DNA from: Rufibacter sp. DG15C
GTDB lineage: Bacteria; Bacteroidota; Bacteroidia; Cytophagales; Hymenobacteraceae
Direction: 5' to 3'
Assembly: GCF_001577755.1 (NCBI RefSeq)
Contig: NZ_CP010776.1
Location: forward strand, 3,844,001-3,908,000
Length of the DNA: 64,000 nucleotides
Below the pieces are notes generated by a model. The model did no database searches, was not told where the DNA came from, and was given only the letters and a program-made list of their open reading frames with translations. A program made the translations under genes and the position numbers. Shown here piece by piece: positions 1-64,000 of the stretch (the first letter of the stretch is position 1; each line of letters starts with the position of its first letter).

Positions 1-1036
1 TGGTGGCATCAAACTCATCACCGCTTAAGTAGGGCTTGGTCTCGTCAATGGAAAATACCAGTTCTGCGGTCATGTAGGCGTTCGGGTTGAGGCTGCGTAC
101 GTGCTTGCGCCAGTCCTTCCAGAAGGCATGCCCCACGTCATACGCCACATCCAGTCGCCAGCCGTCAATGCCGTGGGCTATGCCTTTGTCCATCGGGTTC
201 ATCCAGCGCTTGGAGGCGTTGAAGATGTACTCCTTAGGGCCGGCCACTATGCCGGTGCTGTCCTCCTTGAACTCTGGCAGCGTGCTTACCCCAAACCAGC
301 CTTTGTACTTGAAAGGGGTGCCTTTGGCCTCATCGCGCCAGCTCTGCACTATAAACCAGTCTTTGTAGGCAGAGGCCTGTTGGTTTTTCACTACATCCTG
401 GAAAGCGAAACTGTTTAACCCGATGTGGTTGAACACGCCGTCAAAGATGATGTACATCTTGCGCTTGTGGACTTCCTCTATCAGCTTAAGGGCCAGTTTA
501 TCGGCGCTGGTCCATGCCCAGGTCTTTGGGTCTAAGGGGTTCTCTTTGGCAATAAGCTTCTTGTCGCCTTCTGGGTCTGGCCCGAAGGTGGGGTCTACGT
601 GGTGGTAGGACAAGGCGTCATACTTGTGCGAAGACGGCGCCCAGAACACGGGGTTCATGTAAATGGCGTTCACACCCAACGATTGAAGGTAATCCAGTTT
701 GTCAATCACCCCTTGCAAATCGCCTCCGTAGCGGCGGCGCTGCAAATTGTAGTATACGTCTTTCTTGTTCTCCACTTCATAGGGCTGCAGTTTATACCAA
801 TCACTGGTCCAAGGATGGATTTGAAAAGCAGAGGAGTCATTGAAGGGATAGGCGCCGCGCAGGTCAATCACTTTGGGGTCATTGGTTTTGTCCACGTTGT
901 GAAACCTATCCGGAAAAATCTGGTACCAGACCACGCCTTTGCTCCAATCTGGAGTGAAGTCATCCTGCGCCAAAGTTGGAAAGGCTACCAGCACCAACAC
1001 TAGCATAGCAAACCAAGAAAAGAACCTTTTTTTCAT
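1..1036 (-). CDS. GH13 alpha-amylase family enzyme, secreted (3' part cut off by window edge)
   Basis: This gene begins at an ATG at 1036 and runs off the left edge, so 345 codons are visible; I translated it by hand. Residues 1-23 form a signal peptide (basic start, leucine/valine-rich core, cleavage near TLAQ). The rest is a GH13 barrel: VVWYQIFPDRF near 35-45, the region I motif DGVFNH at 199-204, nucleophile motif GWRLDVA with D296, and the acid/base region AELVF with E325. Known GH13 enzymes of this shape (neopullulanase, cyclomaltodextrinase, maltogenic amylase) cleave alpha-1,4 or alpha-1,6 glucosidic bonds in maltodextrins. The missing part should carry the NHD motif and the beta-sandwich C-domain. 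It is the last visible gene of the minus-strand starch locus, 37 nt below the next GH13 gene, so probably co-transcribed. Exact substrate is not deducible. Confidence 0.9.
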   Translation of the reverse strand, partial: MKKRFFSWFAMLVLVLVAFPTLAQDDFTPDWSKGVVWYQIFPDRFHNVDKTNDPKVIDLRGAYPFNDSSAFQIHPWTSDWYKLQPYEVENKKDVYYNLQRRRYGGDLQGVIDKLDYLQSLGVNAIYMNPVFWAPSSHKYDALSYHHVDPTFGPDPEGDKKLIAKENPLDPKTWAWTSADKLALKLIEEVHKRKMYIIFDGVFNHIGLNSFAFQDVVKNQQASAYKDWFIVQSWRDEAKGTPFKYKGWFGVSTLPEFKEDSTGIVAGPKEYIFNASKRWMNPMDKGIAHGIDGWRLDVAYDVGHAFWKDWRKHVRSLNPNAYMTAELVFSIDETKPYLSGDEFDAT

Positions 1037-1073
1037 GTTTTATACCTTAAAAATCGTTTAACTCTACTATTAT

Positions 1074-2642
1074 TTACTTCTTCAGCAACACGCTGCTGTA
1101 AGCTGGAATGGTGAGAGTATTCTTGTTTAATTTTGCCTTACCGGTAGCATGGTGCACCTTATTAAAGGCCTGCACATTCTCTGGAAGGATGACAGAAACT
1201 TCTTTGCCTGACAAGTTGTGCACCACCAATAAGGCTTCTTGTGCATGGGTTCTGGTAAATGCGCTTAATGCAGGCTCGCTCAAGGTTACTGGTACCAAGT
1301 CGCCGTAAGTCAAGGCATGGCTATGGTTTCTTAGTTTGATGAACTGCTTGTAATGGTTAAATAAGGAGTTCTTGTCTTTGATTTGACCAGCAGCCGGCGT
1401 AACTGTTTTCTCTGTGACATAGGCTGGCTTCATCCACTTAGTGCGGCTTTTGTCTTTGGAATCAATATCCCATAAGAAAGGCTCTCTAATATTAGGGTCG
1501 GGCTTTTTACCAGTCATACCTAGTTCTTCGCCATAATACAAATAAGGGGAACCTGGTAGGGTTAATAAAATGGACGCCGCAACTTTTGCTTTGTTCTTAT
1601 CCCCATTCAGTTCGCTCATGATGCGGTTCTGATCATGATTGCTCAAGATGGTGGCATCAATAAACTCAGGGTTTACTGAGTTATAGAAATTAGTGATTTT
1701 AGCATGCTTGATGGCCAATGAATCACCTTTGCCTTGGTTCAAGGCTTTCAGGATGTCCCAGCTCATTTCAAAGTTGAACAAGGCTGGCAAACCCTTCATA
1801 TAAGGTGCCACAATGTCAGAAGGCGCCCACACCTCACCTACCAGATAGGCGTCTGGTTTGGCTTTCAGCATTTCACTTCTAAAATATTCCCACCAGCGGT
1901 GGTTGTCATAGGGACGCTCATCTGGGAAGATATGGCGGGCCGCATCTAATCTGAATCCATCTACGCCAATTTCCTTCAACCAGAAAGTACCAATCTTGAA
2001 AATCTCATTACGCAGCTTGGGGCTATCAAAATTCAAGTCTGGCATGCCACTGTAGAAGTAGCCATAATATAGATAGTCACTGCCATTTACTTTGTGCCAG
2101 TGGCGGGTGTTGTCTGAATCTGCTCCAGTGGGTTTTCCTTCCTTTTGAGCCTGAGGGTCTGATTTGTGGGTCCAAACGTAATAATCCCGGTAGGGACTGT
2201 TCTCATTCTTTGCTGCGTCAATAAACCATGGATGTTTATCAGAGGAATGGTTGATGACCATGTCCATCACCACATTGATTCCTCGCTCATGGGCTTCCTT
2301 CACAAACTCTTTAAAGTCTGCCATGGTACCATAATCTGGATGAATGCCATAGTAGTCTGTGACGTCATACTTGTGGTAAGACGGCGATGGGTTGATGGGC
2401 ATGAGCCACACGCCTTCCACGCCCAGGTCTTTCAGATAGTCCAGCTTAGAGGTCATGCCTTTGATGTCACCAATGCCATCTCCATTTGAATCGGCGAAGG
2501 ACTGCACGAAGATTTCATAGGTGATACCTCTAGGCCATTTGCTGGCTTTATTGGATTGGGCAAAGCTTGTGACACTAGAACCCGCTACACAAAGGGCTAC
2601 GGCTATAGCAGCTAGAAAATAGTTAATAGGTTGTTTTTTCAT
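1074..2642 (-). CDS. GH13 alpha-amylase family enzyme, secreted
   Basis: A 522-residue GH13 enzyme predicted to hydrolyse alpha-1,4-glucans. I prefer the ATG at 2642 to the upstream in-frame ATG at 2666 because it gives a clean signal peptide (MKKQPINYF, hydrophobic core, cleavage near TSFAQ). Visible motifs, numbered from that start: YEIFVQSFADSNGDGIGD near 42-59, DMVINHSS near 127-134, nucleophile GFRLDAARH with D233, acid/base GEVW with E270, and a transition-state NHDQ motif further on. The C-terminal stretch resembles the usual GH13 domain C. No sorting domain or lipobox is present, so it is probably periplasmic. It lies between two other GH13 genes on the same strand, consistent with one amylolytic operon. 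Alpha-amylase and oligo-alpha-glucosidase are both possible. Confidence 0.9.
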   Translation of the reverse strand: MKKQPINYFLAAIAVALCVAGSSVTSFAQSNKASKWPRGITYEIFVQSFADSNGDGIGDIKGMTSKLDYLKDLGVEGVWLMPINPSPSYHKYDVTDYYGIHPDYGTMADFKEFVKEAHERGINVVMDMVINHSSDKHPWFIDAAKNENSPYRDYYVWTHKSDPQAQKEGKPTGADSDNTRHWHKVNGSDYLYYGYFYSGMPDLNFDSPKLRNEIFKIGTFWLKEIGVDGFRLDAARHIFPDERPYDNHRWWEYFRSEMLKAKPDAYLVGEVWAPSDIVAPYMKGLPALFNFEMSWDILKALNQGKGDSLAIKHAKITNFYNSVNPEFIDATILSNHDQNRIMSELNGDKNKAKVAASILLTLPGSPYLYYGEELGMTGKKPDPNIREPFLWDIDSKDKSRTKWMKPAYVTEKTVTPAAGQIKDKNSLFNHYKQFIKLRNHSHALTYGDLVPVTLSEPALSAFTRTHAQEALLVVHNLSGKEVSVILPENVQAFNKVHHATGKAKLNKNTLTIPAYSSVLLKK

Positions 2643-2734
2643 AGAAGGACTGAATTTGAGACTCAAAAAGTATAGTCACTAACCAGAATAGGTTGAATAT
2701 TGACCCAAATTTTAAAGTATATGCTTTATTCTAC

Positions 2735-5323
2735 TTAATGCGCTACAACTAACCGTTTCACTGTCACCAATTCTCCGGATTGGACTTTAATAAAATATGT
2801 GCCGTTGGCTAGAGATTGCGTGTCAAAAGAATAGGTAGCTCCAGTAAATTGTGTTCGTGACAGTAGTTTGCCAGTCATATCATACATCTGCACGTTGCCG
2901 TTTCTTCCTGCGTTTTTGCCTAAAGTCAAAGTTACCTTGCCACCCGTCGGATTAGGGAATAACTGCATCACCAACTCCACCTTTTCGGCACCAATTCCTG
3001 TAGTTGTGCCTTTGGATAGCAATAGGATCCAGGTTTGATCTGCGCCCAAAGTAGCTCCATTGCTAGACCAATTTGCAAATGCGCCTTGTGCGTTTACACT
3101 CACAGTTCCCATGGTGGCGCCAGAGTATAGATCTGTTACATTGTAATTACCCGCAGCCAAGGTAGACACAGGTAGAGTAATGGTTGGACCCGAAACAGCA
3201 TCACTGCCAAAATTTGAAACCATTACTACGCCCTCTTGCTCATATATTCTTCCATAGCTTAAAACCGAGGCATTTCCAGTGGAAAGTTCGGCGTGGTACC
3301 CTTTTCTTAAGGCTGGCTGGGCATTTCTAATTTGGATGAGCTTTTTGTAATGGTTTAACAGGGAAGCTGGATCTGCTGCCAGCGTTTGCACGTTGTACTG
3401 TGCGAAATTTGAATTTAGTGATCGCCAAGGAGTGCCCGTGGTAAAACCAGACTTGGCTCCTGGCGTCCATTGCATGGGTTTGCGTTTGTCTTCATCAACG
3501 CCAGAACCTAGCATGCCAACTTCTTCTCCATAATACAGAAACGGCACACCTGGCATAGTTAAGTACAAGGCGGCAGCTTGTTTCATTTGGGCCACATTTC
3601 CGGCCAGTTCATCCATAACCCTAACTTGGTCATGGTTGGTCAAAAAGGTAGCGTACTGTAAACGAGGATACAATCTGTTGACCAAATTCAATTGGTTCTT
3701 GAGTGTTGCCGGATTATTGCCTCTCACAGAGTTTATAATAGCCGACGCTAAATCAAATTCAAAGCATACATCCAAGCGGTCGTTTTGAACATAGGGCACC
3801 ACTGAGGCGGTATTAGACCAGGCCTCCCCTACCGTGAAAGCACTTGCTTTTGCTTGTTTGGATACTTGGTTAAACTCATGCAAGATGTTAAACGTCTCTG
3901 GGGTGTTTTCTACTTTTTGCCCGTCTTCATCTAAATACTTTACTGCATCAATTCTGTAACCATCTACTCCTTTGTTTAACCAGAAGCGCGTGATGTCCCA
4001 CATAGAGCTTTTTAGCTGGGCATTGCTCCAGTTCAAGTCTGGCATGCCGCTATAGAAAATCCCATAATAGTACTTCCCGTTTTTTTGATGCCAAACTCCC
4101 TGTCCCCAAGGCCCGGTAAAGCCAGGGTTGGTGTCTGACCATACATACCAGTCTCTATAAGCATTAGTGGTACTGCTGGCCGATTCCTGAAACCATGGGT
4201 GTTGTTCTGAGGAGTGGTTCATTACAAAGTCAATGATTACTTTGATTCCTCTGGCGTGAGCAGCAGCTAGAAATTCCTCAAACTCTGCCATGGTACCGTA
4301 ATCAGGCTCGGTGGCATAGTAATTGGTAACATCATAGCCATGGTAGCTAGGTGACTCCATCATGGGCATAAGCCAGATACCTGTAATCCCTAAATCTGAA
4401 GTGGTGTTGGGGTTGCCATCATTCAGGTAATCCAGCTTTTGGATGAGCCCTTTAAAGTCGCCCTTGCCGTCACCATTGCTGTCATAAAAACTGCGAACAA
4501 ATATTTCATAGAAAACCGCGTCATTCCACCAGAAGGTGGCGTAATCTGTGCCCTCAGTAGTTAGCCCGGTAGTAGAGCATGAACCGAACAAATATTCTGG
4601 CGCTTTCACTGAAGTGGTAGCATCTATGGATCTATTGAATACGCCATTGCCGCCAGACACGCCACAAGCTGCAGGTACGCTCTCCGCCGCAGTAGTTGTA
4701 TTCCCATTAACAAACTTGTATTGAAACAGGCCTCCGGTAGGTAAAGACACGGTGGCTGTGTACACGCCATCTGCATCTGGGTCTTGCATGGGAATAGAAC
4801 TAGGATTCCAGTCAGTACCATATCCCGCTAATGCTTGAAAATTACCCATCACATGCACTCCTGCAGAAGATACCGTCTGTTGTTTCATATCAACCGTAAA
4901 AGTTATCTGGGAATTGCATGAGGAGAATCCAACCACCGGCAGGCGTACATTGGTTGAGCCAACTACCACCTGTCTATTTACATTGCCTGTTCCATCATCC
5001 AACCCACAAACAACCGGGACCAATTCTGGCTGTGGCGTTTGCCAAGTGCTGCCGTTGATGAATTTATATTGGTAAACCCCCGCTGGAACAGAAACAGTAA
5101 TCTCATACACTTTGTCATTCTCTGGGTCTGTCAATAACGTGGTTGCTGGATTCCAGTCTGCCCCCAATCCTGCCTCAGACTGAAAAGAGCCTGCAATATG
5201 CACGCCATTAGGAGAAACAGTCTGCTGGCTCATGTCCACTCTAAAAGTGAGTTGGACCTGCTGGGCTTGCAGGGTTAGTATAGTGGGGAGAGTAAAAATT
5301 AGAAAGGCAAAAATCAGTTTCAT
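2735..5323 (-). CDS. GH13 amylase with two N-terminal starch-binding-like modules and T9SS sorting domain
   Basis: An 862-residue extracellular amylase. Residues 1-21 are a signal peptide. Two tandem homologous modules follow, about 22-135 and 138-250; each opens with a TFxVDM(S/K)QQTVS pattern, has GxFQ and ADWNP/TDWNP motifs, a YQYKF(I/V)NG motif and a cysteine, reminiscent of CBM20/48-type starch-binding folds. The GH13 barrel spans about 262-700, with YEIFVRSFYDSNGDGKGD, DFVMNHSS, nucleophile GYRIDAVKY (D459), acid/base GEAWS (E500) and LTNHDQ. The last ~80 residues (LFPNPTGG..., ending ...VKRLVVAH) form a type A T9SS C-terminal domain, so the enzyme is expected to be secreted or anchored on the outer surface. 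It belongs to the starch locus and probably makes the first cuts in polymeric starch. The binding role of the modules is inference. Confidence 0.92.
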   Translation of the reverse strand: MKLIFAFLIFTLPTILTLQAQQVQLTFRVDMSQQTVSPNGVHIAGSFQSEAGLGADWNPATTLLTDPENDKVYEITVSVPAGVYQYKFINGSTWQTPQPELVPVVCGLDDGTGNVNRQVVVGSTNVRLPVVGFSSCNSQITFTVDMKQQTVSSAGVHVMGNFQALAGYGTDWNPSSIPMQDPDADGVYTATVSLPTGGLFQYKFVNGNTTTAAESVPAACGVSGGNGVFNRSIDATTSVKAPEYLFGSCSTTGLTTEGTDYATFWWNDAVFYEIFVRSFYDSNGDGKGDFKGLIQKLDYLNDGNPNTTSDLGITGIWLMPMMESPSYHGYDVTNYYATEPDYGTMAEFEEFLAAAHARGIKVIIDFVMNHSSEQHPWFQESASSTTNAYRDWYVWSDTNPGFTGPWGQGVWHQKNGKYYYGIFYSGMPDLNWSNAQLKSSMWDITRFWLNKGVDGYRIDAVKYLDEDGQKVENTPETFNILHEFNQVSKQAKASAFTVGEAWSNTASVVPYVQNDRLDVCFEFDLASAIINSVRGNNPATLKNQLNLVNRLYPRLQYATFLTNHDQVRVMDELAGNVAQMKQAAALYLTMPGVPFLYYGEEVGMLGSGVDEDKRKPMQWTPGAKSGFTTGTPWRSLNSNFAQYNVQTLAADPASLLNHYKKLIQIRNAQPALRKGYHAELSTGNASVLSYGRIYEQEGVVMVSNFGSDAVSGPTITLPVSTLAAGNYNVTDLYSGATMGTVSVNAQGAFANWSSNGATLGADQTWILLLSKGTTTGIGAEKVELVMQLFPNPTGGKVTLTLGKNAGRNGNVQMYDMTGKLLSRTQFTGATYSFDTQSLANGTYFIKVQSGELVTVKRLVVAH

Positions 5324-5390
5324 AACAAAGGGGAATAAAAATAGAATAAACCTATTTGCCTATGGCAATAACAAAGAGTACCTTAAGTAC

Positions 5391-7019
5391 TTATTTTTTT
5401 AAAACGAGGTAAGCGTAATTATTCAATGTGACGGCGGTACCTAATGCGACATTGTCAGCACTTAAGGCATTCATCCAAGTTGAGTTTTTAAAGGCAGCCG
5501 GTAAAGTAAAATCAATAGGTTTGTTTCTGACATTAACCACTACTAACACCTCTTCTGTACCTGTTGTGCGAGTAAAACATACCACATCTAGATTAGAATA
5601 ATCTTTAAGCGCTCCCTCCTTCAAGGCATTAGATTGCCCATGAAATTTCATTAAGCTTTGGTAAGCTTTAAACATGTCTGGGTTTAAAGTCCAGTTAATG
5701 GAAGAGTTATAGAAGAAAGGGACTTTCTCTGGTGTCCCTACTTCCTGACTGCCGTAAAACAATGGTACTCCACCCATATAGGTAGCTATCACTGAGGCGG
5801 CCAATGCACCATTTTTACCATTAAATAACACTATAGGCGTTGCATCCCAAGCAGACTCATCATGGTTGGTGGTGAACCTAAGTTTGTGTTTACCAGCAGG
5901 AATATTTGCATATTCCGCTAAATGAGTACTATACAGGTTAGTAGCTGCCTGCCCAGCAAATACTTCTTTCAATTTACCATAGAAGCTCCACCCATAGTTC
6001 ATTTGGAAACCGGCTGTAAAGTGATCATTACGTTCACCTTCTGCCAGAAGCACCAATTTTCTATTTGGAATCGCTTGTAAGGAATCTAAGGCTTGCTTCC
6101 AGAAATCGTATGGAACATAATCAGCGGCATCAAACCGGTAGCCGTCAATATTGGCCTCAAATACCCAGTATTTGAGTGCGTCAATCATGGCACCCCGCAT
6201 AGATTGATTGTCAAAATTAAGGTCTGCTACATCTTGCCAGTTGGTTCCCACAGGCGATACAATTTGACCGTTAACCTGGGTGTACCATTCCTTGTTATTT
6301 ATCCAGGGATTGTCCCAGGAAGTATGGTTAGCCACCCAATCCAAAACTACGGCCATTCCCCGCTTATGGGCTTCTGTGGTAAGGTTCCTAATACTTTCCA
6401 GATTACCGAATTCAGGATTAACCTCCTTATAGTTTTGAATGGAATATGGGGAGTTGACAGATTTAATTTTACCTATGGGATAGATAGGCATAAGCCAGAT
6501 CACGTTTGTCCCCATCGCTTTAATGGAGTCAAGCCTTGCGGTGATTCCATTTAGGTTACCAGCAGTGCTAAAAGCTCTGAGGTTTACCTCATACATGACC
6601 ACATCTTTTGCATCTGGGACAGAAGAGAAGGGTATTCCGAATTGAGTGTACCTTGTATAATAAGAGACTGGTGCCGTCTGTACCACAACGTTTATCTTTT
6701 TACTGATGGACGTAGCACCATAATCTGCTGAATAGGCTGTTACCCTTACAGTGTATTCTCCACTTGCGGTATAGGTAACACTAGCTTTCCCATCTATAGA
6801 TTCTGTTGGGGTTTCATTTATGGATTGCCCAAATAAGAAGCTGTACCTCACCGCATTTTGGGCTGATGCAGTAAAATTCACCTTGCCGGTACCATCTGAG
6901 CTAATAAGCTCAGATATTGTCAAATTAGAAGGCTTATTGGGCTGTACCTCGTCTTCTTTGCAAGCAAATGAAAAGAGAATGAGGAGTAAAAAGTAGGAAT
7001 TCTTTAATAGCTGGTTCAT
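5391..7019 (-). CDS. GH13 amylase lipoprotein, SusG-like
   Basis: A 542-residue lipoprotein amylase. The leader ends at a lipobox FSFAC, giving Cys20 as the lipidated residue; the following KEDE could act as a surface-export signal as seen in Bacteroidota lipoproteins. Residues about 30-118 look like a PKD/Ig-like beta-sandwich. The GH13 barrel then shows VMYEVNLRAF (141-150), VLDWVANHTS (225-234), nucleophile GYRFDAADY with D297, acid/base AEGER with E327, and TNHDES with D386. Bacteroides SusG is likewise a surface lipoprotein amylase of a SusCD complex, and this protein is a good functional counterpart although its domain layout differs. It is the first gene after a terminator-like hairpin downstream of susE, so it may be expressed at a lower level than susCDE. 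Confidence 0.9.
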   Translation of the reverse strand: MNQLLKNSYFLLLILFSFACKEDEVQPNKPSNLTISELISSDGTGKVNFTASAQNAVRYSFLFGQSINETPTESIDGKASVTYTASGEYTVRVTAYSADYGATSISKKINVVVQTAPVSYYTRYTQFGIPFSSVPDAKDVVMYEVNLRAFSTAGNLNGITARLDSIKAMGTNVIWLMPIYPIGKIKSVNSPYSIQNYKEVNPEFGNLESIRNLTTEAHKRGMAVVLDWVANHTSWDNPWINNKEWYTQVNGQIVSPVGTNWQDVADLNFDNQSMRGAMIDALKYWVFEANIDGYRFDAADYVPYDFWKQALDSLQAIPNRKLVLLAEGERNDHFTAGFQMNYGWSFYGKLKEVFAGQAATNLYSTHLAEYANIPAGKHKLRFTTNHDESAWDATPIVLFNGKNGALAASVIATYMGGVPLFYGSQEVGTPEKVPFFYNSSINWTLNPDMFKAYQSLMKFHGQSNALKEGALKDYSNLDVVCFTRTTGTEEVLVVVNVRNKPIDFTLPAAFKNSTWMNALSADNVALGTAVTLNNYAYLVLKK

Positions 7020-7083
7020 AAAAATTCATTTAGGGGCCACATATTCCCTATTCCTAGCTGGATTAGCCAAATAAGCCATAATA

Positions 7084-7133
7084 AAAAATGGGATAGCTTT
7101 TTCACCCTGACAGGTTTAGGCTATCCCATTTTT
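7084..7133 (-). terminator. Terminator-like hairpin between susE-like gene and the amylase genes
   Basis: On the minus strand a stem built from AATGGGATAGC and GCTATCCCATT with a ~20-nt loop is followed by a run of six T. It sits between the susE-like gene and the lipoprotein amylase, all reading the same way. It probably ends a fraction of the susCDE transcripts and lowers expression of the downstream hydrolases. Confidence 0.75.
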
Positions 7134-7169
7134 CAAGTATTTAGAGTTTTAATCTCAATAGAATAAGAT

Positions 7170-8627
7170 TTAAACTTTTGTCAATTTGTAAGTACCAGTA
7201 CCTGTGGTAAAGTCCACTTCAATTTTATACTTACCAGCAGCTAGGCCTTTGGTAGATAAATTGGAGCCATTGCCTTGTGCATCAAATGTACCTTGAGCAG
7301 CAGTACCTGATCCAAAAGCCCACTTATCTCCCCATTGGTTGTACTCTGGCAACAACAAATACTCACTGTCAGCTTTCAGATCAATGGTGATGGTGTATTT
7401 ACCTGGCGCAGTCTTAGTAAAGTCTTGGCCAGAAGAAACACCCCAGTCACCTGGAGTAGCACCACCAACTATCACAATTTTATTACCTAAGGTAAAAGCA
7501 GCGTCACCAAAAGTACCAATATTAACACGTACCGGGTTTGTTTTGCCATCCCATACAGCAGACTGCACAAAACCGTATCTGTTTTTACCAGTGGCAGTAG
7601 CACTACCTTTTACCACTACATATTCAACGCCAGTCTTTTTTGCTACGGCGGCAGCCACTTTGTTGGTACCTTCAAAAGCCACCATTTTAGAGGCACCCGT
7701 TAAGCTAGAAGCACCTTTTTCAACCACGTAATAGTCGCCGCTTTTTGCGTCAATGCTATTATCTAGTGTAGCTACTACCGTTAACATACCAGCTTTAACA
7801 GCCTCACTTGGAATGTTTAAAACTTCACTGGTTGGAGTTGTAGGTGTTACTGTTGGTAAATCTTTCCAGTTGAAGGCAGTAGCATTGAAAGCAGACTCAC
7901 CGTTATACGTGAAATCTGAATATTCAGCGCCAGTAGCAGTAGTCATCTGCTTATCCCAGGTACCACGCGTTACTTTGAATTTATCACCAGAAACCAAGTT
8001 CATGGCAATCTCATAACAGGTAGGGCTTAATTGGGTGAACTTATGAGGTCCGCCGCCGCCATCCCAGTCAGATCCGCCTTCACGGGAACCAAAGCTACCA
8101 GTTAAATAAACTGTTCTGTCGGCTGCTGGTAAAGTTGCACCATTTGGAACGTATAATCTGATCCATACAGTCTTACCAGCTGGAAGTGTTTTAGTAAAGT
8201 TACAAAGAACAGGTTCCATGTTATTAATTACGTTGATGTCATAGGTACCTACACTTTGCTCTCCATCTTTGCTTACCATCTTGTAATTAACCGTGTAGAT
8301 TCCTGATGGCGCCTTATCATTCCCAGGAAAGGCAACATTCATATTTACACGGTTCAGGCTGTTTGCCTTGATGTTTGAAAGCGTATTGGTAGCGATTACA
8401 GTTGAAGTTCCCTGCTTTACTACTTCTACAATTACTTTCTCCAAGTCAGTTCCTGCTGCTGTAAAAGATACTGGCACGTTAGGGCTAGCATCAGACAGCA
8501 CCACTAAATCGTAGGCCTGGTTCCGTAACTCCTGGAACATTGGATCAACCTCTTCCTCATTACAACCCCAGACAAAAAAGCTCAGGAGGAGGCTGAAGAA
8601 TACGAAAGGATTTTTAAAATTTCTCAT
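7170..8627 (-). CDS. susE: SusE/SusF-like outer-surface starch-binding lipoprotein
   Basis: A 485-residue lipoprotein: the leader ends in VWGC, with Cys22 as the lipidation site, followed by acidic NEEEVDP. The N-terminal half resembles the SusE Ig-like domain (YDLVVLSDASPNVPVSF... and repeated beta-strand patterns). The C-terminal third, rich in glycine and aromatic strands and ending ...TFDAQGNGSNLSTKGL...GTGTYKLTKV, resembles the starch-binding modules of SusE/SusF. Such proteins hold starch next to the SusCD importer and have no catalytic activity. The gene follows susD by 20 nt and is certainly in its operon. A terminator-like hairpin lies 37 nt after its stop codon. The SusE label rests on position and overall shape; the protein could equally be called SusF-like. 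Confidence 0.82.
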   Translation of the reverse strand: MRNFKNPFVFFSLLLSFFVWGCNEEEVDPMFQELRNQAYDLVVLSDASPNVPVSFTAAGTDLEKVIVEVVKQGTSTVIATNTLSNIKANSLNRVNMNVAFPGNDKAPSGIYTVNYKMVSKDGEQSVGTYDINVINNMEPVLCNFTKTLPAGKTVWIRLYVPNGATLPAADRTVYLTGSFGSREGGSDWDGGGGPHKFTQLSPTCYEIAMNLVSGDKFKVTRGTWDKQMTTATGAEYSDFTYNGESAFNATAFNWKDLPTVTPTTPTSEVLNIPSEAVKAGMLTVVATLDNSIDAKSGDYYVVEKGASSLTGASKMVAFEGTNKVAAAVAKKTGVEYVVVKGSATATGKNRYGFVQSAVWDGKTNPVRVNIGTFGDAAFTLGNKIVIVGGATPGDWGVSSGQDFTKTAPGKYTITIDLKADSEYLLLPEYNQWGDKWAFGSGTAAQGTFDAQGNGSNLSTKGLAAGKYKIEVDFTTGTGTYKLTKV

Positions 8628-8647
8628 ATATTAAACTAGTTAGAAGC

Positions 8648-10132
8648 TTAGTAACCTGGGTTTTGTTTCAAGGTCTTATTGTTAGCAATTGCCTGAGCCG
8701 GGATTGGGAACAATTTGTATTTGTCACTGCTGGCTGCTTTGAAAGTACGGGCCGCGGTGAAAGTACCAAAGCGGATCATGTCTTGACGACGGTGACCCTC
8801 CCAAACTAACTCACGTCCTCTTTCATCATAGATTTCGTTCAAGGTTACTGAACCCGTAAGGTTAGCCAGACCAGCACGATTTCTAACTTGGTTTACTAAT
8901 GAGGTAGCCGTTGCGACATCACCACCGCTTCTTACCAATGCCTCAGCTTTGGTTAAAAGTACGTCAGCGTAACGATACACCGGGAAGTCATTTGAAGTAC
9001 TGTTGCTACCATCAAAAGGAGGCACTGGGAAGAATTTAGCGTTTCTGGCACCATCAGTAATTCCTGCGTTGTCCAATGATGAAATGTTAAGGCTATAGTT
9101 TACGCCACCTGGCTGAGGACCAAATAACCATTGGTCTTTACGCTTATCTGCATCATTGTATTTGTTAACAAAGTCCTGATGCACTGTAGCGCCATTCCAT
9201 CCACCAAAACCAAATAGAGCATTGGAGTGTGGAGCGTGTAAGGTCCTGATACCAATAATGTTACGTGGAGCACTTAAAGCATCTACATATACAGAAAGGA
9301 TCACCTCTTGGTCTGGAAGCTTATCACCAAAAATAGCTTGAGACCCAGCATTATCATAAAGGTTTGGCACTAGAGAGAACCCACCTTCATTGATAACTTT
9401 GTCTGAAGCAGCAACTGCATCTGCCCAACGAGGGGTACCTGTGTATACTTGCGCATTAAGGTAAATTTTCCCTAACAAAGCATAACCAGCCCACTTGTTA
9501 AAACGACCATAGAACTGGCCACCTTTGGTAGTTGGCAATAGATCAATGTTGCTCTTTAACTCGTTCTCAATGTATTTAAAAATCTCGGCACGAGGCGTTT
9601 GCGGAATTTGCTCAACCGTTACATTGTTTTCAGTATAGAAAGGAACATCTCCCCATCCATCCATCAACATATAATAGAAATAAGCTCTTAAAACTTTAGC
9701 TTCTGCAATTCTTGATGGATCTGCATTGGCCTTCGTTAATAATTCAACTGCAAGGTTGGCTTTGAAAATACTTCTGTACAACCAGTTCCAAGTATTACCA
9801 ATGAACTCCTGAGACCCCGTCCAGGTATGCTGGTACATGGCACGCCAGATACCGTTGTCATCCCAAGCCCCGTCAGAACGTCTTGGAATCATCATCTCAT
9901 CTGTGGATGACTCATTTAAGTCATACCAACCTCTGTCTGCTCCGGCAATTCCTTTGCCATTCCAGTCGCCTCTCACTTCATTGTAGATGTTGGCTAGGGC
10001 AGCATTTACACCAGCCTCTGTAGCATAGAAATCATCTGCTACTTGTTGGCCGTAAATACCCTCATCCAAATCTGTACATCCCACAAACGTGGCAGATGCA
10101 AAAATCAAGACTGAATAAAATATCTTTTTCAT
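8648..10132 (-). CDS. susD: RagB/SusD family outer-membrane nutrient-binding lipoprotein
   Basis: A 494-residue SusD homologue, the lid of the SusC channel that captures maltooligosaccharides. The signal ends at FVGC, with Cys19 lipidated. Typical SusD features are visible: the DLDEGIYGQ start, the long alpha-helical TPR-like scaffold (AEAKVLRAYFYYMLMDGWGDVPF near 133-155), FPVYRYADVLLTKAEAL near 377-393, and the C-terminal ELVWEGHRRQDMIRFG and FPIPAQAIANNKTLKQNPGY. The gene starts 71 nt downstream of susC; the spacer holds a strong hairpin. It is the expected partner of the adjacent SusC, and the surrounding amylases indicate starch or a starch-derived glucan as the ligand. Confidence 0.96.
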   Translation of the reverse strand: MKKIFYSVLIFASATFVGCTDLDEGIYGQQVADDFYATEAGVNAALANIYNEVRGDWNGKGIAGADRGWYDLNESSTDEMMIPRRSDGAWDDNGIWRAMYQHTWTGSQEFIGNTWNWLYRSIFKANLAVELLTKANADPSRIAEAKVLRAYFYYMLMDGWGDVPFYTENNVTVEQIPQTPRAEIFKYIENELKSNIDLLPTTKGGQFYGRFNKWAGYALLGKIYLNAQVYTGTPRWADAVAASDKVINEGGFSLVPNLYDNAGSQAIFGDKLPDQEVILSVYVDALSAPRNIIGIRTLHAPHSNALFGFGGWNGATVHQDFVNKYNDADKRKDQWLFGPQPGGVNYSLNISSLDNAGITDGARNAKFFPVPPFDGSNSTSNDFPVYRYADVLLTKAEALVRSGGDVATATSLVNQVRNRAGLANLTGSVTLNEIYDERGRELVWEGHRRQDMIRFGTFTAARTFKAASSDKYKLFPIPAQAIANNKTLKQNPGY

Positions 10133-10152
10133 AAAATGATCTTAGAGTTATT

Positions 10153-10196
10153 ACCAAGCGGCCTCTGCTTTAGAAGCTAAAACAGAGCCACTTGGT
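10153..10196 (-). promoter_or_regulatory. Hairpin in the susC-susD spacer
   Basis: An imperfect stem formed by ACCAAG..CTCTG and CAGAG..CTTGGT (one mismatch, one bulge) fills most of the 71-nt gap. No T-run follows it on the minus strand, so it is more likely an mRNA processing or stability element that tunes the susC:susD ratio than a full terminator. Confidence 0.5.
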
Positions 10197-10203
10197 TCAA
10201 TTT

Positions 10204-13200
10204 TTAGAAGGTTGCGTTAATACCAAATGCGAAGCTACGGGTACGTGGATAAATACCGTAGTCAATACCAAATCCATTGCCACCGCTAGTGCTCAATTCA
10301 GGATCAATTCCTGAGTAGTCAGTGATTACAAAAAGGTTGTTGGCTGTTACAGAGAAGCGTAGGTTTTTAACGACTCCTAGTTTACCAGAAGGCAGGTTGT
10401 AACCTATAGTCAAGTTCTCCATACGGGCAAAATCACCATCTTCCAACCAATAGTCTGTAGCATAGGTTAAGCTGTTGATATTGTCACCAATGGCACTTTT
10501 TAACACGTTGTTCTGACCTAAGCCACCAAGTGCACTTAAAGTAGCTCTTCTGGCATTAAAGATTTTATGGCCATGAGCACCTCTAAGCACCATGTTTAAA
10601 TCAAAGTTTCTGTAACGGGCTGAAGGTGTGAAAGCCCACGTGAACTTTGGCAACGCTTGTCCGGCTACGTAACGGTCTGGATTTTCTCTGTTACCATCAG
10701 AGATAACACCGTCACCATTTAAATCGTCAATGATTTGGTTTCCGTTAGCGTCAACACCAGCATGCTTGAACAAATAGAATGTTCCTAAGCTCTGACCAAT
10801 GATTAAGTGAGAGATGGCATTGTTAGTTGAAGCAACCCCTGTCGTCCCGCCAGAACCCCAAACCACATAGTCAGTAGTTAATGGCAGTCCGTTCAAAGAA
10901 CCATTCAGGTTTTTCACTTCAGTTTTAGTAGTTCCAACGTTACCACCTAAAGTAACACCTACAAACTCCTTATCTACTAAAGCATAGCTTAAGCTTGCTT
11001 CTAGACCTTTGTTCATAATCTCACCAATGTTGGCTTTGATAGTTCCAAAAGGATAAGGAGGCTGAGGAACTTGGTAATCAAATAACAAGTCGCTTGTTAG
11101 ACCATAATAAGCATCCAATGTACCAGACAATTTGCCTTCCATTAATCCGAAGTCTAAACCAGCGTTGTACATTTTCTTCACTTCCCAACGTAGGTCTCTG
11201 TTCTCATTTTGAGTGATAGAGAAGTTAGGGATTACAGAACCCCCAAAGAATACGGTTCCGTCGTTGTTCACCAAACGCACAGAGTTCAATGGTCCTAAAC
11301 CACCTTGGTTACCAGTTTCACCGTAACCAGCTCTTAATTTAAGGTCGTTGATAACAGATAAGCCAGACATAAAGGCTTCATCAGAGATTCTCCAGGCTCC
11401 AGAGAAGGCAAAGAAGTTTGCCCATTTGTTGTTGGCTCCAAAAACGGAAGCACCGTCACGTCTAAAGCTTGCGCTTAACATGTATCTCTCTTTAAAAGCG
11501 TAGTTTACCCGTCCTAAGAAAGAGGCTAGCGTTCTGTCGTTTTTATAAGATGTGATGTTTCCTTGTTGGAACAAGGTAGGATCCGAAGATTGCAAAGTAC
11601 TAAGGTTATTCTCAGAATCTACTGTGAAACCTCTTGCAGAAGCTCTAAAGCCACCATACACTTGTTGTTGCCACTCATTTACACCAATTACATCTATGCT
11701 GTGGTCGCCAAACTCTTTCTTATAATTCAAGATGAAGTTGAAAAGTTTTTCATCAGAATTGTTGGTTTCCTTAGCAGCAATACCATCCGGCAAGTTCTGG
11801 ATGTAAAGCTCTCTTTCAGCTCCTGTAAGGTTGGCAGGGACTACTCCAAGATTTCTAGCGTTTTCTTGCGTTGTTCTGGCAGAAATGTAGTTTTCATACA
11901 AACGGTCAGTTTTACGCCAAGAACCAAAACCAGTGGCAGTAAGGCCTTTCAAGATTTCATATTCGGCACGAAGGCTTCCAAACAAGTTGTTAGTTCTGTC
12001 GCCGTCTACAATCTCATTGGTGCGCGCTACCGGGTTCTGGTAGTTAAAGCCATTAGGGTCAATAAAATAAGGACCTGTGTCTTTGTTCAATGGAGACTCT
12101 GTATAGATAGGGTCTGTAGGTCTGCGGTTAATAGCCTCTCCTATTCTACCGCCATTATTAAAGTCGTTGCTAAGAACAGAAGTATTTAGGTTGAAGGTTA
12201 ACGTCAACTTGTCGTTCAAAGCAGACTGCATACCCTGGAAACGGGCAATGTAGTTTTCAGAATTTGACTTCTTGATGATACCTTGTTGCAAAATACCCGT
12301 CAAAGATGTTCTGTAGGTGAAGTTTTCAGTACCACCAGAAACAGCCAAGTTATGGGTGGTAGTGTAACCTTTGCGGGTAATAGCATCTACCCAGTCAGTG
12401 TCACCACCAAAATCATATGAGTTGTTAATGCCTTTTGCAGCAGCAACTTCTCTGTATTCGGCAGCACTAAGCAGGTCATAGTTTTTAGCAATGGTTTCAA
12501 CAGAAGCCACCCCACTATATTCAACCGTAGTTTCACCGGCCTTACCTTTTTTGGTAGTCACCAAAACCACACCAGCTGCACCTCTAGAACCATAAATGGC
12601 TGTGGCAGAAGCATCCTTCAGGATTTCAATGTTGCTGATTTCACTTGGTGGGATTTGTTTTAAAAGGTTCAAGTCACCCTGAATACCATCAACTACCACC
12701 AACGGGTCATTACCACCAATAAGTGAAGTTATACCTCTAATACGGATGCTTGGCGCTTGACCTGGCTCACTACCCACTTGGTTAATGTTTACCCCGGCCG
12801 CTCTACCGTTAATCTGCTGTAGTGGGCTGGTGATTGGACCCGCGTTAAAGTCTTTCTCATTTAAAGAGGCAACAGAACCTGTTACGTCTCTTTTGTTTTG
12901 AGTACCATACCCAACCACTACAATCTCATCTAATGCTTTGGCATCTGTTGCCAAGTTCACATTAATAGTAGACTGACCCGCAATAGCTACCTCTTTAGAA
13001 GTATATCCAATGAAAGAGAATACCAACGTGCCATTGGCTTGCGCATCTGTCACAGATAAAGAGAAGCGTCCTTCTGCATCTGTAGACGTGCCATTCGTGG
13101 ACCCTTTCAAAACTACGGTTACTCCTGGCAATGGGCTATTGCCCTCTCCTGTTACGGTACCAGAAATGTTTCTCTGCTGGGCTTGCACCAAGCCGCTGCA

Positions 13201-13308
13201 TAGAAAGAAGAAGACAGTGGCTACTACCAGAAACGAAGATTTCTGAAACAGCCGTTTGCCCTGAGGTCCATGACTGGGAGGCAAATTTTTGAGTAGTAAT
13301 TTAAACAT
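10204..13308 (-). CDS. susC: SusC/RagA family TonB-linked outer-membrane importer
   Basis: A 1034-residue TonB-dependent transporter. A long leader (MFKLLLKN..., hydrophobic segment about 26-42, cleavage near VQAQ) precedes a carboxypeptidase-D regulatory-like domain (about 47-120, ISGTVTGEGNSPLPGVTVVLKG). The signature DEIVVVGYGTQ follows, then the plug domain with SPLQQINGRAAGVNI and the strongly conserved SNIEILKDASATAIYGSRGA. The remainder is the beta-barrel, ending in the aromatic ...SFAFGINATF expected for outer-membrane insertion. With SusD it should import maltooligosaccharides into the periplasm using TonB energy. It heads the minus-strand operon; the regulatory gap of 344 nt separates it from the divergent lacI gene. 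Length and architecture are normal for the family. Confidence 0.97.
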   Translation of the reverse strand: MFKLLLKNLPPSHGPQGKRLFQKSSFLVVATVFFFLCSGLVQAQQRNISGTVTGEGNSPLPGVTVVLKGSTNGTSTDAEGRFSLSVTDAQANGTLVFSFIGYTSKEVAIAGQSTINVNLATDAKALDEIVVVGYGTQNKRDVTGSVASLNEKDFNAGPITSPLQQINGRAAGVNINQVGSEPGQAPSIRIRGITSLIGGNDPLVVVDGIQGDLNLLKQIPPSEISNIEILKDASATAIYGSRGAAGVVLVTTKKGKAGETTVEYSGVASVETIAKNYDLLSAAEYREVAAAKGINNSYDFGGDTDWVDAITRKGYTTTHNLAVSGGTENFTYRTSLTGILQQGIIKKSNSENYIARFQGMQSALNDKLTLTFNLNTSVLSNDFNNGGRIGEAINRRPTDPIYTESPLNKDTGPYFIDPNGFNYQNPVARTNEIVDGDRTNNLFGSLRAEYEILKGLTATGFGSWRKTDRLYENYISARTTQENARNLGVVPANLTGAERELYIQNLPDGIAAKETNNSDEKLFNFILNYKKEFGDHSIDVIGVNEWQQQVYGGFRASARGFTVDSENNLSTLQSSDPTLFQQGNITSYKNDRTLASFLGRVNYAFKERYMLSASFRRDGASVFGANNKWANFFAFSGAWRISDEAFMSGLSVINDLKLRAGYGETGNQGGLGPLNSVRLVNNDGTVFFGGSVIPNFSITQNENRDLRWEVKKMYNAGLDFGLMEGKLSGTLDAYYGLTSDLLFDYQVPQPPYPFGTIKANIGEIMNKGLEASLSYALVDKEFVGVTLGGNVGTTKTEVKNLNGSLNGLPLTTDYVVWGSGGTTGVASTNNAISHLIIGQSLGTFYLFKHAGVDANGNQIIDDLNGDGVISDGNRENPDRYVAGQALPKFTWAFTPSARYRNFDLNMVLRGAHGHKIFNARRATLSALGGLGQNNVLKSAIGDNINSLTYATDYWLEDGDFARMENLTIGYNLPSGKLGVVKNLRFSVTANNLFVITDYSGIDPELSTSGGNGFGIDYGIYPRTRSFAFGINATF

Positions 13309-13356
13309 AGATAAAGGTTTAGGAATGATAGTTTAAAAGTTAATGGTTCAAATCTG

Positions 13357-13371
13357 TTGCCTTTATGGCAA
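13357..13371. promoter_or_regulatory. TTGCC-N5-GGCAA inverted repeat upstream of susC
   Basis: A perfect 5-bp inverted repeat, TTGCC TTTAT GGCAA, lies about 50 nt upstream of the susC start. It may be a binding site for the adjacent LacI-type regulator or part of the susC promoter region; this is inference from position. Confidence 0.4.
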
Positions 13372-13454
13372 ATAATTGTTTTCCAACTAGTTACATTGAA
13401 CAGCAACTTTTGGCAATCGATTTCTTTAGCGATTTACCAACTTATTGGCTAATT

Positions 13455-13468
13455 GCAAAGCGTTTTGC
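13455..13468. promoter_or_regulatory. Candidate LacI-family operator
   Basis: GCAAAGCGTTTTGC is a near-perfect palindrome (6 of 7 pairs) with a central CG, the usual form of LacI/GalR-family operators. It lies between susC and the divergent lacI-type gene, so it is the best candidate site for that regulator. Confidence 0.5.
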
Positions 13469-13575
13469 CTACAAAAAAGGAATATATTTTAAGAATTTAC
13501 CAAAAATCTCCCTTAATCCTACTGCATTTTTAAAAATACCTGTTCTAAACCGCCCTTTATTAAAATTTGTTTAAT

Positions 13576-13583
13576 TAGCTTTG
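13576..13583 (+). promoter_or_regulatory. Candidate Bacteroidota -7 box for the lacI-type gene
   Basis: TAGCTTTG matches the TAnnTTTG -7 element. It lies about 70 nt upstream of the regulator's ATG. The matching -33 element is weak, so confidence is limited. Confidence 0.35.
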
Positions 13584-13652
13584 TTTGATTGAGGCCTTAA
13601 AATCATCCTATGAAACGGCTTTTTCTCCCTTTTACGAAATCGATGGTTCTCC

Positions 13653-14693
13653 ATGGCTAGAGTTACAATACATGATATAGCAAAAAAGGTAAACACCACC
13701 GCCTCAACTGTTTCCAAGGCGCTCAATGACCATCCTTCCATTAGTACTGCCACCAAAGAACTCATCAAAGAGGCGGCCCAAAACCTGAACTACCGCCAGA
13801 ACAGGTTAGCCTCTTCGCTAAGGTCAGGTAGAACCAACATTATTGGCATCGTAATCCCTAGTTCAGAGATTGGTTTCTTTGCTACCGTGGTGCATGGCAT
13901 TGAGAAGGTGGCCCGCAACCACGGCTACAATGTGCTGTTGTTTCAGTCTAATATATTAGGTGAGTATGAGGTGGAAGGGATTGAGACCTTGTTGCACTCA
14001 AGCGTAGATGGCATTATTGCCTCCATTGCCAAAGACACCACCACCCTAGACCATTACCTGGAAGTAAAAAAGCGCAAGGTGCCACTGGTGCTATTTGACC
14101 GAACCAAGGATGAGATAGGCGTACCCTCTGTAGTAATTGACGACTACAAAGGGGCGTACATGGCCACCGAGCATTTGATTTTGCAAGGCTATACCCGTAT
14201 TGCCCACATCTCTGGGGCGCAACACGTTAAGATTTTCAATGACCGTTTGCGTGGATACGTAGACGCCCTGCGTGCCAATCACCTTACGGTAGACGATGAC
14301 CTCATTCAATACGGTAAGAACTCTATTGAATCTGGAAGGGCGTGTATGCAAGCCTTATTAGACAGCGCTAAGGTTCCAGATGCGGTATTTGCGGTAGAAG
14401 ACTTCACAGCTCTGGGCGCACAGCAGATCATCAAGCAAAACGGCTACAAAATTCCGCAGCAGATTGGCTTGATTGGCTTCGGGAATGAATCCTTTAGTCC
14501 CTTTATCACGCCGGGTCTCTCAACGGTAGATCAACAGGCTGCTCAAATGGGCGAAGAGGCGTTCAACATGTTCCTGCACCAAATCAACAATCCGGATATC
14601 GCCACGGAGTCAATTCCTAAAATTGTATTAGACCCAGTTCTAATCATCAGAGAGTCCTCTTCCAGAAGGCCAGCATATGATTGCAATAATTAG
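13653..14693 (+). CDS. LacI/GalR family transcriptional regulator
   Basis: A 346-residue regulator. Residues 1-55 form the LacI helix-turn-helix and hinge (VTIHDIAKKVNTTASTVSKAL, then NYRQNRLASSLRSGRT). Residues 60-340 form the periplasmic-binding-protein-like effector domain (NIIGIVIPSSEIGFFATVVHGIE, DGIIASIAKDT, LVLFDR, and GLIGFGNESFSPFITPGLSTV near the end). Position opposite susC and before a sugar permease makes it the probable regulator of the starch locus, with a maltooligosaccharide or glucose as effector. Many Bacteroides starch loci instead use the membrane sensor SusR, so a LacI-type control is a difference worth noting. Start chosen at the ATG directly before the HTH. Confidence 0.93.
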   Translation: MARVTIHDIAKKVNTTASTVSKALNDHPSISTATKELIKEAAQNLNYRQNRLASSLRSGRTNIIGIVIPSSEIGFFATVVHGIEKVARNHGYNVLLFQSNILGEYEVEGIETLLHSSVDGIIASIAKDTTTLDHYLEVKKRKVPLVLFDRTKDEIGVPSVVIDDYKGAYMATEHLILQGYTRIAHISGAQHVKIFNDRLRGYVDALRANHLTVDDDLIQYGKNSIESGRACMQALLDSAKVPDAVFAVEDFTALGAQQIIKQNGYKIPQQIGLIGFGNESFSPFITPGLSTVDQQAAQMGEEAFNMFLHQINNPDIATESIPKIVLDPVLIIRESSSRRPAYDCNN

Positions 14694-15044
14694 CGCAATC
14701 CAACTACTTCTAAGTTTCCTATTCCATTTACTTCTCCTGTCTTTTTTGGACTGTTTTCTAAAAAACAGGCCAAAAAAGACAGGAGATTTTTTGTTACTAT
14801 AGTTTTCCGTCTTATTCCTAATTATTGATGGAAGATAATTCTATAGAAGTAAAAGACTTATAAAGACGGCCATCCCGGCTACACAAGATTGCATTCTAGG
14901 CAGAAGAGAAATCGATACAAGCCACTTTTACACAGGGTTAATTTTCATTAACCGTTGAATTGAAAGCAAGAAGGTTTCCGGCTGTATTATCTTCTTCCTA
15001 TATTACCTCTCCAAAACCTGACTAACCCAAACAAATCCCGCTTT
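14694..15044. other. Intergenic gap between lacI-type gene and sugar permease
   Basis: The gap is 351 nt. Apart from the extended palindrome at 14734-14785 I see no gene, RNA or convincing promoter motif. Confidence 0.6.
14734..14785. repeat. Palindromic intergenic hairpin, copy 1 (extended stem)
   Basis: It starts 41 nt after the lacI-type stop codon. The core is extended outward by CTCCTGTC pairing with GACAGGAG, giving a stem of about 24 bp with a single mismatch. This outer sequence is not shared with other copies, yet it still pairs. Confidence 0.85.
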
Positions 15045-16664
15045 ATGGAGCAACATTCAAGTAAAAGTTACAGTTCGGCGTTGTACACGCTGGCCATGGT
15101 GTTTTTTTTCTGGGGCTTTCTGGCCGCCTCCAACGGGGTGTTCATCCCCTTTTGTAAGTCTCATTTTAATTTAAGCCAGTTTCAGTCGCAGTTGATTGAC
15201 TCTGCTTTTTATGGCGCCTACTTTATCGGCTCCCTCCTGCTCTACCTGTACTCTACCAGCGTAGGCTATGATTTCCTGAACAAGATTGGCTACAAAAAAG
15301 GCATCATTTACGGCTTGCTGGTTTCTGTGGTGGGTGCCTTGGTGATGATTCCGGCGGTGAACACCGGTGAATACCTGTTCATCTTGTTGGCTTTCTTCGT
15401 GATTGCCTTAGGATTCTCTTTACAACAGACCGCCGCCAACCCTTTTGCGGTGGCCTTGGGAGATCCAGCTACGGGCTCACACCGCCTGAGCTTGGTAGGT
15501 GGTATCAACTCTTTGGGTACTACCATTGGACCCATCATCATTACCTTAGTTTTGTTCGGGACAGTGGCAGCCACACAGGAACAAACTGAGACTGCCCCCA
15601 TCAGCTCTATCAATACTCTTTACCTGATTCTAGCAGGTGTATTTGTGTTAGTTGCGGGCATCTTCGCGGCACGTAAAATGCCAAGAGTTACCTCAGATGA
15701 AGAGCCAGAGCGCAGCGGTAAGGCTACCATTTCTTTGCTGGCCATCACGGGCTCCATCATTGTCTTGGCTGTGATTGGAAACTTCTTACCTGAAAGCGAA
15801 AGCGGCACCTCTACCATGGTTCTATTGATCCTGGCCTTGGTAAGTGTGATTCTAATTTTAGTTCTGTCCAACCTGGCTGCCCAAAAGAACAGTGAAGGCT
15901 GGGGCGCTATGAAATACCCTCAACTCACCCTAGGCATGATTGCCATATTTGTGTACGTGGGCGTGGAAGTAACCATTCAGAGTAACTTGGGCGCCTTGCT
16001 GCGCACCCCAGAATTTGGGGGCTATAATGAATCACAAATATCGCATTACATCTCTTTGTACTGGGGAAGCTTAATGATTGGCCGTTGGATGAGCGCCGTG
16101 ACTGTTTTCAATGTGAGCAGAAACGCAAAACTGGTATTGAGCATCCTGGTGCCGTACATAGCCTTTGCAGTGGTGCTGTTTGTGAATTATATCTCTGGCA
16201 ATGATGTGAGCGACCTATACATCTACGCCATCTGTATTGCCATTATGATTGCGGCCAACTTCTGGGCCAAAGGCAAGCCAGCTAAGCTGTTGATGGGCTT
16301 AGGCTTACTAGGCGTGGTAGCCATGTTGGTGGGCTTGTTCACTACTGGCACTTTGGGCTTGTTTGCGTTTATAAGCGGTGGTTTGGTTTGCTCTATCATG
16401 TGGCCTAGCATCTTCGCTTTGAGCATTACAGGATTAGGCAAATACACCAGCCAAGGCTCATCCCTTCTAATCATGATGATCTTGGGTGGCGCGATTATTC
16501 CACCGTTGCAAGGCGGTATCGCTGACTTTACAGACATCCACTCTTCTTACTGGGTGGCGGTGTTGTGCTTCGGGTATTTGACGTTCTTTGCCTGGAAAGT
16601 GTCTGACATCCTGAAAAAGCAAGGCCATGACATTGAGAACTTAGAGGCTGAAGGCGGTCACTAA
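15045..16664 (+). CDS. MFS sugar permease, FHS (fucose/glucose-galactose) type
   Basis: A 539-residue integral membrane protein with about 12 or more hydrophobic segments. The start ([48 protein letters not shown]) and the stretch [41 protein letters not shown] are typical of the FHS family, which includes FucP and the GluP glucose/galactose permease. It probably imports the glucose or maltose released in the periplasm by the locus's amylases, in symport with protons. It follows the LacI-type gene in the same direction with a 351-nt gap containing a hairpin, so it may have its own promoter. A loop of about 60 residues near 215-275 makes it longer than the usual ~430-residue family members. 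The sugar is inferred from context. Confidence 0.88.
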
Positions 16665-16684
16665 TCCTTCTTTAATCCTGCTAT

Positions 16685-16730
16685 CAACAGAAAGGGCGAG
16701 TAGAATCTACTCGCCCTTTCTGTTGCCTTT
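16685..16730 (+). terminator. Terminator after the sugar permease
   Basis: A perfect 20-bp inverted repeat (CAACAGAAAGGGCGAGTAGA and its complement) starts 21 nt after the stop codon and is followed by CCTTTT. The GC-rich base GGGCGAG/CTCGCCC makes it a strong terminator. Confidence 0.85.
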
Positions 16731-16764
16731 TACTCTCCTTTAAATCTTTTACTCTCCTTTAAAT
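16727..16764. repeat. Perfect 19-bp tandem duplication
   Basis: The unit CTTTTACTCTCCTTTAAAT occurs twice without a spacer directly after the permease terminator. It looks like a recent local duplication. Confidence 0.9.
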
Positions 16765-16788
16765 ATAAGGTAGACGCTTTTACCTATC

Positions 16789-16826
16789 CGTTTTTGGCCT
16801 ATTTCCTAGGAATTAGGTCAAAAACG
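16789..16826. repeat. Palindromic intergenic hairpin, copy 2
   Basis: CGTTTTTGGCCTATTTC pairs with an imperfect right arm ending GGTCAAAAACG. It lies in a convergent gap, 124 nt after the permease stop. Confidence 0.8.
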
Positions 16827-17035
16827 AGAACGGTTCCTTATAGAGATAACTCTTATGGATACCACAGATAGTGAACATAGAATAAACAATCAACTTGTAA
16901 AGCTGGCAAGCAGGTGCACAAACTAGGTCTCCCTTCGGAAACAGCCGCCTTCATAATTAACTTGCGTTTGACATAACGCTCTTGATAAATGTATCTCGCT
17001 TTTGCTCAAGCAAACGAATTAATATGAATACAGCC

Positions 17036-17072
17036 CGTTTAGGCCTGATTCCTAGAAAACAAGCTAAAAATG
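17036..17072. repeat. Palindromic intergenic hairpin, copy 3 (degenerate)
   Basis: CGTTTAGGCCTGATTCC and a right arm AAAACAAGCTAAAAATG keep the family layout but have several mismatches. It is recognisable mainly by comparison with better copies. Confidence 0.6.
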
Positions 17073-17086
17073 ATTGCCGTCCTACC

Positions 17087-17123
17087 AAAAAAAAGGCCAG
17101 CTACAGGTCTGTAGCTGGCCTTT
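17087..17123 (-). terminator. Terminator for the T9SS amylase gene
   Basis: A 15-bp perfect inverted repeat (AAAGGCCAGCTACAG and complement) lies 21 nt after the amylase stop codon. On the minus strand it is followed by eight T, a textbook intrinsic terminator. Confidence 0.92.
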
Positions 17124-17143
17124 CAATTCTAAAGTTATATAAG

Positions 17144-19963
17144 TTACTGCACTACAATTTGTACAGACTGCGCCGTGGCGCCGGTGATTACTTTGCAGAT
17201 GTACAGGCCTGGAGCCAGACGTCCGCCGCTTGGAGTAGTCAAGGCTTGTTGAATGGCCTTCGGTCCTGCTGCTTGGCGGCCTAAGTTTTGTTCATTCACC
17301 AACCTGCCTAATTGGTCATACAACTGAATGCTCACCTCAGAGGCTGTAGTTAATTGGTATTTGAGCGTTACCTGACCATTAAAGCTTGGGTTTGGATATG
17401 CCACTAGCTGTTTCGCTAAGGCGTCTTTGTCTTCCAACACACCCGTGATAATGCCACTGTTCGAGATTCTTATAGAGGTGTACAAGCGCATTTCGCCGGG
17501 CTGTAAGGTGATGCCTTGGTTCACGTTGGTCACCGTCAACGCTTCTCCAGACATGTAATCATACCAGGTACCGGTATACTGGAACTTGGCGTCTGCCGTA
17601 GTGGCCGTCAGCCCGAAGTTACCCACAATGGCCACGTTCATGCTAGGATCCTGGATATGGATTCTTTTGATGGTTCCTCCTAAGTCCAGAGTGAAGTCAT
17701 TGGATTCAAAGGCCGGCTGTTCTACTTTTAATTTGATTAAGGCCGCATACACATCATAGAGTTTCTTACGCTCAGCGTCCTGGTAGTATTCCCAAAGAAT
17801 GGGCTTGTTGCCGGTTCTACCGTTCTGGTCAATAGAAATGTCATAGCCTACCTCGCCAAACTGCCAAATCATTTTAGGACCCGGGATGGTGAAGAAGAAA
17901 CCGGCCGCCAGACGCATGCGCTTCAGGGCATTGGTCAAGGTTTTAGTGCTATAAGACCCAGAACTTAAGCCGTTTCTTAACACATCAAACATCATGCGCT
18001 CCTCGTCATGGCTTTCCATGTATCCCACTACGTGCGGACTGTTCCAACCGCGGCGCTTGTATGAGATCCAGTCGAAGTTGGAGTTGTTCATGTCTCCTTT
18101 GGCGGCTTGGCGGTAGTTATGGTTCAAGTTGCCCCACAGCATCATGCCGTAGTCGGCTAATACTTTCTCCTCTGAGTTGTCTGCCAAGTGCTCAAGGATG
18201 ACATAGGCAGAAGGGTCTACGCTCCAGATGTGGTCTGCCATGCGCTTCAGGATATCTACCCTTGACTGGTCATACTGGCCCCAAAGCCCTACGTTGCCCA
18301 GTGTCTGTTTCTGCGTGAAGCCTTTAGACAAGTCAAAGCGGTAGCCGTCAATGTTATATTCCTTAAGCCAGAACTCGTTTACGCGGTCAACAAAATACTT
18401 GGTGGCCAGGCTCTCATGGTTGAAGTCATGGCCTACATTGTAATCATGCGTAGGCGTGGGGTTAAACCAAGGGCTTTCTGGCGTGGTCTGACCGGTGGCG
18501 CTGTTGTAGTATAACTGCACCATAGGCGACTGACTGAACGAGTGGTTCAATACCATGTCAATGATGACGGCCATGCCTCTTTTGTGCGCCTCATCAATGA
18601 AGCGCTTGAGCATGTCTTTGGAGCCGTAATATTTATCAGGCGCGAAGTAAAAACTGGAGTTATAGCCCCAGCTTAGGTTGCCCTCAAACTCATTGATGGG
18701 CATCAGTTCAATGGTGTTAATGCCGAGGCGGCTCAAATAATCCAGTGTGTCTTTGAGTGTCTGGTAGTTATGGTTGGCCAGGAAATCCCGCACCAATAGC
18801 TCATAGATGACCATGTCGGTCTTTTTAGGCGCTGTGAAGTTGGTTACCTGCCAAGCATAGGCTGTTTGATCGGTTTGCAACACGCTGGTCAGGCCTGTGG
18901 TCTTGCCCGTTGGGTAGGCTTTCAGGTTAGGGTAGGTAGTAGATTCCAGGTACTGGTCATTGTTGGGGTCCAGCACTTTCTCAGTATACGGATCCGCTAT
19001 TTTCAAGCTCTCATTTACCAGGTATTGGTAGGCGTATTCCTGCTTTGGCGTCAAATTGTCAATACGAGTCCAGAAACGGGTACCATCTGGGGTCTTATAC
19101 ATAGGCGTGCTCGCCTGCCAGTTGTTAAAATCCCCGATGGCGTAAACACTCGTCTTGTTGGGCGCAAATAAATTTAGCAACACGCTGGTAGGGCTCAAAT
19201 AGGTGATGCCGTCCTTGGCGCCAGCCGGTATGGCCTGTACCTGGGTGGCGGTTCTCACCACAAACCCGAAGGAGTCTGCCGCTACCACCGTACCGCCATT
19301 TTCTGCCGTCAGTTTCACTTTGTTGTAGCCCGCAGAGGCGGCTATCACATTCGCCTCCAAGGCTGTGCCAGTAGCCTCAGAAACCTTCTGGTCGTTCACA
19401 TACAACTTGAGCGCAGTGCTGCTGGAGGCCGTTCCCTTCACCTGAATAGACTGGTTCTGATCCACAAAGTAAGGGTTCATACCCACCGCTGGCTGCGTAA
19501 TGGTCACGTTGATAGCCCCAGATTTAAAGATAGGCACCTTGATGTCCTTATTCTCGGTGTCCTTCCCTTCTTTGGTGCCGGTGCTGGTTTTACTCCAGAA
19601 GACAAACATCAAAGCGGTGATTTCTTCGTTGGCGGCCACGCCGTAGTAAGCACGCGGGTTGTCAATGACCAGTTGGTACTTGTTATTGCCCAAAGGCACC
19701 ATTCTAGTGGCTTCAATGCCCACTTCCCAGCCGCTTTTCACGTGCGTCCAAGTGGTGCCGTTGTTCACCAGCACCCCGGTGTGCGCGTAGATGGGTGTGG
19801 TCACGTTCTCCAGACCGCGGTTTCCTTTAGTGGCGTCAAAAATTATGGTTACCTTATCGGTCTCGGTGGGGAAGTTTGGAGTCCAGGCGACTACTTGCGC
19901 CTGGCCGCTTTTTGCCAGCAGAGCCAACCATAAGAGGCACAGCAATCGTAAAGTATGTTTCAT
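17144..19963 (-). CDS. GH13 amylase/pullulanase-like enzyme with CBM48-like domain and T9SS sorting domain
   Basis: A 939-residue secreted enzyme. Residues 1-22 are a signal peptide ending SGQAQ. Two beta-rich N-terminal regions follow (about 25-150, possibly starch-binding, and 151-240). Residues about 255-345 look like an E-set/CBM48 domain (VYAIGDFNNW at 273-282, EYAYQYLVN). The GH13 barrel (about 383-780) has MVIYELLVRDFL, IIDMVLNHSF (467-476), nucleophile GYRFDLSKG with D544, acid/base LEHLA with E591, and MESHDEERM with D653. The last ~80 residues (YPNPSFNGQVTLKYQL..., ending SVQIVVQ) are a T9SS type A domain. CBM48 plus GH13 is usual in pullulanases, isoamylases and branching enzymes, so a debranching role is plausible. 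It is transcribed away from the adjacent glgB and is not in the susCD operon. Confidence 0.9.
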   Translation of the reverse strand: MKHTLRLLCLLWLALLAKSGQAQVVAWTPNFPTETDKVTIIFDATKGNRGLENVTTPIYAHTGVLVNNGTTWTHVKSGWEVGIEATRMVPLGNNKYQLVIDNPRAYYGVAANEEITALMFVFWSKTSTGTKEGKDTENKDIKVPIFKSGAINVTITQPAVGMNPYFVDQNQSIQVKGTASSSTALKLYVNDQKVSEATGTALEANVIAASAGYNKVKLTAENGGTVVAADSFGFVVRTATQVQAIPAGAKDGITYLSPTSVLLNLFAPNKTSVYAIGDFNNWQASTPMYKTPDGTRFWTRIDNLTPKQEYAYQYLVNESLKIADPYTEKVLDPNNDQYLESTTYPNLKAYPTGKTTGLTSVLQTDQTAYAWQVTNFTAPKKTDMVIYELLVRDFLANHNYQTLKDTLDYLSRLGINTIELMPINEFEGNLSWGYNSSFYFAPDKYYGSKDMLKRFIDEAHKRGMAVIIDMVLNHSFSQSPMVQLYYNSATGQTTPESPWFNPTPTHDYNVGHDFNHESLATKYFVDRVNEFWLKEYNIDGYRFDLSKGFTQKQTLGNVGLWGQYDQSRVDILKRMADHIWSVDPSAYVILEHLADNSEEKVLADYGMMLWGNLNHNYRQAAKGDMNNSNFDWISYKRRGWNSPHVVGYMESHDEERMMFDVLRNGLSSGSYSTKTLTNALKRMRLAAGFFFTIPGPKMIWQFGEVGYDISIDQNGRTGNKPILWEYYQDAERKKLYDVYAALIKLKVEQPAFESNDFTLDLGGTIKRIHIQDPSMNVAIVGNFGLTATTADAKFQYTGTWYDYMSGEALTVTNVNQGITLQPGEMRLYTSIRISNSGIITGVLEDKDALAKQLVAYPNPSFNGQVTLKYQLTTASEVSIQLYDQLGRLVNEQNLGRQAAGPKAIQQALTTPSGGRLAPGLYICKVITGATAQSVQIVVQ

Positions 19964-20068
19964 GCGAACGCGATAAATAGTTTTAAAAGAGAAATTTACG
20001 GAGAATTAATGGGTTTACGCAATCGTTTTCCTTGATAAATTAGTAACGGTTCCGCAATGAAAGGCCCT

Positions 20069-20105
20069 GTTTTTGGCATCTTTCAAGAAAAACAGGCCAA
20101 AAACG
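20069..20105. repeat. Palindromic intergenic hairpin, copy 4
   Basis: The left arm TGTTTTTGGCATCTTTC is imperfect; the right arm AAAACAGGCCAAAAACG matches the consensus. It lies between divergent genes, 49 nt before the branching-enzyme ATG, so it cannot be a 3' element here. Confidence 0.75.
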
Positions 20106-20153
20106 GATTAAATTCAAATTATTGTCATATTATTTTCTGCCCAACCTTACCCT

Positions 20154-22175
20154 ATGGTAACCTCTTCTAAAGTCCTGGCTCTTGTGCAATCTGACGTCTA
20201 TCTGGAGCCATACCTACCTCATCTCCTCAAAAGACAGCAACGGTTTAAAGACGAAGTCCAGAAAATAGAGCAGGAAAACGTCAGCCTTCTGGAATACGCT
20301 GCTTGGCATGAGTACCTGGGCGTGCACCAAGCCCCTGACAAATCAGGCTGGTGGTACAGAGAGTGGGCCCCGGCCGCACAATCCTTGGCCTTCATCGGAG
20401 ATTTTAACGGTTGGGACCGGTCTGTACACCCGCTTTCCAAAATCAAGGAGGGCATCTGGGAGGTGTTTGTGCCGGCAGACGCCTACCCCATTGAACATGG
20501 GCAGCGGTGCAAGGTGCACGTGGTAGACCAGCAGGGCAAGGGTCAGGACAGAATACCTGCCTACATCCGGCGGGTGGTGCAAGATCCACAGACCTATGAC
20601 TTTGCAGGTCAGATCTGGTGCCCCCAAGCAGAATTTACTTGGTCAGACAACAGCTTCCAGGTAGACACTCAGACGGCGCCTCTCATCTATGAATGCCACG
20701 TAGGCATGGCCACCGAAGAACACAAGGTGGGCACCTATCGGGAGTTCGCCGATTTAGTCCTGCCACGGATTGCGGAGACCGGCTACAACTGTCTGCAGCT
20801 GATGGCCTTGGCGGAGCACCCCTACTACGGTTCGTTTGGCTACCACGTGTCTAACTTCTTTGCGCCTTCCTCCAGGTTTGGGACACCAGAGGACTTGAAA
20901 TACCTCATCAACGAAGCACATAAAAGAGGTATCTCCGTCATCATGGATTTGATTCATGCGCATGCCGTTAAGAATGAGGCTGAGGGGCTGGCAAACTTTG
21001 ACGGTTCCGGCGGGCAGTACTTCCACACCGGGCCGCGCGGCCACCACCCCGGCTGGGACTCCAAACTCTTCAACTACGGCACCCCAGAGGTACGGCGTTT
21101 TTTGCTTTCTAACCTGCGTTATTGGCTGGAGGAGTTTCACATAGACGGTTTTAGGTTTGACGGGGTCACCTCCATGCTCTACCACCACCACGGCGAGGGC
21201 GTCGCTTTTGACCATTATGACAAGTACTTTGACGCAGGCGTGGACTTGGACGCCATTCTCTACCTGCAATTAGCCACCCAGCTTTCGCATTCCATCCAGC
21301 CTGCATCCATTTTGATTGCTGAGGACATGAGCGGGATGCCGGGCCTCTGCCGGACGCATGAAGAGGGCGGCGTTGGGTTTGACTACCGGCTGGCCATGGG
21401 CATTCCGGATTACTGGATAAAAATTCTTAAGCACAAGCGCGACGAAGACTGGAACCTGCACGAAATCTGGCACGAGCTTACTAACCGCCGCTTGCAAGAG
21501 AAAACCGTGGCCTACGCCGAGTCCCATGATCAATCCTTGGTAGGCGATAAAACGCTGGCGTTCTGGCTCATGGACAAGGACATGTATTTTCATATGCACG
21601 TGCAGGACAAGAACGCCGTCATTGACCGGGGCATGGCCTTGCACAAAATGATACGGCTCATCACCTTAGCCTTGGGCGGTGAGGCCTACTTGACGTTCAT
21701 TGGGAATGAGTTCGGACACCCGGAGTGGGTGGATTTCCCGAGGGAGGGCAACAATTGGAGCTACCAGTACGCGCGCCGGCAATGGTCCTTAGTTGACAAT
21801 GAAGAGCTCAAATACCGCCAGCTGTGGAAGTTTGAAAAAGACATGCTGTCTTTGGCCAAGAAAACTCAACTCTTGACCCAAGGCGCGGCCAACATGCTGC
21901 ATCTGGACACTACCAACAACGTGTTGATTTTTGAGCGGGCAGGCTTGCTGTTCCTCTTCAACTTCCACACCAAAAACTCCATCCCTGACTATATCCTACC
22001 AGTGTACCAAGCCGGAAGCTATCAGATTGTTTTATCCTCAGACGCGCCCCAAACAGGAGGCCATGACCGCGTGGACACAACCATTTCCTATTTCACCAAG
22101 CCCACCAAATACGGCCCTAGGCTAAGCATTTACCTCCCCAACCGCACGGCTTTGGTATTGAAACAAGTAGACTAG
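20154..22175 (+). CDS. glgB: 1,4-alpha-glucan branching enzyme, GH13_8 (eukaryote-like) type
   Basis: A 673-residue cytoplasmic branching enzyme that transfers alpha-1,4 glucan segments to alpha-1,6 positions. An N-terminal helix is followed by a CBM48 domain (WWYREWAPAAQSLAFIGDFNGWD at 66-88). The barrel contains IYECHVGMA (178-186), the GYHVSNFFAPSSRFGTPEDLK stretch (229-249), nucleophile GFRFDGVTSM with D336, acid/base LIAEDMSG with E390, and YAESHDQSLVGDKT. These stretches are closer to eukaryotic GBE1 (subfamily GH13_8) than to E. coli GlgB (GH13_9), as is common in Bacteroidota. No signal peptide is seen. With the GT3 glycogen synthase 4 kb downstream it should form the glycogen synthesis machinery. 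Confidence 0.95.
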   Translation: MVTSSKVLALVQSDVYLEPYLPHLLKRQQRFKDEVQKIEQENVSLLEYAAWHEYLGVHQAPDKSGWWYREWAPAAQSLAFIGDFNGWDRSVHPLSKIKEGIWEVFVPADAYPIEHGQRCKVHVVDQQGKGQDRIPAYIRRVVQDPQTYDFAGQIWCPQAEFTWSDNSFQVDTQTAPLIYECHVGMATEEHKVGTYREFADLVLPRIAETGYNCLQLMALAEHPYYGSFGYHVSNFFAPSSRFGTPEDLKYLINEAHKRGISVIMDLIHAHAVKNEAEGLANFDGSGGQYFHTGPRGHHPGWDSKLFNYGTPEVRRFLLSNLRYWLEEFHIDGFRFDGVTSMLYHHHGEGVAFDHYDKYFDAGVDLDAILYLQLATQLSHSIQPASILIAEDMSGMPGLCRTHEEGGVGFDYRLAMGIPDYWIKILKHKRDEDWNLHEIWHELTNRRLQEKTVAYAESHDQSLVGDKTLAFWLMDKDMYFHMHVQDKNAVIDRGMALHKMIRLITLALGGEAYLTFIGNEFGHPEWVDFPREGNNWSYQYARRQWSLVDNEELKYRQLWKFEKDMLSLAKKTQLLTQGAANMLHLDTTNNVLIFERAGLLFLFNFHTKNSIPDYILPVYQAGSYQIVLSSDAPQTGGHDRVDTTISYFTKPTKYGPRLSIYLPNRTALVLKQVD

Positions 22176-22230
22176 AAAATAGCTTCTTAGGCTATAATAA
22201 GTAATTAGGGAATACTAGACTTGATAATAT

Positions 22231-22268
22231 CGTTTTTGGCCTGTTTCCTGGAAATAAGGCCAAAAACG
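22231..22268. repeat. Palindromic intergenic hairpin, copy 5
   Basis: CGTTTTTGGCCTGTTTC pairs with GAAATAAGGCCAAAAACG with one mismatch. It lies 56 nt after the branching-enzyme stop, before the strong bidirectional terminator. Confidence 0.88.
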
Positions 22269-22302
22269 AAGGCTACGAATTTCCTGTCCATCAATCTTAA
22301 AA

Positions 22303-22345
22303 AGAGCGGCCCTGCCAAGACTTTGAATCTTGGCAGGGCCGCTCT
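22303..22345. terminator. Bidirectional terminator between convergent glgB and GT4 genes
   Basis: A perfect 18-bp GC-rich stem (AGAGCGGCCCTGCCAAGA and complement) with a 7-nt loop. On the minus strand it is followed by TTTTTAAG, so it ends the GT4 gene well; on plus the T-run is weaker. Confidence 0.9.
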
Positions 22346-22366
22346 GGTTTGTAAAATGCAATAAAA

Positions 22367-23695
22367 TCAGGAAGCCGAATGGGATACTTCAAACAGAGCC
22401 TGGAAGACTTTGCTGGACGTTGACTCCCAGGTGTAAGGCTTCAAGGCTTCTTGGTTGGCCAGCACGGCTTTGGTGCGCAGCGTGTTGTCATTCAACAGTT
22501 GCAGAATGTGGTCAGCCAGGCCTTCGGTATCATGGGCATCTGACAAGTAAGCATTTGGTAATACCTCACCTGCCCCGGTCTGCCGCGTAATCACCACGGG
22601 TATGCCCGCCTGCGTAGCTTCTACCGCTGCCAGTCCAAAAGGCTCTGATACGGCTGGCAGGCAGAAAACGCTGGAATCATGCAAAAGGGCCTTGGCCTCC
22701 TCCTGCGGCAAGAAACCGGTAAAGGTCACTACCTCTTCCAACTCAAGTTTCTTGGTAAGTTGCTGGGCTTCGTCCCATAAAGGACCATGGCCGGCTATCA
22801 CAAATTTTACGCTGGGGTCTTTTCTGTTAATGCACTTGGCTACTCGTAAAAACTGCAACGGCCCTTTCTGCGGCACTAGCCTGCCCAGGAATATTACTTG
22901 TCTGGCTTGAGGATCTACCGTTGGTTCAAAATTATTCTCAGAGCAGCCGTTGTAGATGACCTTGATTTTGTTTTTGCTTACGCCATAGCGTGTGGCAATC
23001 ATATTAGCAGTGCGTTCACTTACGGCCAGAATGAGATCTGCCTGGTGCATGGCTTTGGCCTCTAATTCATAGACCCATCCCCAAGGCTGCGCCACCTGTC
23101 TATCAAAGGTGAGGCTGTGCACATGCAGCACCAGAGGCACCTTGCGTTGAGTTTTAATCTCAGTACCGGCCAGAAAGGTCATCCAGTCATGGGCGTATAC
23201 TATGTCAATCTCTTTATGAGAGGCCAACCGGGCGGCAAACCGGGCAAACTGGATCACTTCAAAGTTCAAGGTACCCTTTGGGCCGGTGGCAATGGTAATT
23301 TCAGGCTGGGGCTTAGGTGTTATTGGCTCTTGGTCTATAATTTCTTCTTGGAGACCACCTTCCTTTTCAGCCTGTTCCTTGGCTAGAGCTTCCTTTAAAT
23401 AATATTCCTCTTCGTTCTCATAAGGGAACAGGTTGGCGGGCACTCTATAGGTTTTAGCAAAGCGCTCATAGGTTCTACTAACCGGCGCTTGCGTAATGGT
23501 GGCCAGGTCCAAATCATTCAGGCCCACCACGTTGGTTCTCTGGGACAGGGCCTGACCTTCGGCCTGCGGCACAATTAAGGTTAAGTCAACCTCTTTAGAA
23601 AGTGATTCGGCTAGGTGAAAGCAGGCTTTGCCCACTCCTCCATTCAAGACAGGCTGGTCTTCCCAACCCAACATCAATACGCGCAGTTTTTCCAT
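22367..23695 (-). CDS. Glycosyltransferase family 4 protein, glycogen-synthase-like
   Basis: A 442-residue GT-B glycosyltransferase. The N-terminus LRVLMLGWEDQPVLNGGVGKACFHLAESLS carries the glycine-rich acceptor-side loop (GGVG) seen in starch/glycogen synthases. The C-terminal half has the nucleotide-sugar site: IYNGCSENNF near 247-256, VIFLGRLVPQKGPLQFL near 266-282, the EEVVTFTGFLPQEE stretch, and the E-x7-E type motif EPFGLAAVEA near 364-373. A charged insert near 105-140 (EEEYYLKEALAKEQAEKEGG) is unusual. It sits among glycogen genes, so a role in glucan synthesis or priming is reasonable, but GT4 enzymes are diverse and the donor sugar cannot be read from the sequence. Confidence 0.85.
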   Translation of the reverse strand: MEKLRVLMLGWEDQPVLNGGVGKACFHLAESLSKEVDLTLIVPQAEGQALSQRTNVVGLNDLDLATITQAPVSRTYERFAKTYRVPANLFPYENEEEYYLKEALAKEQAEKEGGLQEEIIDQEPITPKPQPEITIATGPKGTLNFEVIQFARFAARLASHKEIDIVYAHDWMTFLAGTEIKTQRKVPLVLHVHSLTFDRQVAQPWGWVYELEAKAMHQADLILAVSERTANMIATRYGVSKNKIKVIYNGCSENNFEPTVDPQARQVIFLGRLVPQKGPLQFLRVAKCINRKDPSVKFVIAGHGPLWDEAQQLTKKLELEEVVTFTGFLPQEEAKALLHDSSVFCLPAVSEPFGLAAVEATQAGIPVVITRQTGAGEVLPNAYLSDAHDTEGLADHILQLLNDNTLRTKAVLANQEALKPYTWESTSSKVFQALFEVSHSAS

Positions 23696-23907
23696 GGTAC
23701 CCTCTAATTCATCCTGGAAGACGGCAATGCCTCCTTTACCGGAAGGTAGTGTTTCTTATGCCAAGATAGAATCAGTAAATTTATTTATTTATCCTCTACT
23801 TAGATAAGAATAGGAAGGTTAAAAGAAACTTACAGTATTTCGCGCAAAATATTTCAGAGTGAAATACGGAATCTCTTACTTGCGAATAGTTTTCCCAGTT
23901 TTTTAGA

Positions 23908-26340
23908 ATGGACAATTCAATTCAGGACCATAATTACATGCTCAATGAGCTGAGCGCCAAGCGGGAAGAGTTTTTTCCGGGCACGGTGCAGCAAGTTCAG
24001 CAGGCAGACCATCATATCATATTCATCTGTGACAACCGCGTCGCGCTTCGGCTGGAAGTGGTCACAGACAGCATCCTCCGGTTTAGGTTTGCCACTGAGG
24101 GCGCGTTTGGACGGGATTTCTCCTACGCCGTGGAGCCGCAGCGCAAGCCTTCGCCTCCTTCCTTTGAATTCAAAGAACTGACAGACCATTACCGCGTCAC
24201 CACCCAGGACCTTATCTGTACCATCTCTAAAGTGGGCATGCGCGCCAGAATGCTGGACCGCTCCGGCATTCTACTCAACGAAGATGAGAAAGGGTTCCAT
24301 TGGGAAGAGCACAAAGATTACGGCGGCGACATTGTGAAGATGAGCAAGGTGGCCAAACCGCACGAGTTCTACTATGGCCTAGGCGACAAGGCCAACAACA
24401 TGAACCTGCGGGGTGAGCGCTTTGAGAACTGGGGCGCCGACACCTACGGCTATGGCAAGGGCTCAGACCCTCTTTACAAGAACATCAACTTCTTCATGGG
24501 TTTGCACAACCGCAACGCCTACGGGGTCTTCTTTGACAACACATTCCGGTCGTTTTTTGACTTTGGGCGGGAGCGCAAGGACGTCACCAGCTTTTGGGCG
24601 CAGGGCGGCACCATGGACTATTACTTCATCTACGGTCCAACCCTGCTGGAAGTGGTGCAGAAGTACACGGTCATGACGGGCACCCCCGAACTGCCGCCAC
24701 TTTGGTCTTTGGGTTATCACCAGTGCAAATGGAGCTATTATCCAGAGAAGGTGGTGAAAGACCTGGCCAAGGGTTTTAGAGAGCGCCAGATCCCTTGTGA
24801 CGCCTTGTATTTGGACATTGACTACATGGAGGGCTTTAGGTGCTTTACCTGGAGCAAAGAGCATTTCCCAGACCCGGCGCGCTTGGTCAAAGAACTGAAA
24901 GACGACGGCTTTAAAACGGTGGTGATCATTGACCCCGGCATTAAGATTGATCCAGATTATTGGGTGTACCAAGAAGGCGTGGAGAATGATTACTTCTGCC
25001 GCCGCGCTGATGGGCCATTATACAAAGGAACCGTATGGCCGGGCTTGTGCCACTTCCCTGACTATACTCGGGAGGATGTGCGTGAGTGGTGGTCTGGCTT
25101 GTTTAAAGGATTGATTTCTGAGGTAGGCGTGAAAGGCGTCTGGAACGACATGAACGAGCCGGCCGTATTTGAGATTGGCACCTTCCCGAACGATGTGCGC
25201 CACCATTTCGACGGCGAGCCGGGTAGTCATCGTAAGGCCCACAACATCTACGGCATGCAGATGGCACGTGCCACGTATGAAGGCGTCAAGCGCTTTTCCT
25301 ACCCAGACCGTCCGTTTACCATAACCCGCTCAGGCTATGCCGGCGTGCAGCGCTACGCCTCGGTTTGGACCGGTGACAACATCGCTTCTTGGGAGCATTT
25401 GTGGCTAGCCAACATCCAATGCCAGCGCTTGAGCATCTCTGGTATATCGTTTGTAGGTTCAGACATTGGTGGTTTTATTGAGACGCCAGACGGTGAACTC
25501 TACATCAGGTGGTTGCAGCTGGGCGTCTTCCATCCGTTTTGCCGCACGCACTCTTCCGGGGACCACGGCGAGCAAGAGCCTTGGTCGTTTGGCGAGCCGT
25601 TCACCAGCCTGGCCCGCAAGTTCATAGAACTGCGGTACCAACTGTTGCCGTATCTCTATACTACGTTCTGGCAATACACGACCCATGGCACGCCCATGCT
25701 ACGGCCGCTGGCTTTACTGGACCAGAATGACCCTGAGTGCTATGAGCGCATGGCCGAATTCTGCGTGGGAGACCATCTGCTCATCTGCCCTATCACCCAA
25801 GCCGGGGTAGACGGCCGCGTCATGTACCTGCCGCAGGGCCAATGGTATGACTTCTGGACGGACAAGGTATTGCTGGGCAAGCAGGAATTCTGGGCTACTG
25901 CCCCATTAGACCAAATCCCTATGTTTGTACGGGCCGGCGCGGTCATTCCATTTTACCCAGTGCAGCAGTTTGTAGGCGAAAAAGAAATCCCTGAGCTTAC
26001 CTTGCACGTGTACTACAGCGCTACTACTTGTGAGAGTGTCTTGTATGAAGACGGCGGGGATGGCTACGGCTACGAAGAAGGACAGTATTTGGAGAAAACC
26101 TTCCAAACGGCCACCTCTTTAACCACGTATTTTTTAACGCAGCACAGCAAGGGCAAAGGCGAATCTCAACATCAAACGTTCCGTGTTATCTTCCATGGAA
26201 TGCCGGCGGCCACTGCTACCGTACTGGTGGACAATGAGGAAATAGCGTTTGAAGCTTCTGAGGATTTTGCCACCTTAACCGTGGTAGTCCCAAGTTCCTT
26301 CCAGTTGCTAAGCCTGCATACGGTTATTTCCCCAGAGTAA
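23908..26340 (+). CDS. GH31 alpha-glucosidase
   Basis: An 810-residue GH31 enzyme that removes glucose from the non-reducing ends of alpha-glucans. It has an N-terminal beta-sandwich (about 25-245), then the barrel: LWSLGYHQCKWSYYP near 265-279, ALYLDIDYMEG near 299-309, nucleophile WNDMNEP with D414, acid/base TGDN with D490, and FVGSDIGGF and FHPFCRTHSSGDHGEQEPW further on. The C-terminal beta domains end near 800. There is no signal peptide, so it probably acts in the cytoplasm on imported maltodextrins or on glycogen. It is convergent with the glycogen synthase gene. Length is typical for bacterial alpha-glucosidases of this kind. Confidence 0.95.
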   Translation: MDNSIQDHNYMLNELSAKREEFFPGTVQQVQQADHHIIFICDNRVALRLEVVTDSILRFRFATEGAFGRDFSYAVEPQRKPSPPSFEFKELTDHYRVTTQDLICTISKVGMRARMLDRSGILLNEDEKGFHWEEHKDYGGDIVKMSKVAKPHEFYYGLGDKANNMNLRGERFENWGADTYGYGKGSDPLYKNINFFMGLHNRNAYGVFFDNTFRSFFDFGRERKDVTSFWAQGGTMDYYFIYGPTLLEVVQKYTVMTGTPELPPLWSLGYHQCKWSYYPEKVVKDLAKGFRERQIPCDALYLDIDYMEGFRCFTWSKEHFPDPARLVKELKDDGFKTVVIIDPGIKIDPDYWVYQEGVENDYFCRRADGPLYKGTVWPGLCHFPDYTREDVREWWSGLFKGLISEVGVKGVWNDMNEPAVFEIGTFPNDVRHHFDGEPGSHRKAHNIYGMQMARATYEGVKRFSYPDRPFTITRSGYAGVQRYASVWTGDNIASWEHLWLANIQCQRLSISGISFVGSDIGGFIETPDGELYIRWLQLGVFHPFCRTHSSGDHGEQEPWSFGEPFTSLARKFIELRYQLLPYLYTTFWQYTTHGTPMLRPLALLDQNDPECYERMAEFCVGDHLLICPITQAGVDGRVMYLPQGQWYDFWTDKVLLGKQEFWATAPLDQIPMFVRAGAVIPFYPVQQFVGEKEIPELTLHVYYSATTCESVLYEDGGDGYGYEEGQYLEKTFQTATSLTTYFLTQHSKGKGESQHQTFRVIFHGMPAATATVLVDNEEIAFEASEDFATLTVVVPSSFQLLSLHTVISPE

Positions 26341-26360
26341 ATACCAAGTATTGTATGAGT

Positions 26361-26412
26361 CGGGGTGCGTTTTTGGCCTGTTTTGGGTAAAACAGGCCAA
26401 AAACGCACCCCG
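26361..26412. repeat. Palindromic intergenic hairpin, copy 6 (extended, perfect)
   Basis: Core arms GTTTTTGGCCTGTTTT and AAAACAGGCCAAAAAC are perfect, and the stem continues outward with CGGGGTGCG pairing to CGCACCCCG. It lies 21 nt after the GH31 stop and 29 nt after the glycogen synthase stop, between convergent genes, where a bidirectional terminator is expected. Confidence 0.95.
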
Positions 26413-26441
26413 AATATTTTGATTCTTACATAGAGGAATAT

Positions 26442-28232
26442 TTACTCCTCCGCATTGAGTGCTAAGTGGTAGGCGCGCTCATAATGCACCAGCAGCTTCT
26501 TCCAGTCAAACATCTCAGAGGAGCTTTCCACTTTATTCCGCTGGGCAATGCGCTCTCTTCTAGAGAACTCTACAAAGTCAAACAAGTGCTTGGCCAATTG
26601 CTCAGCAGATTCTTCAAAGCCTTTATCATGCCGGTTAATCACATAGATACCCTTCTCGGTGTACTTCTTGACGTGCTTTTTCACGTAATCCCCGAAGCCT
26701 GACAAATCACTGGTCACCGCCGGTATTCCGCTGGCCACGCACTCTAAAGGCGTATAGCCCCACGGTTCATAATAGCTCGGGAAAACACCTAAATGGCAAC
26801 CGCGCACAAACTGGCCGTACTCCATGCCAAACAGCGGGTTGGTTGGCGAAATAAAATCTGGGTGGTAAACGATCTTCACCCGGTCATCAGCATTGTTGAC
26901 TAGGTTGGACGTGCGCAGGAACTCCAGAATCTCATCGCTTTTGTCATTGACCAGGTTATGCGTCACCACTGATGGCAGATGGTGCGTTTTCCAGGACTGC
27001 AACGTACGGCGGTAGCGGAGCTTCCAGTAGTCGTCTACAAAGTTCTCCAGGTTAGGCAGTTTGTATTCTGAGCTGGCCGCAGCCTCATAAAACAGGCGCT
27101 CCCCTACCTGGTTGCTGATGGCATCTACCGTCTCCCGGATCTCTTCCATCAAGGCCTTGGAGTGCAATACCTCAGGGTTGATGGAATGAAACGGCTGCTT
27201 GGTGATAAAGAACATGACCACCGTGGTGTCCATGCGGGCCTTCTTCATGCGGTAGTTCAACCGGGCCAAAGCCTCCAGCGTCAAGTCAAAGCCTTTGTTG
27301 CGGTATTCAAACCGACCGGAGGTGAAAAAGTACAAGGTCTTGTCCAGCGCAAACGGGAAGCTCTGGAAGAAGTGCGACATCACAAACCGGTGGATCTTCT
27401 CCTTGTAGGTCAGGTGCAGGTTCTGGAACTCGTGCATGGCCGTGAACCGGCGTATGTTCAAGCCGTTGGGCAAGACCGTGTCTGGAATGCGGTCCAGCAG
27501 GTAAATACACTCGCGCACCGTCACCTCGCTTACCGTGGTAAATACGTGGGCCCCATGCGCGGCGGCGCGCTCTATGGAGACGGCGGGCTCAATGTTGAAA
27601 TGGCGCGCTTCCTTCTGCCAATCCACGGCGGTAAGCTGGTCATAGAAGTTAGGGTCGTTCATGGCGAGGTAGCGGCCTAGCAAGGTGGCGTGCGTGGTAA
27701 AAACAATCTTTACCGGCACCTGCTCGCGTCGTAGATCCGGGATGGCCGAACCCACCATCCATTCATGGAAGTGCGCCACCACCTTAGACATATTGGCCAC
27801 CAGCTTGATGAACCGCTTGGTCAAATCTCCGAAGGCCAGGACTTGGTGCAACAGATGCTCGTCTGAGGTGGGAATGTGGTGGTTTTCCCAGAGCTGGTGC
27901 TTGATCTCGTTTAGTTTTAAAAAGGCACTGTTGGGGTTGATGAGCACGATGCGCGGCCGGCCCGTGATCAGCCAGGTACCATAATAGACCTCCACACCTT
28001 CTTCGCGCAGCTGCAACACCGCCTTGCCAAACACGTCTGAGTAATCCTCCGTCGGTTCAAACTCTGCCGCGGCCTGCTGCGGAAAATAGGGTCCCACCAA
28101 GCAATATTGATCGCCCCAGTATTCCATCATGGCGGGCACTTTGGACCGAATGACCGTGTAAATTCCCCCTACCTGATTACAGGCTTCCCAGGCAATTTCT
28201 AACAGGTGTGGTGAGGCGGTAGAGTATGGCAT
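26442..28232 (-). CDS. Glycogen synthase, GT3 (eukaryote-like Gys) type
   Basis: A 596-residue glycogen synthase that extends alpha-1,4-glucan chains, in this family normally from UDP-glucose. The N-terminus LLEIAWEACNQVGGIYTVIRSKV (11-33) carries the GGIYTV loop typical of GT3. Other marks are KVVAHFHEWMVGSAIP, FTTHATLLGRYLA, PNGLNIRRF, FTSGRFEYRNKGFDLTLEALARLN and, near the C-terminus, GCHLGVFPSYYEPWGYTPLECVASGIPAVTSDLSGFGDYV with the conserved E-x2-G-Y-T-P-L-E arrangement. These match eukaryotic GYS rather than bacterial GlgA (GT5). No GlgC (ADP-glucose pyrophosphorylase) is in the window, consistent with UDP-glucose use. It converges on the GH31 gene across a palindromic hairpin. Regulation by phosphorylation, as in eukaryotes, cannot be inferred. 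Confidence 0.94.
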   Translation of the reverse strand: MPYSTASPHLLEIAWEACNQVGGIYTVIRSKVPAMMEYWGDQYCLVGPYFPQQAAAEFEPTEDYSDVFGKAVLQLREEGVEVYYGTWLITGRPRIVLINPNSAFLKLNEIKHQLWENHHIPTSDEHLLHQVLAFGDLTKRFIKLVANMSKVVAHFHEWMVGSAIPDLRREQVPVKIVFTTHATLLGRYLAMNDPNFYDQLTAVDWQKEARHFNIEPAVSIERAAAHGAHVFTTVSEVTVRECIYLLDRIPDTVLPNGLNIRRFTAMHEFQNLHLTYKEKIHRFVMSHFFQSFPFALDKTLYFFTSGRFEYRNKGFDLTLEALARLNYRMKKARMDTTVVMFFITKQPFHSINPEVLHSKALMEEIRETVDAISNQVGERLFYEAAASSEYKLPNLENFVDDYWKLRYRRTLQSWKTHHLPSVVTHNLVNDKSDEILEFLRTSNLVNNADDRVKIVYHPDFISPTNPLFGMEYGQFVRGCHLGVFPSYYEPWGYTPLECVASGIPAVTSDLSGFGDYVKKHVKKYTEKGIYVINRHDKGFEESAEQLAKHLFDFVEFSRRERIAQRNKVESSSEMFDWKKLLVHYERAYHLALNAEE

Positions 28233-28238
28233 AACAAA

Positions 28239-28276
28239 TGGATTTTGGCCTATTTTACCGAATATAGAGCAAAAAT
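28239..28276. repeat. Palindromic intergenic hairpin, copy 7 (degenerate)
   Basis: TGGATTTTGGCCTATTTT is followed by a decayed right arm ending GAGCAAAAATG. It lies 7 nt upstream of the glycogen synthase start, within its probable leader. Confidence 0.5.
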
Positions 28277-28497
28277 GATTGCTCCTTCTGGAGTATTTCT
28301 TAGATGAATATTAACTCTGCATTTAACTATCTGGTTAACAATCTTTTAATCACCTGGCATTGCTTAATGAGTTGTGGCTTCCCTGTAAAAATGAGAAACC
28401 TATCAGCACCAAAGTTTTGTGACTGAGCGTAAGAACATACATTTACCTTTTGAGCGGTTCAACACTTTACGCGCTTATAATTTATACAACCTACCCT

Positions 28498-28935
28498 ATG
28501 AAAAATGAATACCACGGCCACGTGATTTGGTCACAAGTTGATGCCAACATGCATTTGCGCCACTCGGCGTATGCAGACTTTGCGGCGCAGGCCCGTATTA
28601 TGCTGTTGAATGACCTGGGGCTGGATTTTTCAGTTTTCCAGAAGCTGCAGATGGGTCCTATTCTGTTTAGAGAAGAGCTACAGTACCTGCGCGAGGTAGG
28701 CATCAATGACAACATCAAAATCCTTTCCTTTCTCACCAAGGCCCGAGAGGACGGTTCGCGTTGGTCTATAAGACATGACTTGTACCGCGGCGATGGCGTA
28801 AAGGCAGCTGTCATAAATGTGGATGGCGCCTGGCTAGACCTTCGGCAGCGAAAACTTACTGGCCTGCCCCTAGAGGTAGCCACCAAGTTTATGGAAGTTA
28901 CCAAGTCTGAGGACTTCGAAGCACTAACTGCCTAG
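28498..28935 (+). CDS. Hotdog-fold acyl-CoA thioesterase (YbgC/4HBT-like)
   Basis: A 145-residue hotdog protein, starting at MKNEYHGHVIWSQVDANMHLRHSAYADFAAQARI. The VDANMHLRHSAYADF stretch corresponds to the conserved DxxGHVNN.xY active-site segment of the 4-hydroxybenzoyl-CoA thioesterase family; the catalytic Asp is at about residue 15. GPILFREELQYLREV and KAAVINVDGAWLDLRQRK fit the rest of the fold. The substrate is probably a fatty or aromatic acyl-CoA, not predictable here. The ATG at 28498 is chosen over an upstream in-frame ATG at 28450 because homology starts there. A palindromic hairpin begins 4 nt after the stop codon. Confidence 0.85.
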   Translation: MKNEYHGHVIWSQVDANMHLRHSAYADFAAQARIMLLNDLGLDFSVFQKLQMGPILFREELQYLREVGINDNIKILSFLTKAREDGSRWSIRHDLYRGDGVKAAVINVDGAWLDLRQRKLTGLPLEVATKFMEVTKSEDFEALTA

Positions 28936-28938
28936 CTT

Positions 28939-28976
28939 CGTTTTTGGCCTGATTTCTGGAAAACAGGCCAAAAACG
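28939..28976. repeat. Palindromic intergenic hairpin, copy 8
   Basis: CGTTTTTGGCCTGATTT and GAAAACAGGCCAAAAACG, one mismatch, begins 4 nt after the thioesterase stop codon. A good example of the 3'-end placement. Confidence 0.92.
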
Positions 28977-29101
28977 ACATTATCTCAACCGTAAGGGAAA
29001 TTAAATTTTTAGGAGATTAGCAATTTGATTTGGTTGGACAACATTAAAGGCAGGGCATGAGTATTTATACCTAGCTACTAATGGCTTAATGGTACAAACC
29101 G

Positions 29102-30193
29102 ATGTCAGAGCATAATCAGTATCACCTTCTGGAGCAGATTTTAGAGAAGACCCACAAATTGGTTTTTTCTTTTGACGTGGACGCCGGCGCTTTTACCTAC
29201 ATCAACAGCGCCTTTGAACTGGTCTGGAACCATACCAAGGAGCAACTGCTGGCTAATCCTGGCCTGCTGTTAGACACCATCCACCCAGAAGACAAAGACT
29301 TCCTTTTAAATGAAATACAGGACTTGCTTAATGGTGAACCGAAGGAAGAATTAGAATTCAGGATTATGGTGTCGGGTAATGAAGAGAAGTCACTTTTGCT
29401 TTCGCCGCTGGTCTTAAAGGATGAGCGGGGCCATGTGGTGGTCACAGGATTGGCAGAGGACATCACCAGCAAGAAGGACAACATTGCCAACCTTCAGAGG
29501 TTTGCCGCCAAGAAAAACTCCATCCTGGAGATATTGTCCCATGACTTGGCGGGGCCGCTGGCCAGCATCCAGTCCATTTCTGGTTCATTGGCCGAATCTT
29601 TGGAAAATAGAACCCTGGCCGAGGAAGATAAAAACCTAATCAATCTTATCTATAAGACCAGCGCGCGCAGCATTCAAATGATACGTGAGTTTGTAAAGCA
29701 GGAGTTCCTAGAGTCCTCCAACGCAGACATGTTTAAGGTGCGCCTGAACCTGGTAGAGAAGCTTAAAGAGGTAGTAGACCAGTACAAAGAAGGAGAAAGC
29801 CACATCAACAAGCACTTCACCTTTACCGCCTCCTCACCACAGATTTATGTTTCAATAGACCAGAATAAACTGATGCAGGTCGTCAACAACCTCATCTCCA
29901 ATTCCATCAAATTCAGTAAGGATTATGCCCACATAGACCTTTCGCTCACTGAGCAGGAAGATACTGTTTTGATAACCGTGAAAGACGACGGCATTGGCAT
30001 TCCTGAGCAATACCATGACGAGCTCTTTGATAAGTTTACTCGGGCCCGGCGCAACGGTCTAAAAGGCGAACCTTCTGTGGGTTTAGGTATGTCTTTAGCC
30101 AAAACCATTGTGGAATGGCACCAGGGCAAAATCTGGTTTGAAAGCCAGGAGAACAAAGGCACTACTTTTTACATTGAACTGCCCAAGGATTAG
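29102..30193 (+). CDS. PAS-domain sensor histidine kinase
   Basis: A 363-residue kinase without membrane segments, so a cytoplasmic sensor. A PAS domain spans about 10-125 (FSFDVDAGAFTYINSAFELVWNHTKEQLL, then DTIHPEDKDF). The dimerization/phosphoacceptor helix has EILSHDLAGPLASI with His147. The ATPase domain shows an N-box NKLMQVVNNLISNSIKF near 252-268, a G1 box VKDDGIGIP, and a G2 box SVGLGMSLAKTIVEWHQGKIWFES near the end. No response regulator is adjacent, so it is an orphan kinase. Its signal is unknown. It ends 15 nt before another palindromic hairpin. Confidence 0.93.
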   Translation: MSEHNQYHLLEQILEKTHKLVFSFDVDAGAFTYINSAFELVWNHTKEQLLANPGLLLDTIHPEDKDFLLNEIQDLLNGEPKEELEFRIMVSGNEEKSLLLSPLVLKDERGHVVVTGLAEDITSKKDNIANLQRFAAKKNSILEILSHDLAGPLASIQSISGSLAESLENRTLAEEDKNLINLIYKTSARSIQMIREFVKQEFLESSNADMFKVRLNLVEKLKEVVDQYKEGESHINKHFTFTASSPQIYVSIDQNKLMQVVNNLISNSIKFSKDYAHIDLSLTEQEDTVLITVKDDGIGIPEQYHDELFDKFTRARRNGLKGEPSVGLGMSLAKTIVEWHQGKIWFESQENKGTTFYIELPKD

Positions 30194-30207
30194 CGAGTCC
30201 ATACAGC

Positions 30208-30245
30208 CGTTTTTGGCTTGTTTTCCAGAAATCAGGCCAAAAACG
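30208..30245. repeat. Palindromic intergenic hairpin, copy 9
   Basis: CGTTTTTGGCTTGTTTTC with right arm GAAATCAGGCCAAAAACG, two mismatches (one a G-U type pair as RNA). It lies 15 nt after the histidine kinase stop. Confidence 0.88.
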
Positions 30246-30322
30246 AAGATGAATCCTTAACCCAGCCATCAAATGCATAGTGCTGTTCTCTACGGTGTAT
30301 CAAGGTGTTTATTTGAACTGGA

Positions 30323-30655
30323 TTACTTTTTCAACACCTGAAGGTATCCTTTGTCATACACCCGCTTTTGCGTGTAGGCATCTTTCTCATACCAAATATC
30401 CAAGACAAAGGTCGGGGTGATGTAGGAGGTGGCAAATTCTTCTTCGTCGTTTATGAGCTTGGTGTTGGTGACCATCTCATAGCCTTCTTGCAGGGCGTTC
30501 TCATGCGCCAGCTCTTCGTCTTGAGTTTCGTGCAGGTGCTGCTCATACACGGCATGGTACTGCTCTGTGATGGCCTCGTATAACCGTTGCAATTGGGCGG
30601 TCTCAAATTCCATGAATCCTTCCTCGTCCTTGGTCCACCAGCCTTTTGTGAGCAT
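30323..30655 (-). CDS. Conserved-type hypothetical protein, small acidic
   Basis: A 110-residue soluble protein that I do not recognise. It is rich in Glu, Tyr and Gln (MEFETAQLQRLYEAITEQY, HLHETQDEELAHENALQEGY) and probably mostly helical in its first two thirds, with a beta-like C-terminus (FVLDIWYEKDAY, KGYLQVLKK). No signal peptide or membrane segment. It stands alone, between the kinase (convergent) and the giant surface protein (upstream, same strand) from which it is separated by a terminator. Confidence 0.65.
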   Translation of the reverse strand: MLTKGWWTKDEEGFMEFETAQLQRLYEAITEQYHAVYEQHLHETQDEELAHENALQEGYEMVTNTKLINDEEEFATSYITPTFVLDIWYEKDAYTQKRVYDKGYLQVLKK

Positions 30656-30723
30656 ATTCTGTCCTTTTTATTTTTAGTGTAGGCCCAATGTATTGGTTTA
30701 AAGTGGGTATTTAAAGAAATTGA

Positions 30724-30778
30724 GTAAAGTAAAAAGTCCCTAACCAGTTTTCACCGGTTAGGGACTTTTTACTTTAAC
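30724..30778 (-). terminator. Terminator after the MBG-repeat protein gene
   Basis: A long inverted repeat, with GTCCCTAACC pairing to GGTTAGGGAC and extended by AGTAAAAA/TTTTTACTTT, lies 43 nt after the stop codon. It is T-rich on both sides, so it could act in both directions. Confidence 0.88.
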
Positions 30779-30820
30779 GTTAGTCAAAACGCTTTTTGCT
30801 AAAAACGCTCAGCCTAACTT

Positions 30821-33800
30821 TTACTTGCGGATTACCCGTAGCGTTTGGGTGCCTTTAGAAGTCACCAAGCGTACCAAGTACACGCCCACGTTCACAGAGT
30901 TATCTCCCCACTGCACTTGCACCGGCGTGTTGGCCAAGGCTTTTCCGGCCGTGATGTTTTTCACCAATGCACCATTCATGCTGTAGACCATTAGGCTATA
31001 TTCCTCATCTTGGTCAAAGGCGAACTCAAAGGTTGTTCTGTCTGAGAATGGATTAGGATAGCTGATGAACTTGCCTTTTGCCGAAGGCTGGTCAGCCAGT
31101 GCCACCACGCTGGAAGTCTTAGTACCTTTCACCACTTCATGGATTACAATGGATCCGCCGCCCAAGATGGTAGTTGGCGCAAGCTCAGCGTTTTCAGCGG
31201 TAGACATTTGGTTGTCATACACTACCTCGCCGCCCCGCTTCCAGATCTTGATTCTGAACTTGTCTGAACCGCCGCCACCATTTACCTGACCATCTGTGGC
31301 CACTACCATGAAATCATGGGCATCTGTCCCGCCATTGATAAAACCGGTGCCTTTGTACGTGGCTTTGGAACCAGCTATCACCAAAGTACCGGCGGTATGG
31401 CTAGCACTTTTAAAGTTGACATTACCGGCTGTGAACTGGAATTCTGTGTTGCCCTCTACCGTGTTCGTCCCTTTTTTGTATTTAGACACAAACCCGAAGT
31501 TGGCTTTGCCAACCGTGCCAGGTGAACTCACTAAGGCTCCCTCTGGAGAATTAATCCAACCACCCCCGGTCACAAATCCGCCGGCTGGGTCATACACTGC
31601 TAAATACGCTTCTGGAGAGGTTTTCACTTCGCCTATTGCGTTTTTATATTGTAAAGTAAGCGTATACACCCCGGTGTTGGTTGGAACGGTGGTTGAGCCA
31701 TTGATGGTAGTACCAGTCACGGTCCCGTTGGTTGGTGAGATGAAGCCCCAAACCCATTTCGGTTCAAAGATATCATTGGTGAAGGCGGCAGACACATTCA
31801 CCACTTTGCCTATCTCTGTAGGGGCCGGATTCGCGATGACCACCGTTGGTATGGCATGAATGGTAAAGCTGGCGGGCACATACGTCAAGCCATAATTGGT
31901 ACCCGCAGTCAACGTATTTTGCTGAATACTATACACACCTGGCTCGGTGCCACCCTCCCTTGAGATAGCGCCGGTAAACCCATCACCCGCTACTAGGTTA
32001 CCCGAGGTAATTTGATAGGTAAGAGTTGGATCTACCTGACCATGCATTTTGGCTTTCGCGTCTGCAGTCACGGTGATTGGTCTGGCAGTGATGGTAAGGT
32101 TCGCGCCTTGATAGCTCAAAGCATAGTTTGCGTTTAAGGCTACCGTTCCCTGACCAATGGCATAAGTCCCTACATTAGCCCCTGTGGCTCTGGAAAGGCT
32201 ACCGCTAATTGCGTCTTCAAAGGCCAAGCTGCCCGCCGTGATCTTATAGGTTAGCTCCGGGTCATTCTCCCCATACACCTTAGACTTGGCATCTGCCGTT
32301 ATAGTGATGGCTCTGGCCCCAATGGTAAGCGTTGCTCCTTCATAAGTAAGATTGTAGTTGTCGTTTAACGCTACACTACCCTGCTGAATATCATGGTCGC
32401 CCACATTTTCATTAGGAACCCTAGACAAGCCGCCTGTCACTTTATCCATGAAAGCTAAGCTTCCTGCGGTCAGCTGGTAGGTGAGTGCTGGGTCAGCCTC
32501 TCCATAGGTTTTAGATTTGGCATCTGCGGTGATTGTAACAGACCGTTTACCAATTTCAAAGTTTGCCCCGGTGAAGGATACGTGATAATTACTGGATACC
32601 GCCAATGATCCTTGGTTAATGGAATATGAACCAACATTTTCACCCCCTTCTCTAGAAAGAGAACCGGTAAAGGCGTCATCATATACTAAATTCCCAGAGG
32701 TTATATTGTAAGTGAGTGCAGGGTCATCGTCACCATAGGTTTTGGAGCTAGCCACCGCCGCGATTGCAATACCGCGCTTGGTGATGGTTAAATTGGCACC
32801 TTCATAGGTGAGGTTGTAATTTGAGCTAAGGGCTAAGCTTCCCTGGCCAATGGCATAGCTTTTCACATCTTCGCCTTCGGCTCTTGTTAAGGAACCCACA
32901 AACCCGTCACCATTGACAAGATTCCCAGCTTTTATTCCATACGTAAGAGCAGGATCAGCATCGCCATAGGTTTTAGACTTAGCCTCTGCCGCCACCGTTA
33001 CTGCCCGAGGGAGGATGGTGAGCTTACCCAGTGTATTTGTGATGGTGTAATTACCCAGTTTCTCTGAAGGGCTAAGAATAGCTGAAATGGCATAAGGACC
33101 ATCATCTACTGTTTCACCACCTAGTCGGCTGTAGGCAGCGGAAATGTTATCTGCTGGTACAAACCCAGTAACTGCACCGGTCAATTCTGGGTCTTGGTCT
33201 CCATACGTTTTTGAGAGAGAAGCCACGGTCACAGAAGCGGCTTTAGGTGTTATGACAATTCCTTTTGATCCTGAGGCGGGTTCATAGTTTCCATTCCCTG
33301 CAAAGGTCCAATTGGCAGTACCACCAGGAACGTTGGTGAAGGCATTCCCTACATTCAACAAGGCAGTTAAATCCTCATCTTCCACCCCATTGGCAGATCC
33401 CGTAGCTTTGTGGGCCTGGCCATCATATTCTACTGTTTTGCCCTGCATAGAGATAGTAGCCAGCGCTTTGGCAATGGTTACTTTTGCAGTGGCCATGTTC
33501 CCTGAGTGGTTTTCATCGCCAGCAAATGTAGCCGTTACCAGGTAACTCCCTGCATTTTTAGGCGCCTGTTCACTTGGGCCATAGGTGGTTGTCCCATCCC
33601 CTACATAGCTATACGCTATACCTGAGGTTGTTTCTAAGCCCCCTACTCCCGTAGCCTTCGCTGAAGCTGCATGCGCCTGTCCGCTATAGGTAGTGCTCAC
33701 ATCATCCATGGTGACTAATGAAGGTGCAACTGTGATCCGAAGCCATTCAGTGATAGAAGTAGCCTCATAGTTTTGGTTAGATAGGCTGGCGGTAGCGGCA

Positions 33801-35770
33801 TAATTACCTACATTGGTTCCTTTGCCACTCACAGTCAATCCGTCAACGTTGGGTGAAACCGAAGCAGTCACTACCTTCTCGTTGCCATCATATGTGTAAT
33901 CCATTTGGCCAAACGACAAGGTCGCGGGCGCTTTATTAATAACTATTGCAACAGAACCACTCTGGTCATTGTAATTATTACCACCATTGAAAGTCCAGTT
34001 GGCGGTTCCGCCTGGCGCATTTGTAAATGTATCGCCTAGGGTAAGGCTACTGCCTATATTTTCGTTGCCCACGCCAATAATCGTTCCTGAGGCGCCGTGG
34101 GCTTGGCCATCATAAATGCCCGTATACCCCGCTACATTAATTACGGCATTCGCTTTGTCAATGGTAAGAGAACCTGTTTTAGGAGTAGCTGCCGTATAGT
34201 TGGCAGTTTCTGCATATGTGACAGTGACGGAATACGTTCCTGCTTCAGTTGGATCAGAGACTGCTACAGCGGGAGAGCCTTTAGTATATGCTACGGCGGC
34301 ATTCCCTAAGGATGATCCATTAACCCCTGTCACAGTGGCATTGGCAACATAATGTGCCTGGCCATCATAGGTAGGATTGTTACCAACTGTTAACGAGATG
34401 GTGGGTGTAGCTTTAAGGATTGTTAAGGTCCCTGAAACTGGATCTGCTGAATAATTGGTATTATTTAAAGTAGCTGTAAAAATATAGCTTCCTGCCTCTG
34501 TAGGTGTTCCTACTATCCCTGTATAGGAAACAGTAATACCACTAAGCCCTTGAGGCGTAGTGGTCACTAATGCTGTTTTGGCACTCCCGTCATAGGTATG
34601 GACTAGGTTATTTAACAGCATTGAAGCTGATGCTTTGGTCACCATCAAGGTGGTAGAAGCATTGGACACATCATTAAAATTTGTGGACCCACCATAGCTA
34701 TAGTTGATGGTATATGCAGTGGTGTTTGCTGGAATACTAGCTGGGTTAAAAGCAATACTAAAATTTCCTGTCCCATCTAAACTTGCTGAAGGTGAAATTA
34801 TTCCATTAATAGTGGCAGTTACTGCACCTATTGCCGGCTCCCCAGTAATAGTAGCCAGCTTGCCAGTCAAGATAAGAGATGCAGTGCCAAATGATACTGT
34901 ATTGCTAGTCGACAGATTTGAGAACTGTGGGGTTAGTTTATTTATTTTAAGATTGGCTGATCCAATACTCCCAAAGTACAAACTAGTAGATGACTGAGTT
35001 GCACCTGGGTCTGTCTTAAACTCTGCAGTAAAGGCATTAGCATGATTCCCAGCATTTAAAGCACCTAAACTTACGTTATTAAGAAAAGCCCTTCCATCCG
35101 TCCCAGTGTTTGCAGAACCTATGTCTGCCCCGTTCATTTTGAAGTAAATAGTCCTATTAGGAATGGGGTTGTTATTAGATTGGGTACCTTGAACAAGTAA
35201 AGTGGCTACTAAATTTACTGTCCCTTTGTAATCTCCTTCTAAATTAGCTAGGCTTAGCTTAGAATTTCCGTCAGTAAAAATATATGAAACTCTTGTGCCA
35301 GTTTTATTACCCACTGAAGTCACTGTGAATTTTACACCCAAGTGTCTCTCCTCTACCTGATAATCTATATTCCAGGTCCCATCTGGGTTAACCACCACAT
35401 CATACACATGGTAGTCTGGGTACTCAGGTTCTTCTTTAAACTCTACATGAACTTGTTGGTCCAAGGTCCAGCCACTACCTGAAATGTGGGCTACTTCCCC
35501 TGGAGCGTAGTCATCTTTGTCTGAGGTGACCTTGGGCGCTGGCAGTCCTGCACTGGCATAAGCATCTATGGTTTGCACCATACTAATCCTATTCTCATTG
35601 GAGGTTCTACTTGCCCCAAATCCAAGGGTGCAGAAAGAAAAGACGGCCCATAGGGTAAGGCTCACGGCTAAAAACCGCTGAAGCGTAGAGACGCCTTCTA
35701 GCGGTTTATGTTTTTTTTGGACAAAGCTGTCCTGCAAGCTTTTTGAAAAAGATTGAGTAAAGTTTCTCAT
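30821..35770 (-). CDS. Giant MBG-domain repeat surface protein with T9SS sorting domain
   Basis: A protein of about 1650 residues, probably a secreted adhesin-like or cell-surface matrix protein. I use the ATG at 35770 (MRNFTQSFSK...), which leaves a plausible long signal sequence with hydrophobic core RFLAVSLTLWAVFSFCTLGFG; an in-frame ATG at 35842 adds 24 residues. After an N-terminal stretch (PKVTSDKDDYAPGEVAHISGSGW, as in Ig-like domains) come about six MBG/YDG-type modules (TYDGQAH, IYDGQAH, TYSGQAH...) and then six MBG_2-type modules of about 75 residues marked by K(T/V)YGxxDPxLT. A PKD/Ig-like and a post-COAP-1-like region (GGGWINSPEGA, KANFGFVSKYKKG) follow, and a T9SS type A domain (YPNPFSDRTTFEF..., ending TLRVIRK). 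No catalytic motif is visible. It stands as a single-gene unit. Confidence 0.88.
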   Translation of the reverse strand: MRNFTQSFSKSLQDSFVQKKHKPLEGVSTLQRFLAVSLTLWAVFSFCTLGFGASRTSNENRISMVQTIDAYASAGLPAPKVTSDKDDYAPGEVAHISGSGWTLDQQVHVEFKEEPEYPDYHVYDVVVNPDGTWNIDYQVEERHLGVKFTVTSVGNKTGTRVSYIFTDGNSKLSLANLEGDYKGTVNLVATLLVQGTQSNNNPIPNRTIYFKMNGADIGSANTGTDGRAFLNNVSLGALNAGNHANAFTAEFKTDPGATQSSTSLYFGSIGSANLKINKLTPQFSNLSTSNTVSFGTASLILTGKLATITGEPAIGAVTATINGIISPSASLDGTGNFSIAFNPASIPANTTAYTINYSYGGSTNFNDVSNASTTLMVTKASASMLLNNLVHTYDGSAKTALVTTTPQGLSGITVSYTGIVGTPTEAGSYIFTATLNNTNYSADPVSGTLTILKATPTISLTVGNNPTYDGQAHYVANATVTGVNGSSLGNAAVAYTKGSPAVAVSDPTEAGTYSVTVTYAETANYTAATPKTGSLTIDKANAVINVAGYTGIYDGQAHGASGTIIGVGNENIGSSLTLGDTFTNAPGGTANWTFNGGNNYNDQSGSVAIVINKAPATLSFGQMDYTYDGNEKVVTASVSPNVDGLTVSGKGTNVGNYAATASLSNQNYEATSITEWLRITVAPSLVTMDDVSTTYSGQAHAASAKATGVGGLETTSGIAYSYVGDGTTTYGPSEQAPKNAGSYLVTATFAGDENHSGNMATAKVTIAKALATISMQGKTVEYDGQAHKATGSANGVEDEDLTALLNVGNAFTNVPGGTANWTFAGNGNYEPASGSKGIVITPKAASVTVASLSKTYGDQDPELTGAVTGFVPADNISAAYSRLGGETVDDGPYAISAILSPSEKLGNYTITNTLGKLTILPRAVTVAAEAKSKTYGDADPALTYGIKAGNLVNGDGFVGSLTRAEGEDVKSYAIGQGSLALSSNYNLTYEGANLTITKRGIAIAAVASSKTYGDDDPALTYNITSGNLVYDDAFTGSLSREGGENVGSYSINQGSLAVSSNYHVSFTGANFEIGKRSVTITADAKSKTYGEADPALTYQLTAGSLAFMDKVTGGLSRVPNENVGDHDIQQGSVALNDNYNLTYEGATLTIGARAITITADAKSKVYGENDPELTYKITAGSLAFEDAISGSLSRATGANVGTYAIGQGTVALNANYALSYQGANLTITARPITVTADAKAKMHGQVDPTLTYQITSGNLVAGDGFTGAISREGGTEPGVYSIQQNTLTAGTNYGLTYVPASFTIHAIPTVVIANPAPTEIGKVVNVSAAFTNDIFEPKWVWGFISPTNGTVTGTTINGSTTVPTNTGVYTLTLQYKNAIGEVKTSPEAYLAVYDPAGGFVTGGGWINSPEGALVSSPGTVGKANFGFVSKYKKGTNTVEGNTEFQFTAGNVNFKSASHTAGTLVIAGSKATYKGTGFINGGTDAHDFMVVATDGQVNGGGGSDKFRIKIWKRGGEVVYDNQMSTAENAELAPTTILGGGSIVIHEVVKGTKTSSVVALADQPSAKGKFISYPNPFSDRTTFEFAFDQDEEYSLMVYSMNGALVKNITAGKALANTPVQVQWGDNSVNVGVYLVRLVTSKGTQTLRVIRK

Positions 35771-36207
35771 GAACTTTAAGGAAAAGAATGGCAGTTGTTC
35801 TGAAAGATATGGGGGAAACCCACGCCAAGAAGGACGCGACAAGAGAGCAGGATGCAGTAACTAGTTGCTACTGAGATACAATAGAGCTGAAAACACAAGT
35901 GTGAACACTAAAAAGTGCACAAAGTGGCCAAGAATAGTTGTGATGGTAGTTCCCCCACGATAGGCTTCCAAAAAGCCTTCAACCCATTCCAATAGTATTG
36001 ATGTTTAAAGGCCAGAAAAAAGCCTTGATAATTGCTTTTACTGATAAATACTAGAAAGGTTATATAAATATCTGTGATTTTTATAAATATTATTCCTCAA
36101 ACGTAAATATTTAAAGATTATATATTTATTTTTCAGTAATAAAAGAGAATTAGTAAAAGCATACACTAAGGGGTAAAAGGAGAGTTAGAAAACAATGGGG
36201 CATAAAA
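35771..36207. other. AT-rich gap upstream of the giant surface protein gene
   Basis: This stretch separates the giant gene from the tRNA terminator. It is strongly AT-rich (TATAAATATC, TTTATAAATATTA) and probably holds the giant gene's promoter. I see no gene, RNA or repeat. Confidence 0.5.
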
Positions 36208-36240
36208 AAACCCTCTCTAGAAACATCTAAAGAGGGTTTT
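36208..36240 (-). terminator. Terminator of the tRNA cluster
   Basis: AAAACCCTCT and AGAGGGTTTT form a 10-bp stem, followed on the minus strand by a run of seven T. It lies 11 nt after the tRNA-Arg 3' end. Confidence 0.88.
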
Positions 36241-36250
36241 CTTTCCCGTG

Positions 36251-36327
36251 TGGTGATCCCATTTGGATTCGAACCAAAGACCTACTGCTTAGAAGGCAGT
36301 TGCTCTATCCAGCTGAGCTATGAGACC
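36251..36327 (-). tRNA. tRNA-Arg (anticodon TCT)
   Basis: On the minus strand the acceptor GGTCTCA pairs with TGGGATC. The anticodon arm is ACTGC-CTTCTAA-GCAGT with anticodon TCT, and the T arm contains GGTTCGAATCC. CCA is encoded at the 3' end, unlike the two neighbouring tRNAs. Length is 77 nt. It reads AGA arginine codons. Confidence 0.97.
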
Positions 36328-36388
36328 ATCGAAACAAAAATGAGTAATGGAGAATGTTTGTACATCCAACATTACTCATCTTCTTTCG

Positions 36389-36462
36389 TCGGGGTGGCAG
36401 GATTCGAACCTACGACCTCCACATCCCAAATGTGGCGCGATACCGGGCTACGCTACACCCCG
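36389..36462 (-). tRNA. tRNA-Pro (anticodon TGG)
   Basis: The acceptor CGGGGTG pairs with CACCCCG. The anticodon arm is CCACA-TTTGGGA-TGTGG with anticodon TGG, and the T loop contains GGTTCGAATCC. The 3' CCA is not encoded. The middle gene of a three-tRNA cluster. Confidence 0.97.
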
Positions 36463-36575
36463 AGTCCTGCAATTACCTAGTAAAACCAACTAACCAAACC
36501 CATCCTTCTGGGTAATTGCGGTGCAAAGATATAAATTGAAATCTTCTTTCCAAAATTAATTTTCAAGAATATTTC

Positions 36576-36664
<89 letters not shown>

Positions 36665-36889
36665 GGGTTGCTCTTTCGGTTAAAGAGTGTGCAAATATAG
36701 GCGAATAGGCCGCACTTTACCAAAGGCCTTCCCAAAAAAATTATCCACCCGGTCCTCCCTTAGCCTCAAGTATCTTCACACACAGCGGATTAAATTTTCA
36801 ATACGCATCCAAAAATATTCTACTCAGACGGCAGTTGTATCATTTTGGTCCTTACCAAGGCCAAATAAGGCACTCTCGCTGTGGTTTTG

Positions 36890-36897
36890 TATCTTTG
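36890..36897 (+). promoter_or_regulatory. Candidate -7 box for the batB-like gene
   Basis: TATCTTTG matches the Bacteroidota TAnnTTTG element, 39 nt upstream of the ATG. No clear -33 partner is seen at the usual spacing. Confidence 0.4.
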
Positions 36898-36936
36898 TTT
36901 TGAACGGCCACTCAGCAATGGTCAATTTTCCTACGT

Positions 36937-37905
36937 ATGACTTGGTACCTGCCTTTTACTTTGTTAGAGCTTATGCTGTGCCTGCTATTTGCGGTGCTGT
37001 ACGGCGGCTATCTCTACAGAATAAAAAGGCTAGCCCATCAATTCTCTCAAAAAGCCAATACCATCTGGATTAAAACTGCCGTACGCACCGTGTATGGAGC
37101 ACTTTTGATGGTGGCGTTATTAGGTCCGTCCTTCGGGGCCATGACCAAAGAGATAAGAACCAACGGCAAAGACATTCTATTAGCCGTGGACCTATCACAG
37201 TCCATGACGGCCACGGACGTGTCTCCTTCCAGATTGGAAAAGGTGAAACTGCAGCTTCCCTCCTTTCTGGAGCAGGCTAATTCAGATAGGATAGGTTTGG
37301 TGGGGTTTTCTTCCAGTGCTTTTATGATCAGCCCGTTCACCTATGATAATAGCGCGCTGGAGCTCTTTATTCAATCCTTAAAAACAAACCAAGCTGCCCC
37401 AGAAGCGGCCAAACTGGAACCAGTTCTGAAAATAGCCCAAGAGAAGTTTCAGGCCATGGAAGACAGTAGAGATTCTGAACGCACCAAAATCCTTGTCATT
37501 TTCTCTGATGGCGAAACCTTCGGGGAGAATTTACAACCCCTTATTCAGCAATTGAAAAATGCCAGAATCCATGTCTTCTGCGTGGGTGTGGGTACAACTG
37601 CCGGCGGAAAAATGCCCCTTGGACGGTCCTTCAAAAAAGATAAAAACGGTGAAGTCATCCTCACTAAACTAGAATCTGAACTTCTCCAGCAAGTGGCAGA
37701 CAAAACGGATGGCGCTTATTTTGAGATGAACCAAACCACCAATGAACTACCTAGGTTGGTAAGCGCTGTCAATGCCATAGAGAGCGAGGTCCGCCAAACC
37801 AAAGTAGTGGAAGTGGCCGCCAACAAATACTTTTACCCTTTGCTGTTAGCTTTCCTGCTGATAGTCTTAGATGTCTTGTGGACCCTTCAAGTGTTGCGCA
37901 TATGA
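36937..37905 (+). CDS. batB: VWA-domain membrane protein, BatB-like
   Basis: A 322-residue membrane protein with two N-terminal hydrophobic segments (about 5-25 and 50-68), a von Willebrand A domain (about 78-285) and a C-terminal membrane segment (about 299-318). The metal-ion adhesion site is intact: DLSQS with D85, S87 and S89, then the Thr/Asp positions, and FSDGETFG near 188. BatA/BatB proteins of Bacteroidota are linked to aerotolerance and membrane protein complexes with MoxR ATPases. The following TPR gene overlaps its stop codon by 4 nt, so the two are translationally coupled. No moxR, DUF58 or batA/batD gene is nearby, so this is a reduced Bat locus. Confidence 0.88.
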   Translation: MTWYLPFTLLELMLCLLFAVLYGGYLYRIKRLAHQFSQKANTIWIKTAVRTVYGALLMVALLGPSFGAMTKEIRTNGKDILLAVDLSQSMTATDVSPSRLEKVKLQLPSFLEQANSDRIGLVGFSSSAFMISPFTYDNSALELFIQSLKTNQAAPEAAKLEPVLKIAQEKFQAMEDSRDSERTKILVIFSDGETFGENLQPLIQQLKNARIHVFCVGVGTTAGGKMPLGRSFKKDKNGEVILTKLESELLQQVADKTDGAYFEMNQTTNELPRLVSAVNAIESEVRQTKVVEVAANKYFYPLLLAFLLIVLDVLWTLQVLRI

Positions 37906-38813
37906 AAGCTTGGTGGCTGGTGTTACTCCTCTCCTTCGCGCCCTTAGACGGACTTCAGCGCATAAGACTGCGTAACCAGTATGCCATACAAGCAGAAGAG
38001 GCCTATTCTAAAAAACAATTCTTGCAGGCAGCTGCCTTGTTTGAAAAAGTGAAGAAAGCCGAGGGCGAAGCCGTCTCGTATTCGGTGCAATTGAATTTGG
38101 CCCACTCTTACTTTAATCTACGTGATTATAGCAGGGCTGCTCCTTTGTATCGTCAGATTTTCCAAAAGTCAGATCCGCAACAACAAGCTGTCATAAATAC
38201 CCAACTAGCCGTCATTGAAGCCGAAGAAGGTAATTACACCAAGGCATTAAACCTGTGCAAGCAAGCCTTGAAACTAGATGAGGCCAACCAGTTTGCACGC
38301 TATAATTTTGAGCTGCTTCAAAAATACCTCCTACTTCACCCCGAAAAACGAAAAAGCCTGCCACCGCCTCAAAGGCAGCAAAGACAACAGGGTGCGGGCG
38401 GTAGCCCCCAAGCCGGAAACTCTACCTCAACCCCAGCTCCATCTGGTGTAAACGGCCAGACAAACACGGGACAAAACGGCTCGGCTGCTGGCAGCACAGA
38501 CACTTCTAAATTGGGACAAACGGGTGCTCCTCAGGAACAAGCCGTGGGTAACACGCCAGGCAATACCCGCGGGCAAAGCAATGAAGGAGGGGATGGCACA
38601 GATGGCGCTTCTACGAACAAGGGTAGCAATCAAGCCGCTGGAACCAGTGATGCCTTGCTGCAAACCAGATTCAAAAGGCTCCAGAAAATGAAGCTTAGCC
38701 CAGAGAAAGCACGTCAATTGCTGGATGCCATGCGCGCCGAGGAAGCCCAGTACCTGCAACAGCTCCCCAGCAAACGACCACGCGCCAAACGCACCAACGG
38801 ACCAGATTGGTAA
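37902..38813 (+). CDS. TPR-repeat protein, BatC/BatE-like
   Basis: A 303-residue protein. It starts with an ATG overlapping the batB stop (ATGA). Residues 1-18 are hydrophobic (MKAWWLVLLLSFAPLDG), a signal peptide or anchor. TPR motifs follow at about 32-150 (EEAYSKKQFLQAAALFEKVKK, AHSYFNLRDYSRAAPLYRQIF, EEGNYTKALNLCKQALKLD). A low-complexity linker (about 160-260) is rich in Gln, Gly, Ser, Thr and Asn. The C-terminus KMKLSPEKARQLLDAMRAEEAQYLQQLP resembles the end of BatC proteins. It probably scaffolds the BatB membrane protein in the periplasm. A palindromic hairpin lies 10 nt after its stop. Confidence 0.85.
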   Translation: MKAWWLVLLLSFAPLDGLQRIRLRNQYAIQAEEAYSKKQFLQAAALFEKVKKAEGEAVSYSVQLNLAHSYFNLRDYSRAAPLYRQIFQKSDPQQQAVINTQLAVIEAEEGNYTKALNLCKQALKLDEANQFARYNFELLQKYLLLHPEKRKSLPPPQRQQRQQGAGGSPQAGNSTSTPAPSGVNGQTNTGQNGSAAGSTDTSKLGQTGAPQEQAVGNTPGNTRGQSNEGGDGTDGASTNKGSNQAAGTSDALLQTRFKRLQKMKLSPEKARQLLDAMRAEEAQYLQQLPSKRPRAKRTNGPDW

Positions 38814-38822
38814 TAAAAGGCT

Positions 38823-38874
38823 ACTCACTTGTTTTTGGCCTGTTTTCTGGAAAGTAGGCCAAAAACAAGTGAGT
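38823..38874. repeat. Palindromic intergenic hairpin, copy 10 (extended)
   Basis: The core is extended outward by ACTCACTTG pairing with CAAGTGAGT. Even the normally fixed CG at the core boundary is changed to TG on the left and CA on the right, a compensated change. It lies 10 nt after the TPR gene stop. Confidence 0.94.
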
Positions 38875-39004
38875 TGAATTTGCCAATGTCCTTTTACTTG
38901 ACGCTAGGCTTATTGGCGCAATCGAACTCTTACCTAACAAGTGTTTGTTTAATTGCGAGGGAAAAAGTAATTTCATCCCACAAAACTTTGAAAAACCAAC
39001 TGAC

Positions 39005-40189
39005 ATGCAGACCAAAGAAGTATATGTAATCTCTGCCGTGCGTACTCCTATTGGGAGTTTTGGCGGTGCCTTAGCCAGTCTTTCTGCCACCCAATTAGGC
39101 GCCATCGCCATTAAAGGTGCTGTAGAGAAAGCCGGCATAGATAAAAGCAAGGTTCAGGAAGTGATCATGGGCAACGTGCTGTCTGCCAATGTTGGTCAGG
39201 CTCCTGCCCGCCAGGCCGCCATCTTCGCTGGTCTTGGCTATGAGGTGGAGTGTACTACCATCAACAAGGTATGTGCTTCTGGTACCAAAGCCATCATGTT
39301 TGCGGCGCAGGCCATCATGTTGGGTCATAAAGATGTGATAGTGGCGGGAGGTATGGAGAGCATGTCCAATGTGCCGTATTACCTGGACAAAGCGCGCTGG
39401 GGTGCCAAGATGGGTCATAGCCAAATGATTGACGGCTTGGTACGTGACGGCCTTTGGGACGTGTACAATGACTACCACATGGGCTCTGCGGCTGAGAACA
39501 CCGCCAAAGAAATGGGTATCACGCGTGAGATGCAGGATGAATACGCCATCGGGTCTTACCGCAAGACCGCTGAGGCCGCCAAAGGTGGATTGTTAAAAGA
39601 CGAGATCATCCCGGTTGAGATTCCGCAGCGCGGCAAAGACTCCATCTTTGTTACCGAAGACGAAGAATACACCAAAGTGAACTTCGATAAAATCCCGGGC
39701 TTGCGTCCGGTATTTGACAAAGAAGGAACGGTCACGGCCGCCAACGCCTCAACTTTGAATGACGGAGCCGCTGCGGTTCTGTTGATGAGCAAAGAGATGG
39801 CTGAGGAATTGGGCGTTAAACCTATCGCTAAAATCAGAGGTTTCGCGGATGCAGAGCAGGAGCCGAAGTGGTTCACCACCTCCCCTGCCCTAGCTATTCC
39901 AAAGGCCTTGAAGGTTTCTGGCGTTGAGGCGTCTGAGGTAGACTTCTATGAAATCAACGAGGCATTCTCGGTGGTTTCAATTGCCAACAACCAGAAGCTG
40001 GGCTTAGAAGGCGGCAATGTAAACGTGTTTGGTGGGGCGGTATCCTTGGGTCACCCACTGGGAGCCTCTGGCGCGCGCATTGTCACTACTTTGATTAACG
40101 TATTGAACAAGAAAGACGGAAAGATTGGCGTAGCCGGTATCTGCAACGGCGGCGGCGGTGCCTCTGCCATTGTGATTGAGCGCGTGTAA
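39005..40189 (+). CDS. Acetyl-CoA C-acetyltransferase (thiolase)
   Basis: A 394-residue thiolase that condenses two acetyl-CoA to acetoacetyl-CoA or runs the reverse cleavage. Start taken at the ATG at 39005 (MQTKEVYVISAVRTPIGSFGGAL), where thiolase homology begins, not at upstream TTG codons. Catalytic features are clear: nucleophilic cysteine in NKVCASGTKA near residue 88, GGMESMS, the NEAFSVV motif with its histidine/asparagine region, SLGHPLGASGARI with the catalytic His, and the second cysteine in GICNGGGGAS. It is a stand-alone gene followed by a strong terminator. A role in short-chain acyl-CoA or ketone-body metabolism is likely; degradative and biosynthetic thiolases are not distinguishable here. 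Confidence 0.95.
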   Translation: MQTKEVYVISAVRTPIGSFGGALASLSATQLGAIAIKGAVEKAGIDKSKVQEVIMGNVLSANVGQAPARQAAIFAGLGYEVECTTINKVCASGTKAIMFAAQAIMLGHKDVIVAGGMESMSNVPYYLDKARWGAKMGHSQMIDGLVRDGLWDVYNDYHMGSAAENTAKEMGITREMQDEYAIGSYRKTAEAAKGGLLKDEIIPVEIPQRGKDSIFVTEDEEYTKVNFDKIPGLRPVFDKEGTVTAANASTLNDGAAAVLLMSKEMAEELGVKPIAKIRGFADAEQEPKWFTTSPALAIPKALKVSGVEASEVDFYEINEAFSVVSIANNQKLGLEGGNVNVFGGAVSLGHPLGASGARIVTTLINVLNKKDGKIGVAGICNGGGGASAIVIERV

Positions 40190-40212
40190 GTTTTCTGAAC
40201 TATACTAACCTT

Positions 40213-40247
40213 AAAAAGCCTTACGTTCTATGTAAGGCTTTTTTTTA
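40213..40247 (+). terminator. Terminator after the thiolase gene
   Basis: AAAAAGCCTTAC pairs with GTAAGGCTTTTT over a 7-nt loop and is followed by more T, 24 nt after the stop codon. Confidence 0.93.
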
Positions 40248-40260
40248 TTGCTTTGTATTT

Positions 40261-41595
40261 ATGAAACGCATCCTTCCTCTACTTATATTTTCCTTCTTTT
40301 TTCTACTGTTAGGCCTCTCTTCTAGCCAGGCCCAGACGTCGCGCGTGGTCACCTACCATGATTCTCTAAGCACGGCCATCAAGGAGGTCTACTTCATCAA
40401 AACCGACCCAGACACCGTCATCCATGGCTACTACCGCAAGTTCTATAAAACTGGCGAATTGGAGGCTTTGGTGAAGGTGAACAACGGTCAGCGTGACAGT
40501 CTTTACACTGAGTTTTTCCCCAACGGGAAACCCAAACTTATTATCCCCTACAAAGAAGGCAAGAAGAACGGAACACTCGTGGCCTTGTACCCCAACGGAA
40601 ACAAGTCCCAGGAAGGACAGTACGTGAACGACTTGCAGAGCGGCACCTTCAAAACCTTCTATGAGAACGGCCAACTGAAGCAAGAGACTACCTTCAAAGA
40701 CGGCTACCCGGATGGCATAGTCAAAGAGTATTACCAAACCGGTAAGCCCAAAGCAGAGATTACCTACCAGCGCAAAATACAGAGCGGCCCGGCCAAGACG
40801 TTTCACCCCAACGGCGCGCTAGAGTCTGAGGCGGTTTACCGCAACGGCATGATTGAGGGCAGCTACAAAACCTATTATGACAACGGCCAACTGCAGAATG
40901 AGACTATCAGTGACGCCAAAAGCAAGTCGGCTAGGTTCAAGAGCTATTACCCCTCCGGCAAACTCCAAACCGAAGGCTCTCTCAAAGAAGGCAAACCAGA
41001 CGGACTTTCCATCGCTTACCATGAAAACGGTAAGAAACGCAGTAGCCAGACATTTGTAAAAGGAGTCAAGACCGGCAGTGCCCAAACCTGGAACGAAGAA
41101 GGACAGTTAGCGCAGGAGATAAAATACGCCAACAATGAAAAGGACCGCAAAGTCACCAAATTCCATCCCAATGGCGCAGTGGCTGCCGAAGAGGAATGGA
41201 AAGAGAACAAGAAATTTGGCACTTGGCAGGAGTTTCACCCCAACAAAAAAGTGAAAACCGTAGAGCCGTACAAAAACGGCAAAATCACCGGCGAGCGCCT
41301 CACCTACCATGACAACGGACAACTCGCCTCCAAGGCCACGTATCTGAACAGCAAAATCATCTCCGCCGAAACAACCTATTACCCATCTGGCAAGGTGAAG
41401 ACTGAGACGCTTTACAAAGACGGACTCAAATTCGGCACCTTCAAGCAGCTCTATGAGAACGGCAAAACCCAACTGGCCGGCACCTACCGCAACAACCGCG
41501 AGAACGGCACTTGGAAGTACTTCGACGAAAGCGGCAAGAACACCAGAACCGTGGAATACAAGTTCGGGAAGATTGAGTCAGACAAGAAGCACTAA
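40261..41595 (+). CDS. Secreted MORN-type repeat protein
   Basis: A 444-residue exported protein with a signal peptide (MKRILPLLIFSFFFLLLGLSSSQAQ). The rest is an array of about 15 repeats of roughly 23-24 residues of the form G-x-x-x-x-Y-x-x-N/S-G-K/Q-x-x-x-E-x-x-Y-K-x-G, for example YYRKFYKTGELEALVKVNNG and TYHDNGQLASKATYLN. This is the MORN-2-like repeat found in antitoxin-like YwqK proteins and many Bacteroidota surface proteins. A long beta solenoid is expected. The function is not known and no catalytic domain is visible. It stands alone, with a perfect palindromic hairpin 27 nt after its stop. Confidence 0.86.
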   Translation: MKRILPLLIFSFFFLLLGLSSSQAQTSRVVTYHDSLSTAIKEVYFIKTDPDTVIHGYYRKFYKTGELEALVKVNNGQRDSLYTEFFPNGKPKLIIPYKEGKKNGTLVALYPNGNKSQEGQYVNDLQSGTFKTFYENGQLKQETTFKDGYPDGIVKEYYQTGKPKAEITYQRKIQSGPAKTFHPNGALESEAVYRNGMIEGSYKTYYDNGQLQNETISDAKSKSARFKSYYPSGKLQTEGSLKEGKPDGLSIAYHENGKKRSSQTFVKGVKTGSAQTWNEEGQLAQEIKYANNEKDRKVTKFHPNGAVAAEEEWKENKKFGTWQEFHPNKKVKTVEPYKNGKITGERLTYHDNGQLASKATYLNSKIISAETTYYPSGKVKTETLYKDGLKFGTFKQLYENGKTQLAGTYRNNRENGTWKYFDESGKNTRTVEYKFGKIESDKKH

Positions 41596-41621
41596 TTGGT
41601 TGTTAGTTGTTTTAAACTGAG

Positions 41622-41669
41622 GAATCCGTTTTTGGCCTGTTTTCTGGAAAACAGGCCAAAAACGGATTC
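41622..41669. repeat. Palindromic intergenic hairpin, copy 11 (perfect, consensus)
   Basis: CGTTTTTGGCCTGTTTT and AAAACAGGCCAAAAACG form a perfect 17-bp stem with a CTGG loop, extended by GAATC pairing with GATTC, and followed by TTTTTAT. Here the element has the form of an intrinsic terminator for the MORN-repeat gene. Confidence 0.96.
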
Positions 41670-41777
41670 TTTTTATACCCTTTCTTCGATTTACAAAAAG
41701 CCTATTTTAAGTATTTAGACGAATAATTTGGTCTCCCTCCAACAGTCAACAAGTAGCAATTGACATTTTCAGAAATG

Positions 41778-41815
41778 CGTTTTTAGCCTAGATTACTGAA
41801 AACTGGCCAAAAACG
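41778..41815. repeat. Palindromic intergenic hairpin, copy 12 (upstream of bioB)
   Basis: CGTTTTTAGCCTAGATT and a right arm ending CTGGCCAAAAACG, with several mismatches. It lies 89 nt upstream of the bioB start, so it is a 5' rather than 3' copy. Confidence 0.75.
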
Positions 41816-41903
41816 CCAAATCTTTGCCTAACAACCGTTCTTTAAATTTCGGTGATTGGTTTTTGTGCCGTACTTTAGTCGCCTAAACTAGAAACGCAAA
41901 ACT

Positions 41904-42938
41904 ATGCAGGACGCCCTTACCACTACTCCGCTTCGCAATGACTGGAGCATGGACGAAATCCGCGCGATTTACCATAAACCTGTGCTGGAACTGATTGTAG
42001 AAGCCGCCCAGGTACACAAACAATATCAAGCCACCGGCGAAGTGCAGGTATGTACTTTGCTGTCAGTGAAAACCGGGGGTTGCCCCGAGGACTGTGCCTA
42101 TTGTCCGCAGGCCGCCCGCTACCATACAGACGTGCCCGTGCACAAACTACTGAGCAACGAGGTGGTGTTTGACGCCGCTAAAAAAGCAAAAGACGCCGGT
42201 TCTACCCGTTTCTGCATGGGCGCCGCCTGGCGCGAAGTGCGCGACAACCGCGACTTTGACCGCGTGCTGGAAATGGTAGAAGGCGTGAACGACATGGGCT
42301 TAGAAGTTTGCTGTACCTTAGGTATGGTGAACGAATACCAAGCCGAGCGCCTAAAACAAGCCGGTCTGTACGCCTACAACCACAACCTGGATACCTCCGA
42401 AGAAAACTACAGCAACATCATCACTACCCGTACTTATGATGATCGTCTGCAAACCATTGAAAACGTGCGTCAAGCTGGTATTTCGGTGTGCAGTGGCGGT
42501 ATCATTGGCTTAGGCGAAACCGACGGTGACCGCATTGCCATGCTGCATGTGTTGAGCAATTTGCCACAGCATCCTGAGTCGGTGCCGGTGAATGCCTTGG
42601 TACCCGTAGAAGGAACGCCTTTGGCCGAACAGCCGCGCGTGAGCGTTTGGGAAATGGTGCGAATGATTGCCACCGCCCGTATCCTCATGCCAAAAACCAT
42701 GGTGCGTCTGTCGGCGGGCCGTCAAGAGATGAGCACGGTGGAGCAGGCCATGTGCTTCCTGGCCGGCGCCAACTCTATTTTCTCTGGTGACAAGCTGTTG
42801 ACCACGCCTAACCCGGGCTTCAACGATGACCAGGCCATGTTCCAATTGCTGGGCTTGACCCCAAGAAAATCATTCAAGGAAAACTCAGGTTGCGGCGTAA
42901 AAGTGGTGGCTCCTGAAGGAGCTTTAGCGGCAGAATAA
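41904..42938 (+). CDS. bioB: Biotin synthase
   Basis: A 344-residue radical-SAM enzyme that inserts sulfur into dethiobiotin, the last step of biotin synthesis. The CxxxCxxC cluster motif is [12 protein letters not shown] with C60, C64 and C67 for the [4Fe-4S]/SAM site. Other BioB marks are [58 protein letters not shown]-like [13 protein letters not shown], and [10 protein letters not shown], where the Arg ligates the [2Fe-2S] cluster. First gene of a tight operon: bioF starts 11 nt after its stop. The C-terminus ([19 protein letters not shown]) is slightly extended. Confidence 0.98.
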
Positions 42939-42948
42939 CTCTTACTAC

Positions 42949-44097
42949 ATGATGCCAGAACGCCTGTTGCGTCAGTTAGAGGACCGGGCTCAGAAGGGAA
43001 TTTTGCGTCAACTCCAGAAACCGACAACGGGTTTGGTAGACTTCTGTTCCAATGACTACCTGGGTCTGGCTTCCTCTACAGATTTGACCCAATTGGTGGA
43101 GGCCGAACTGGCAGTAAACCACCTGCACGGTGCCACTGGTTCACGATTACTCAGCGGAAACAGCGTATATGCTCAAGACTTAGAGGCGGCTTTGGCGCAT
43201 TTTCACCGCGCCGAGGCCGCTTTGCTGTTCAACTCTGGCTACGCGGGCAATGTAGGCTTTTTCTCTTCTGTGCCACAGCGCGGGGATACCATTCTCTATG
43301 ACGAGGCCAGCCACGCGTCCATGAAAGACGGCATCCGGTTGAGCTTCGCGCAGAGCTTTGCGTTCCGGCACAATGACCTGGATGACCTTAAAGCCAAACT
43401 GAAACGCGCCCATGGCGATGTCTACGTGGCGGTGGAGTCTCTCTATTCCATGGACGGAGACACGGCTCCTTTGGCAGAGTTAGCGGTTTTTTGCCAAGAG
43501 CACGGATTGTACCTGGTAGTGGACGAGGCGCATTCCAACGGCATTTATGGTCTCAACGGTGAAGGTCTGGTAGTTGAACTGGGCTTGGAGGAAAAAGTGT
43601 TTGCGCGTATTATGACCTTCGGAAAAGCCTTGGGGGGCCACGGCGCCGCGGTCATTGGCCCGAAAGCCTTGCAAGAGTTTTTGCTGAACTTCAGCAGAGC
43701 TTTCATCTACACCACTGCTTTGCCATTCGCCTCCCTAGCCACCATCAAAGCTGCCTATCAGTTACTACCAAGCTTGGACCAAGACCGAGAAACCTTAAAG
43801 AAACTGGCTAAACAATACCAAAATCAACTTACAGAATCAGGCGTTTTTGGCCTAAATTCTGGAAAAGGGACTAAAAACGGCCCCATCCAATCCTGGCATC
43901 TGGCAGACCCAGTCGCATTAAAACAATTTGCGGGCACTGTGCAGGAAGCGGGATTTGACGTACGGCCCATCTTCTCTCCTACTGTACCAGTGGGCACTGA
44001 GCGCCTCCGGATTGTGCTTCATGCCTTTAACACCCAAGAGCAGTTACAACAACTATGCAGTCTTCTCCTTCAGCACAGCCCAAGCGTTATTTTGTAA
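42949..44097 (+). CDS. bioF: 8-amino-7-oxononanoate synthase (with in-frame palindrome)
   Basis: A 382-residue PLP enzyme that condenses pimeloyl-ACP/CoA with alanine. Typical features: DFCSNDYLGLASS (31-43), GATGSRLLSGN (61-71), LFNSGYAGN (93-101), DEASHASMKDGIRLS (118-132), VDEAHSNGIYG (191-201) and the PLP lysine in TFGKALGGHG at K226. Residues 298-311 (VFGLNSGKGTKNG core) are encoded by a copy of the palindromic repeat at 43842-43879, just before the conserved PIQ segment; the reading frame is kept. The end of the gene overlaps bioD by 43 nt. The start ATG at 42949 could alternatively be the next ATG at 42952. Confidence 0.95.
   Translation: MMPERLLRQLEDRAQKGILRQLQKPTTGLVDFCSNDYLGLASSTDLTQLVEAELAVNHLHGATGSRLLSGNSVYAQDLEAALAHFHRAEAALLFNSGYAGNVGFFSSVPQRGDTILYDEASHASMKDGIRLSFAQSFAFRHNDLDDLKAKLKRAHGDVYVAVESLYSMDGDTAPLAELAVFCQEHGLYLVVDEAHSNGIYGLNGEGLVVELGLEEKVFARIMTFGKALGGHGAAVIGPKALQEFLLNFSRAFIYTTALPFASLATIKAAYQLLPSLDQDRETLKKLAKQYQNQLTESGVFGLNSGKGTKNGPIQSWHLADPVALKQFAGTVQEAGFDVRPIFSPTVPVGTERLRIVLHAFNTQEQLQQLCSLLLQHSPSVIL
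43842..43879. repeat. Palindromic hairpin, copy 13, inside the bioF reading frame
   Basis: CGTTTTTGGCCTAAATTC with right arm GAAAAGGGACTAAAAACG. It has the family's length, spacing and end sequences but lies inside bioF, read in frame as residues 298-311. The inner stem has decayed while the outer TTTTT/AAAAA and CG ends remain. Confidence 0.75.
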
Positions 44098-44693
44098 CCG
44101 GCATCGGTACAGACGTGGGTAAAACCATCGTCTCGGCCATCCTCACCCAAGCACTTTCAGCAGATTATTGGAAACCCGTTCAAGCCGGAAGCCTGGAGGC
44201 CACGGATACCATGCGGGTACAGAGTTTAATCAATAATCCTACTTCGGTTTTTCATCCAGAAGCCTACCGTTTAGCATTGCCCGCATCTCCTCATCTGGCC
44301 GCTGCCCAGGAAGGCATTGAAATAGACTTAGAGGCCATCCAGCTTCCTAAAACAGAAAACCATCTAATAGTAGAAGGCGCCGGCGGCGTAATGGTTCCGC
44401 TCAATAAAAAGGAACTGGTGCTTGACTTGATATCTAAGTTAAACCTAGAGGTGATTCTCGTGTCCAGAAATTACCTAGGGAGCATCAACCACACGCTCAC
44501 CACTGTGGAAGTGCTCAAGTCCAGGAACATCCCCGTTGCGGGAATCATCTTCAACGGAACATCTAACCCAAGCACCGAGGAATTCATCAGTAACTACACA
44601 CATTTGAAAGTCCTTCCAGCGGTATTGGAAGAAGAAGAATTTATGCCCGAAGTGGTGGAGAAATACGTCCAACTTTTCAGAAACGCCTTATAG
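44055..44693 (+). CDS. bioD: Dethiobiotin synthetase
   Basis: A 212-residue ATP-dependent carboxylase that closes the ureido ring of dethiobiotin from 7,8-diaminononanoate and CO2. The P-loop is GIGTDVGKT at 16-24, followed by YWKPVQAG and EGAGGVMVPLNKKE, matching the VEGAGG motif. Start at 44055 is the only ATG that includes the P-loop; it lies inside the end of bioF, giving a 43-nt overlap and suggesting translational coupling. The bioA start follows the stop by 2 nt. Confidence 0.95.
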   Translation: MQSSPSAQPKRYFVTGIGTDVGKTIVSAILTQALSADYWKPVQAGSLEATDTMRVQSLINNPTSVFHPEAYRLALPASPHLAAAQEGIEIDLEAIQLPKTENHLIVEGAGGVMVPLNKKELVLDLISKLNLEVILVSRNYLGSINHTLTTVEVLKSRNIPVAGIIFNGTSNPSTEEFISNYTHLKVLPAVLEEEEFMPEVVEKYVQLFRNAL

Positions 44694-44695
44694 TC

Positions 44696-45985
44696 ATGCC
44701 GAATTTATCCGAGAGAGATGTCCTGGTAAACTGGCATCCGTACACGCAGATGCACACCGCCGCCCCGCCCATCGGCATCACGCGCGGCGAAGGTACTCTG
44801 CTGTTTTCTGAGGATGGCCATACCTTTATTGACGCGGTGTCTTCCTGGTGGGTGAACATCCATGGGCACGCACATCCGCACATCGCTGAAAAGGTCAGCG
44901 AACAATTACGCACGCTGGAGCACGTGATTTTTGCGGGGTTCACCCATGCCCCAGCGGTGGAATTATCAGAGCGTTTGTTGAAGCTGCTGCCCAACAACCA
45001 AGCCCGGGTGTTCTTCTCAGACAACGGTTCTACGGCGGTGGAGGTGGCTATGAAGATGTGCCTGCAGTACTGGTTCGACCGCAACGTTCCTAGAACCAAA
45101 ATCATCGCCTTCAAAGACAGCTACCACGGCGACACCTTCGGGGCCATGTCGGTGAGCGAGCGTTCTGCCTTTACGAGGCCTTTTCACCAATACCTGTTTG
45201 ACGTGGTTTTCATTGACGTGCCAGTGGCGGGCCAGGAGGAACAGACGGTTTCGCAGTTACAAGCCGCCTTGTCGACGGGAGACATAGCGGCCTTCATTTT
45301 TGAGCCATTGGTGCTTGGCACCGCCGGCATGGTCATGTACGAGCCAGCTGTTTTGGACCGATTGATGAAGCTCTGCCAGGAGCAGCAGGTGTTTACAATC
45401 GCAGACGAGGTGATGACGGGCTTTGGTCGGACGGGTAAGCGCTTTGCCTGTGATTACCTGCGCCAGCAACCCGACCTCATGTGCTTCTCCAAAGGTTTGA
45501 CCGGCGGCACCATGGCCATGGGCATAACCACCTGCACGAACACGATATACAGTTCTTTCCTAAGCGAAGACAAAACCAAAACCTTCTTCCACGGCCACTC
45601 CTACACCGCCAACCCCATCGCGTGCTCGGCGGCCCTGGCCAGTTTGGACTTGGTGGAGCAAGCGACTTTCCTAGAGGATTTAGCCAGAATTACGGATTCT
45701 CATCAGGCATTCGCGCAGAGTTTACAAGGCAAACCTGGCATTAAAGACATCCGGCAGACGGGGACTATTCTTGCTGTTGAGTTCGCCACGCATACTACCT
45801 CTTACTTCAACAACCTACGGGATACGCTCTATAATTTTGCCATTGACAATGGAGTCCTGCTGAGGCCTTTGGGCAATATCGTCTATGTATTGCCTCCTTA
45901 TTGCGTTACCCAAGAAGAGCTAGAGAAAGTGTACGCGGTCATTATCGGCATGCGGAAACTGGTGGTAAAATCGTTTTCCGCCTGA
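44696..45985 (+). CDS. bioA: Adenosylmethionine-8-amino-7-oxononanoate aminotransferase
   Basis: A 429-residue class III aminotransferase that makes 7,8-diaminononanoate, using SAM as amino donor in this family. Marks: WHPYTQM near 13-19, SSWWVNIHGHAHPHI (49-63), FFSDNGSTAVEVAMKM (106-121), DSYHGDTFGAMS (141-152), ADEVMTGFGRTG with D237, and the PLP lysine K266 in FSKGLTGG. The C-terminus (VVKSFSA) and the TGA stop codon are encoded by the left arm of a palindromic repeat, so the repeat appears to have set the present end of the protein. Confidence 0.97.
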   Translation: MPNLSERDVLVNWHPYTQMHTAAPPIGITRGEGTLLFSEDGHTFIDAVSSWWVNIHGHAHPHIAEKVSEQLRTLEHVIFAGFTHAPAVELSERLLKLLPNNQARVFFSDNGSTAVEVAMKMCLQYWFDRNVPRTKIIAFKDSYHGDTFGAMSVSERSAFTRPFHQYLFDVVFIDVPVAGQEEQTVSQLQAALSTGDIAAFIFEPLVLGTAGMVMYEPAVLDRLMKLCQEQQVFTIADEVMTGFGRTGKRFACDYLRQQPDLMCFSKGLTGGTMAMGITTCTNTIYSSFLSEDKTKTFFHGHSYTANPIACSAALASLDLVEQATFLEDLARITDSHQAFAQSLQGKPGIKDIRQTGTILAVEFATHTTSYFNNLRDTLYNFAIDNGVLLRPLGNIVYVLPPYCVTQEELEKVYAVIIGMRKLVVKSFSA

Positions 45986-46009
45986 TTTCCAGAAAACAAG
46001 CCAAAAACG
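45972..46009. repeat. Palindromic hairpin, copy 14, overlapping the bioA stop codon
   Basis: CGTTTTCCGCCTGATTTCC with right arm AGAAAACAAGCCAAAAACG. The TGA in GCCTGATTT is the bioA stop. The right end lies 8 nt before the ketoacyl synthase ATG, so the hairpin also covers that gene's ribosome-binding region. Confidence 0.82.
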
Positions 46010-46017
46010 GAAGAGAG

Positions 46018-47211
46018 ATGCAACAGGAATGGATTGTGGTAAGAGGCATGGGTTCGCTTTCGGGCCTGGGCAGTACGGAGGCTGAAGTGGCTGCGTCCTA
46101 TGCCACCGGCAAGTCTTGCTTCACTTCTTTGAAAGGAAACCAGAACCTAGCTGTTTCGCCGGTTTCTGCTTCCTCTGAAGAAATGCTCACAGCGCTGTTG
46201 GCAGAGAAACCCAAATACGCCTCCTTAGACCGTTCAGTCCTGTTAGCTATTGCGGCCGCCAGGCAAGCAGTTCACCAAGCAGGTTGGGATACCAATGAAC
46301 ATTCCATTGGCATTAACCTTGGCTCCTCCAGAGGGGCGACGGGTTTATTTGAGCAGTTCCATGCGGATTTTCTAAACCATCCAGAGCAGCGGCTTTCTCC
46401 CATGGCCTCCCCTAGCACAACCTTAGGCAATCTGGCTAGTTGGGTGGCGCAGGATTTGGCGGTGCAAGGCCCGTTGATAAGTCATTCAGTCACGTGCAGT
46501 ACGGCGTTGCAGGCAGTAGCCAATGGGGTGGCCTGGTTAAAGGCCGGCATGGCGAAGCGTTTTTTGGTAGGCGGCACCGAGGCGCCGCTCACCGACTTCA
46601 CCTTGGCCCAGATGCGGGCGATTGGCATCTATTCCCATATTGCAGCCAATGACCAGCCTTGCCGCCCCTTGAACGGACAACAGAATACCTTTGTCCTAGG
46701 TGAAGGCGCCGCAATTTTTGCCTTGGAGCGCATGACCGGAGCAGAGATTTCCCTACTGCCCACCCACCAGCGGATAATAGTGGCGGGCGTGGGCATGGGG
46801 TTGGAGCAGACGCCCTCAAAAACCGGGGTTTCCAAGGACGGTCAGCATTTTCAAAGGTCCATGCGAGAAGCGCTTCAACAGGCGCAACTTTCTCCTGAGC
46901 AAATTGACGCCCTTGTCTTGCATGCCCCCGGCACCAAGGCAGGTGACGCCGCCGAAGTAGCAGCGGTTTCCAGTGTTTTTGGTGAACATCAACCTTCCCT
47001 ATTCACCAATAAGAATCAGATAGGCCATACTTTGGGAGCCTCTGGGGCCTTGAGTCTCTCTCTGGCCTTGGCGCTCTTGCAGAAGCAATCCATCTCAAAA
47101 CGGCTTCAACTTTCTTATGCTTCTAGTGCTCCTCTAGCTCCTACAGCGGTGATGGTCAATGCCGCTGGGTTTGGCGGTAACTCGGCCAGCGTGATTTTGC
47201 GAACCCTTTAA
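46018..47211 (+). CDS. Beta-ketoacyl synthase, KAS I/II-like, in the biotin operon
   Basis: A 397-residue condensing enzyme. Start is the ATG at 46018 (MQQEWIVVRGMGSLSGLGSTE). The catalytic Cys-His-His triad is present: SVTCSTALQAVA with C160, LHAPGTKAGDAAE with H302 (where FabF proteins have HGTGT), and NKNQIGHTLGASGA with H337. The gene follows bioA by 32 nt on the same strand. No bioC, bioH, bioG or bioZ gene is in the operon. A role in making the pimeloyl precursor of biotin is therefore attractive, but not shown; a divergent fatty-acid synthase is the alternative. The HAP in place of HGT near H302 hints at specialised activity. Confidence 0.87.
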   Translation: MQQEWIVVRGMGSLSGLGSTEAEVAASYATGKSCFTSLKGNQNLAVSPVSASSEEMLTALLAEKPKYASLDRSVLLAIAAARQAVHQAGWDTNEHSIGINLGSSRGATGLFEQFHADFLNHPEQRLSPMASPSTTLGNLASWVAQDLAVQGPLISHSVTCSTALQAVANGVAWLKAGMAKRFLVGGTEAPLTDFTLAQMRAIGIYSHIAANDQPCRPLNGQQNTFVLGEGAAIFALERMTGAEISLLPTHQRIIVAGVGMGLEQTPSKTGVSKDGQHFQRSMREALQQAQLSPEQIDALVLHAPGTKAGDAAEVAAVSSVFGEHQPSLFTNKNQIGHTLGASGALSLSLALALLQKQSISKRLQLSYASSAPLAPTAVMVNAAGFGGNSASVILRTL

Positions 47212-47283
47212 AATCCTTCTTAGGTTTTGCAGGATTTTAGATCAGCAGGAAATAGTACTTACATAAAGCCCATAGCCACCTTT

Positions 47284-47420
47284 GTCATCCTGAAAGGACC
47301 TTGTGGGCGAACTAAGTAGGCAAAGGCATTGAAACAAAGTGCTCGTTCCTTTTCAATCTAAGGTATTTCTTCTTTAGTAAGCGTGTCTACAGCATGCCCA
47401 CAAGGTCCTTTCAGGATGAC
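47284..47420. repeat. MITE-like element with 25-bp perfect terminal inverted repeats
   Basis: The left end (47284-47308, starting GTCATCCTGAAAGGACC) and the right end (47396-47420, ending GGTCCTTTCAGGATGAC) are perfect reverse complements over 25 bp, with 87 nt between. There is no reading frame inside. Sequences starting GTCATCCTGAA are, from general knowledge, frequent dispersed repeats in Bacteroidota. It is probably a non-autonomous mobile or structural repeat. Confidence 0.85.
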
Positions 47421-47476
47421 AATAGGGAAAAAGAATACTGTTAGAAGTAAACAATGCCTAATAGCAAATGCAATGT

Positions 47477-47514
47477 CGATTTTAGCCTTAATTCCAGAAA
47501 ACAGCCCAAAAACG
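47477..47514. repeat. Palindromic intergenic hairpin, copy 15
   Basis: CGATTTTAGCCTTAATTCC with right arm AGAAAACAGCCCAAAAACG, with several mismatches. It lies 97 nt upstream of the aspartokinase start. Confidence 0.7.
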
Positions 47515-47610
47515 CCCTGCATAAAAAGAGGAATAAATCTTGTCTAATCCACTCTGGCTTACCGGTATCTAGACTTTGTTTAGTAAATTCGCAGGTTTTA
47601 TTTACGTTTT

Positions 47611-48939
47611 ATGAAAATCATGAAATTTGGGGGCACGTCTGTGGGTTCAGCAGAACGCATGGGTGCCGTCTCACAACTCCTCCCCACACAGGAGCCGGTG
47701 ATGGTCGTCTTGTCAGCGATGTCTGGCACTACCAACAGCCTGGTTCAGATTGGGCAGCAGCTGGCGCAACAAGACGTGGCGCAGGCTGAACGTTTCACAA
47801 GTCAACTGGAAAATCGCTATAAACAGGTGATTTCTGAGTTATATAAACAGGACGCTTCTAAACACAAGGCCAAACAGGTCATAGACACCACGTTCCAGGA
47901 CATCAGAAGTACGTTCACTTCTTCGTTCTCTCCTGCCTCTGAGAAAATCATTCTGGCGCAGGGCGAATTGCTGTCTACCCAACTTTTCCAGATTTACATG
48001 GAAGAGCAGGGCAAGCAGTCTGTTTTGTTGCCAGCCTTGGAGTTTATGCGCATCACCCAGGATGAAGAGCCAGACCAGGCCTACATCCGGGAGCACCTGC
48101 AACAGCAGTTGGCCCAATACCCAGACAACCAACTGTTCATCACCCAAGGCTACATCTGCCGCAATGCCCAGGGCCAGATTGACAACCTGAAGCGCGGCGG
48201 CAGTGACTATTCAGCCTCCATTATTGGTGCGGCGGTGCGTGCCCAGGAAATCCAGATTTGGACCGACATTGACGGCATGCACAACAACGACCCGCGCATT
48301 GTCAAGAACACCTACCCTATTGCCGAGCTGTCTTTTGACGAGGCCGCGGAGTTAGCTTATTTTGGCGCGAAGATTCTGCACCCGTCCAGCATACTGCCGG
48401 CCCAGCAGTTCAACATTCCGGTAAGGCTGTTGAACACTATGCAGCCAGAAGCGCCGGGTACCTTGATTTCGTCTAAGAAAACAGGCAACACCATTAAAGC
48501 GGTGGCGGCCAAAGACGGCATCACGGCCATCAAAATCAAGTCCAGCCGTATGCTGTTGGCTTATGGTTTCCTGCGCAGCGTGTTTGAGGTATTTGAGCGT
48601 TTCAAGACGCCCATTGACATGATTACCACGTCTGAGGTGGCGGTGTCTCTGACCATTGACAATGATACTAACCTGTCCAGCATAATAGATGCATTGCAAG
48701 GCTTCGGGAATGTAGAAATTGACACAGACCTGAGCATCATTTGCGTGGTGGGAGATTTCATGGAAGACAAGCCTGGGGATGCCCTGCGCGTGATTCAGTC
48801 CTTGAAGGAGATTCCGTTGCGCATGATATCCTACGGCGGAAGCAAGAACAACATCAGCCTGCTGGTGAACACCAGTCAGAAGAACGATGCCTTGCTGGCT
48901 ATCAACGAGGGCGTGTTTTTAGAAAGGAGTTTAAACTAA
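47611..48939 (+). CDS. lysC: Aspartate kinase, monofunctional
   Basis: A 442-residue kinase that phosphorylates aspartate, entering lysine, threonine and methionine synthesis. The N-terminal motif is MKFGGTSVGSAERM. GGSDYSASIIGAAVRAQEIQIWTDIDGMHNNDPRIV marks the aspartate/ATP site, and two ACT-type regulatory domains occupy about 300-442 (AIKIKSSRMLLAYGFLRSVFEVFERF, MISYGGSKNNISLLV). It has no fused homoserine dehydrogenase. Its TAA stop overlaps the lysA start by one base (TAATG), so the two are translationally coupled and the enzyme is probably feedback-controlled by lysine. The start may be the first or second of two nearby ATGs (47611 or 47620). Confidence 0.95.
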   Translation: MKIMKFGGTSVGSAERMGAVSQLLPTQEPVMVVLSAMSGTTNSLVQIGQQLAQQDVAQAERFTSQLENRYKQVISELYKQDASKHKAKQVIDTTFQDIRSTFTSSFSPASEKIILAQGELLSTQLFQIYMEEQGKQSVLLPALEFMRITQDEEPDQAYIREHLQQQLAQYPDNQLFITQGYICRNAQGQIDNLKRGGSDYSASIIGAAVRAQEIQIWTDIDGMHNNDPRIVKNTYPIAELSFDEAAELAYFGAKILHPSSILPAQQFNIPVRLLNTMQPEAPGTLISSKKTGNTIKAVAAKDGITAIKIKSSRMLLAYGFLRSVFEVFERFKTPIDMITTSEVAVSLTIDNDTNLSSIIDALQGFGNVEIDTDLSIICVVGDFMEDKPGDALRVIQSLKEIPLRMISYGGSKNNISLLVNTSQKNDALLAINEGVFLERSLN

Positions 48940-50084
48940 TGTTGCAGAACCATCTTTCTGAGATAAGCCAGCACCCTACGCCTTTTTACTTGTATGACCT
49001 TGGCCTGTTGCGCCAAACCTTGGCCTCGGCGCAGTTTGAAGCCCAGAAATACGGGTACCAGGTGCACTACGCCCTCAAAGCCAATGCCAACGCGCCTATT
49101 CTGGCAGAAGTGCTTGCCCACGGTTTCGGGGCCGACTGCGTGAGCGGCAACGAAGTGCAACGTGCCTTGGATGCCGGCTTCACGCCGGAGCATGTGGTGT
49201 TTGCCGGAGTGGGCAAGTCTGACGTTGAAATCAACCTGGCGCTTGACAACAATATCTTTTGCTTTAACTGCGAGTCTAGCCAGGAGCTGGAAGTCATTAA
49301 TGAATTGGCGGCCGCCAAAGGCAAAGTGGCCCAGGTGGCCCTGCGCATTAACCCGAACGTAGACGCCTATACGCACAAGAACATTACCACCGGTCTGGAA
49401 GAAAACAAGTTCGGGATAAACGCCTGGGAACTGGACGCCTTATTACCGCAGCTTGCCCAATGGACCAACTTGAAACTGATTGGCCTGCACTTCCACATCG
49501 GGTCGCAGATTACAGATTTGCGGGCCTTTGAGAACCTGTGCACGCGCGTGAATGAGATACAGCAGTGGTTTGAGGACAAGGGCTATACGTTTCCGCATTT
49601 GAATGTGGGCGGTGGCCTGGGCGTGGATTATAAGAACCCAGACACCAACACCATTGCAGACTTTGCCAATTACTTTGCCATCTTCCACAGGTTGCTGGAA
49701 AAGCGCGAAGGCCAGCAGGTGCATTTTGAATTGGGCCGTGCGCTGGTAGCCGCCAGCGGAACCTTGGTTTCTAAGGTGCTCTACATGAAGCACGGCCAAA
49801 AAACCAACTTTGTGATTCTAGACGCCGGCATGACAGAATTGATGCGCCCTGCCTTGTATCAGGCCTATCATCACATAGACAACCTGAGCAGCACGTTGCC
49901 CGCCCAGACCTATGACGTGGTAGGACCCATCTGCGAGTCTACAGACAGTTTCTCTAAAGCCATCCAGCTGCCAGAAACCAAACGCGGCGACTTAATGGCC
50001 ATTAGAACCGCCGGTGCCTACGGCGAGGTGATGGCCAACCAATACAACCTGCGCAACCGTGTACAAGCGGTGTATGTAAATTAA
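48939..50084 (+). CDS. lysA: Diaminopimelate decarboxylase
   Basis: A 381-residue PLP fold-type III decarboxylase, the last step of lysine synthesis. The PLP lysine is K47 in YALKANANAP. HFHIGSQI, NVGGGLGVDY, the GRALVAASGTL stretch and the CESTD motif (GPICESTDSF, with its catalytic Cys) match the family. It starts on the aspartokinase stop codon. The palindromic hairpin 5 nt after its stop probably ends the lysC-lysA transcript and faces the convergent hom gene. Confidence 0.96.
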   Translation: MLQNHLSEISQHPTPFYLYDLGLLRQTLASAQFEAQKYGYQVHYALKANANAPILAEVLAHGFGADCVSGNEVQRALDAGFTPEHVVFAGVGKSDVEINLALDNNIFCFNCESSQELEVINELAAAKGKVAQVALRINPNVDAYTHKNITTGLEENKFGINAWELDALLPQLAQWTNLKLIGLHFHIGSQITDLRAFENLCTRVNEIQQWFEDKGYTFPHLNVGGGLGVDYKNPDTNTIADFANYFAIFHRLLEKREGQQVHFELGRALVAASGTLVSKVLYMKHGQKTNFVILDAGMTELMRPALYQAYHHIDNLSSTLPAQTYDVVGPICESTDSFSKAIQLPETKRGDLMAIRTAGAYGEVMANQYNLRNRVQAVYVN

Positions 50085-50088
50085 CTTC

Positions 50089-50126
50089 CGTTTTCGGGCT
50101 GTTTTCCAAGAAACAGCCCGAAAACG
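50089..50126. repeat. Palindromic intergenic hairpin, copy 16 (compensated core)
   Basis: The arms read CGTTTTCGGGCTGTTT and AAACAGCCCGAAAACG. Compared with the consensus GGCC core, both arms have changed together (CGGGC on the left, GCCCG on the right), keeping a perfect stem. It lies 5 nt after the lysA stop, in a convergent gap with hom. Confidence 0.95.
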
Positions 50127-50214
50127 ATTTTATTAAAATAGTTTTTAAACGAAGACGCCCAACTTAGATGTCGGGCGCTTTACGTGATTAAACGAACTAT
50201 TAACAAGCATTATC

Positions 50215-51468
50215 TTACAAGGCCACTGCCAACTCTGGCGTGGCTTTTTTCTTTTCTTGAGCGGCAATGTAGTGCAAAGAGGTGGCCATCACAATTGAGC
50301 CTGTTTCCCTGAGTTTCTCCTGGTATTTGACCAGCGCACCCAGCGTCACGTTCCCTACCAGGATGATGGACTCTCCCTGCCGTTGAAGAAGTTTTATTTG
50401 AGTTAGGCCGAGTGCTCCCAACAAGGCGACATTCTCGGTGCGTACATACACCTCTAATTCAAAATCAGTATCTAACCCGGCTTCTTCCAACTGCTCATGC
50501 AGTTTCTTGTACTGATATTGATAGCTCTTCAAAAGACCCGTGATGTCTGACAATACCGCCGCACCTGTTGGGTGACCGCCTGCTCCTCTTCCTTTGAACA
50601 GCTGTGCGCCTGCGTAGGCCCCTTCCACCACAATGCCGTTGAATTCCTGCTCCACCGTGTACAGGTCGTCTATGGGGTTGACCAGGGTGGGCAACACCAA
50701 GGGCACCAGATTGCCTTCCTCGGTGTTATGAAGGGAAGCCACCAATTTAATGACCGCCCCTCGGCGTTTGGCAAACTCCCAGTCTGCTTTGGCCAAGGCA
50801 TTGATGCCGATAAACGGCACTTCTTCCGGCGCGAGGACTCTACCGAAGGCATGGGCCGCCAAAATGCAGAGTTTGTGCCGGGAGTCAGCTCCGCTCACGT
50901 CTAACCAAGGGTCTAATTCAGCAAAGCCTTTGTCCTTGGCCTCCTGCAAGGCCTCTGAATAGGGTTTCTGCTCCTTGAAAATTTGACTGAGGATGTAATT
51001 AGAAGACCCGTTCAAGATTCCGGAGATTCTGCTCACCGGCTCCTGACCAAAGTATTCTTCCACGGTTCTCACAATGGGAATGCCCCCGGCCACTGCCGCC
51101 TCATACAATAGCACGCCGCCATATTCGGCCTGCAACTGCAACAGCTTCTCCAGGTGATGGGCCACCATTTTCTTGTTGGCGGTCACCACCCGCTTGCCTT
51201 GGCGAAGCGCCGAGGTGACAATGTCATAGGCGTCATGGGCGTCACTGATGGCTTCCACCAGAATGTCCAAGCTGTCGTCATTGAGAAGCTCCTGGGCATC
51301 AAAGGTGAAACAGTCGGCAGGCAATGAGCGCTCTTTCAAAGGGTCCTTCACACAGATGTTCACTATTTGCGCCGGAAAACCGGGCTGCCGTTGCAGAATA
51401 TCGTAGAGCCCCTGCCCTACGCACCCAAACCCAAACAAGCCTATCTTTAAAATACGGTTGGTATCCAT
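50215..51468 (-). CDS. hom: Homoserine dehydrogenase
   Basis: A 417-residue NAD(P)-dependent enzyme that reduces aspartate semialdehyde to homoserine. The Rossmann loop is GLFGFGCVGQGLYD near 10-23. VVTANKKMVAHH, AAVAGGIPIVRTV, GILNGSSNYILSQI and the GADSRHKLCILAAHAFG stretch are all family marks. The C-terminal region (about 330-417, ELEVYVRTENVALLG, ESIILVGN) is ACT-like, suggesting feedback control. It overlaps the upstream metX by 22 nt and is the third gene of the metY-metX-hom operon; the operon thus makes homoserine and uses it for methionine. Confidence 0.95.
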   Translation of the reverse strand: MDTNRILKIGLFGFGCVGQGLYDILQRQPGFPAQIVNICVKDPLKERSLPADCFTFDAQELLNDDSLDILVEAISDAHDAYDIVTSALRQGKRVVTANKKMVAHHLEKLLQLQAEYGGVLLYEAAVAGGIPIVRTVEEYFGQEPVSRISGILNGSSNYILSQIFKEQKPYSEALQEAKDKGFAELDPWLDVSGADSRHKLCILAAHAFGRVLAPEEVPFIGINALAKADWEFAKRRGAVIKLVASLHNTEEGNLVPLVLPTLVNPIDDLYTVEQEFNGIVVEGAYAGAQLFKGRGAGGHPTGAAVLSDITGLLKSYQYQYKKLHEQLEEAGLDTDFELEVYVRTENVALLGALGLTQIKLLQRQGESIILVGNVTLGALVKYQEKLRETGSIVMATSLHYIAAQEKKKATPELAVAL

Positions 51469-52502
51469 GTCTTTCTCTGCGGTTTTTGCTCCAGAAAGGA
51501 GGTGATAATTTGTTCTAGCTGATCGGTTTCCAGCAGAAATCCGTCGTGGCCTAGTTCAGACTGTATGGTTTGAAAAGTAGCATTTGGGATGTAGCGGGCC
51601 ACAAACTTCTGCTCCTTCAAGGGAAACAAGGCATCTGAATCTACGCCCACCACTAAGGTCTGCGCCTGCACTTGGTTCAAGGCTTCTTCCACGCTGCCTC
51701 TTCCCCGGCCTACATTATGCGAGTCTAGCATTTTAGTAAGGTGCCAATACGTTAAGGCGTTGAACCGCTGGGCAAGCTTATCTCCATGGTAGCGCTGGTA
51801 AGAAGCGGCTCTGTACTTTTCCAAAGACTTTGAGCTTTGCTCGCGCTGTCCCAGATGATACGCCTGATAGCTTCTATATGACAGCATGGCCATGGCCCGC
51901 GCCGTCTGCAAACCCTGCGCGCCGGCGCCGTCTGTGTTCAACTGCCAGGTCACGTCCAGCTCTATGGCCATCCGCTGGGTCTCGTTCAGGGCAATGGCGT
52001 ACGGTGACTGTACCGCGTTGGAAGCCACTAACACCAAGCGCTGAATTACCTCCGGGTATGCAATCGCCCATTCCAAGGCCTGCTGTCCGCCCAAAGAACC
52101 GCCTATCAGCACTTGGATGGTGTCCAATTCCAGGTGCTCGCGCAGTAGATGGAAGGCTTTCACCACATCCCGGTTGGTGAGCGCTGGGAACTGGTGATAA
52201 TAAGGCCGACCTGTTTCTGGGTTCACGGACAAGGGTCCCGTAGAACCGTAGCAACCGCCCAAGGTGTTGGCGCAGACAATGAAATGTTTGGCTGGGTCAA
52301 AGGTTTTGCCTTCGCCGAAGAGGCCGCCCCACCAATCTTTTACAAATGTGTTGCCACTGAAGGCATGGCATACCCAGATGACGTTGTCACGGGACTCATT
52401 GAGCGTGCCCCAGGTCGTATAGAAAAGTTGGAAGCCGGGCAGATGCCGCCCAGACTCCAACTCAAAGGGTTCCTTGTATTCAAAAACTCTTCCTTTCAAC
52501 AT
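51447..52502 (-). CDS. metX: Homoserine O-acetyltransferase
   Basis: A 351-residue alpha/beta-hydrolase enzyme that acetylates homoserine for direct sulfhydrylation. The nucleophile elbow GGSLGGQQALEW contains S136. VCHAFSGNTFVKDWW and NTLGGCYGSTGPLSVNP are typical of MetX. The catalytic Asp (VVGVDSDALFP) and His (LGHDGFLLE) are near the C-terminus. The gene lies 7 nt after metY and overlaps hom by 22 nt. The acetyl (not succinyl) assignment is by family resemblance. Confidence 0.94.
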   Translation of the reverse strand: MLKGRVFEYKEPFELESGRHLPGFQLFYTTWGTLNESRDNVIWVCHAFSGNTFVKDWWGGLFGEGKTFDPAKHFIVCANTLGGCYGSTGPLSVNPETGRPYYHQFPALTNRDVVKAFHLLREHLELDTIQVLIGGSLGGQQALEWAIAYPEVIQRLVLVASNAVQSPYAIALNETQRMAIELDVTWQLNTDGAGAQGLQTARAMAMLSYRSYQAYHLGQREQSSKSLEKYRAASYQRYHGDKLAQRFNALTYWHLTKMLDSHNVGRGRGSVEEALNQVQAQTLVVGVDSDALFPLKEQKFVARYIPNATFQTIQSELGHDGFLLETDQLEQIITSFLEQKPQRKTWIPTVF

Positions 52503-52509
52503 GGTTCTC

Positions 52510-53853
<1,344 letters not shown>

Positions 53854-53900
53854 TTACAATTTAAAATTGAACAAAAACAAGACAGGAGGCTAAATATGGA

Positions 53901-53933
53901 CGCGCAGAACCAGTTGGCTACGCGCGGTTAGCC
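53901..53933 (-). promoter_or_regulatory. Two mutually exclusive hairpins between the poly-Cys ORF and metY
   Basis: As RNA on the minus strand, GGCTA pairs with TAGCC (53916-53933), while CGCGC pairs with GCGCG (53901-53926). The two pairings cross, so only one can form. A third segment, GGTTA at 53984-53988 inside the upstream ORF just before its cysteine codons, is complementary to the TAACC of the first hairpin. The arrangement could work as an attenuator switch; this is inference and no T-run terminator is evident. Confidence 0.4.
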
Positions 53934-53961
53934 CTGAAAACAAGAAGGAGAAAAAGCTGGA

Positions 53962-54111
53962 TTAGCGGCAACAACAGCAACAATAACCCAGCACGGGCAT
54001 TCGCTGCTGATTAGGCAAGAAAGTGAGGATTGCAGACACAAGGGTCTGGGTGGACACTTGAAAGTGCTCTGCTGTGATTTGACGAATGGTTTGGAATTGC
54101 TTTTCCATCAT
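53962..54111 (-). CDS. Upstream ORF ending in five consecutive cysteine codons (candidate leader peptide)
   Basis: A 49-codon frame beginning ATGATG 8 nt after the SAM-I riboswitch and ending 120 nt before metY. The encoded peptide starts MMEKQFQTIRQI and ends VLGYCCCCCR with codons TGT TGC TGT TGT TGC. An internal ATG at 54000 would give the 12-residue peptide MPVLGYCCCCCR. I know no protein family for it. Consecutive codons for one amino acid at the end of a short frame before a biosynthetic operon are the mark of leader-peptide attenuation; poly-Cys leader frames with such a role are known in mycobacteria. Here a cysteine-sensing role would suit, since metY uses sulfide as an alternative sulfur route. 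Whether it is translated is not shown. Confidence 0.65.
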   Translation of the reverse strand: MMEKQFQTIRQITAEHFQVSTQTLVSAILTFLPNQQRMPVLGYCCCCCR

Positions 54112-54118
54112 TGTATCA

Positions 54119-54227
54119 ATTTATATTCCCCAGCGCACTATGCGGTTGGGTTCAGGAATTAGCACCTTACACCAAGGTAGGTTGCTAGAGCTTCACAGAG
54201 CCTGTCTCTCCACTCTTCTTTATAAAT
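54119..54227 (-). ncRNA. SAM-I (S-box) riboswitch upstream of metY
   Basis: On the minus strand the conserved SAM-I core is readable in order: AAGAAGAGTGGAGAGAC, then AGGCTC-TGTGAA-GCTCTAGCAACC, then CCTTGGTGTAAGGTGCTAATTCC. The closing P1 stem is ATTTATA (54221-54227) with TATAAAT (54119-54125). SAM binding is expected to lower expression of the metY-metX-hom operon. A P1-linked terminator is not obvious; the upstream ORF begins 8 nt after P1, so the switch may act on that ORF's translation. Confidence 0.93.
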
Positions 54228-54256
54228 CAACTACCGGAATAATTGACTTGATGACG

Positions 54257-54287
54257 CAAATGTATAGACGAATTGGACAAAAACAAA
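54257..54287 (-). promoter_or_regulatory. Promoter of the met operon
   Basis: On the minus strand TTTG (54284-54287) and TACATTTG (54257-54264) are separated by exactly 19 nt, a full match to the Bacteroidota housekeeping promoter. Transcription should begin near 54250, just before the riboswitch. Confidence 0.75.
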
Positions 54288-54298
54288 AATTCGTCTAT
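54264..54298. promoter_or_regulatory. 11-bp perfect inverted repeat overlapping the met promoter
   Basis: ATAGACGAATT (54264-54274) and AATTCGTCTAT (54288-54298) flank the -33 box and fill the promoter spacer. Position and symmetry suggest an operator for a dimeric regulator, separate from the riboswitch. Confidence 0.55.
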
Positions 54299-54335
54299 TT
54301 TTTTCTTTTTTTCTCTACGCAGGTTTGTGCACTTT

Positions 54336-54373
54336 CGTTTTCGGCTTCTTTTCTGGAAAACAGGCCAAAAACG
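54336..54373. repeat. Palindromic intergenic hairpin, copy 17
   Basis: CGTTTTCGGCTTCTTTTC with the consensus right arm GAAAACAGGCCAAAAACG. It lies 18 nt upstream of the purC -33 box, between divergent genes, so it is not a 3' element here. Confidence 0.85.
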
Positions 54374-54390
54374 GAAACCGCTTTTTCTGC

Positions 54391-54420
54391 TTGCCCCCTT
54401 CGCATCCTTTTCTAACTTTG
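54391..54420 (+). promoter_or_regulatory. Promoter of purC
   Basis: TTG (54391-54393), 19 nt, then TAACTTTG (54413-54420) matches the Bacteroidota promoter. The purC ATG follows 18 nt later, so the leader is short. Confidence 0.7.
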
Positions 54421-54438
54421 CCTCCTTAAGCCCACGCC

Positions 54439-55374
54439 ATGCAAGCGCTCAAAGAAACCAATTTCCATTTTCCGCAGCAGACCGGCTTCTACCGGGGCAA
54501 GGTGCGGGACGTCTATTACTTTCAAGACAAGCTGGCCCTGGTGGCCACCGACCGCATCTCTGCCTTTGACGTGGTTCTGCCCAGAGCCATTCCTTATAAA
54601 GGACAGGTCTTAAATCAGATTGCCGCCAAATTCCTGGAAGCTACCAAAGACGTAGTGCCCAACTGGGTCATCAGTCATCCGGCACCCAACGTGACCATTG
54701 GCAAGCAATGTGAGACTTATAAAGTGGAGATGGTAATACGCGGGTATCTGGCCGGCCATGCCTGGCGCGAGTACAGCGCCGGCAAGCGTACGGTGTGCGG
54801 CGTTTCTATGCCCGAAGGCTTGAAAGAGAACGACAGACTGCCTGCGCCCATCATCACCCCCACTACCAAAGCTGCCGAAGGCCACGACGAGGACATCTCT
54901 AGAGAGGAAATCATCCGCCAAGGCATAGTCTCTGAAGAAGAGTACCAACAATTGGAAGTTTACACCAGGGCGCTATTTCAAAAAGGCACCGAGTTGGCGG
55001 CTGAGCGAGGCTTGATTTTGGTGGACACTAAATATGAGTTCGGGAAGGCAGACGGGGTCATCTATGTGATAGATGAAATACACACCCCAGATTCTTCAAG
55101 GTTCTTTTACTCAGAGGGTTACCAAGAGAGACAAGATGCCAACCAGCCGCAACGGCAACTTTCTAAAGAATTTGTACGTCAATGGCTGATAGAACAAGGT
55201 TTCCAAGGGAAGGACGGCCAGCAGGTGCCCGAGATGACCGATGAGAAGGTGTCCGAAATATCCCAGCGTTACATTGAATTATACGAGCAAGTCCTAGGCG
55301 AAACGTTCTCCCCCCAGCCCTACGCCCAGGACCTGGAAGCTTTGCAGAAGAGCATTGCCGCCAACATTTTTTAA
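54439..55374 (+). CDS. purC: Phosphoribosylaminoimidazole-succinocarboxamide synthase
   Basis: A 311-residue purine-synthesis enzyme joining aspartate to CAIR with [46 protein letters not shown] (about 18-60) is the family signature, with GKVRD in the ATP site. [34 protein letters not shown] and [13 protein letters not shown] segments follow. The protein is longer than E. coli PurC (237) and has the C-terminal extension common in Bacteroidota and eukaryotes. It has its own promoter and is followed by the STAS gene. Confidence 0.96.
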
Positions 55375-55442
55375 CCTAGTTTGTTACAGATATTCCACCA
55401 ATTTTTGGTAGATTCGCACTCTAAACCTTTTTGCTGTTACTT

Positions 55443-55820
55443 ATGAAGTACACAATTGATAAAAAAGAGAATTATACCGTCATCACGATAGATGAAAAGA
55501 AGCTTGACACCACGATCGCGCCAGATCTGAAGTCAGAGTTTGTGAAATTGAACGCAGAAGGTATAACTAATTTGATCCTAGATCTTACCAACGTAAAATA
55601 TACAGATTCATCAGGGCTTTCTTCTATCCTGATTGCTAACCGTCTTTGCAACTCTTCTGGAGGAGTATTGATCTTGACTGGCTTGCAGGAGCACGTAATG
55701 AAGTTGATCACTATCTCTAAGTTAGAGTCTGTGTTGAACATCTTGCCTACGGTAGAAGAAGGTATTGACCGTGTGTTCTTACACGAGATTGAGAGCGATC
55801 TTACCAAGAAAGAAGAATAG
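55443..55820 (+). CDS. STAS-domain protein (anti-sigma factor antagonist-like)
   Basis: A 125-residue single-domain STAS protein. The central motif LILDLTNVKYTDSSGLSSIL has the phosphorylatable serine at S56 or S57, followed by ILTGLQEHVMKLITISKLESVLNI. Such proteins (SpoIIAA-like) switch anti-sigma factors or other partners by serine phosphorylation. Start is the ATG at 55443 (MKYTIDKKENYTVITI), where STAS homology starts. No kinase or sigma-factor partner is adjacent. It probably shares a transcript with the RNase Z gene 17 nt downstream. Confidence 0.92.
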   Translation: MKYTIDKKENYTVITIDEKKLDTTIAPDLKSEFVKLNAEGITNLILDLTNVKYTDSSGLSSILIANRLCNSSGGVLILTGLQEHVMKLITISKLESVLNILPTVEEGIDRVFLHEIESDLTKKEE

Positions 55821-55837
55821 TCTAAAAGGGCGTCGGT

Positions 55838-56755
55838 TTGGACTTTGAGTTAAAAATCCTTGGCAGTTCTTCTGCTACGCCCTCTTTTGACCGACATCAT
55901 ACCGCCCAACTTTTGGCAATTGGCAATCAATTAAACCTGATTGATTGCGGAGAAGGTACACAAATGCAGCTGATGCGTTACAAAGTAAAGCATCAGCGCA
56001 TTTGTAACATCTTCATTAGTCACCTCCACGGTGACCATTATTTTGGCTTACCCGGTTTGCTGTCTACCATGCATTTGCAGCAGCGCACCGCCTCCCTCAA
56101 CCTCTTTGGACCTAAAGGCTTAGCTGAGATTCTATCTCTCCAGTTTAAGTACGCCGGCACCCAGCTTCCTTACAAGATCAACTTCCATGAAGTAGACACC
56201 ACCGTCTCCCGGAAGATTTTTGAGGACAAAACCATCACGGTGCACACCTTGCCCATGCAACACCGCATCAACTGCTGTGGCTACCTGTTCAAGGAAAAGC
56301 AAAAGCCCCGCCACCTGCTTAAAAGCAAACTTCCCGCCTTCTTGACGCCGCCTCAGCTGGTGCGCTTGAAATGGGGTGAGGATGTTTTGGATGAAGCCGG
56401 TAAGATATTGGTGCGGAACGCAGATGTAACCACCAATCCCAAGCATAGCCGCAGTTACGCCTACTGCTCAGACACCAAGTACAAAGAAGATATTCTGCCC
56501 CTGATTAAAGGAGTGGATCTGCTCTACCATGAGTCTACGTTCCTGAGTGACATGACCCAGCGCGCGGACTACACCTTTCATAGTACGGCTCAGCAGGCGG
56601 CTACACTGGCGTTGAAGGCTCAGGTAAAGCGTCTGCTCATCGGCCATTTCTCGGCCCGCTACAAGGACTTAACCCCGCTTCTAGCAGAGGCGCAGGCCGT
56701 ATTTCCGAATACGAATCTGGCAGTTGAAGGAAAGACTATTAATGTCTTGGAGTAG
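55838..56755 (+). CDS. rnz: Ribonuclease Z (tRNA 3'-processing endonuclease)
   Basis: A 305-residue metallo-beta-lactamase nuclease that cuts the 3' trailer of tRNA precursors. The zinc motif is HLHGDHYFG with H62, H64, D66 and H67. SSATPSFDRH at the start, the GLPGLL sequence and YCSDTKY, with the HESTF segment further on, are typical. The start is a TTG at 55838 with AAAGGG about 5 nt upstream; no ATG gives the conserved N-terminus. Two of the three tRNAs in this window lack an encoded CCA and so need this enzyme's activity. Confidence 0.94.
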   Translation: MDFELKILGSSSATPSFDRHHTAQLLAIGNQLNLIDCGEGTQMQLMRYKVKHQRICNIFISHLHGDHYFGLPGLLSTMHLQQRTASLNLFGPKGLAEILSLQFKYAGTQLPYKINFHEVDTTVSRKIFEDKTITVHTLPMQHRINCCGYLFKEKQKPRHLLKSKLPAFLTPPQLVRLKWGEDVLDEAGKILVRNADVTTNPKHSRSYAYCSDTKYKEDILPLIKGVDLLYHESTFLSDMTQRADYTFHSTAQQAATLALKAQVKRLLIGHFSARYKDLTPLLAEAQAVFPNTNLAVEGKTINVLE

Positions 56756-57239
56756 TCACCTATATCTTTGGTTGTTATAATCAAAAACAGAAACTGCCTT
56801 ATCGCCCATAAATTTGCTTGCCGTTGCTGATGTTATCAACAACGACCATGACTGCCTTTCTGCAAGCAAGATTTTGTGCCTTCCCATTGGCTGTTCCTAA
56901 GAAAGTCTTCTATTCCGGTGCCCTTATGCTCCTTCGTTGCATTGTCTCCGCCAAGCGCTCGCGGCCGCGGGGCCCCGTCTTCCCGCCTCGCGCTGTACCA
57001 GCTTGCCTCTTTTGCATAGTACCACCTCCGGTTCTTTACACTTCCTTGAATTGTCGGGACCGCCGGCTAGTCAGACACAGCAATCTGCTTAGGCGGCTCG
57101 TCGGGAAGACTGGTTTTGGTGCTAGTAGTAAGGACTTCTACTACTCGCAGATTCTCCCCTTGAGGGGAGCGTAGAGGGGTGTTGACATTAGTAGAATTAG
57201 AACATTGAGACAATTGACAATCAGGCATGAACCATATTT

Positions 57240-57276
57240 CGCTTTTGGCCTCATTTCCTGAAAACTGTCCAAAACG
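57240..57276. repeat. Palindromic intergenic hairpin, copy 18
   Basis: CGCTTTTGGCCTCATTTCC with right arm GAAAACTGTCCAAAACG, imperfect. It lies 94 nt upstream of the queuosine-precursor transporter gene. Confidence 0.75.
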
Positions 57277-57336
57277 AGACATCACCAACCAATTACAAGT
57301 CTGGCAGTTAATTAACTAACAATATCGCATAAGCAC

Positions 57337-57344
57337 TATCTTTG
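57337..57344 (+). promoter_or_regulatory. Candidate -7 box for the YhhQ-type transporter
   Basis: TATCTTTG fits TAnnTTTG, 25 nt upstream of the ATG. The -33 element is unclear. Confidence 0.45.
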
Positions 57345-57369
57345 CGACACTATTTAACAAACAAAGCCC

Positions 57370-58164
57370 ATGTCCATTGCCACCGCTGCCCAGTCCATGG
57401 GCTATAGAAAAAGACAGCTCTTCATGGTGTTGAGCGGCATCTTTTTGACCAATGCCTTGCTGGCAGAACTGATTGGCGTCAAGATTTTCTCAGGCGAGGC
57501 GCTTTTTGGTCTACCCGGTGCGCAGATTCCGGTGTTGGGGGCCGCCCTTGATTTCAATTTGACCGCGGGGGTCATCATCTGGCCCATTGTGTTTGTGACC
57601 ACAGACATCATCAATGAGTACTTCGGGCGGGACGGCGTGAAGAAGATTAGCGTGCTTACCGCCATTCTCATTGCCTACGGCTTTCTGGTGATTGTGGCGG
57701 CCACAGGCTTGCCTCCGGCGCAGTTCTGGCTGGATGTGAACAACCAAGGCCCCAACGGAAGCGCCTTTGACATGGACTTCGCCTTTAACCGCGTGTTCAG
57801 ACAGGGATTGGGCATCATCATCGGTTCTTTGGTAGCGTTTTTGGTGGGGCAGTTGCTGGACGCCTACGTGTTCCATAAACTCAAGCATTTGACCGGCAGC
57901 AAGAAGCTTTGGCTGCGCGCCACAGGCTCCACGCTCATCTCCCAGTTGGTAGACACGGTGGTGGTGCTGTTTATTGCATTCTATGTCTTCGGGAACTGGG
58001 ATTTGAAGACGGTGCTCTCAGTATCGGTCATTAATTACCTATACAAATTCACGGTGGCCATCATTTTAACCCCGTTGTTGTATCTGGTGCATCCCATCAT
58101 TGACCGCTACCTGGCCGGCGACCACCACGACGTTCCCATGGACACGTTCATCTCCAACGACTGA
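57370..58164 (+). CDS. Queuosine precursor transporter, YhhQ/VUT family
   Basis: A 264-residue membrane protein with about six or seven hydrophobic segments. FMVLSGIFLTNALLAELIGVKIF, VIIWPIVFVTTDIINEYFG (about 58-76) and STLISQLVDTVVVLFIAFY are family marks of YhhQ, which imports preQ0/preQ1 for queuosine modification of tRNA. No preQ1 riboswitch is seen upstream. A palindromic hairpin begins 4 nt after the stop codon. Confidence 0.92.
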   Translation: MSIATAAQSMGYRKRQLFMVLSGIFLTNALLAELIGVKIFSGEALFGLPGAQIPVLGAALDFNLTAGVIIWPIVFVTTDIINEYFGRDGVKKISVLTAILIAYGFLVIVAATGLPPAQFWLDVNNQGPNGSAFDMDFAFNRVFRQGLGIIIGSLVAFLVGQLLDAYVFHKLKHLTGSKKLWLRATGSTLISQLVDTVVVLFIAFYVFGNWDLKTVLSVSVINYLYKFTVAIILTPLLYLVHPIIDRYLAGDHHDVPMDTFISND

Positions 58165-58167
58165 GTT

Positions 58168-58205
58168 CGTTTTTAGCCTATATTCTGGATAACAGGCCAA
58201 AAACG
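58168..58205. repeat. Palindromic intergenic hairpin, copy 19
   Basis: CGTTTTTAGCCTATATTC with right arm GATAACAGGCCAAAAACG, few mismatches. It begins 4 nt after the transporter stop codon. Confidence 0.88.
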
Positions 58206-58264
58206 GTATTCAAACCGCAGTCCTTCGGGCAAAACCTACTTCACGCTAATTCAGTTTACAGACC

Positions 58265-58921
58265 ATGAGTCAGCAGGCACCGGTGTATTTATTGAGTGGG
58301 TTGGGCGCCGATGAGCGCTTGTTTCATAACTTGAAACTGAAGCACCCCTCCCCGAAGGTGATAAAATGGATTAAGCCAGAACCTGCCGAGTCCTTAAGCC
58401 ATTACGCGCAGCGCCTCCTGCCCCAGATGGAGCCGTCTGACCAACCGCCTATCTTGGTTGGGCTGAGTTTTGGCGGCATGGTGGCCCAGGAGATAGCCAA
58501 ACTCATTCCGGTCAAGCGGGTCATTTTGCTTTCCAGCCTGGCAGATACCAATGCCTTGCCGTGGCACTTCAGGTTAGGCGGTTTTTTGAAATTACAGGAG
58601 TGGCTTCCATTTAACCTGGCCAAGAAATGGCCGGTGCCAGGGTATTGGCTGTTTGGGGTGGATGACCCAGAGGAACGGAAGCTGTTCAACTCCATAGTCC
58701 AGGATACCGATATCCACTTCCTGCGCTGGTCCCTCACCCAGATTCTGAAATGGAAGCACCAGGCCAAAGGCTTTGAGATGGTGGTCATCCACGGAGACGC
58801 TGACAAAGTGTTGCCCGTGCCCCAGCACCCCAACGTCCACGTGCTCAAAGGCGGCGAGCATCTGGTGGTCTTAAACCGGGCCGAAGAGGTGAGTGCTTTG
58901 ATAAACCAATACCTGGACTAG
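58265..58921 (+). CDS. Alpha/beta hydrolase
   Basis: A 218-residue hydrolase of unknown substrate. The nucleophile elbow VGLSFGGMV contains S68, with an oxyanion-side motif LLSGLGADERLF at 9-20. A candidate acid is in VIHGDADKVLPVP and a candidate His is in KGGEHLVVLNRAEE near the end. It lacks a signal peptide. The gene is monocistronic or grouped with trpS; a palindromic hairpin begins 3 nt after its stop. Confidence 0.85.
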   Translation: MSQQAPVYLLSGLGADERLFHNLKLKHPSPKVIKWIKPEPAESLSHYAQRLLPQMEPSDQPPILVGLSFGGMVAQEIAKLIPVKRVILLSSLADTNALPWHFRLGGFLKLQEWLPFNLAKKWPVPGYWLFGVDDPEERKLFNSIVQDTDIHFLRWSLTQILKWKHQAKGFEMVVIHGDADKVLPVPQHPNVHVLKGGEHLVVLNRAEEVSALINQYLD

Positions 58922-58923
58922 TC

Positions 58924-58961
58924 TGTTTTTGGCCTGTTTTCTAGAAATCAGGTTAAAAACG
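58924..58961. repeat. Palindromic intergenic hairpin, copy 20
   Basis: TGTTTTTGGCCTGTTTTC with right arm GAAATCAGGTTAAAAACG, a few mismatches. It begins 3 nt after the hydrolase stop codon. Confidence 0.86.
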
Positions 58962-58975
58962 GAATCCCTTTCTCG

Positions 58976-58999
58976 TTTGCCCGTCAATCGCTTACTTTG
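58976..58999 (+). promoter_or_regulatory. Candidate trpS promoter
   Basis: TTTG (58976-58979) is followed by TTACTTTG (58992-58999), close to the Bacteroidota promoter but with a 12-nt spacer, shorter than usual. The trpS ATG is at 59021. Confidence 0.3.
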
Positions 59000-59020
59000 C
59001 AGGGTAATTACCTATACTCC

Positions 59021-59995
59021 ATGGCACGTATTCTTACCGGTATCCAGAGCAGTGGCCGCCCGCATTTGGGCAACCTGCTGGGCGCCATCCTTCCCGCTAT
59101 TGAGCTTTCCAAGAAAGCCGGCAATGACTCGTTGTATTTCATCGCAGACTTGCATTCGCTCACCTCCATTAGAGACGCCGAGGAGCGCCGCATGAATACG
59201 TACGCAGTGGCGGCGGCTTGGCTGGCCTTCGGGTTTGACACAGACAACAACATCTTCTATAGACAGAGTGACGTTCCAGAGGTGACCGAGTTGACATGGT
59301 ACCTGAGCTGCTTCGCGCCGTTTCCCATGCTGGCCAACGCGCACTCGTTCAAGGATAAATCCGCACGCCGCGGGTTGGCAGACGTGAACGCAGGTTTGTT
59401 CACCTACCCTATCCTCATGGCCGCCGACATTCTGTTGTATGATGCCAACTTCGTGCCCGTGGGCAAAGACCAGGTGCAGCACCTGGAAATCACCCGCGAC
59501 GTGGCCTCTTCCTTCAACCACCTCTACGGCGAGACCTTTGTCATTCCGGAGGTGAAAGTGGACGAGAGCGTGATGACCGTGCCCGGCATTAACGGTGAGA
59601 AGATGAGCAAGTCCTACGGCAATACCATTGACATCTTCCTGCCAGACAAAGAATTGTTGAAACGCGTGAAGAGCATAGTCTCTGACAGCAAGAGCCTGGA
59701 AGAACCAAAAGACCCAGCCACAGACACGACCTTCAAGCTGTACGCCTTGTTGGCCTCTGAGGAGGAATTGGAGACCATGCGCCAGAACTACCTGAACGGC
59801 GGTTTCGGGTACGGCCACGCCAAGCAGGCGCTGTATGATTTGATTATCACCAAATACGCTGAGCCAAGAGAACGCTTCCAGTACTACATGAACAACCTGC
59901 CAGAGATAGACGCCAAACTAGCCGAAGGCGCCGCCAAAGCCCGCGCCATTGGCGCTCCCGTGTTGAAGCGTGTGCGGGAAAAGTTGGGGTTTTAG
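59021..59995 (+). CDS. trpS: Tryptophanyl-tRNA synthetase
   Basis: A 324-residue class I synthetase that charges tRNA-Trp. Start at the ATG 59021 (MARILTGIQSSGRPHLGNLLGAI), which has the HIGH-type motif PHLGN, rather than the upstream TTG at 58997. The KMSKS motif is GEKMSKSYGN near 195-200. PILMAADILLYDANFVPVGKDQVQHLEITRDVA is typical. A terminator lies 43 nt after the stop. Confidence 0.97.
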   Translation: MARILTGIQSSGRPHLGNLLGAILPAIELSKKAGNDSLYFIADLHSLTSIRDAEERRMNTYAVAAAWLAFGFDTDNNIFYRQSDVPEVTELTWYLSCFAPFPMLANAHSFKDKSARRGLADVNAGLFTYPILMAADILLYDANFVPVGKDQVQHLEITRDVASSFNHLYGETFVIPEVKVDESVMTVPGINGEKMSKSYGNTIDIFLPDKELLKRVKSIVSDSKSLEEPKDPATDTTFKLYALLASEEELETMRQNYLNGGFGYGHAKQALYDLIITKYAEPRERFQYYMNNLPEIDAKLAEGAAKARAIGAPVLKRVREKLGF

Positions 59996-60037
59996 GAAAG
60001 ACGCTGGTGGTTGGATATTAGATTTTAGACTTTTGAT

Positions 60038-60078
60038 AAACAGAGAAGCCGAGGCAAGATGTCTCGGCTTCTCTGTTT
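60038..60078 (+). terminator. Terminator after trpS
   Basis: AAACAGAGAAGCCGAG pairs with CTCGGCTTCTCTGTTT over a 9-nt loop. The stem is GC-rich; the T-run is short but present at its base. Confidence 0.88.
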
Positions 60079-60121
60079 AAAGAGATTTTAGCCAACACAA
60101 TTTATGCTACCTAATTAAAAT

Positions 60122-60159
60122 CGTTTTCGGCCTATTTTCACCAAAACAGGCCGAAAACG
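60122..60159. repeat. Palindromic intergenic hairpin, copy 21 (compensated core)
   Basis: CGTTTTCGGCCTATTTT and AAAACAGGCCGAAAACG: the T-A pair next to GGCC in the consensus has become C-G in both arms. It lies between trpS and a convergent small gene, 84 nt from the latter's stop. Confidence 0.94.
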
Positions 60160-60242
60160 AAAACGGCTCCTGCGCAGAATAAATCCGCACAAAAGCCGCT
60201 TCCAATTAAAATCTAAAATTTAATTTCTAGCGTCCTTACAGA

Positions 60243-60743
60243 CTACTCAGACTTCCAGACTTCTTGGCGTACGTTTTTGCCTACGCTTAAGAAGATGCGC
60301 ATAGGGTTGGGTACCAATAGCAAACGGGCCTCTTTGTTAGGATAAGCGTCTGCCTCTACCCATACGCCTTCTTTGCCGGTAATCTCCACCTGGCCATCAC
60401 CATTCATGCTATCTGGCAGGTAAGCGGTGGGCAGTAGGACGTCCGTGTCTGGGCAAACCTGGGCGTGCACATCACCTAGTACGTCCTCCAGGAACTCCCC
60501 GAAGTTGTCGTTGAACTCGTCTTCCAGGTCGTGCAGTTCTTCTTCTACGTCATCGTAGCGCTCATCATTATAGGAAAGCTTGCTGAGTTCTTGCTTCTTT
60601 TGGATAAGCGTTACCAGCGAGTTGTTCAGTTCTTCATTATTCATGCCGTCTGTCGGTTTTTTTACAAATTTTATAACATCTACGGCTAATTCCAAGCGTT
60701 GCTCTAAATCTCCCGTACCAATACTAGTTTTCTTTCCTGCCAA
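60243..60743 (-). CDS. Small acidic protein of unknown function
   Basis: A 166-residue protein, unrecognised. The first half is helical and highly acidic (NNEELNNSLVTLIQKKQELSK, DDVEEELHDLEDEFNDNFGEFLEDVLGDVHAQ), likely a coiled coil. The second half is beta-rich (QVEITGKEGVWVEADAYPNKEARLLLVPNPMRIFLSVG). No signal or membrane segment. The start ATG gives MAGKKTSIGTG; a shorter start at MNNEELNN is possible. Divergent from hpd with a gap of 64 nt. Confidence 0.72.
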   Translation of the reverse strand: MAGKKTSIGTGDLEQRLELAVDVIKFVKKPTDGMNNEELNNSLVTLIQKKQELSKLSYNDERYDDVEEELHDLEDEFNDNFGEFLEDVLGDVHAQVCPDTDVLLPTAYLPDSMNGDGQVEITGKEGVWVEADAYPNKEARLLLVPNPMRIFLSVGKNVRQEVWKSE

Positions 60744-60807
60744 TTTCTCCTATTTTTACCTAGAAAACACGGTTTTCTGACAATTTCATCTAATTAAAGA
60801 ACATAAA

Positions 60808-61908
60808 ATGACCATGGCCACAGATTTCCTTCCTCTCAACGGCACAGATTATATTGAGTTCTATGTAGGTAACGCCAAGCAAGCCGCCTACTTTTATCAA
60901 AGCGCCTTCGGGTTTGAGCAGGTAGCCTACGCGGGTCCAGAAACAGGTTTACGTGACCGCGTGAGCTATGTCTTGCAACAAGGCAAGATACGTTTTGTAT
61001 TAACAACGTCTTTGGTGCCAGAGTCCCCTATCTCTGAGCACGTGCGCTTGCATGGTGACGGCGTGAAAGTTATGGCCCTGTGGGTGGATGATGCTTATAA
61101 GTCTTATGAGGAAACCACTAAGCGCGGCGCCAAGTCGGCGGGTGAGCCACAGACTTTATCAGATGAGTTCGGCGAAGTGAAAATGGCTTCCATCTATACG
61201 TACGGCGAGACCATCCACACCTTTGTGGAGCGCAAGAACTACACCGGTGCTTTCATGCCGGGGTTCGTGGCCAAGAAAAGCTCAGTGCCCGTTTCTCCAA
61301 TTGGCTTAAAGCACGTAGACCACTGCGTAGGCAACGTGGGCTGGGGCGAAATGAACACCTGGGTGAAGTTTTATGAGGAAGTAATGGGCTTCCAGTTGCT
61401 CTTGACCTTTGACGATGAGGACATCTCTACCGAGTATTCTGCTCTAATGTCTAAGGTAATGAGCAACGGCAACGGCTACGTGAAATTCCCGATCAACGAG
61501 CCCGCTGAAGGCAAGAAAAAGTCGCAGATTGAAGAGTACCTGGATTTCTATCATAGCCCGGGCGTGCAGCACATCGCCATTGCTACGGATGACATTGTGA
61601 GCACTGTAGGTGAATTGCGCAGACGCGGCATAGAATTCCTTTCTGTGCCAGCATCCTACTATACAGACCTAGCGGACCGGGTAGGCAAGATTGACGAAGA
61701 CATGAAGCCATTGCAGGACCTCAACATTCTGGTGGACCGTGACAATGAAGGCTATCTTTTGCAAATCTTCACCAAGCCCGCCCAGGACAGACCTACCGTC
61801 TTTTTTGAAATCATACAGCGCAAGGGAGCCAAATCTTTCGGGAAAGGAAACTTCAAGGCCCTGTTTGAGTCTATTGAGCGCGAGCAAGCCCTGCGCGGAA
61901 ATCTTTAA
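60808..61908 (+). CDS. hpd: 4-hydroxyphenylpyruvate dioxygenase
   Basis: A 366-residue Fe(II) dioxygenase that converts 4-hydroxyphenylpyruvate to homogentisate in tyrosine degradation. It has two vicinal-oxygen-chelate domains (about 10-150 and 165-340). The metal ligands are H172 (VDHCVGNV), H255 (GVQHIAIAT) and E334 (FFEIIQRKG). SPGVQHIAIATDDIV, FFEIIQRKGAKSFGKGNFKALFESIEREQ at the end are near-identical in the family. Other genes of the homogentisate pathway are not in this window. Start chosen at MTMATDFLPL; the second ATG, two codons later, is also possible. Confidence 0.97.
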   Translation: MTMATDFLPLNGTDYIEFYVGNAKQAAYFYQSAFGFEQVAYAGPETGLRDRVSYVLQQGKIRFVLTTSLVPESPISEHVRLHGDGVKVMALWVDDAYKSYEETTKRGAKSAGEPQTLSDEFGEVKMASIYTYGETIHTFVERKNYTGAFMPGFVAKKSSVPVSPIGLKHVDHCVGNVGWGEMNTWVKFYEEVMGFQLLLTFDDEDISTEYSALMSKVMSNGNGYVKFPINEPAEGKKKSQIEEYLDFYHSPGVQHIAIATDDIVSTVGELRRRGIEFLSVPASYYTDLADRVGKIDEDMKPLQDLNILVDRDNEGYLLQIFTKPAQDRPTVFFEIIQRKGAKSFGKGNFKALFESIEREQALRGNL

Positions 61909-61910
61909 TA

Positions 61911-61987
61911 ATTTGGAGATGTGAAGATTTGGAGATGTGAAAATGTTTTAAACGTTGCCATCTCCACATTTTCACATCTCCAAATCT
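61911..61987. repeat. Nested direct and inverted repeats after hpd
   Basis: TTTGGAGATGTGAA occurs twice in a row. A perfect 22-bp inverted repeat pairs 61925-61946 with 61966-61987, with a 19-nt spacer. It starts 3 nt after the hpd stop, so it could act as a 3' hairpin or terminator. The unit ATTTGGAGATGTGAA resembles a dispersed intergenic repeat of Bacteroidota. Confidence 0.85.
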
Positions 61988-62002
61988 TCAAATTAAACAC
62001 GG

Positions 62003-62041
62003 CTGTTTTTAGCTTGTTTTCGTAAAAACAGGCCAAAAACG
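62003..62041. repeat. Palindromic intergenic hairpin, copy 22
   Basis: CTGTTTTTAGCTTGTTTTC with right arm AAAAACAGGCCAAAAACG. It lies 26 nt before the phosphohexomutase ATG. Confidence 0.84.
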
Positions 62042-62067
62042 CCTGCCCTATCCTTTACACTTTTACT

Positions 62068-63816
62068 ATGGAGAATAATTTGTCATTAGACGCGGCCGTA
62101 CAGGCCAAACTTGATACGTGGCTGCAAGGTGGCTATGACCAGGAAACCAAAGCACACCTGCAGCAATTAATGGCTAGCCAGGACACAGACACCCTCACCG
62201 ATTGCTTTTACAAGGACCTTGAATTTGGGACGGGCGGTCTGCGCGGCATCATGGGCATAGGCAGCAACCGCATGAACCGCTACACTGTGGGCATGGCTAC
62301 CCAGGGCTTAAGCAACTACTTGTTAAAATCATTTCCAGACCAGGAAGTCTCTGTGGCCATTGCGCATGACAGTCGCAACAACTCAGATGTGTTTGCCAAC
62401 GTGGTGGCTGATGTCTTCTCGGGCAACGGTATCAAGGTGTACTTCTTCAAAGAGTTGCGCCCTACGCCAGAGCTGTCCTTCGCCATCCGGCACCTAGGTT
62501 GCCAAAGCGGGGTGGTTTTAACCGCCTCACACAACCCGAAAGAGTACAACGGCTACAAGGCCTACTGGAACGACGGCGGCCAGGTAACGGCCCCTCATGA
62601 CAAAAACATCATAGCAGAGGTAAACAAGATCCAGGATTTGAGCCAGGTGAAATTTACCCGCGATGCTTCTAAGATTGAGTACATTCTGGAGGAAGTGGAT
62701 GAAGCCTATCTGGACAAAGTCGCCCGCCTATCTGTGGATCCAGCCGTGATTGAGCGCCAGAAGGACTTGAAAATCGTCTACACGCCTATTCATGGCACGG
62801 GCATTACTTTGGTTCCGCGTGCCTTGGAGCGCTTCGGTTTCACCAACGTGCACGTAGTAGAGGAGCAGGCCACGCCCGACGGCAACTTCCCAACGGTGGT
62901 ATATCCTAACCCCGAGGAGAAAGAGGCCATGACCCTGGCCATGAACAAAGCCCGCGAACTGGACGCTGACTTGGTGTTGGCCACCGACCCTGACGCTGAC
63001 CGCGTGGGTATTGCCGTGAAAAACCACAAAGGCGAATTCGTTTTAATCAACGGAAACCAGACCGCAGCCTTGTTGACCTACTATGTCTTGAGCGCTTGGA
63101 AGAAAGCAGGTAAACTGACGGGCAACGAGTATATTGTGAGCACCATTGTGACCACAGACCTCATCAACCGCATCGCCGAAGGCTTTGGCGTAGACTGTTA
63201 TGAGACCTTGACCGGCTTTAAGTACATTGCCACCATCATGCGCGAGAAAGAGGGCCAGGCCCAATACATATGCGGCGGCGAGGAAAGCTACGGATTCTTG
63301 GTGGGTGATTTTGTACGCGACAAGGATGCTGTGTCTTCCTGCGCCATGATCGCGGAGATGGCGGCATCGGCTAAAGACCAAGGCAAGACTTTATTTGAGC
63401 TCATGATCCAGATGTACCAGGAGTTTGGCTTCTACAAAGAAGATCTTATCTCTATCACCAAAAAGGGCCACCGAGGAGCCTTGGAGATACAAGAGATGAT
63501 GCAGGAACTGCGGGAGAACCCACCTAAGACCATTGCTGGATCAAAAGTGGTGGAGATAAGTGACTATAAAACTGGGTTCAGACGCAATTTATTGACAAGG
63601 GAAGAACATGCCACTGGCCTGGAAAGCTCAAATGTGCTACAATACCTCACCGAAGACGGGACCAAAGTATCTGCCCGCCCTTCAGGCACTGAACCTAAGA
63701 TCAAGTTCTACTTTAGTGTCAAAGAGCCCTTGGCCTCTGCCAATGATTTTGACAAGGTGAGCCAGCAACTGGAGCAGAAGATAGACGCGGTGATTACTGA
63801 CCTAAAATTGAGATAA
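62068..63816 (+). CDS. Phosphoglucomutase/phosphomannomutase, alpha-D-phosphohexomutase family
   Basis: A 582-residue enzyme that interconverts glucose-1-P and glucose-6-P (or the mannose phosphates). The phosphoserine loop is TASHNPKEYNGYKAYW with S154. The metal loop is TDPDADRVGI, the sugar-binding loop is CGGEESYGF, and the phosphate loop is RPSGTEPKIKFY near the end. Length and the region GTGGLRGIMGIGSNRMNRYTV (about 55-75) match the PGM2/PgcA-type enzymes of about 580 residues. It would supply glucose-1-phosphate for UDP-glucose and the GT3 glycogen synthase, linking it to the glucan genes at the other end. Confidence 0.95.
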   Translation: MENNLSLDAAVQAKLDTWLQGGYDQETKAHLQQLMASQDTDTLTDCFYKDLEFGTGGLRGIMGIGSNRMNRYTVGMATQGLSNYLLKSFPDQEVSVAIAHDSRNNSDVFANVVADVFSGNGIKVYFFKELRPTPELSFAIRHLGCQSGVVLTASHNPKEYNGYKAYWNDGGQVTAPHDKNIIAEVNKIQDLSQVKFTRDASKIEYILEEVDEAYLDKVARLSVDPAVIERQKDLKIVYTPIHGTGITLVPRALERFGFTNVHVVEEQATPDGNFPTVVYPNPEEKEAMTLAMNKARELDADLVLATDPDADRVGIAVKNHKGEFVLINGNQTAALLTYYVLSAWKKAGKLTGNEYIVSTIVTTDLINRIAEGFGVDCYETLTGFKYIATIMREKEGQAQYICGGEESYGFLVGDFVRDKDAVSSCAMIAEMAASAKDQGKTLFELMIQMYQEFGFYKEDLISITKKGHRGALEIQEMMQELRENPPKTIAGSKVVEISDYKTGFRRNLLTREEHATGLESSNVLQYLTEDGTKVSARPSGTEPKIKFYFSVKEPLASANDFDKVSQQLEQKIDAVITDLKLR

Positions 63817-63839
63817 GCTACCCTAAGTAGTATCATCTA

Positions 63840-63876
63840 AAATTCCCTCTGAGGTTCTACTTCAGAGGGAATTTTT
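63840..63876 (+). terminator. Terminator after the phosphohexomutase gene
   Basis: AAATTCCCTCTGA pairs with TCAGAGGGAATTT over a 9-nt loop and is followed by TTGTTTTT, 24 nt after the stop codon. A palindromic hairpin follows immediately. Confidence 0.9.
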
Positions 63877-63913
63877 GTTTTTAGCCTATTTTCTGGAAAA
63901 CAGACCAAAAACG
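63876..63913. repeat. Palindromic intergenic hairpin, copy 23
   Basis: TGTTTTTAGCCTATTTTC with right arm GAAAACAGACCAAAAACG: near-perfect, including the paired change AGCC/GACC that is a mismatch in one position only. It directly abuts the phosphohexomutase terminator. Confidence 0.88.
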
Positions 63914-64000
63914 CTTTGCACTAAATAAGCCATTAACCTACTAATAGATTATATATAACTCACAAGGCACTATAAATTTTTATACAATTTTACCTGATTC

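Follow-up and report, generated by a model that had tools for sequence, protein, structure and literature searches.

In the trp and his attenuators the regulatory codons lie near the end of the leader peptide with a structured RNA behind them, and in the tandem riboswitch logic gates two inputs act through a single leader. Short open reading frames (ORFs) that carry Cys runs close to their stop were described for actinobacterial cysteine genes (Seliverstov 2005, PMC1262725), where no conserved terminator was found and Rho was suggested to act on the cys leaders. Mycobacterial poly-Cys short ORFs, leaderless according to the title of the study, were reported by Canestrari (2020, as cited in PMC9094748 and PMC13236596), and tandem Cys codons in the uORFC-8-2 motif before cysS of Rhodobacterales were proposed to act by ribosome-mediated attenuation (PMC8632094). 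Riboswitches with associated upstream ORFs (uORFs) are known from Mycobacterium tuberculosis, namely the B12 riboswitches of metE and ppe2 (PMC11260477) and the pe20 Mbox, for whose uORF Rho-dependent termination was shown (PMC12810186). Within the Bacteroidota, leader peptides were proposed in general terms before amino-acid biosynthesis operons of Flavobacterium psychrophilum (PMC9723704), and short ORFs were found in 5' UTRs of B. thetaiotaomicron (PMC7366714); the available text of these two studies, which concern the same phylum as ours, names neither a cysteine run nor a pairing with SAM-I.

The metY-metX-hom leader described here resembles the mycobacterial and actinobacterial poly-Cys leaders in that a short ORF carries a Cys run close to its stop and no terminator signal is found. 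Unlike the leaderless mycobacterial ORFs, it carries a full SAM-I aptamer 5' of the ORF, precedes metY, has Met codons mixed in and belongs to the Bacteroidota; it is not a member of that group, albeit it may work alike. With uORFC-8-2 it has in common a uORF with consecutive Cys codons, but that motif, as far as its available description goes, places its two Cys codons within a stem and has a U run as expected of an intrinsic terminator, with no riboswitch mentioned. As in the M. tuberculosis switches, a riboswitch stands beside a uORF that would be translated and affect the next gene, whereas the accessible accounts of the M. tuberculosis uORFs neither describe them as a second metabolite sensor nor name a regulatory codon run. 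The candidate regulatory codons lie near the peptide end with structured RNA 3' of them, as in the trp and his attenuators; unlike in those attenuators, no general intrinsic-terminator signal is present. The two inputs recall the tandem riboswitch gates, except that the second would be read by the ribosome instead of an aptamer. Cysteine leader peptides and riboswitch-associated uORFs are known separately, and our literature search, in which few subscription papers were covered, returned no report of SAM-I combined with a Cys-tailed uORF, nor of Cys-tailed uORFs in Bacteroidota.

The locus lies in a 64,000-nt stretch of the Rufibacter sp. DG15C genome, referred to as the window (Table 1). The SAM-I core that the original prediction had read on the minus strand is, by its covariance-model score, a full-length SAM-I riboswitch (gathering cut-off 44.4 bits, E 7.5e-15), and no other Rfam family was listed between 53500 and 54500 at E<=1, a weaker hit from the same clan having been set aside. 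A sigma-70 scan listed no minus-strand promoter at 54257..54287, where we take the sequence to resemble a Bacteroidota-type promoter consensus. The gene purC (54439-55374, plus strand) is divergent from the metY leader, and since about 210 nt separate it from the aptamer, both promoters must fit there. The metX product scored 355.5 against TIGR01392, under the cut-off of 500. Elsewhere in the genome we found CysK (TIGR01139, 392.8 bits, cut-off 350.95) and a cystathionine beta-synthase-like protein that falls under its family cut-off, scored on the matched domain only; no PF01507 match appeared at E<=1e-20.

Table 1. Features of the metY leader and its genes (window coordinates unless a contig is given)
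Feature	Position	Strand	Basis or remark
Putative promoter, TTTG-N19-TACATTTG	54257..54287	-	28 nt 5' of aptamer; read off the sequence
SAM-I riboswitch aptamer	54118..54228	-	RF00162, 71.9 bits, model positions 1-108
Putative uORF (leader peptide), 49 codons and stop, MMEKQFQTIRQITAEHFQVSTQTLVSAILTFLPNQQRMPVLGYCCCCCR-stop	53962..54111	-	Position, tail and frame kept in relatives
Met codon of 'RM' 5' of the Cys run	53998..54000	-	Tail Met-enriched across leaders
Five Cys codons in a row (TGT TGC TGT TGT TGC), then CGC, TAA	53968..53982	-	Sequence
GC-rich hairpin, then U-rich stretch	53888..53934	-	Begins 27 nt past uORF stop; predicted fold
Small AT-rich hairpin GTTCAATTTTAAATTGTAAC directly 5' of metY	53853..53872	-	Genus alignment conservation and RNAalifold consensus
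metY, O-acetylhomoserine sulfhydrylase family	52510..53841	-	TIGR01326, 686.2 bits, cut-off 495.1
metX, homoserine O-acyltransferase	51447..52502	-	NF001209, 335.6 bits, cut-off 331
hom, homoserine dehydrogenase	50215..51468	-	NF004976, 309.7 bits, cut-off 205
uORF before cysteine desulfurase (L356)	G000:C1 ~1823206-1823256, outside the window		L357-L371 in other genomes

The 49-codon frame was found exactly as originally predicted, ending in GYCCCCCR and a stop located 120 nt before the metY ATG at 53841. The ATGATG is likewise present just past the P1 stem of the aptamer, but its first ATG lies 6 nt from the P1 end in the Rfam model and not at the predicted 8 nt. The uORF probably starts at the second ATG (codon 2, at 54108), because the close relatives line up with that codon and the resulting 9-nt spacing is the commonest P1-ATG distance (42 of the 98 distinct peptides introduced below). 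The genome contains 54 matches to TGYx4; none of the frames with at least four consecutive Cys around the other matches has a run of at least five within two codons of its stop, and the second of the two SAM-I elements found in the genome, which precedes metH, is without such a frame. A single protein search with the 49-residue peptide gave no candidate sharing three five-residue words with it.

The original prediction had proposed to look for the Cys run in the metY leaders of relatives and to compare synonymous with nonsynonymous change, and both comparisons speak for the anatomy that it described. A six-frame peptide search of 59 genomes produced matches in 37 of them at a permissive threshold (E<=10), most of them weak. 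Among the 30 loci listed, six in addition to the window's own (L002, L003, L008, L015, L016 and L020) are short frames located 116-128 nt before metY, in which the middle has drifted or is unrelated and the ending, CCCC(C)R or CCCCC, is kept. CCCC(C)R stands directly before the stop in 11 of the 14 genus leaders listed, and Rufibacter immobilis (L033) has the very same leader peptide as L301, from a genome of the window's genus.

A MetY scan of GTDB genomes yielded 583 confirmed loci, and the best 80 of these were searched with a covariance model built from 23 SAM-I sequences. A SAM-I element was present 5' of metY in 70 of these best 80 (more than 1 kb upstream in L092 and L100). The ten loci without a match include two, L096 and L099, with less than 140 nt of upstream sequence, and the seven compared with all Rfam families (all but L096, L099 and L102) showed no riboswitch. 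One locus, L046, has a frame ending in AMRMCCCC 97 nt before metY and no SAM-I by our own covariance model or Rfam. An ATG follows P1 within 0-20 nt in 66 of the 70 SAM-I leaders, and 52 of the 66 ORFs, counted from the first P1-adjacent ATG, have at least three Cys among the last ten codons, where dinucleotide shuffles (300 for each of the 66 leaders) predict 0.41 such ORFs; this agrees with the initial view that the run is hard to explain by chance. In L044, L045 and L060 a Cys tail is present from another ATG, adding three. The SAM-I metY leaders without a Cys tail include those of Algoriphagus (six), Cyclobacterium (two), Belliella and Persicobacter (one each) and a few MAGs; a P1-adjacent ATG is nevertheless present in 13 of the tail-less leaders.

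A second sample, partly overlapping the first, consisted of the best 30 MetY loci each from 61 genomes of the family of genome G132 and 60 genomes of the window's family. Here SAM-I was found in 54 of the 60 loci, and 49 of these 54 leaders have the tail (at least three Cys in the last 12 codons), with five lacking it. The two samples together provided 103 Cys-tailed peptides, 98 of them distinct; this set is restricted to leaders that have at least three Cys among their final 12 codons and a uORF-metY gap below 400 nt (which removes L092 and L100 of the first sample), so that its Cys figures, unlike its Met figures, are subject to selection. The P1-ATG spacing is 5-11 nt in 92 of the 98, which places the uORF start in reach of the ligand-dependent helix. 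Overall, as judged by sequence comparison, the Cys-tailed frame is a real and strongly conserved element, maintained far past the close relatives.

The composition of the uORF differs sharply between its tail and its body. The final 15 residues in the 52 Cys-selected leaders contain 39.5% Cys against 1.4% in the body, and Met, which was not selected for, reaches 9.4% against 0.7%. The enrichment of Met codons in the tail is a feature absent from the original prediction. The Cys codons of these 52 tails are both TGT (179) and TGC (129). Over the 98 distinct, Cys-selected peptides, Cys is the final codon before the stop in 60 and the longest Cys run varies from one to nine, with no fixed pattern beyond richness in Cys and Met; Met occurs within the last 20 residues of 87. 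In 90 leaders with a run of at least three TGY codons, the longest run is in frame with a P1-adjacent ATG in 85. Pairwise comparison of 13 leaders of the genus (the window's own left out) gave 87 synonymous and 79 nonsynonymous changes in the tail, two register-shifted tails (L307 and L308) included, against 62 and 294 in the unconserved body; the sequences are related and the pairs not independent. The tail/body contrast, the frame and the codon usage are what selection on the Cys (and Met) codons would leave, in contrast to selection for the fold of a protein or for a motif in the RNA. On this evidence we take it as very probable that the frame encodes a translated leader peptide whose Cys (perhaps also Met) codons are regulatory.

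To what extent the tail is a property of metY leaders can be seen from the other SAM-I leaders of the class. Of 149 genomes of the class, 107 have RF00162. The class sample of 112 SAM-I loci covered the 30 loci returned with this search and 80 further places among those listed (L224 runs into the end of its contig), together with both loci of the window's genome. Neither a Cys-rich frame nor a (TGY)3 run was found in the 65 leaders of metH or in the 13 leaders of cystathionine-synthase-like genes, whereas among the 16 metY loci a Cys frame is present in 12 (and missing from four) and a (TGY)3 run in 11; two of the 18 metY calls (L226 and L247, 36-37% identity) had been set aside as paralogues. 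An ATG 3-15 nt past P1 follows the same division, being present in 14 of these 16 metY leaders, 66 of the 70 from the best 80 of 583 and all 54 of the second sample (best 30 per family), against 8 of 65 metH and 2 of 13 cystathionine-synthase-like leaders. The original proposal of a two-sensor anatomy is upheld by this distribution. Cys-rich frames beyond short incidental ones occur after SAM-I in four further loci: L243 (see below), L260, where SAM-I is followed by a small ORF and then metX, L232 and L248. Cys-tailed SAM-I leaders are concentrated, among those examined, at metY and a handful of further sulfur genes. The Cys-containing frames of L232 and L248, both from one genome of the window's family, stand before a TonB-receptor-like gene in one case and a gene without an assigned name in the other, as judged by eye. 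In another family, L221 has SAM-I before a cysteine-desulfurase-like gene (also named by eye) and a short frame containing TCNCYC.

We consider it very likely that the frame is a translated, Cys-responsive leader peptide, and the three readings that dispense with this have to be measured against the same data. Selection of the TGY repeat as RNA, through pairing or protein binding and with the peptide incidental, could draw on the complementarity between tail and downstream region, which is weak overall and stronger in some loci; it is at odds with the 85 of 90 runs that keep the frame of the P1-adjacent ATG, mostly at the stop, and with the free choice between TGT and TGC and the interspersed Met codons, and the frame, the adjacency to the stop and the shuffles led us to reject it as very improbable. 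A conserved short ORF beside a riboswitch could, in principle, look alike if it encoded a small functional protein without a regulatory role, e.g. a metal- or sulfur-binding peptide. Here the body is unconserved, with nonsynonymous changes exceeding synonymous ones, the single protein search gave no homologue and the place before metY is constant, all of which leaves this reading marginally less credible still. That the riboswitch alone matters and the uORF is a chance frame or a relic would fit the SAM-I lineages without a Cys tail, yet it conflicts with the observed 52 of 66 tails (best 80 of 583) against the shuffle expectation, and with the absence of the tail from the 65 metH and 13 cystathionine-synthase-like leaders; chance, too, was rejected on the reading frame, the position at the stop and the shuffle comparison, and we give this reading hardly any credence.

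The Cys-tailed device is also found before other genes. In one genus, four of the 30 PF01507 loci examined (L329, L330, L336 and L338), which we take to be cysH-type because of their match to PF01507 and the length of the protein, are preceded by a frame that closes with six or seven Cys (a single F interrupts them in L338, and a Y precedes them in L336). It lies 36-100 nt from the assigned start of the gene, which in L336 may be placed too early. No SAM-I was found at these four loci, where the Cys device stands alone; their frames have a Met just 5' of the long Cys run. In L243, on the other hand, SAM-I is followed by a frame that ends in ACCCCQKFAACCCKC and is separated by about 75 nt from a cysH-type gene, with its only ATG about 110 nt past P1 and thus not adjoining it. 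A short Cys uORF of a different build precedes the NifS/IscS-type cysteine desulfurase in 16 of 16 genomes of the window's genus and in none of the 29 loci examined outside it. It has about 10-16 codons, ends in or just past CCC, CCCC or CCCCC (usually MNR(T/I)CFTCCCCKK or KN, then stop) and stops about 4-13 nt before the desulfurase; the short distance to the gene start suggests reinitiation coupling, and with it an opposite response to cysteine.

The region between the uORF and metY is more stable than its shuffles (mean z -1.36, SE 0.22, n=56), and pairing of the tail with downstream sequence is weakly above shuffles (mean z -0.58, SE 0.16, n=56). A long GC-rich hairpin was seen in six of seven genus leaders when the folds were read by eye, whereas the RNAalifold consensus over the same seven is weak, and the terminator scan did not list the hairpin at 53888..53934. 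In the Pedobacter clade, the one clade for which a covarying hairpin is known, two hairpins follow the uORF stop (10 sequences). The second shows compensatory changes in five of seven pairs with all cells paired and a covariation score reached by none of 500 shuffles, although further pair types, one of the five measures used, are not above shuffles; the first helix is invariant and hence carries no covariation information. Intrinsic terminators were predicted in 8 of 96 leaders against 6 of 96 shuffles (one per leader), and a classical transcription attenuator was rejected for this lack of excess. The accessibility of the metY start, predicted for three ribosome states, is unchanged with a ribosome parked on the Cys codons (0.618 against 0.634, n=96), and a translational attenuator operating by unmasking of the start found no support in this model-based test. 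The 40 nt past the uORF stop contain more C than G in 81 of 93 leaders, with a C/G ratio of 1.61, compared with 1.64 in the uORF body, 1.50 in metY and 0.79 past P1 in 16 metH leaders, a composition that would suit Rho yet does not set this stretch apart from the uORF body or metY.

We propose that the leader works as a two-stage sulfur sensor, in which a riboswitch stage and a ribosome stage would act in series. P1 is the ligand-dependent helix of SAM-I, and translation in Bacteroidota starts largely without Shine-Dalgarno pairing, unstructured AU-rich leaders being favored. With the 3' strand of P1 at the ribosome entry site and these habits of initiation, SAM should silence the uORF: in the SAM-bound state P1 would form some 6-10 nt before the uORF start and could cover it together with its AU-rich initiation region, and at low SAM P1 would open and the uORF would be translated. 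A natural variant, L285, has no uORF and a metY start 10 nt past P1, as expected if P1 gates whichever ORF comes next. When Cys-tRNA (possibly also Met-tRNA) is short, the ribosome would stall on the Cys/Met codons near the uORF stop and keep metY-metX-hom on; with the peptide finished, it would leave, the RNA behind it would fold or Rho would act, and metY expression would fall. The outcome would be an AND logic, with high metY expression at simultaneously low SAM and cysteine, where the original prediction had the two inputs combine as OR. We infer the gating by P1, the stalling at low Cys-tRNA, the 'on' sign and the final step, the last being most likely Rho- or structure-dependent, with Rho as the first guess because it was proposed for the actinobacterial cys leaders and shown for the Mbox uORF. 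The argument for the 'on' sign draws on the tails before cysH, a gene on the way to cysteine, and on the different build of the desulfurase uORF. The full series mechanism with this sign has, in our estimate, a somewhat better than even chance of being correct.

The same two sensors could also be wired with the opposite sign, such that stalling on Cys codons lowers metY and scarce sulfide goes to cysteine synthase first; metY would then be made when SAM is low and cysteine sufficient. MetY and CysK would compete for sulfide, as expected from established pathway knowledge, the genome has CysK, and nothing found in the anatomy of the leader forces the 'on' sign. However, a similar tail stands before cysH-type genes, for which repression of a step towards cysteine at low cysteine makes little sense, and the cysteine-consuming desulfurase of the window's genus has a differently built uORF with its stop near the start codon. 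These two points are arguments, not tests, and they leave the opposite sign as a rather unlikely option. Sensing might, alternatively, be accomplished by the nascent chain, with the tail acting as an arrest sequence that responds near termination to an effector such as free cysteine, sulfide, a metal or the redox state instead of to Cys-tRNA charging. The position of the Cys residues at the very end beside the stop, with 60 of 98 Cys-selected peptides ending in Cys, would suit such a device, but arrest peptides usually need specific upstream residues, and here the tails share no more than their richness in Cys and Met, with a longest run of anything from one to nine. We regard arrest of this kind as improbable.

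In its most general form, the proposal of a riboswitch stage followed by a ribosome stage reads that SAM-I directly gates the translation of a leader peptide reporting on the supply of Met and Cys, and that about 300 nt in front of the sulfide-assimilating gene thereby integrate SAM, methionine and cysteine, with metH and cystathionine-synthase-like genes left to SAM control alone, and that this arrangement is widespread in the Bacteroidota; we advance it tentatively, at slightly below even chances. The short ORF is conserved solely in its last codons and was missed by the protein search. Natural controls are at hand in the SAM-I genera without a Cys tail, the cysH-type leaders with a tail and without SAM-I, and L285 as a natural uORF deletion. 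If the proposal is true, many Bacteroidota metY leaders, in Rufibacter, Pontibacter, Hymenobacter, Chryseolinea, Pedobacter, Mucilaginibacter, Saprospiraceae MAGs and others, would be two-input gates with a riboswitch and a ribosome in series. It would also suggest why the genes of sulfide assimilation have a Cys tail and the examined metH and cystathionine-synthase-like leaders do not, and would add a Cys-responsive leader in another phylum.
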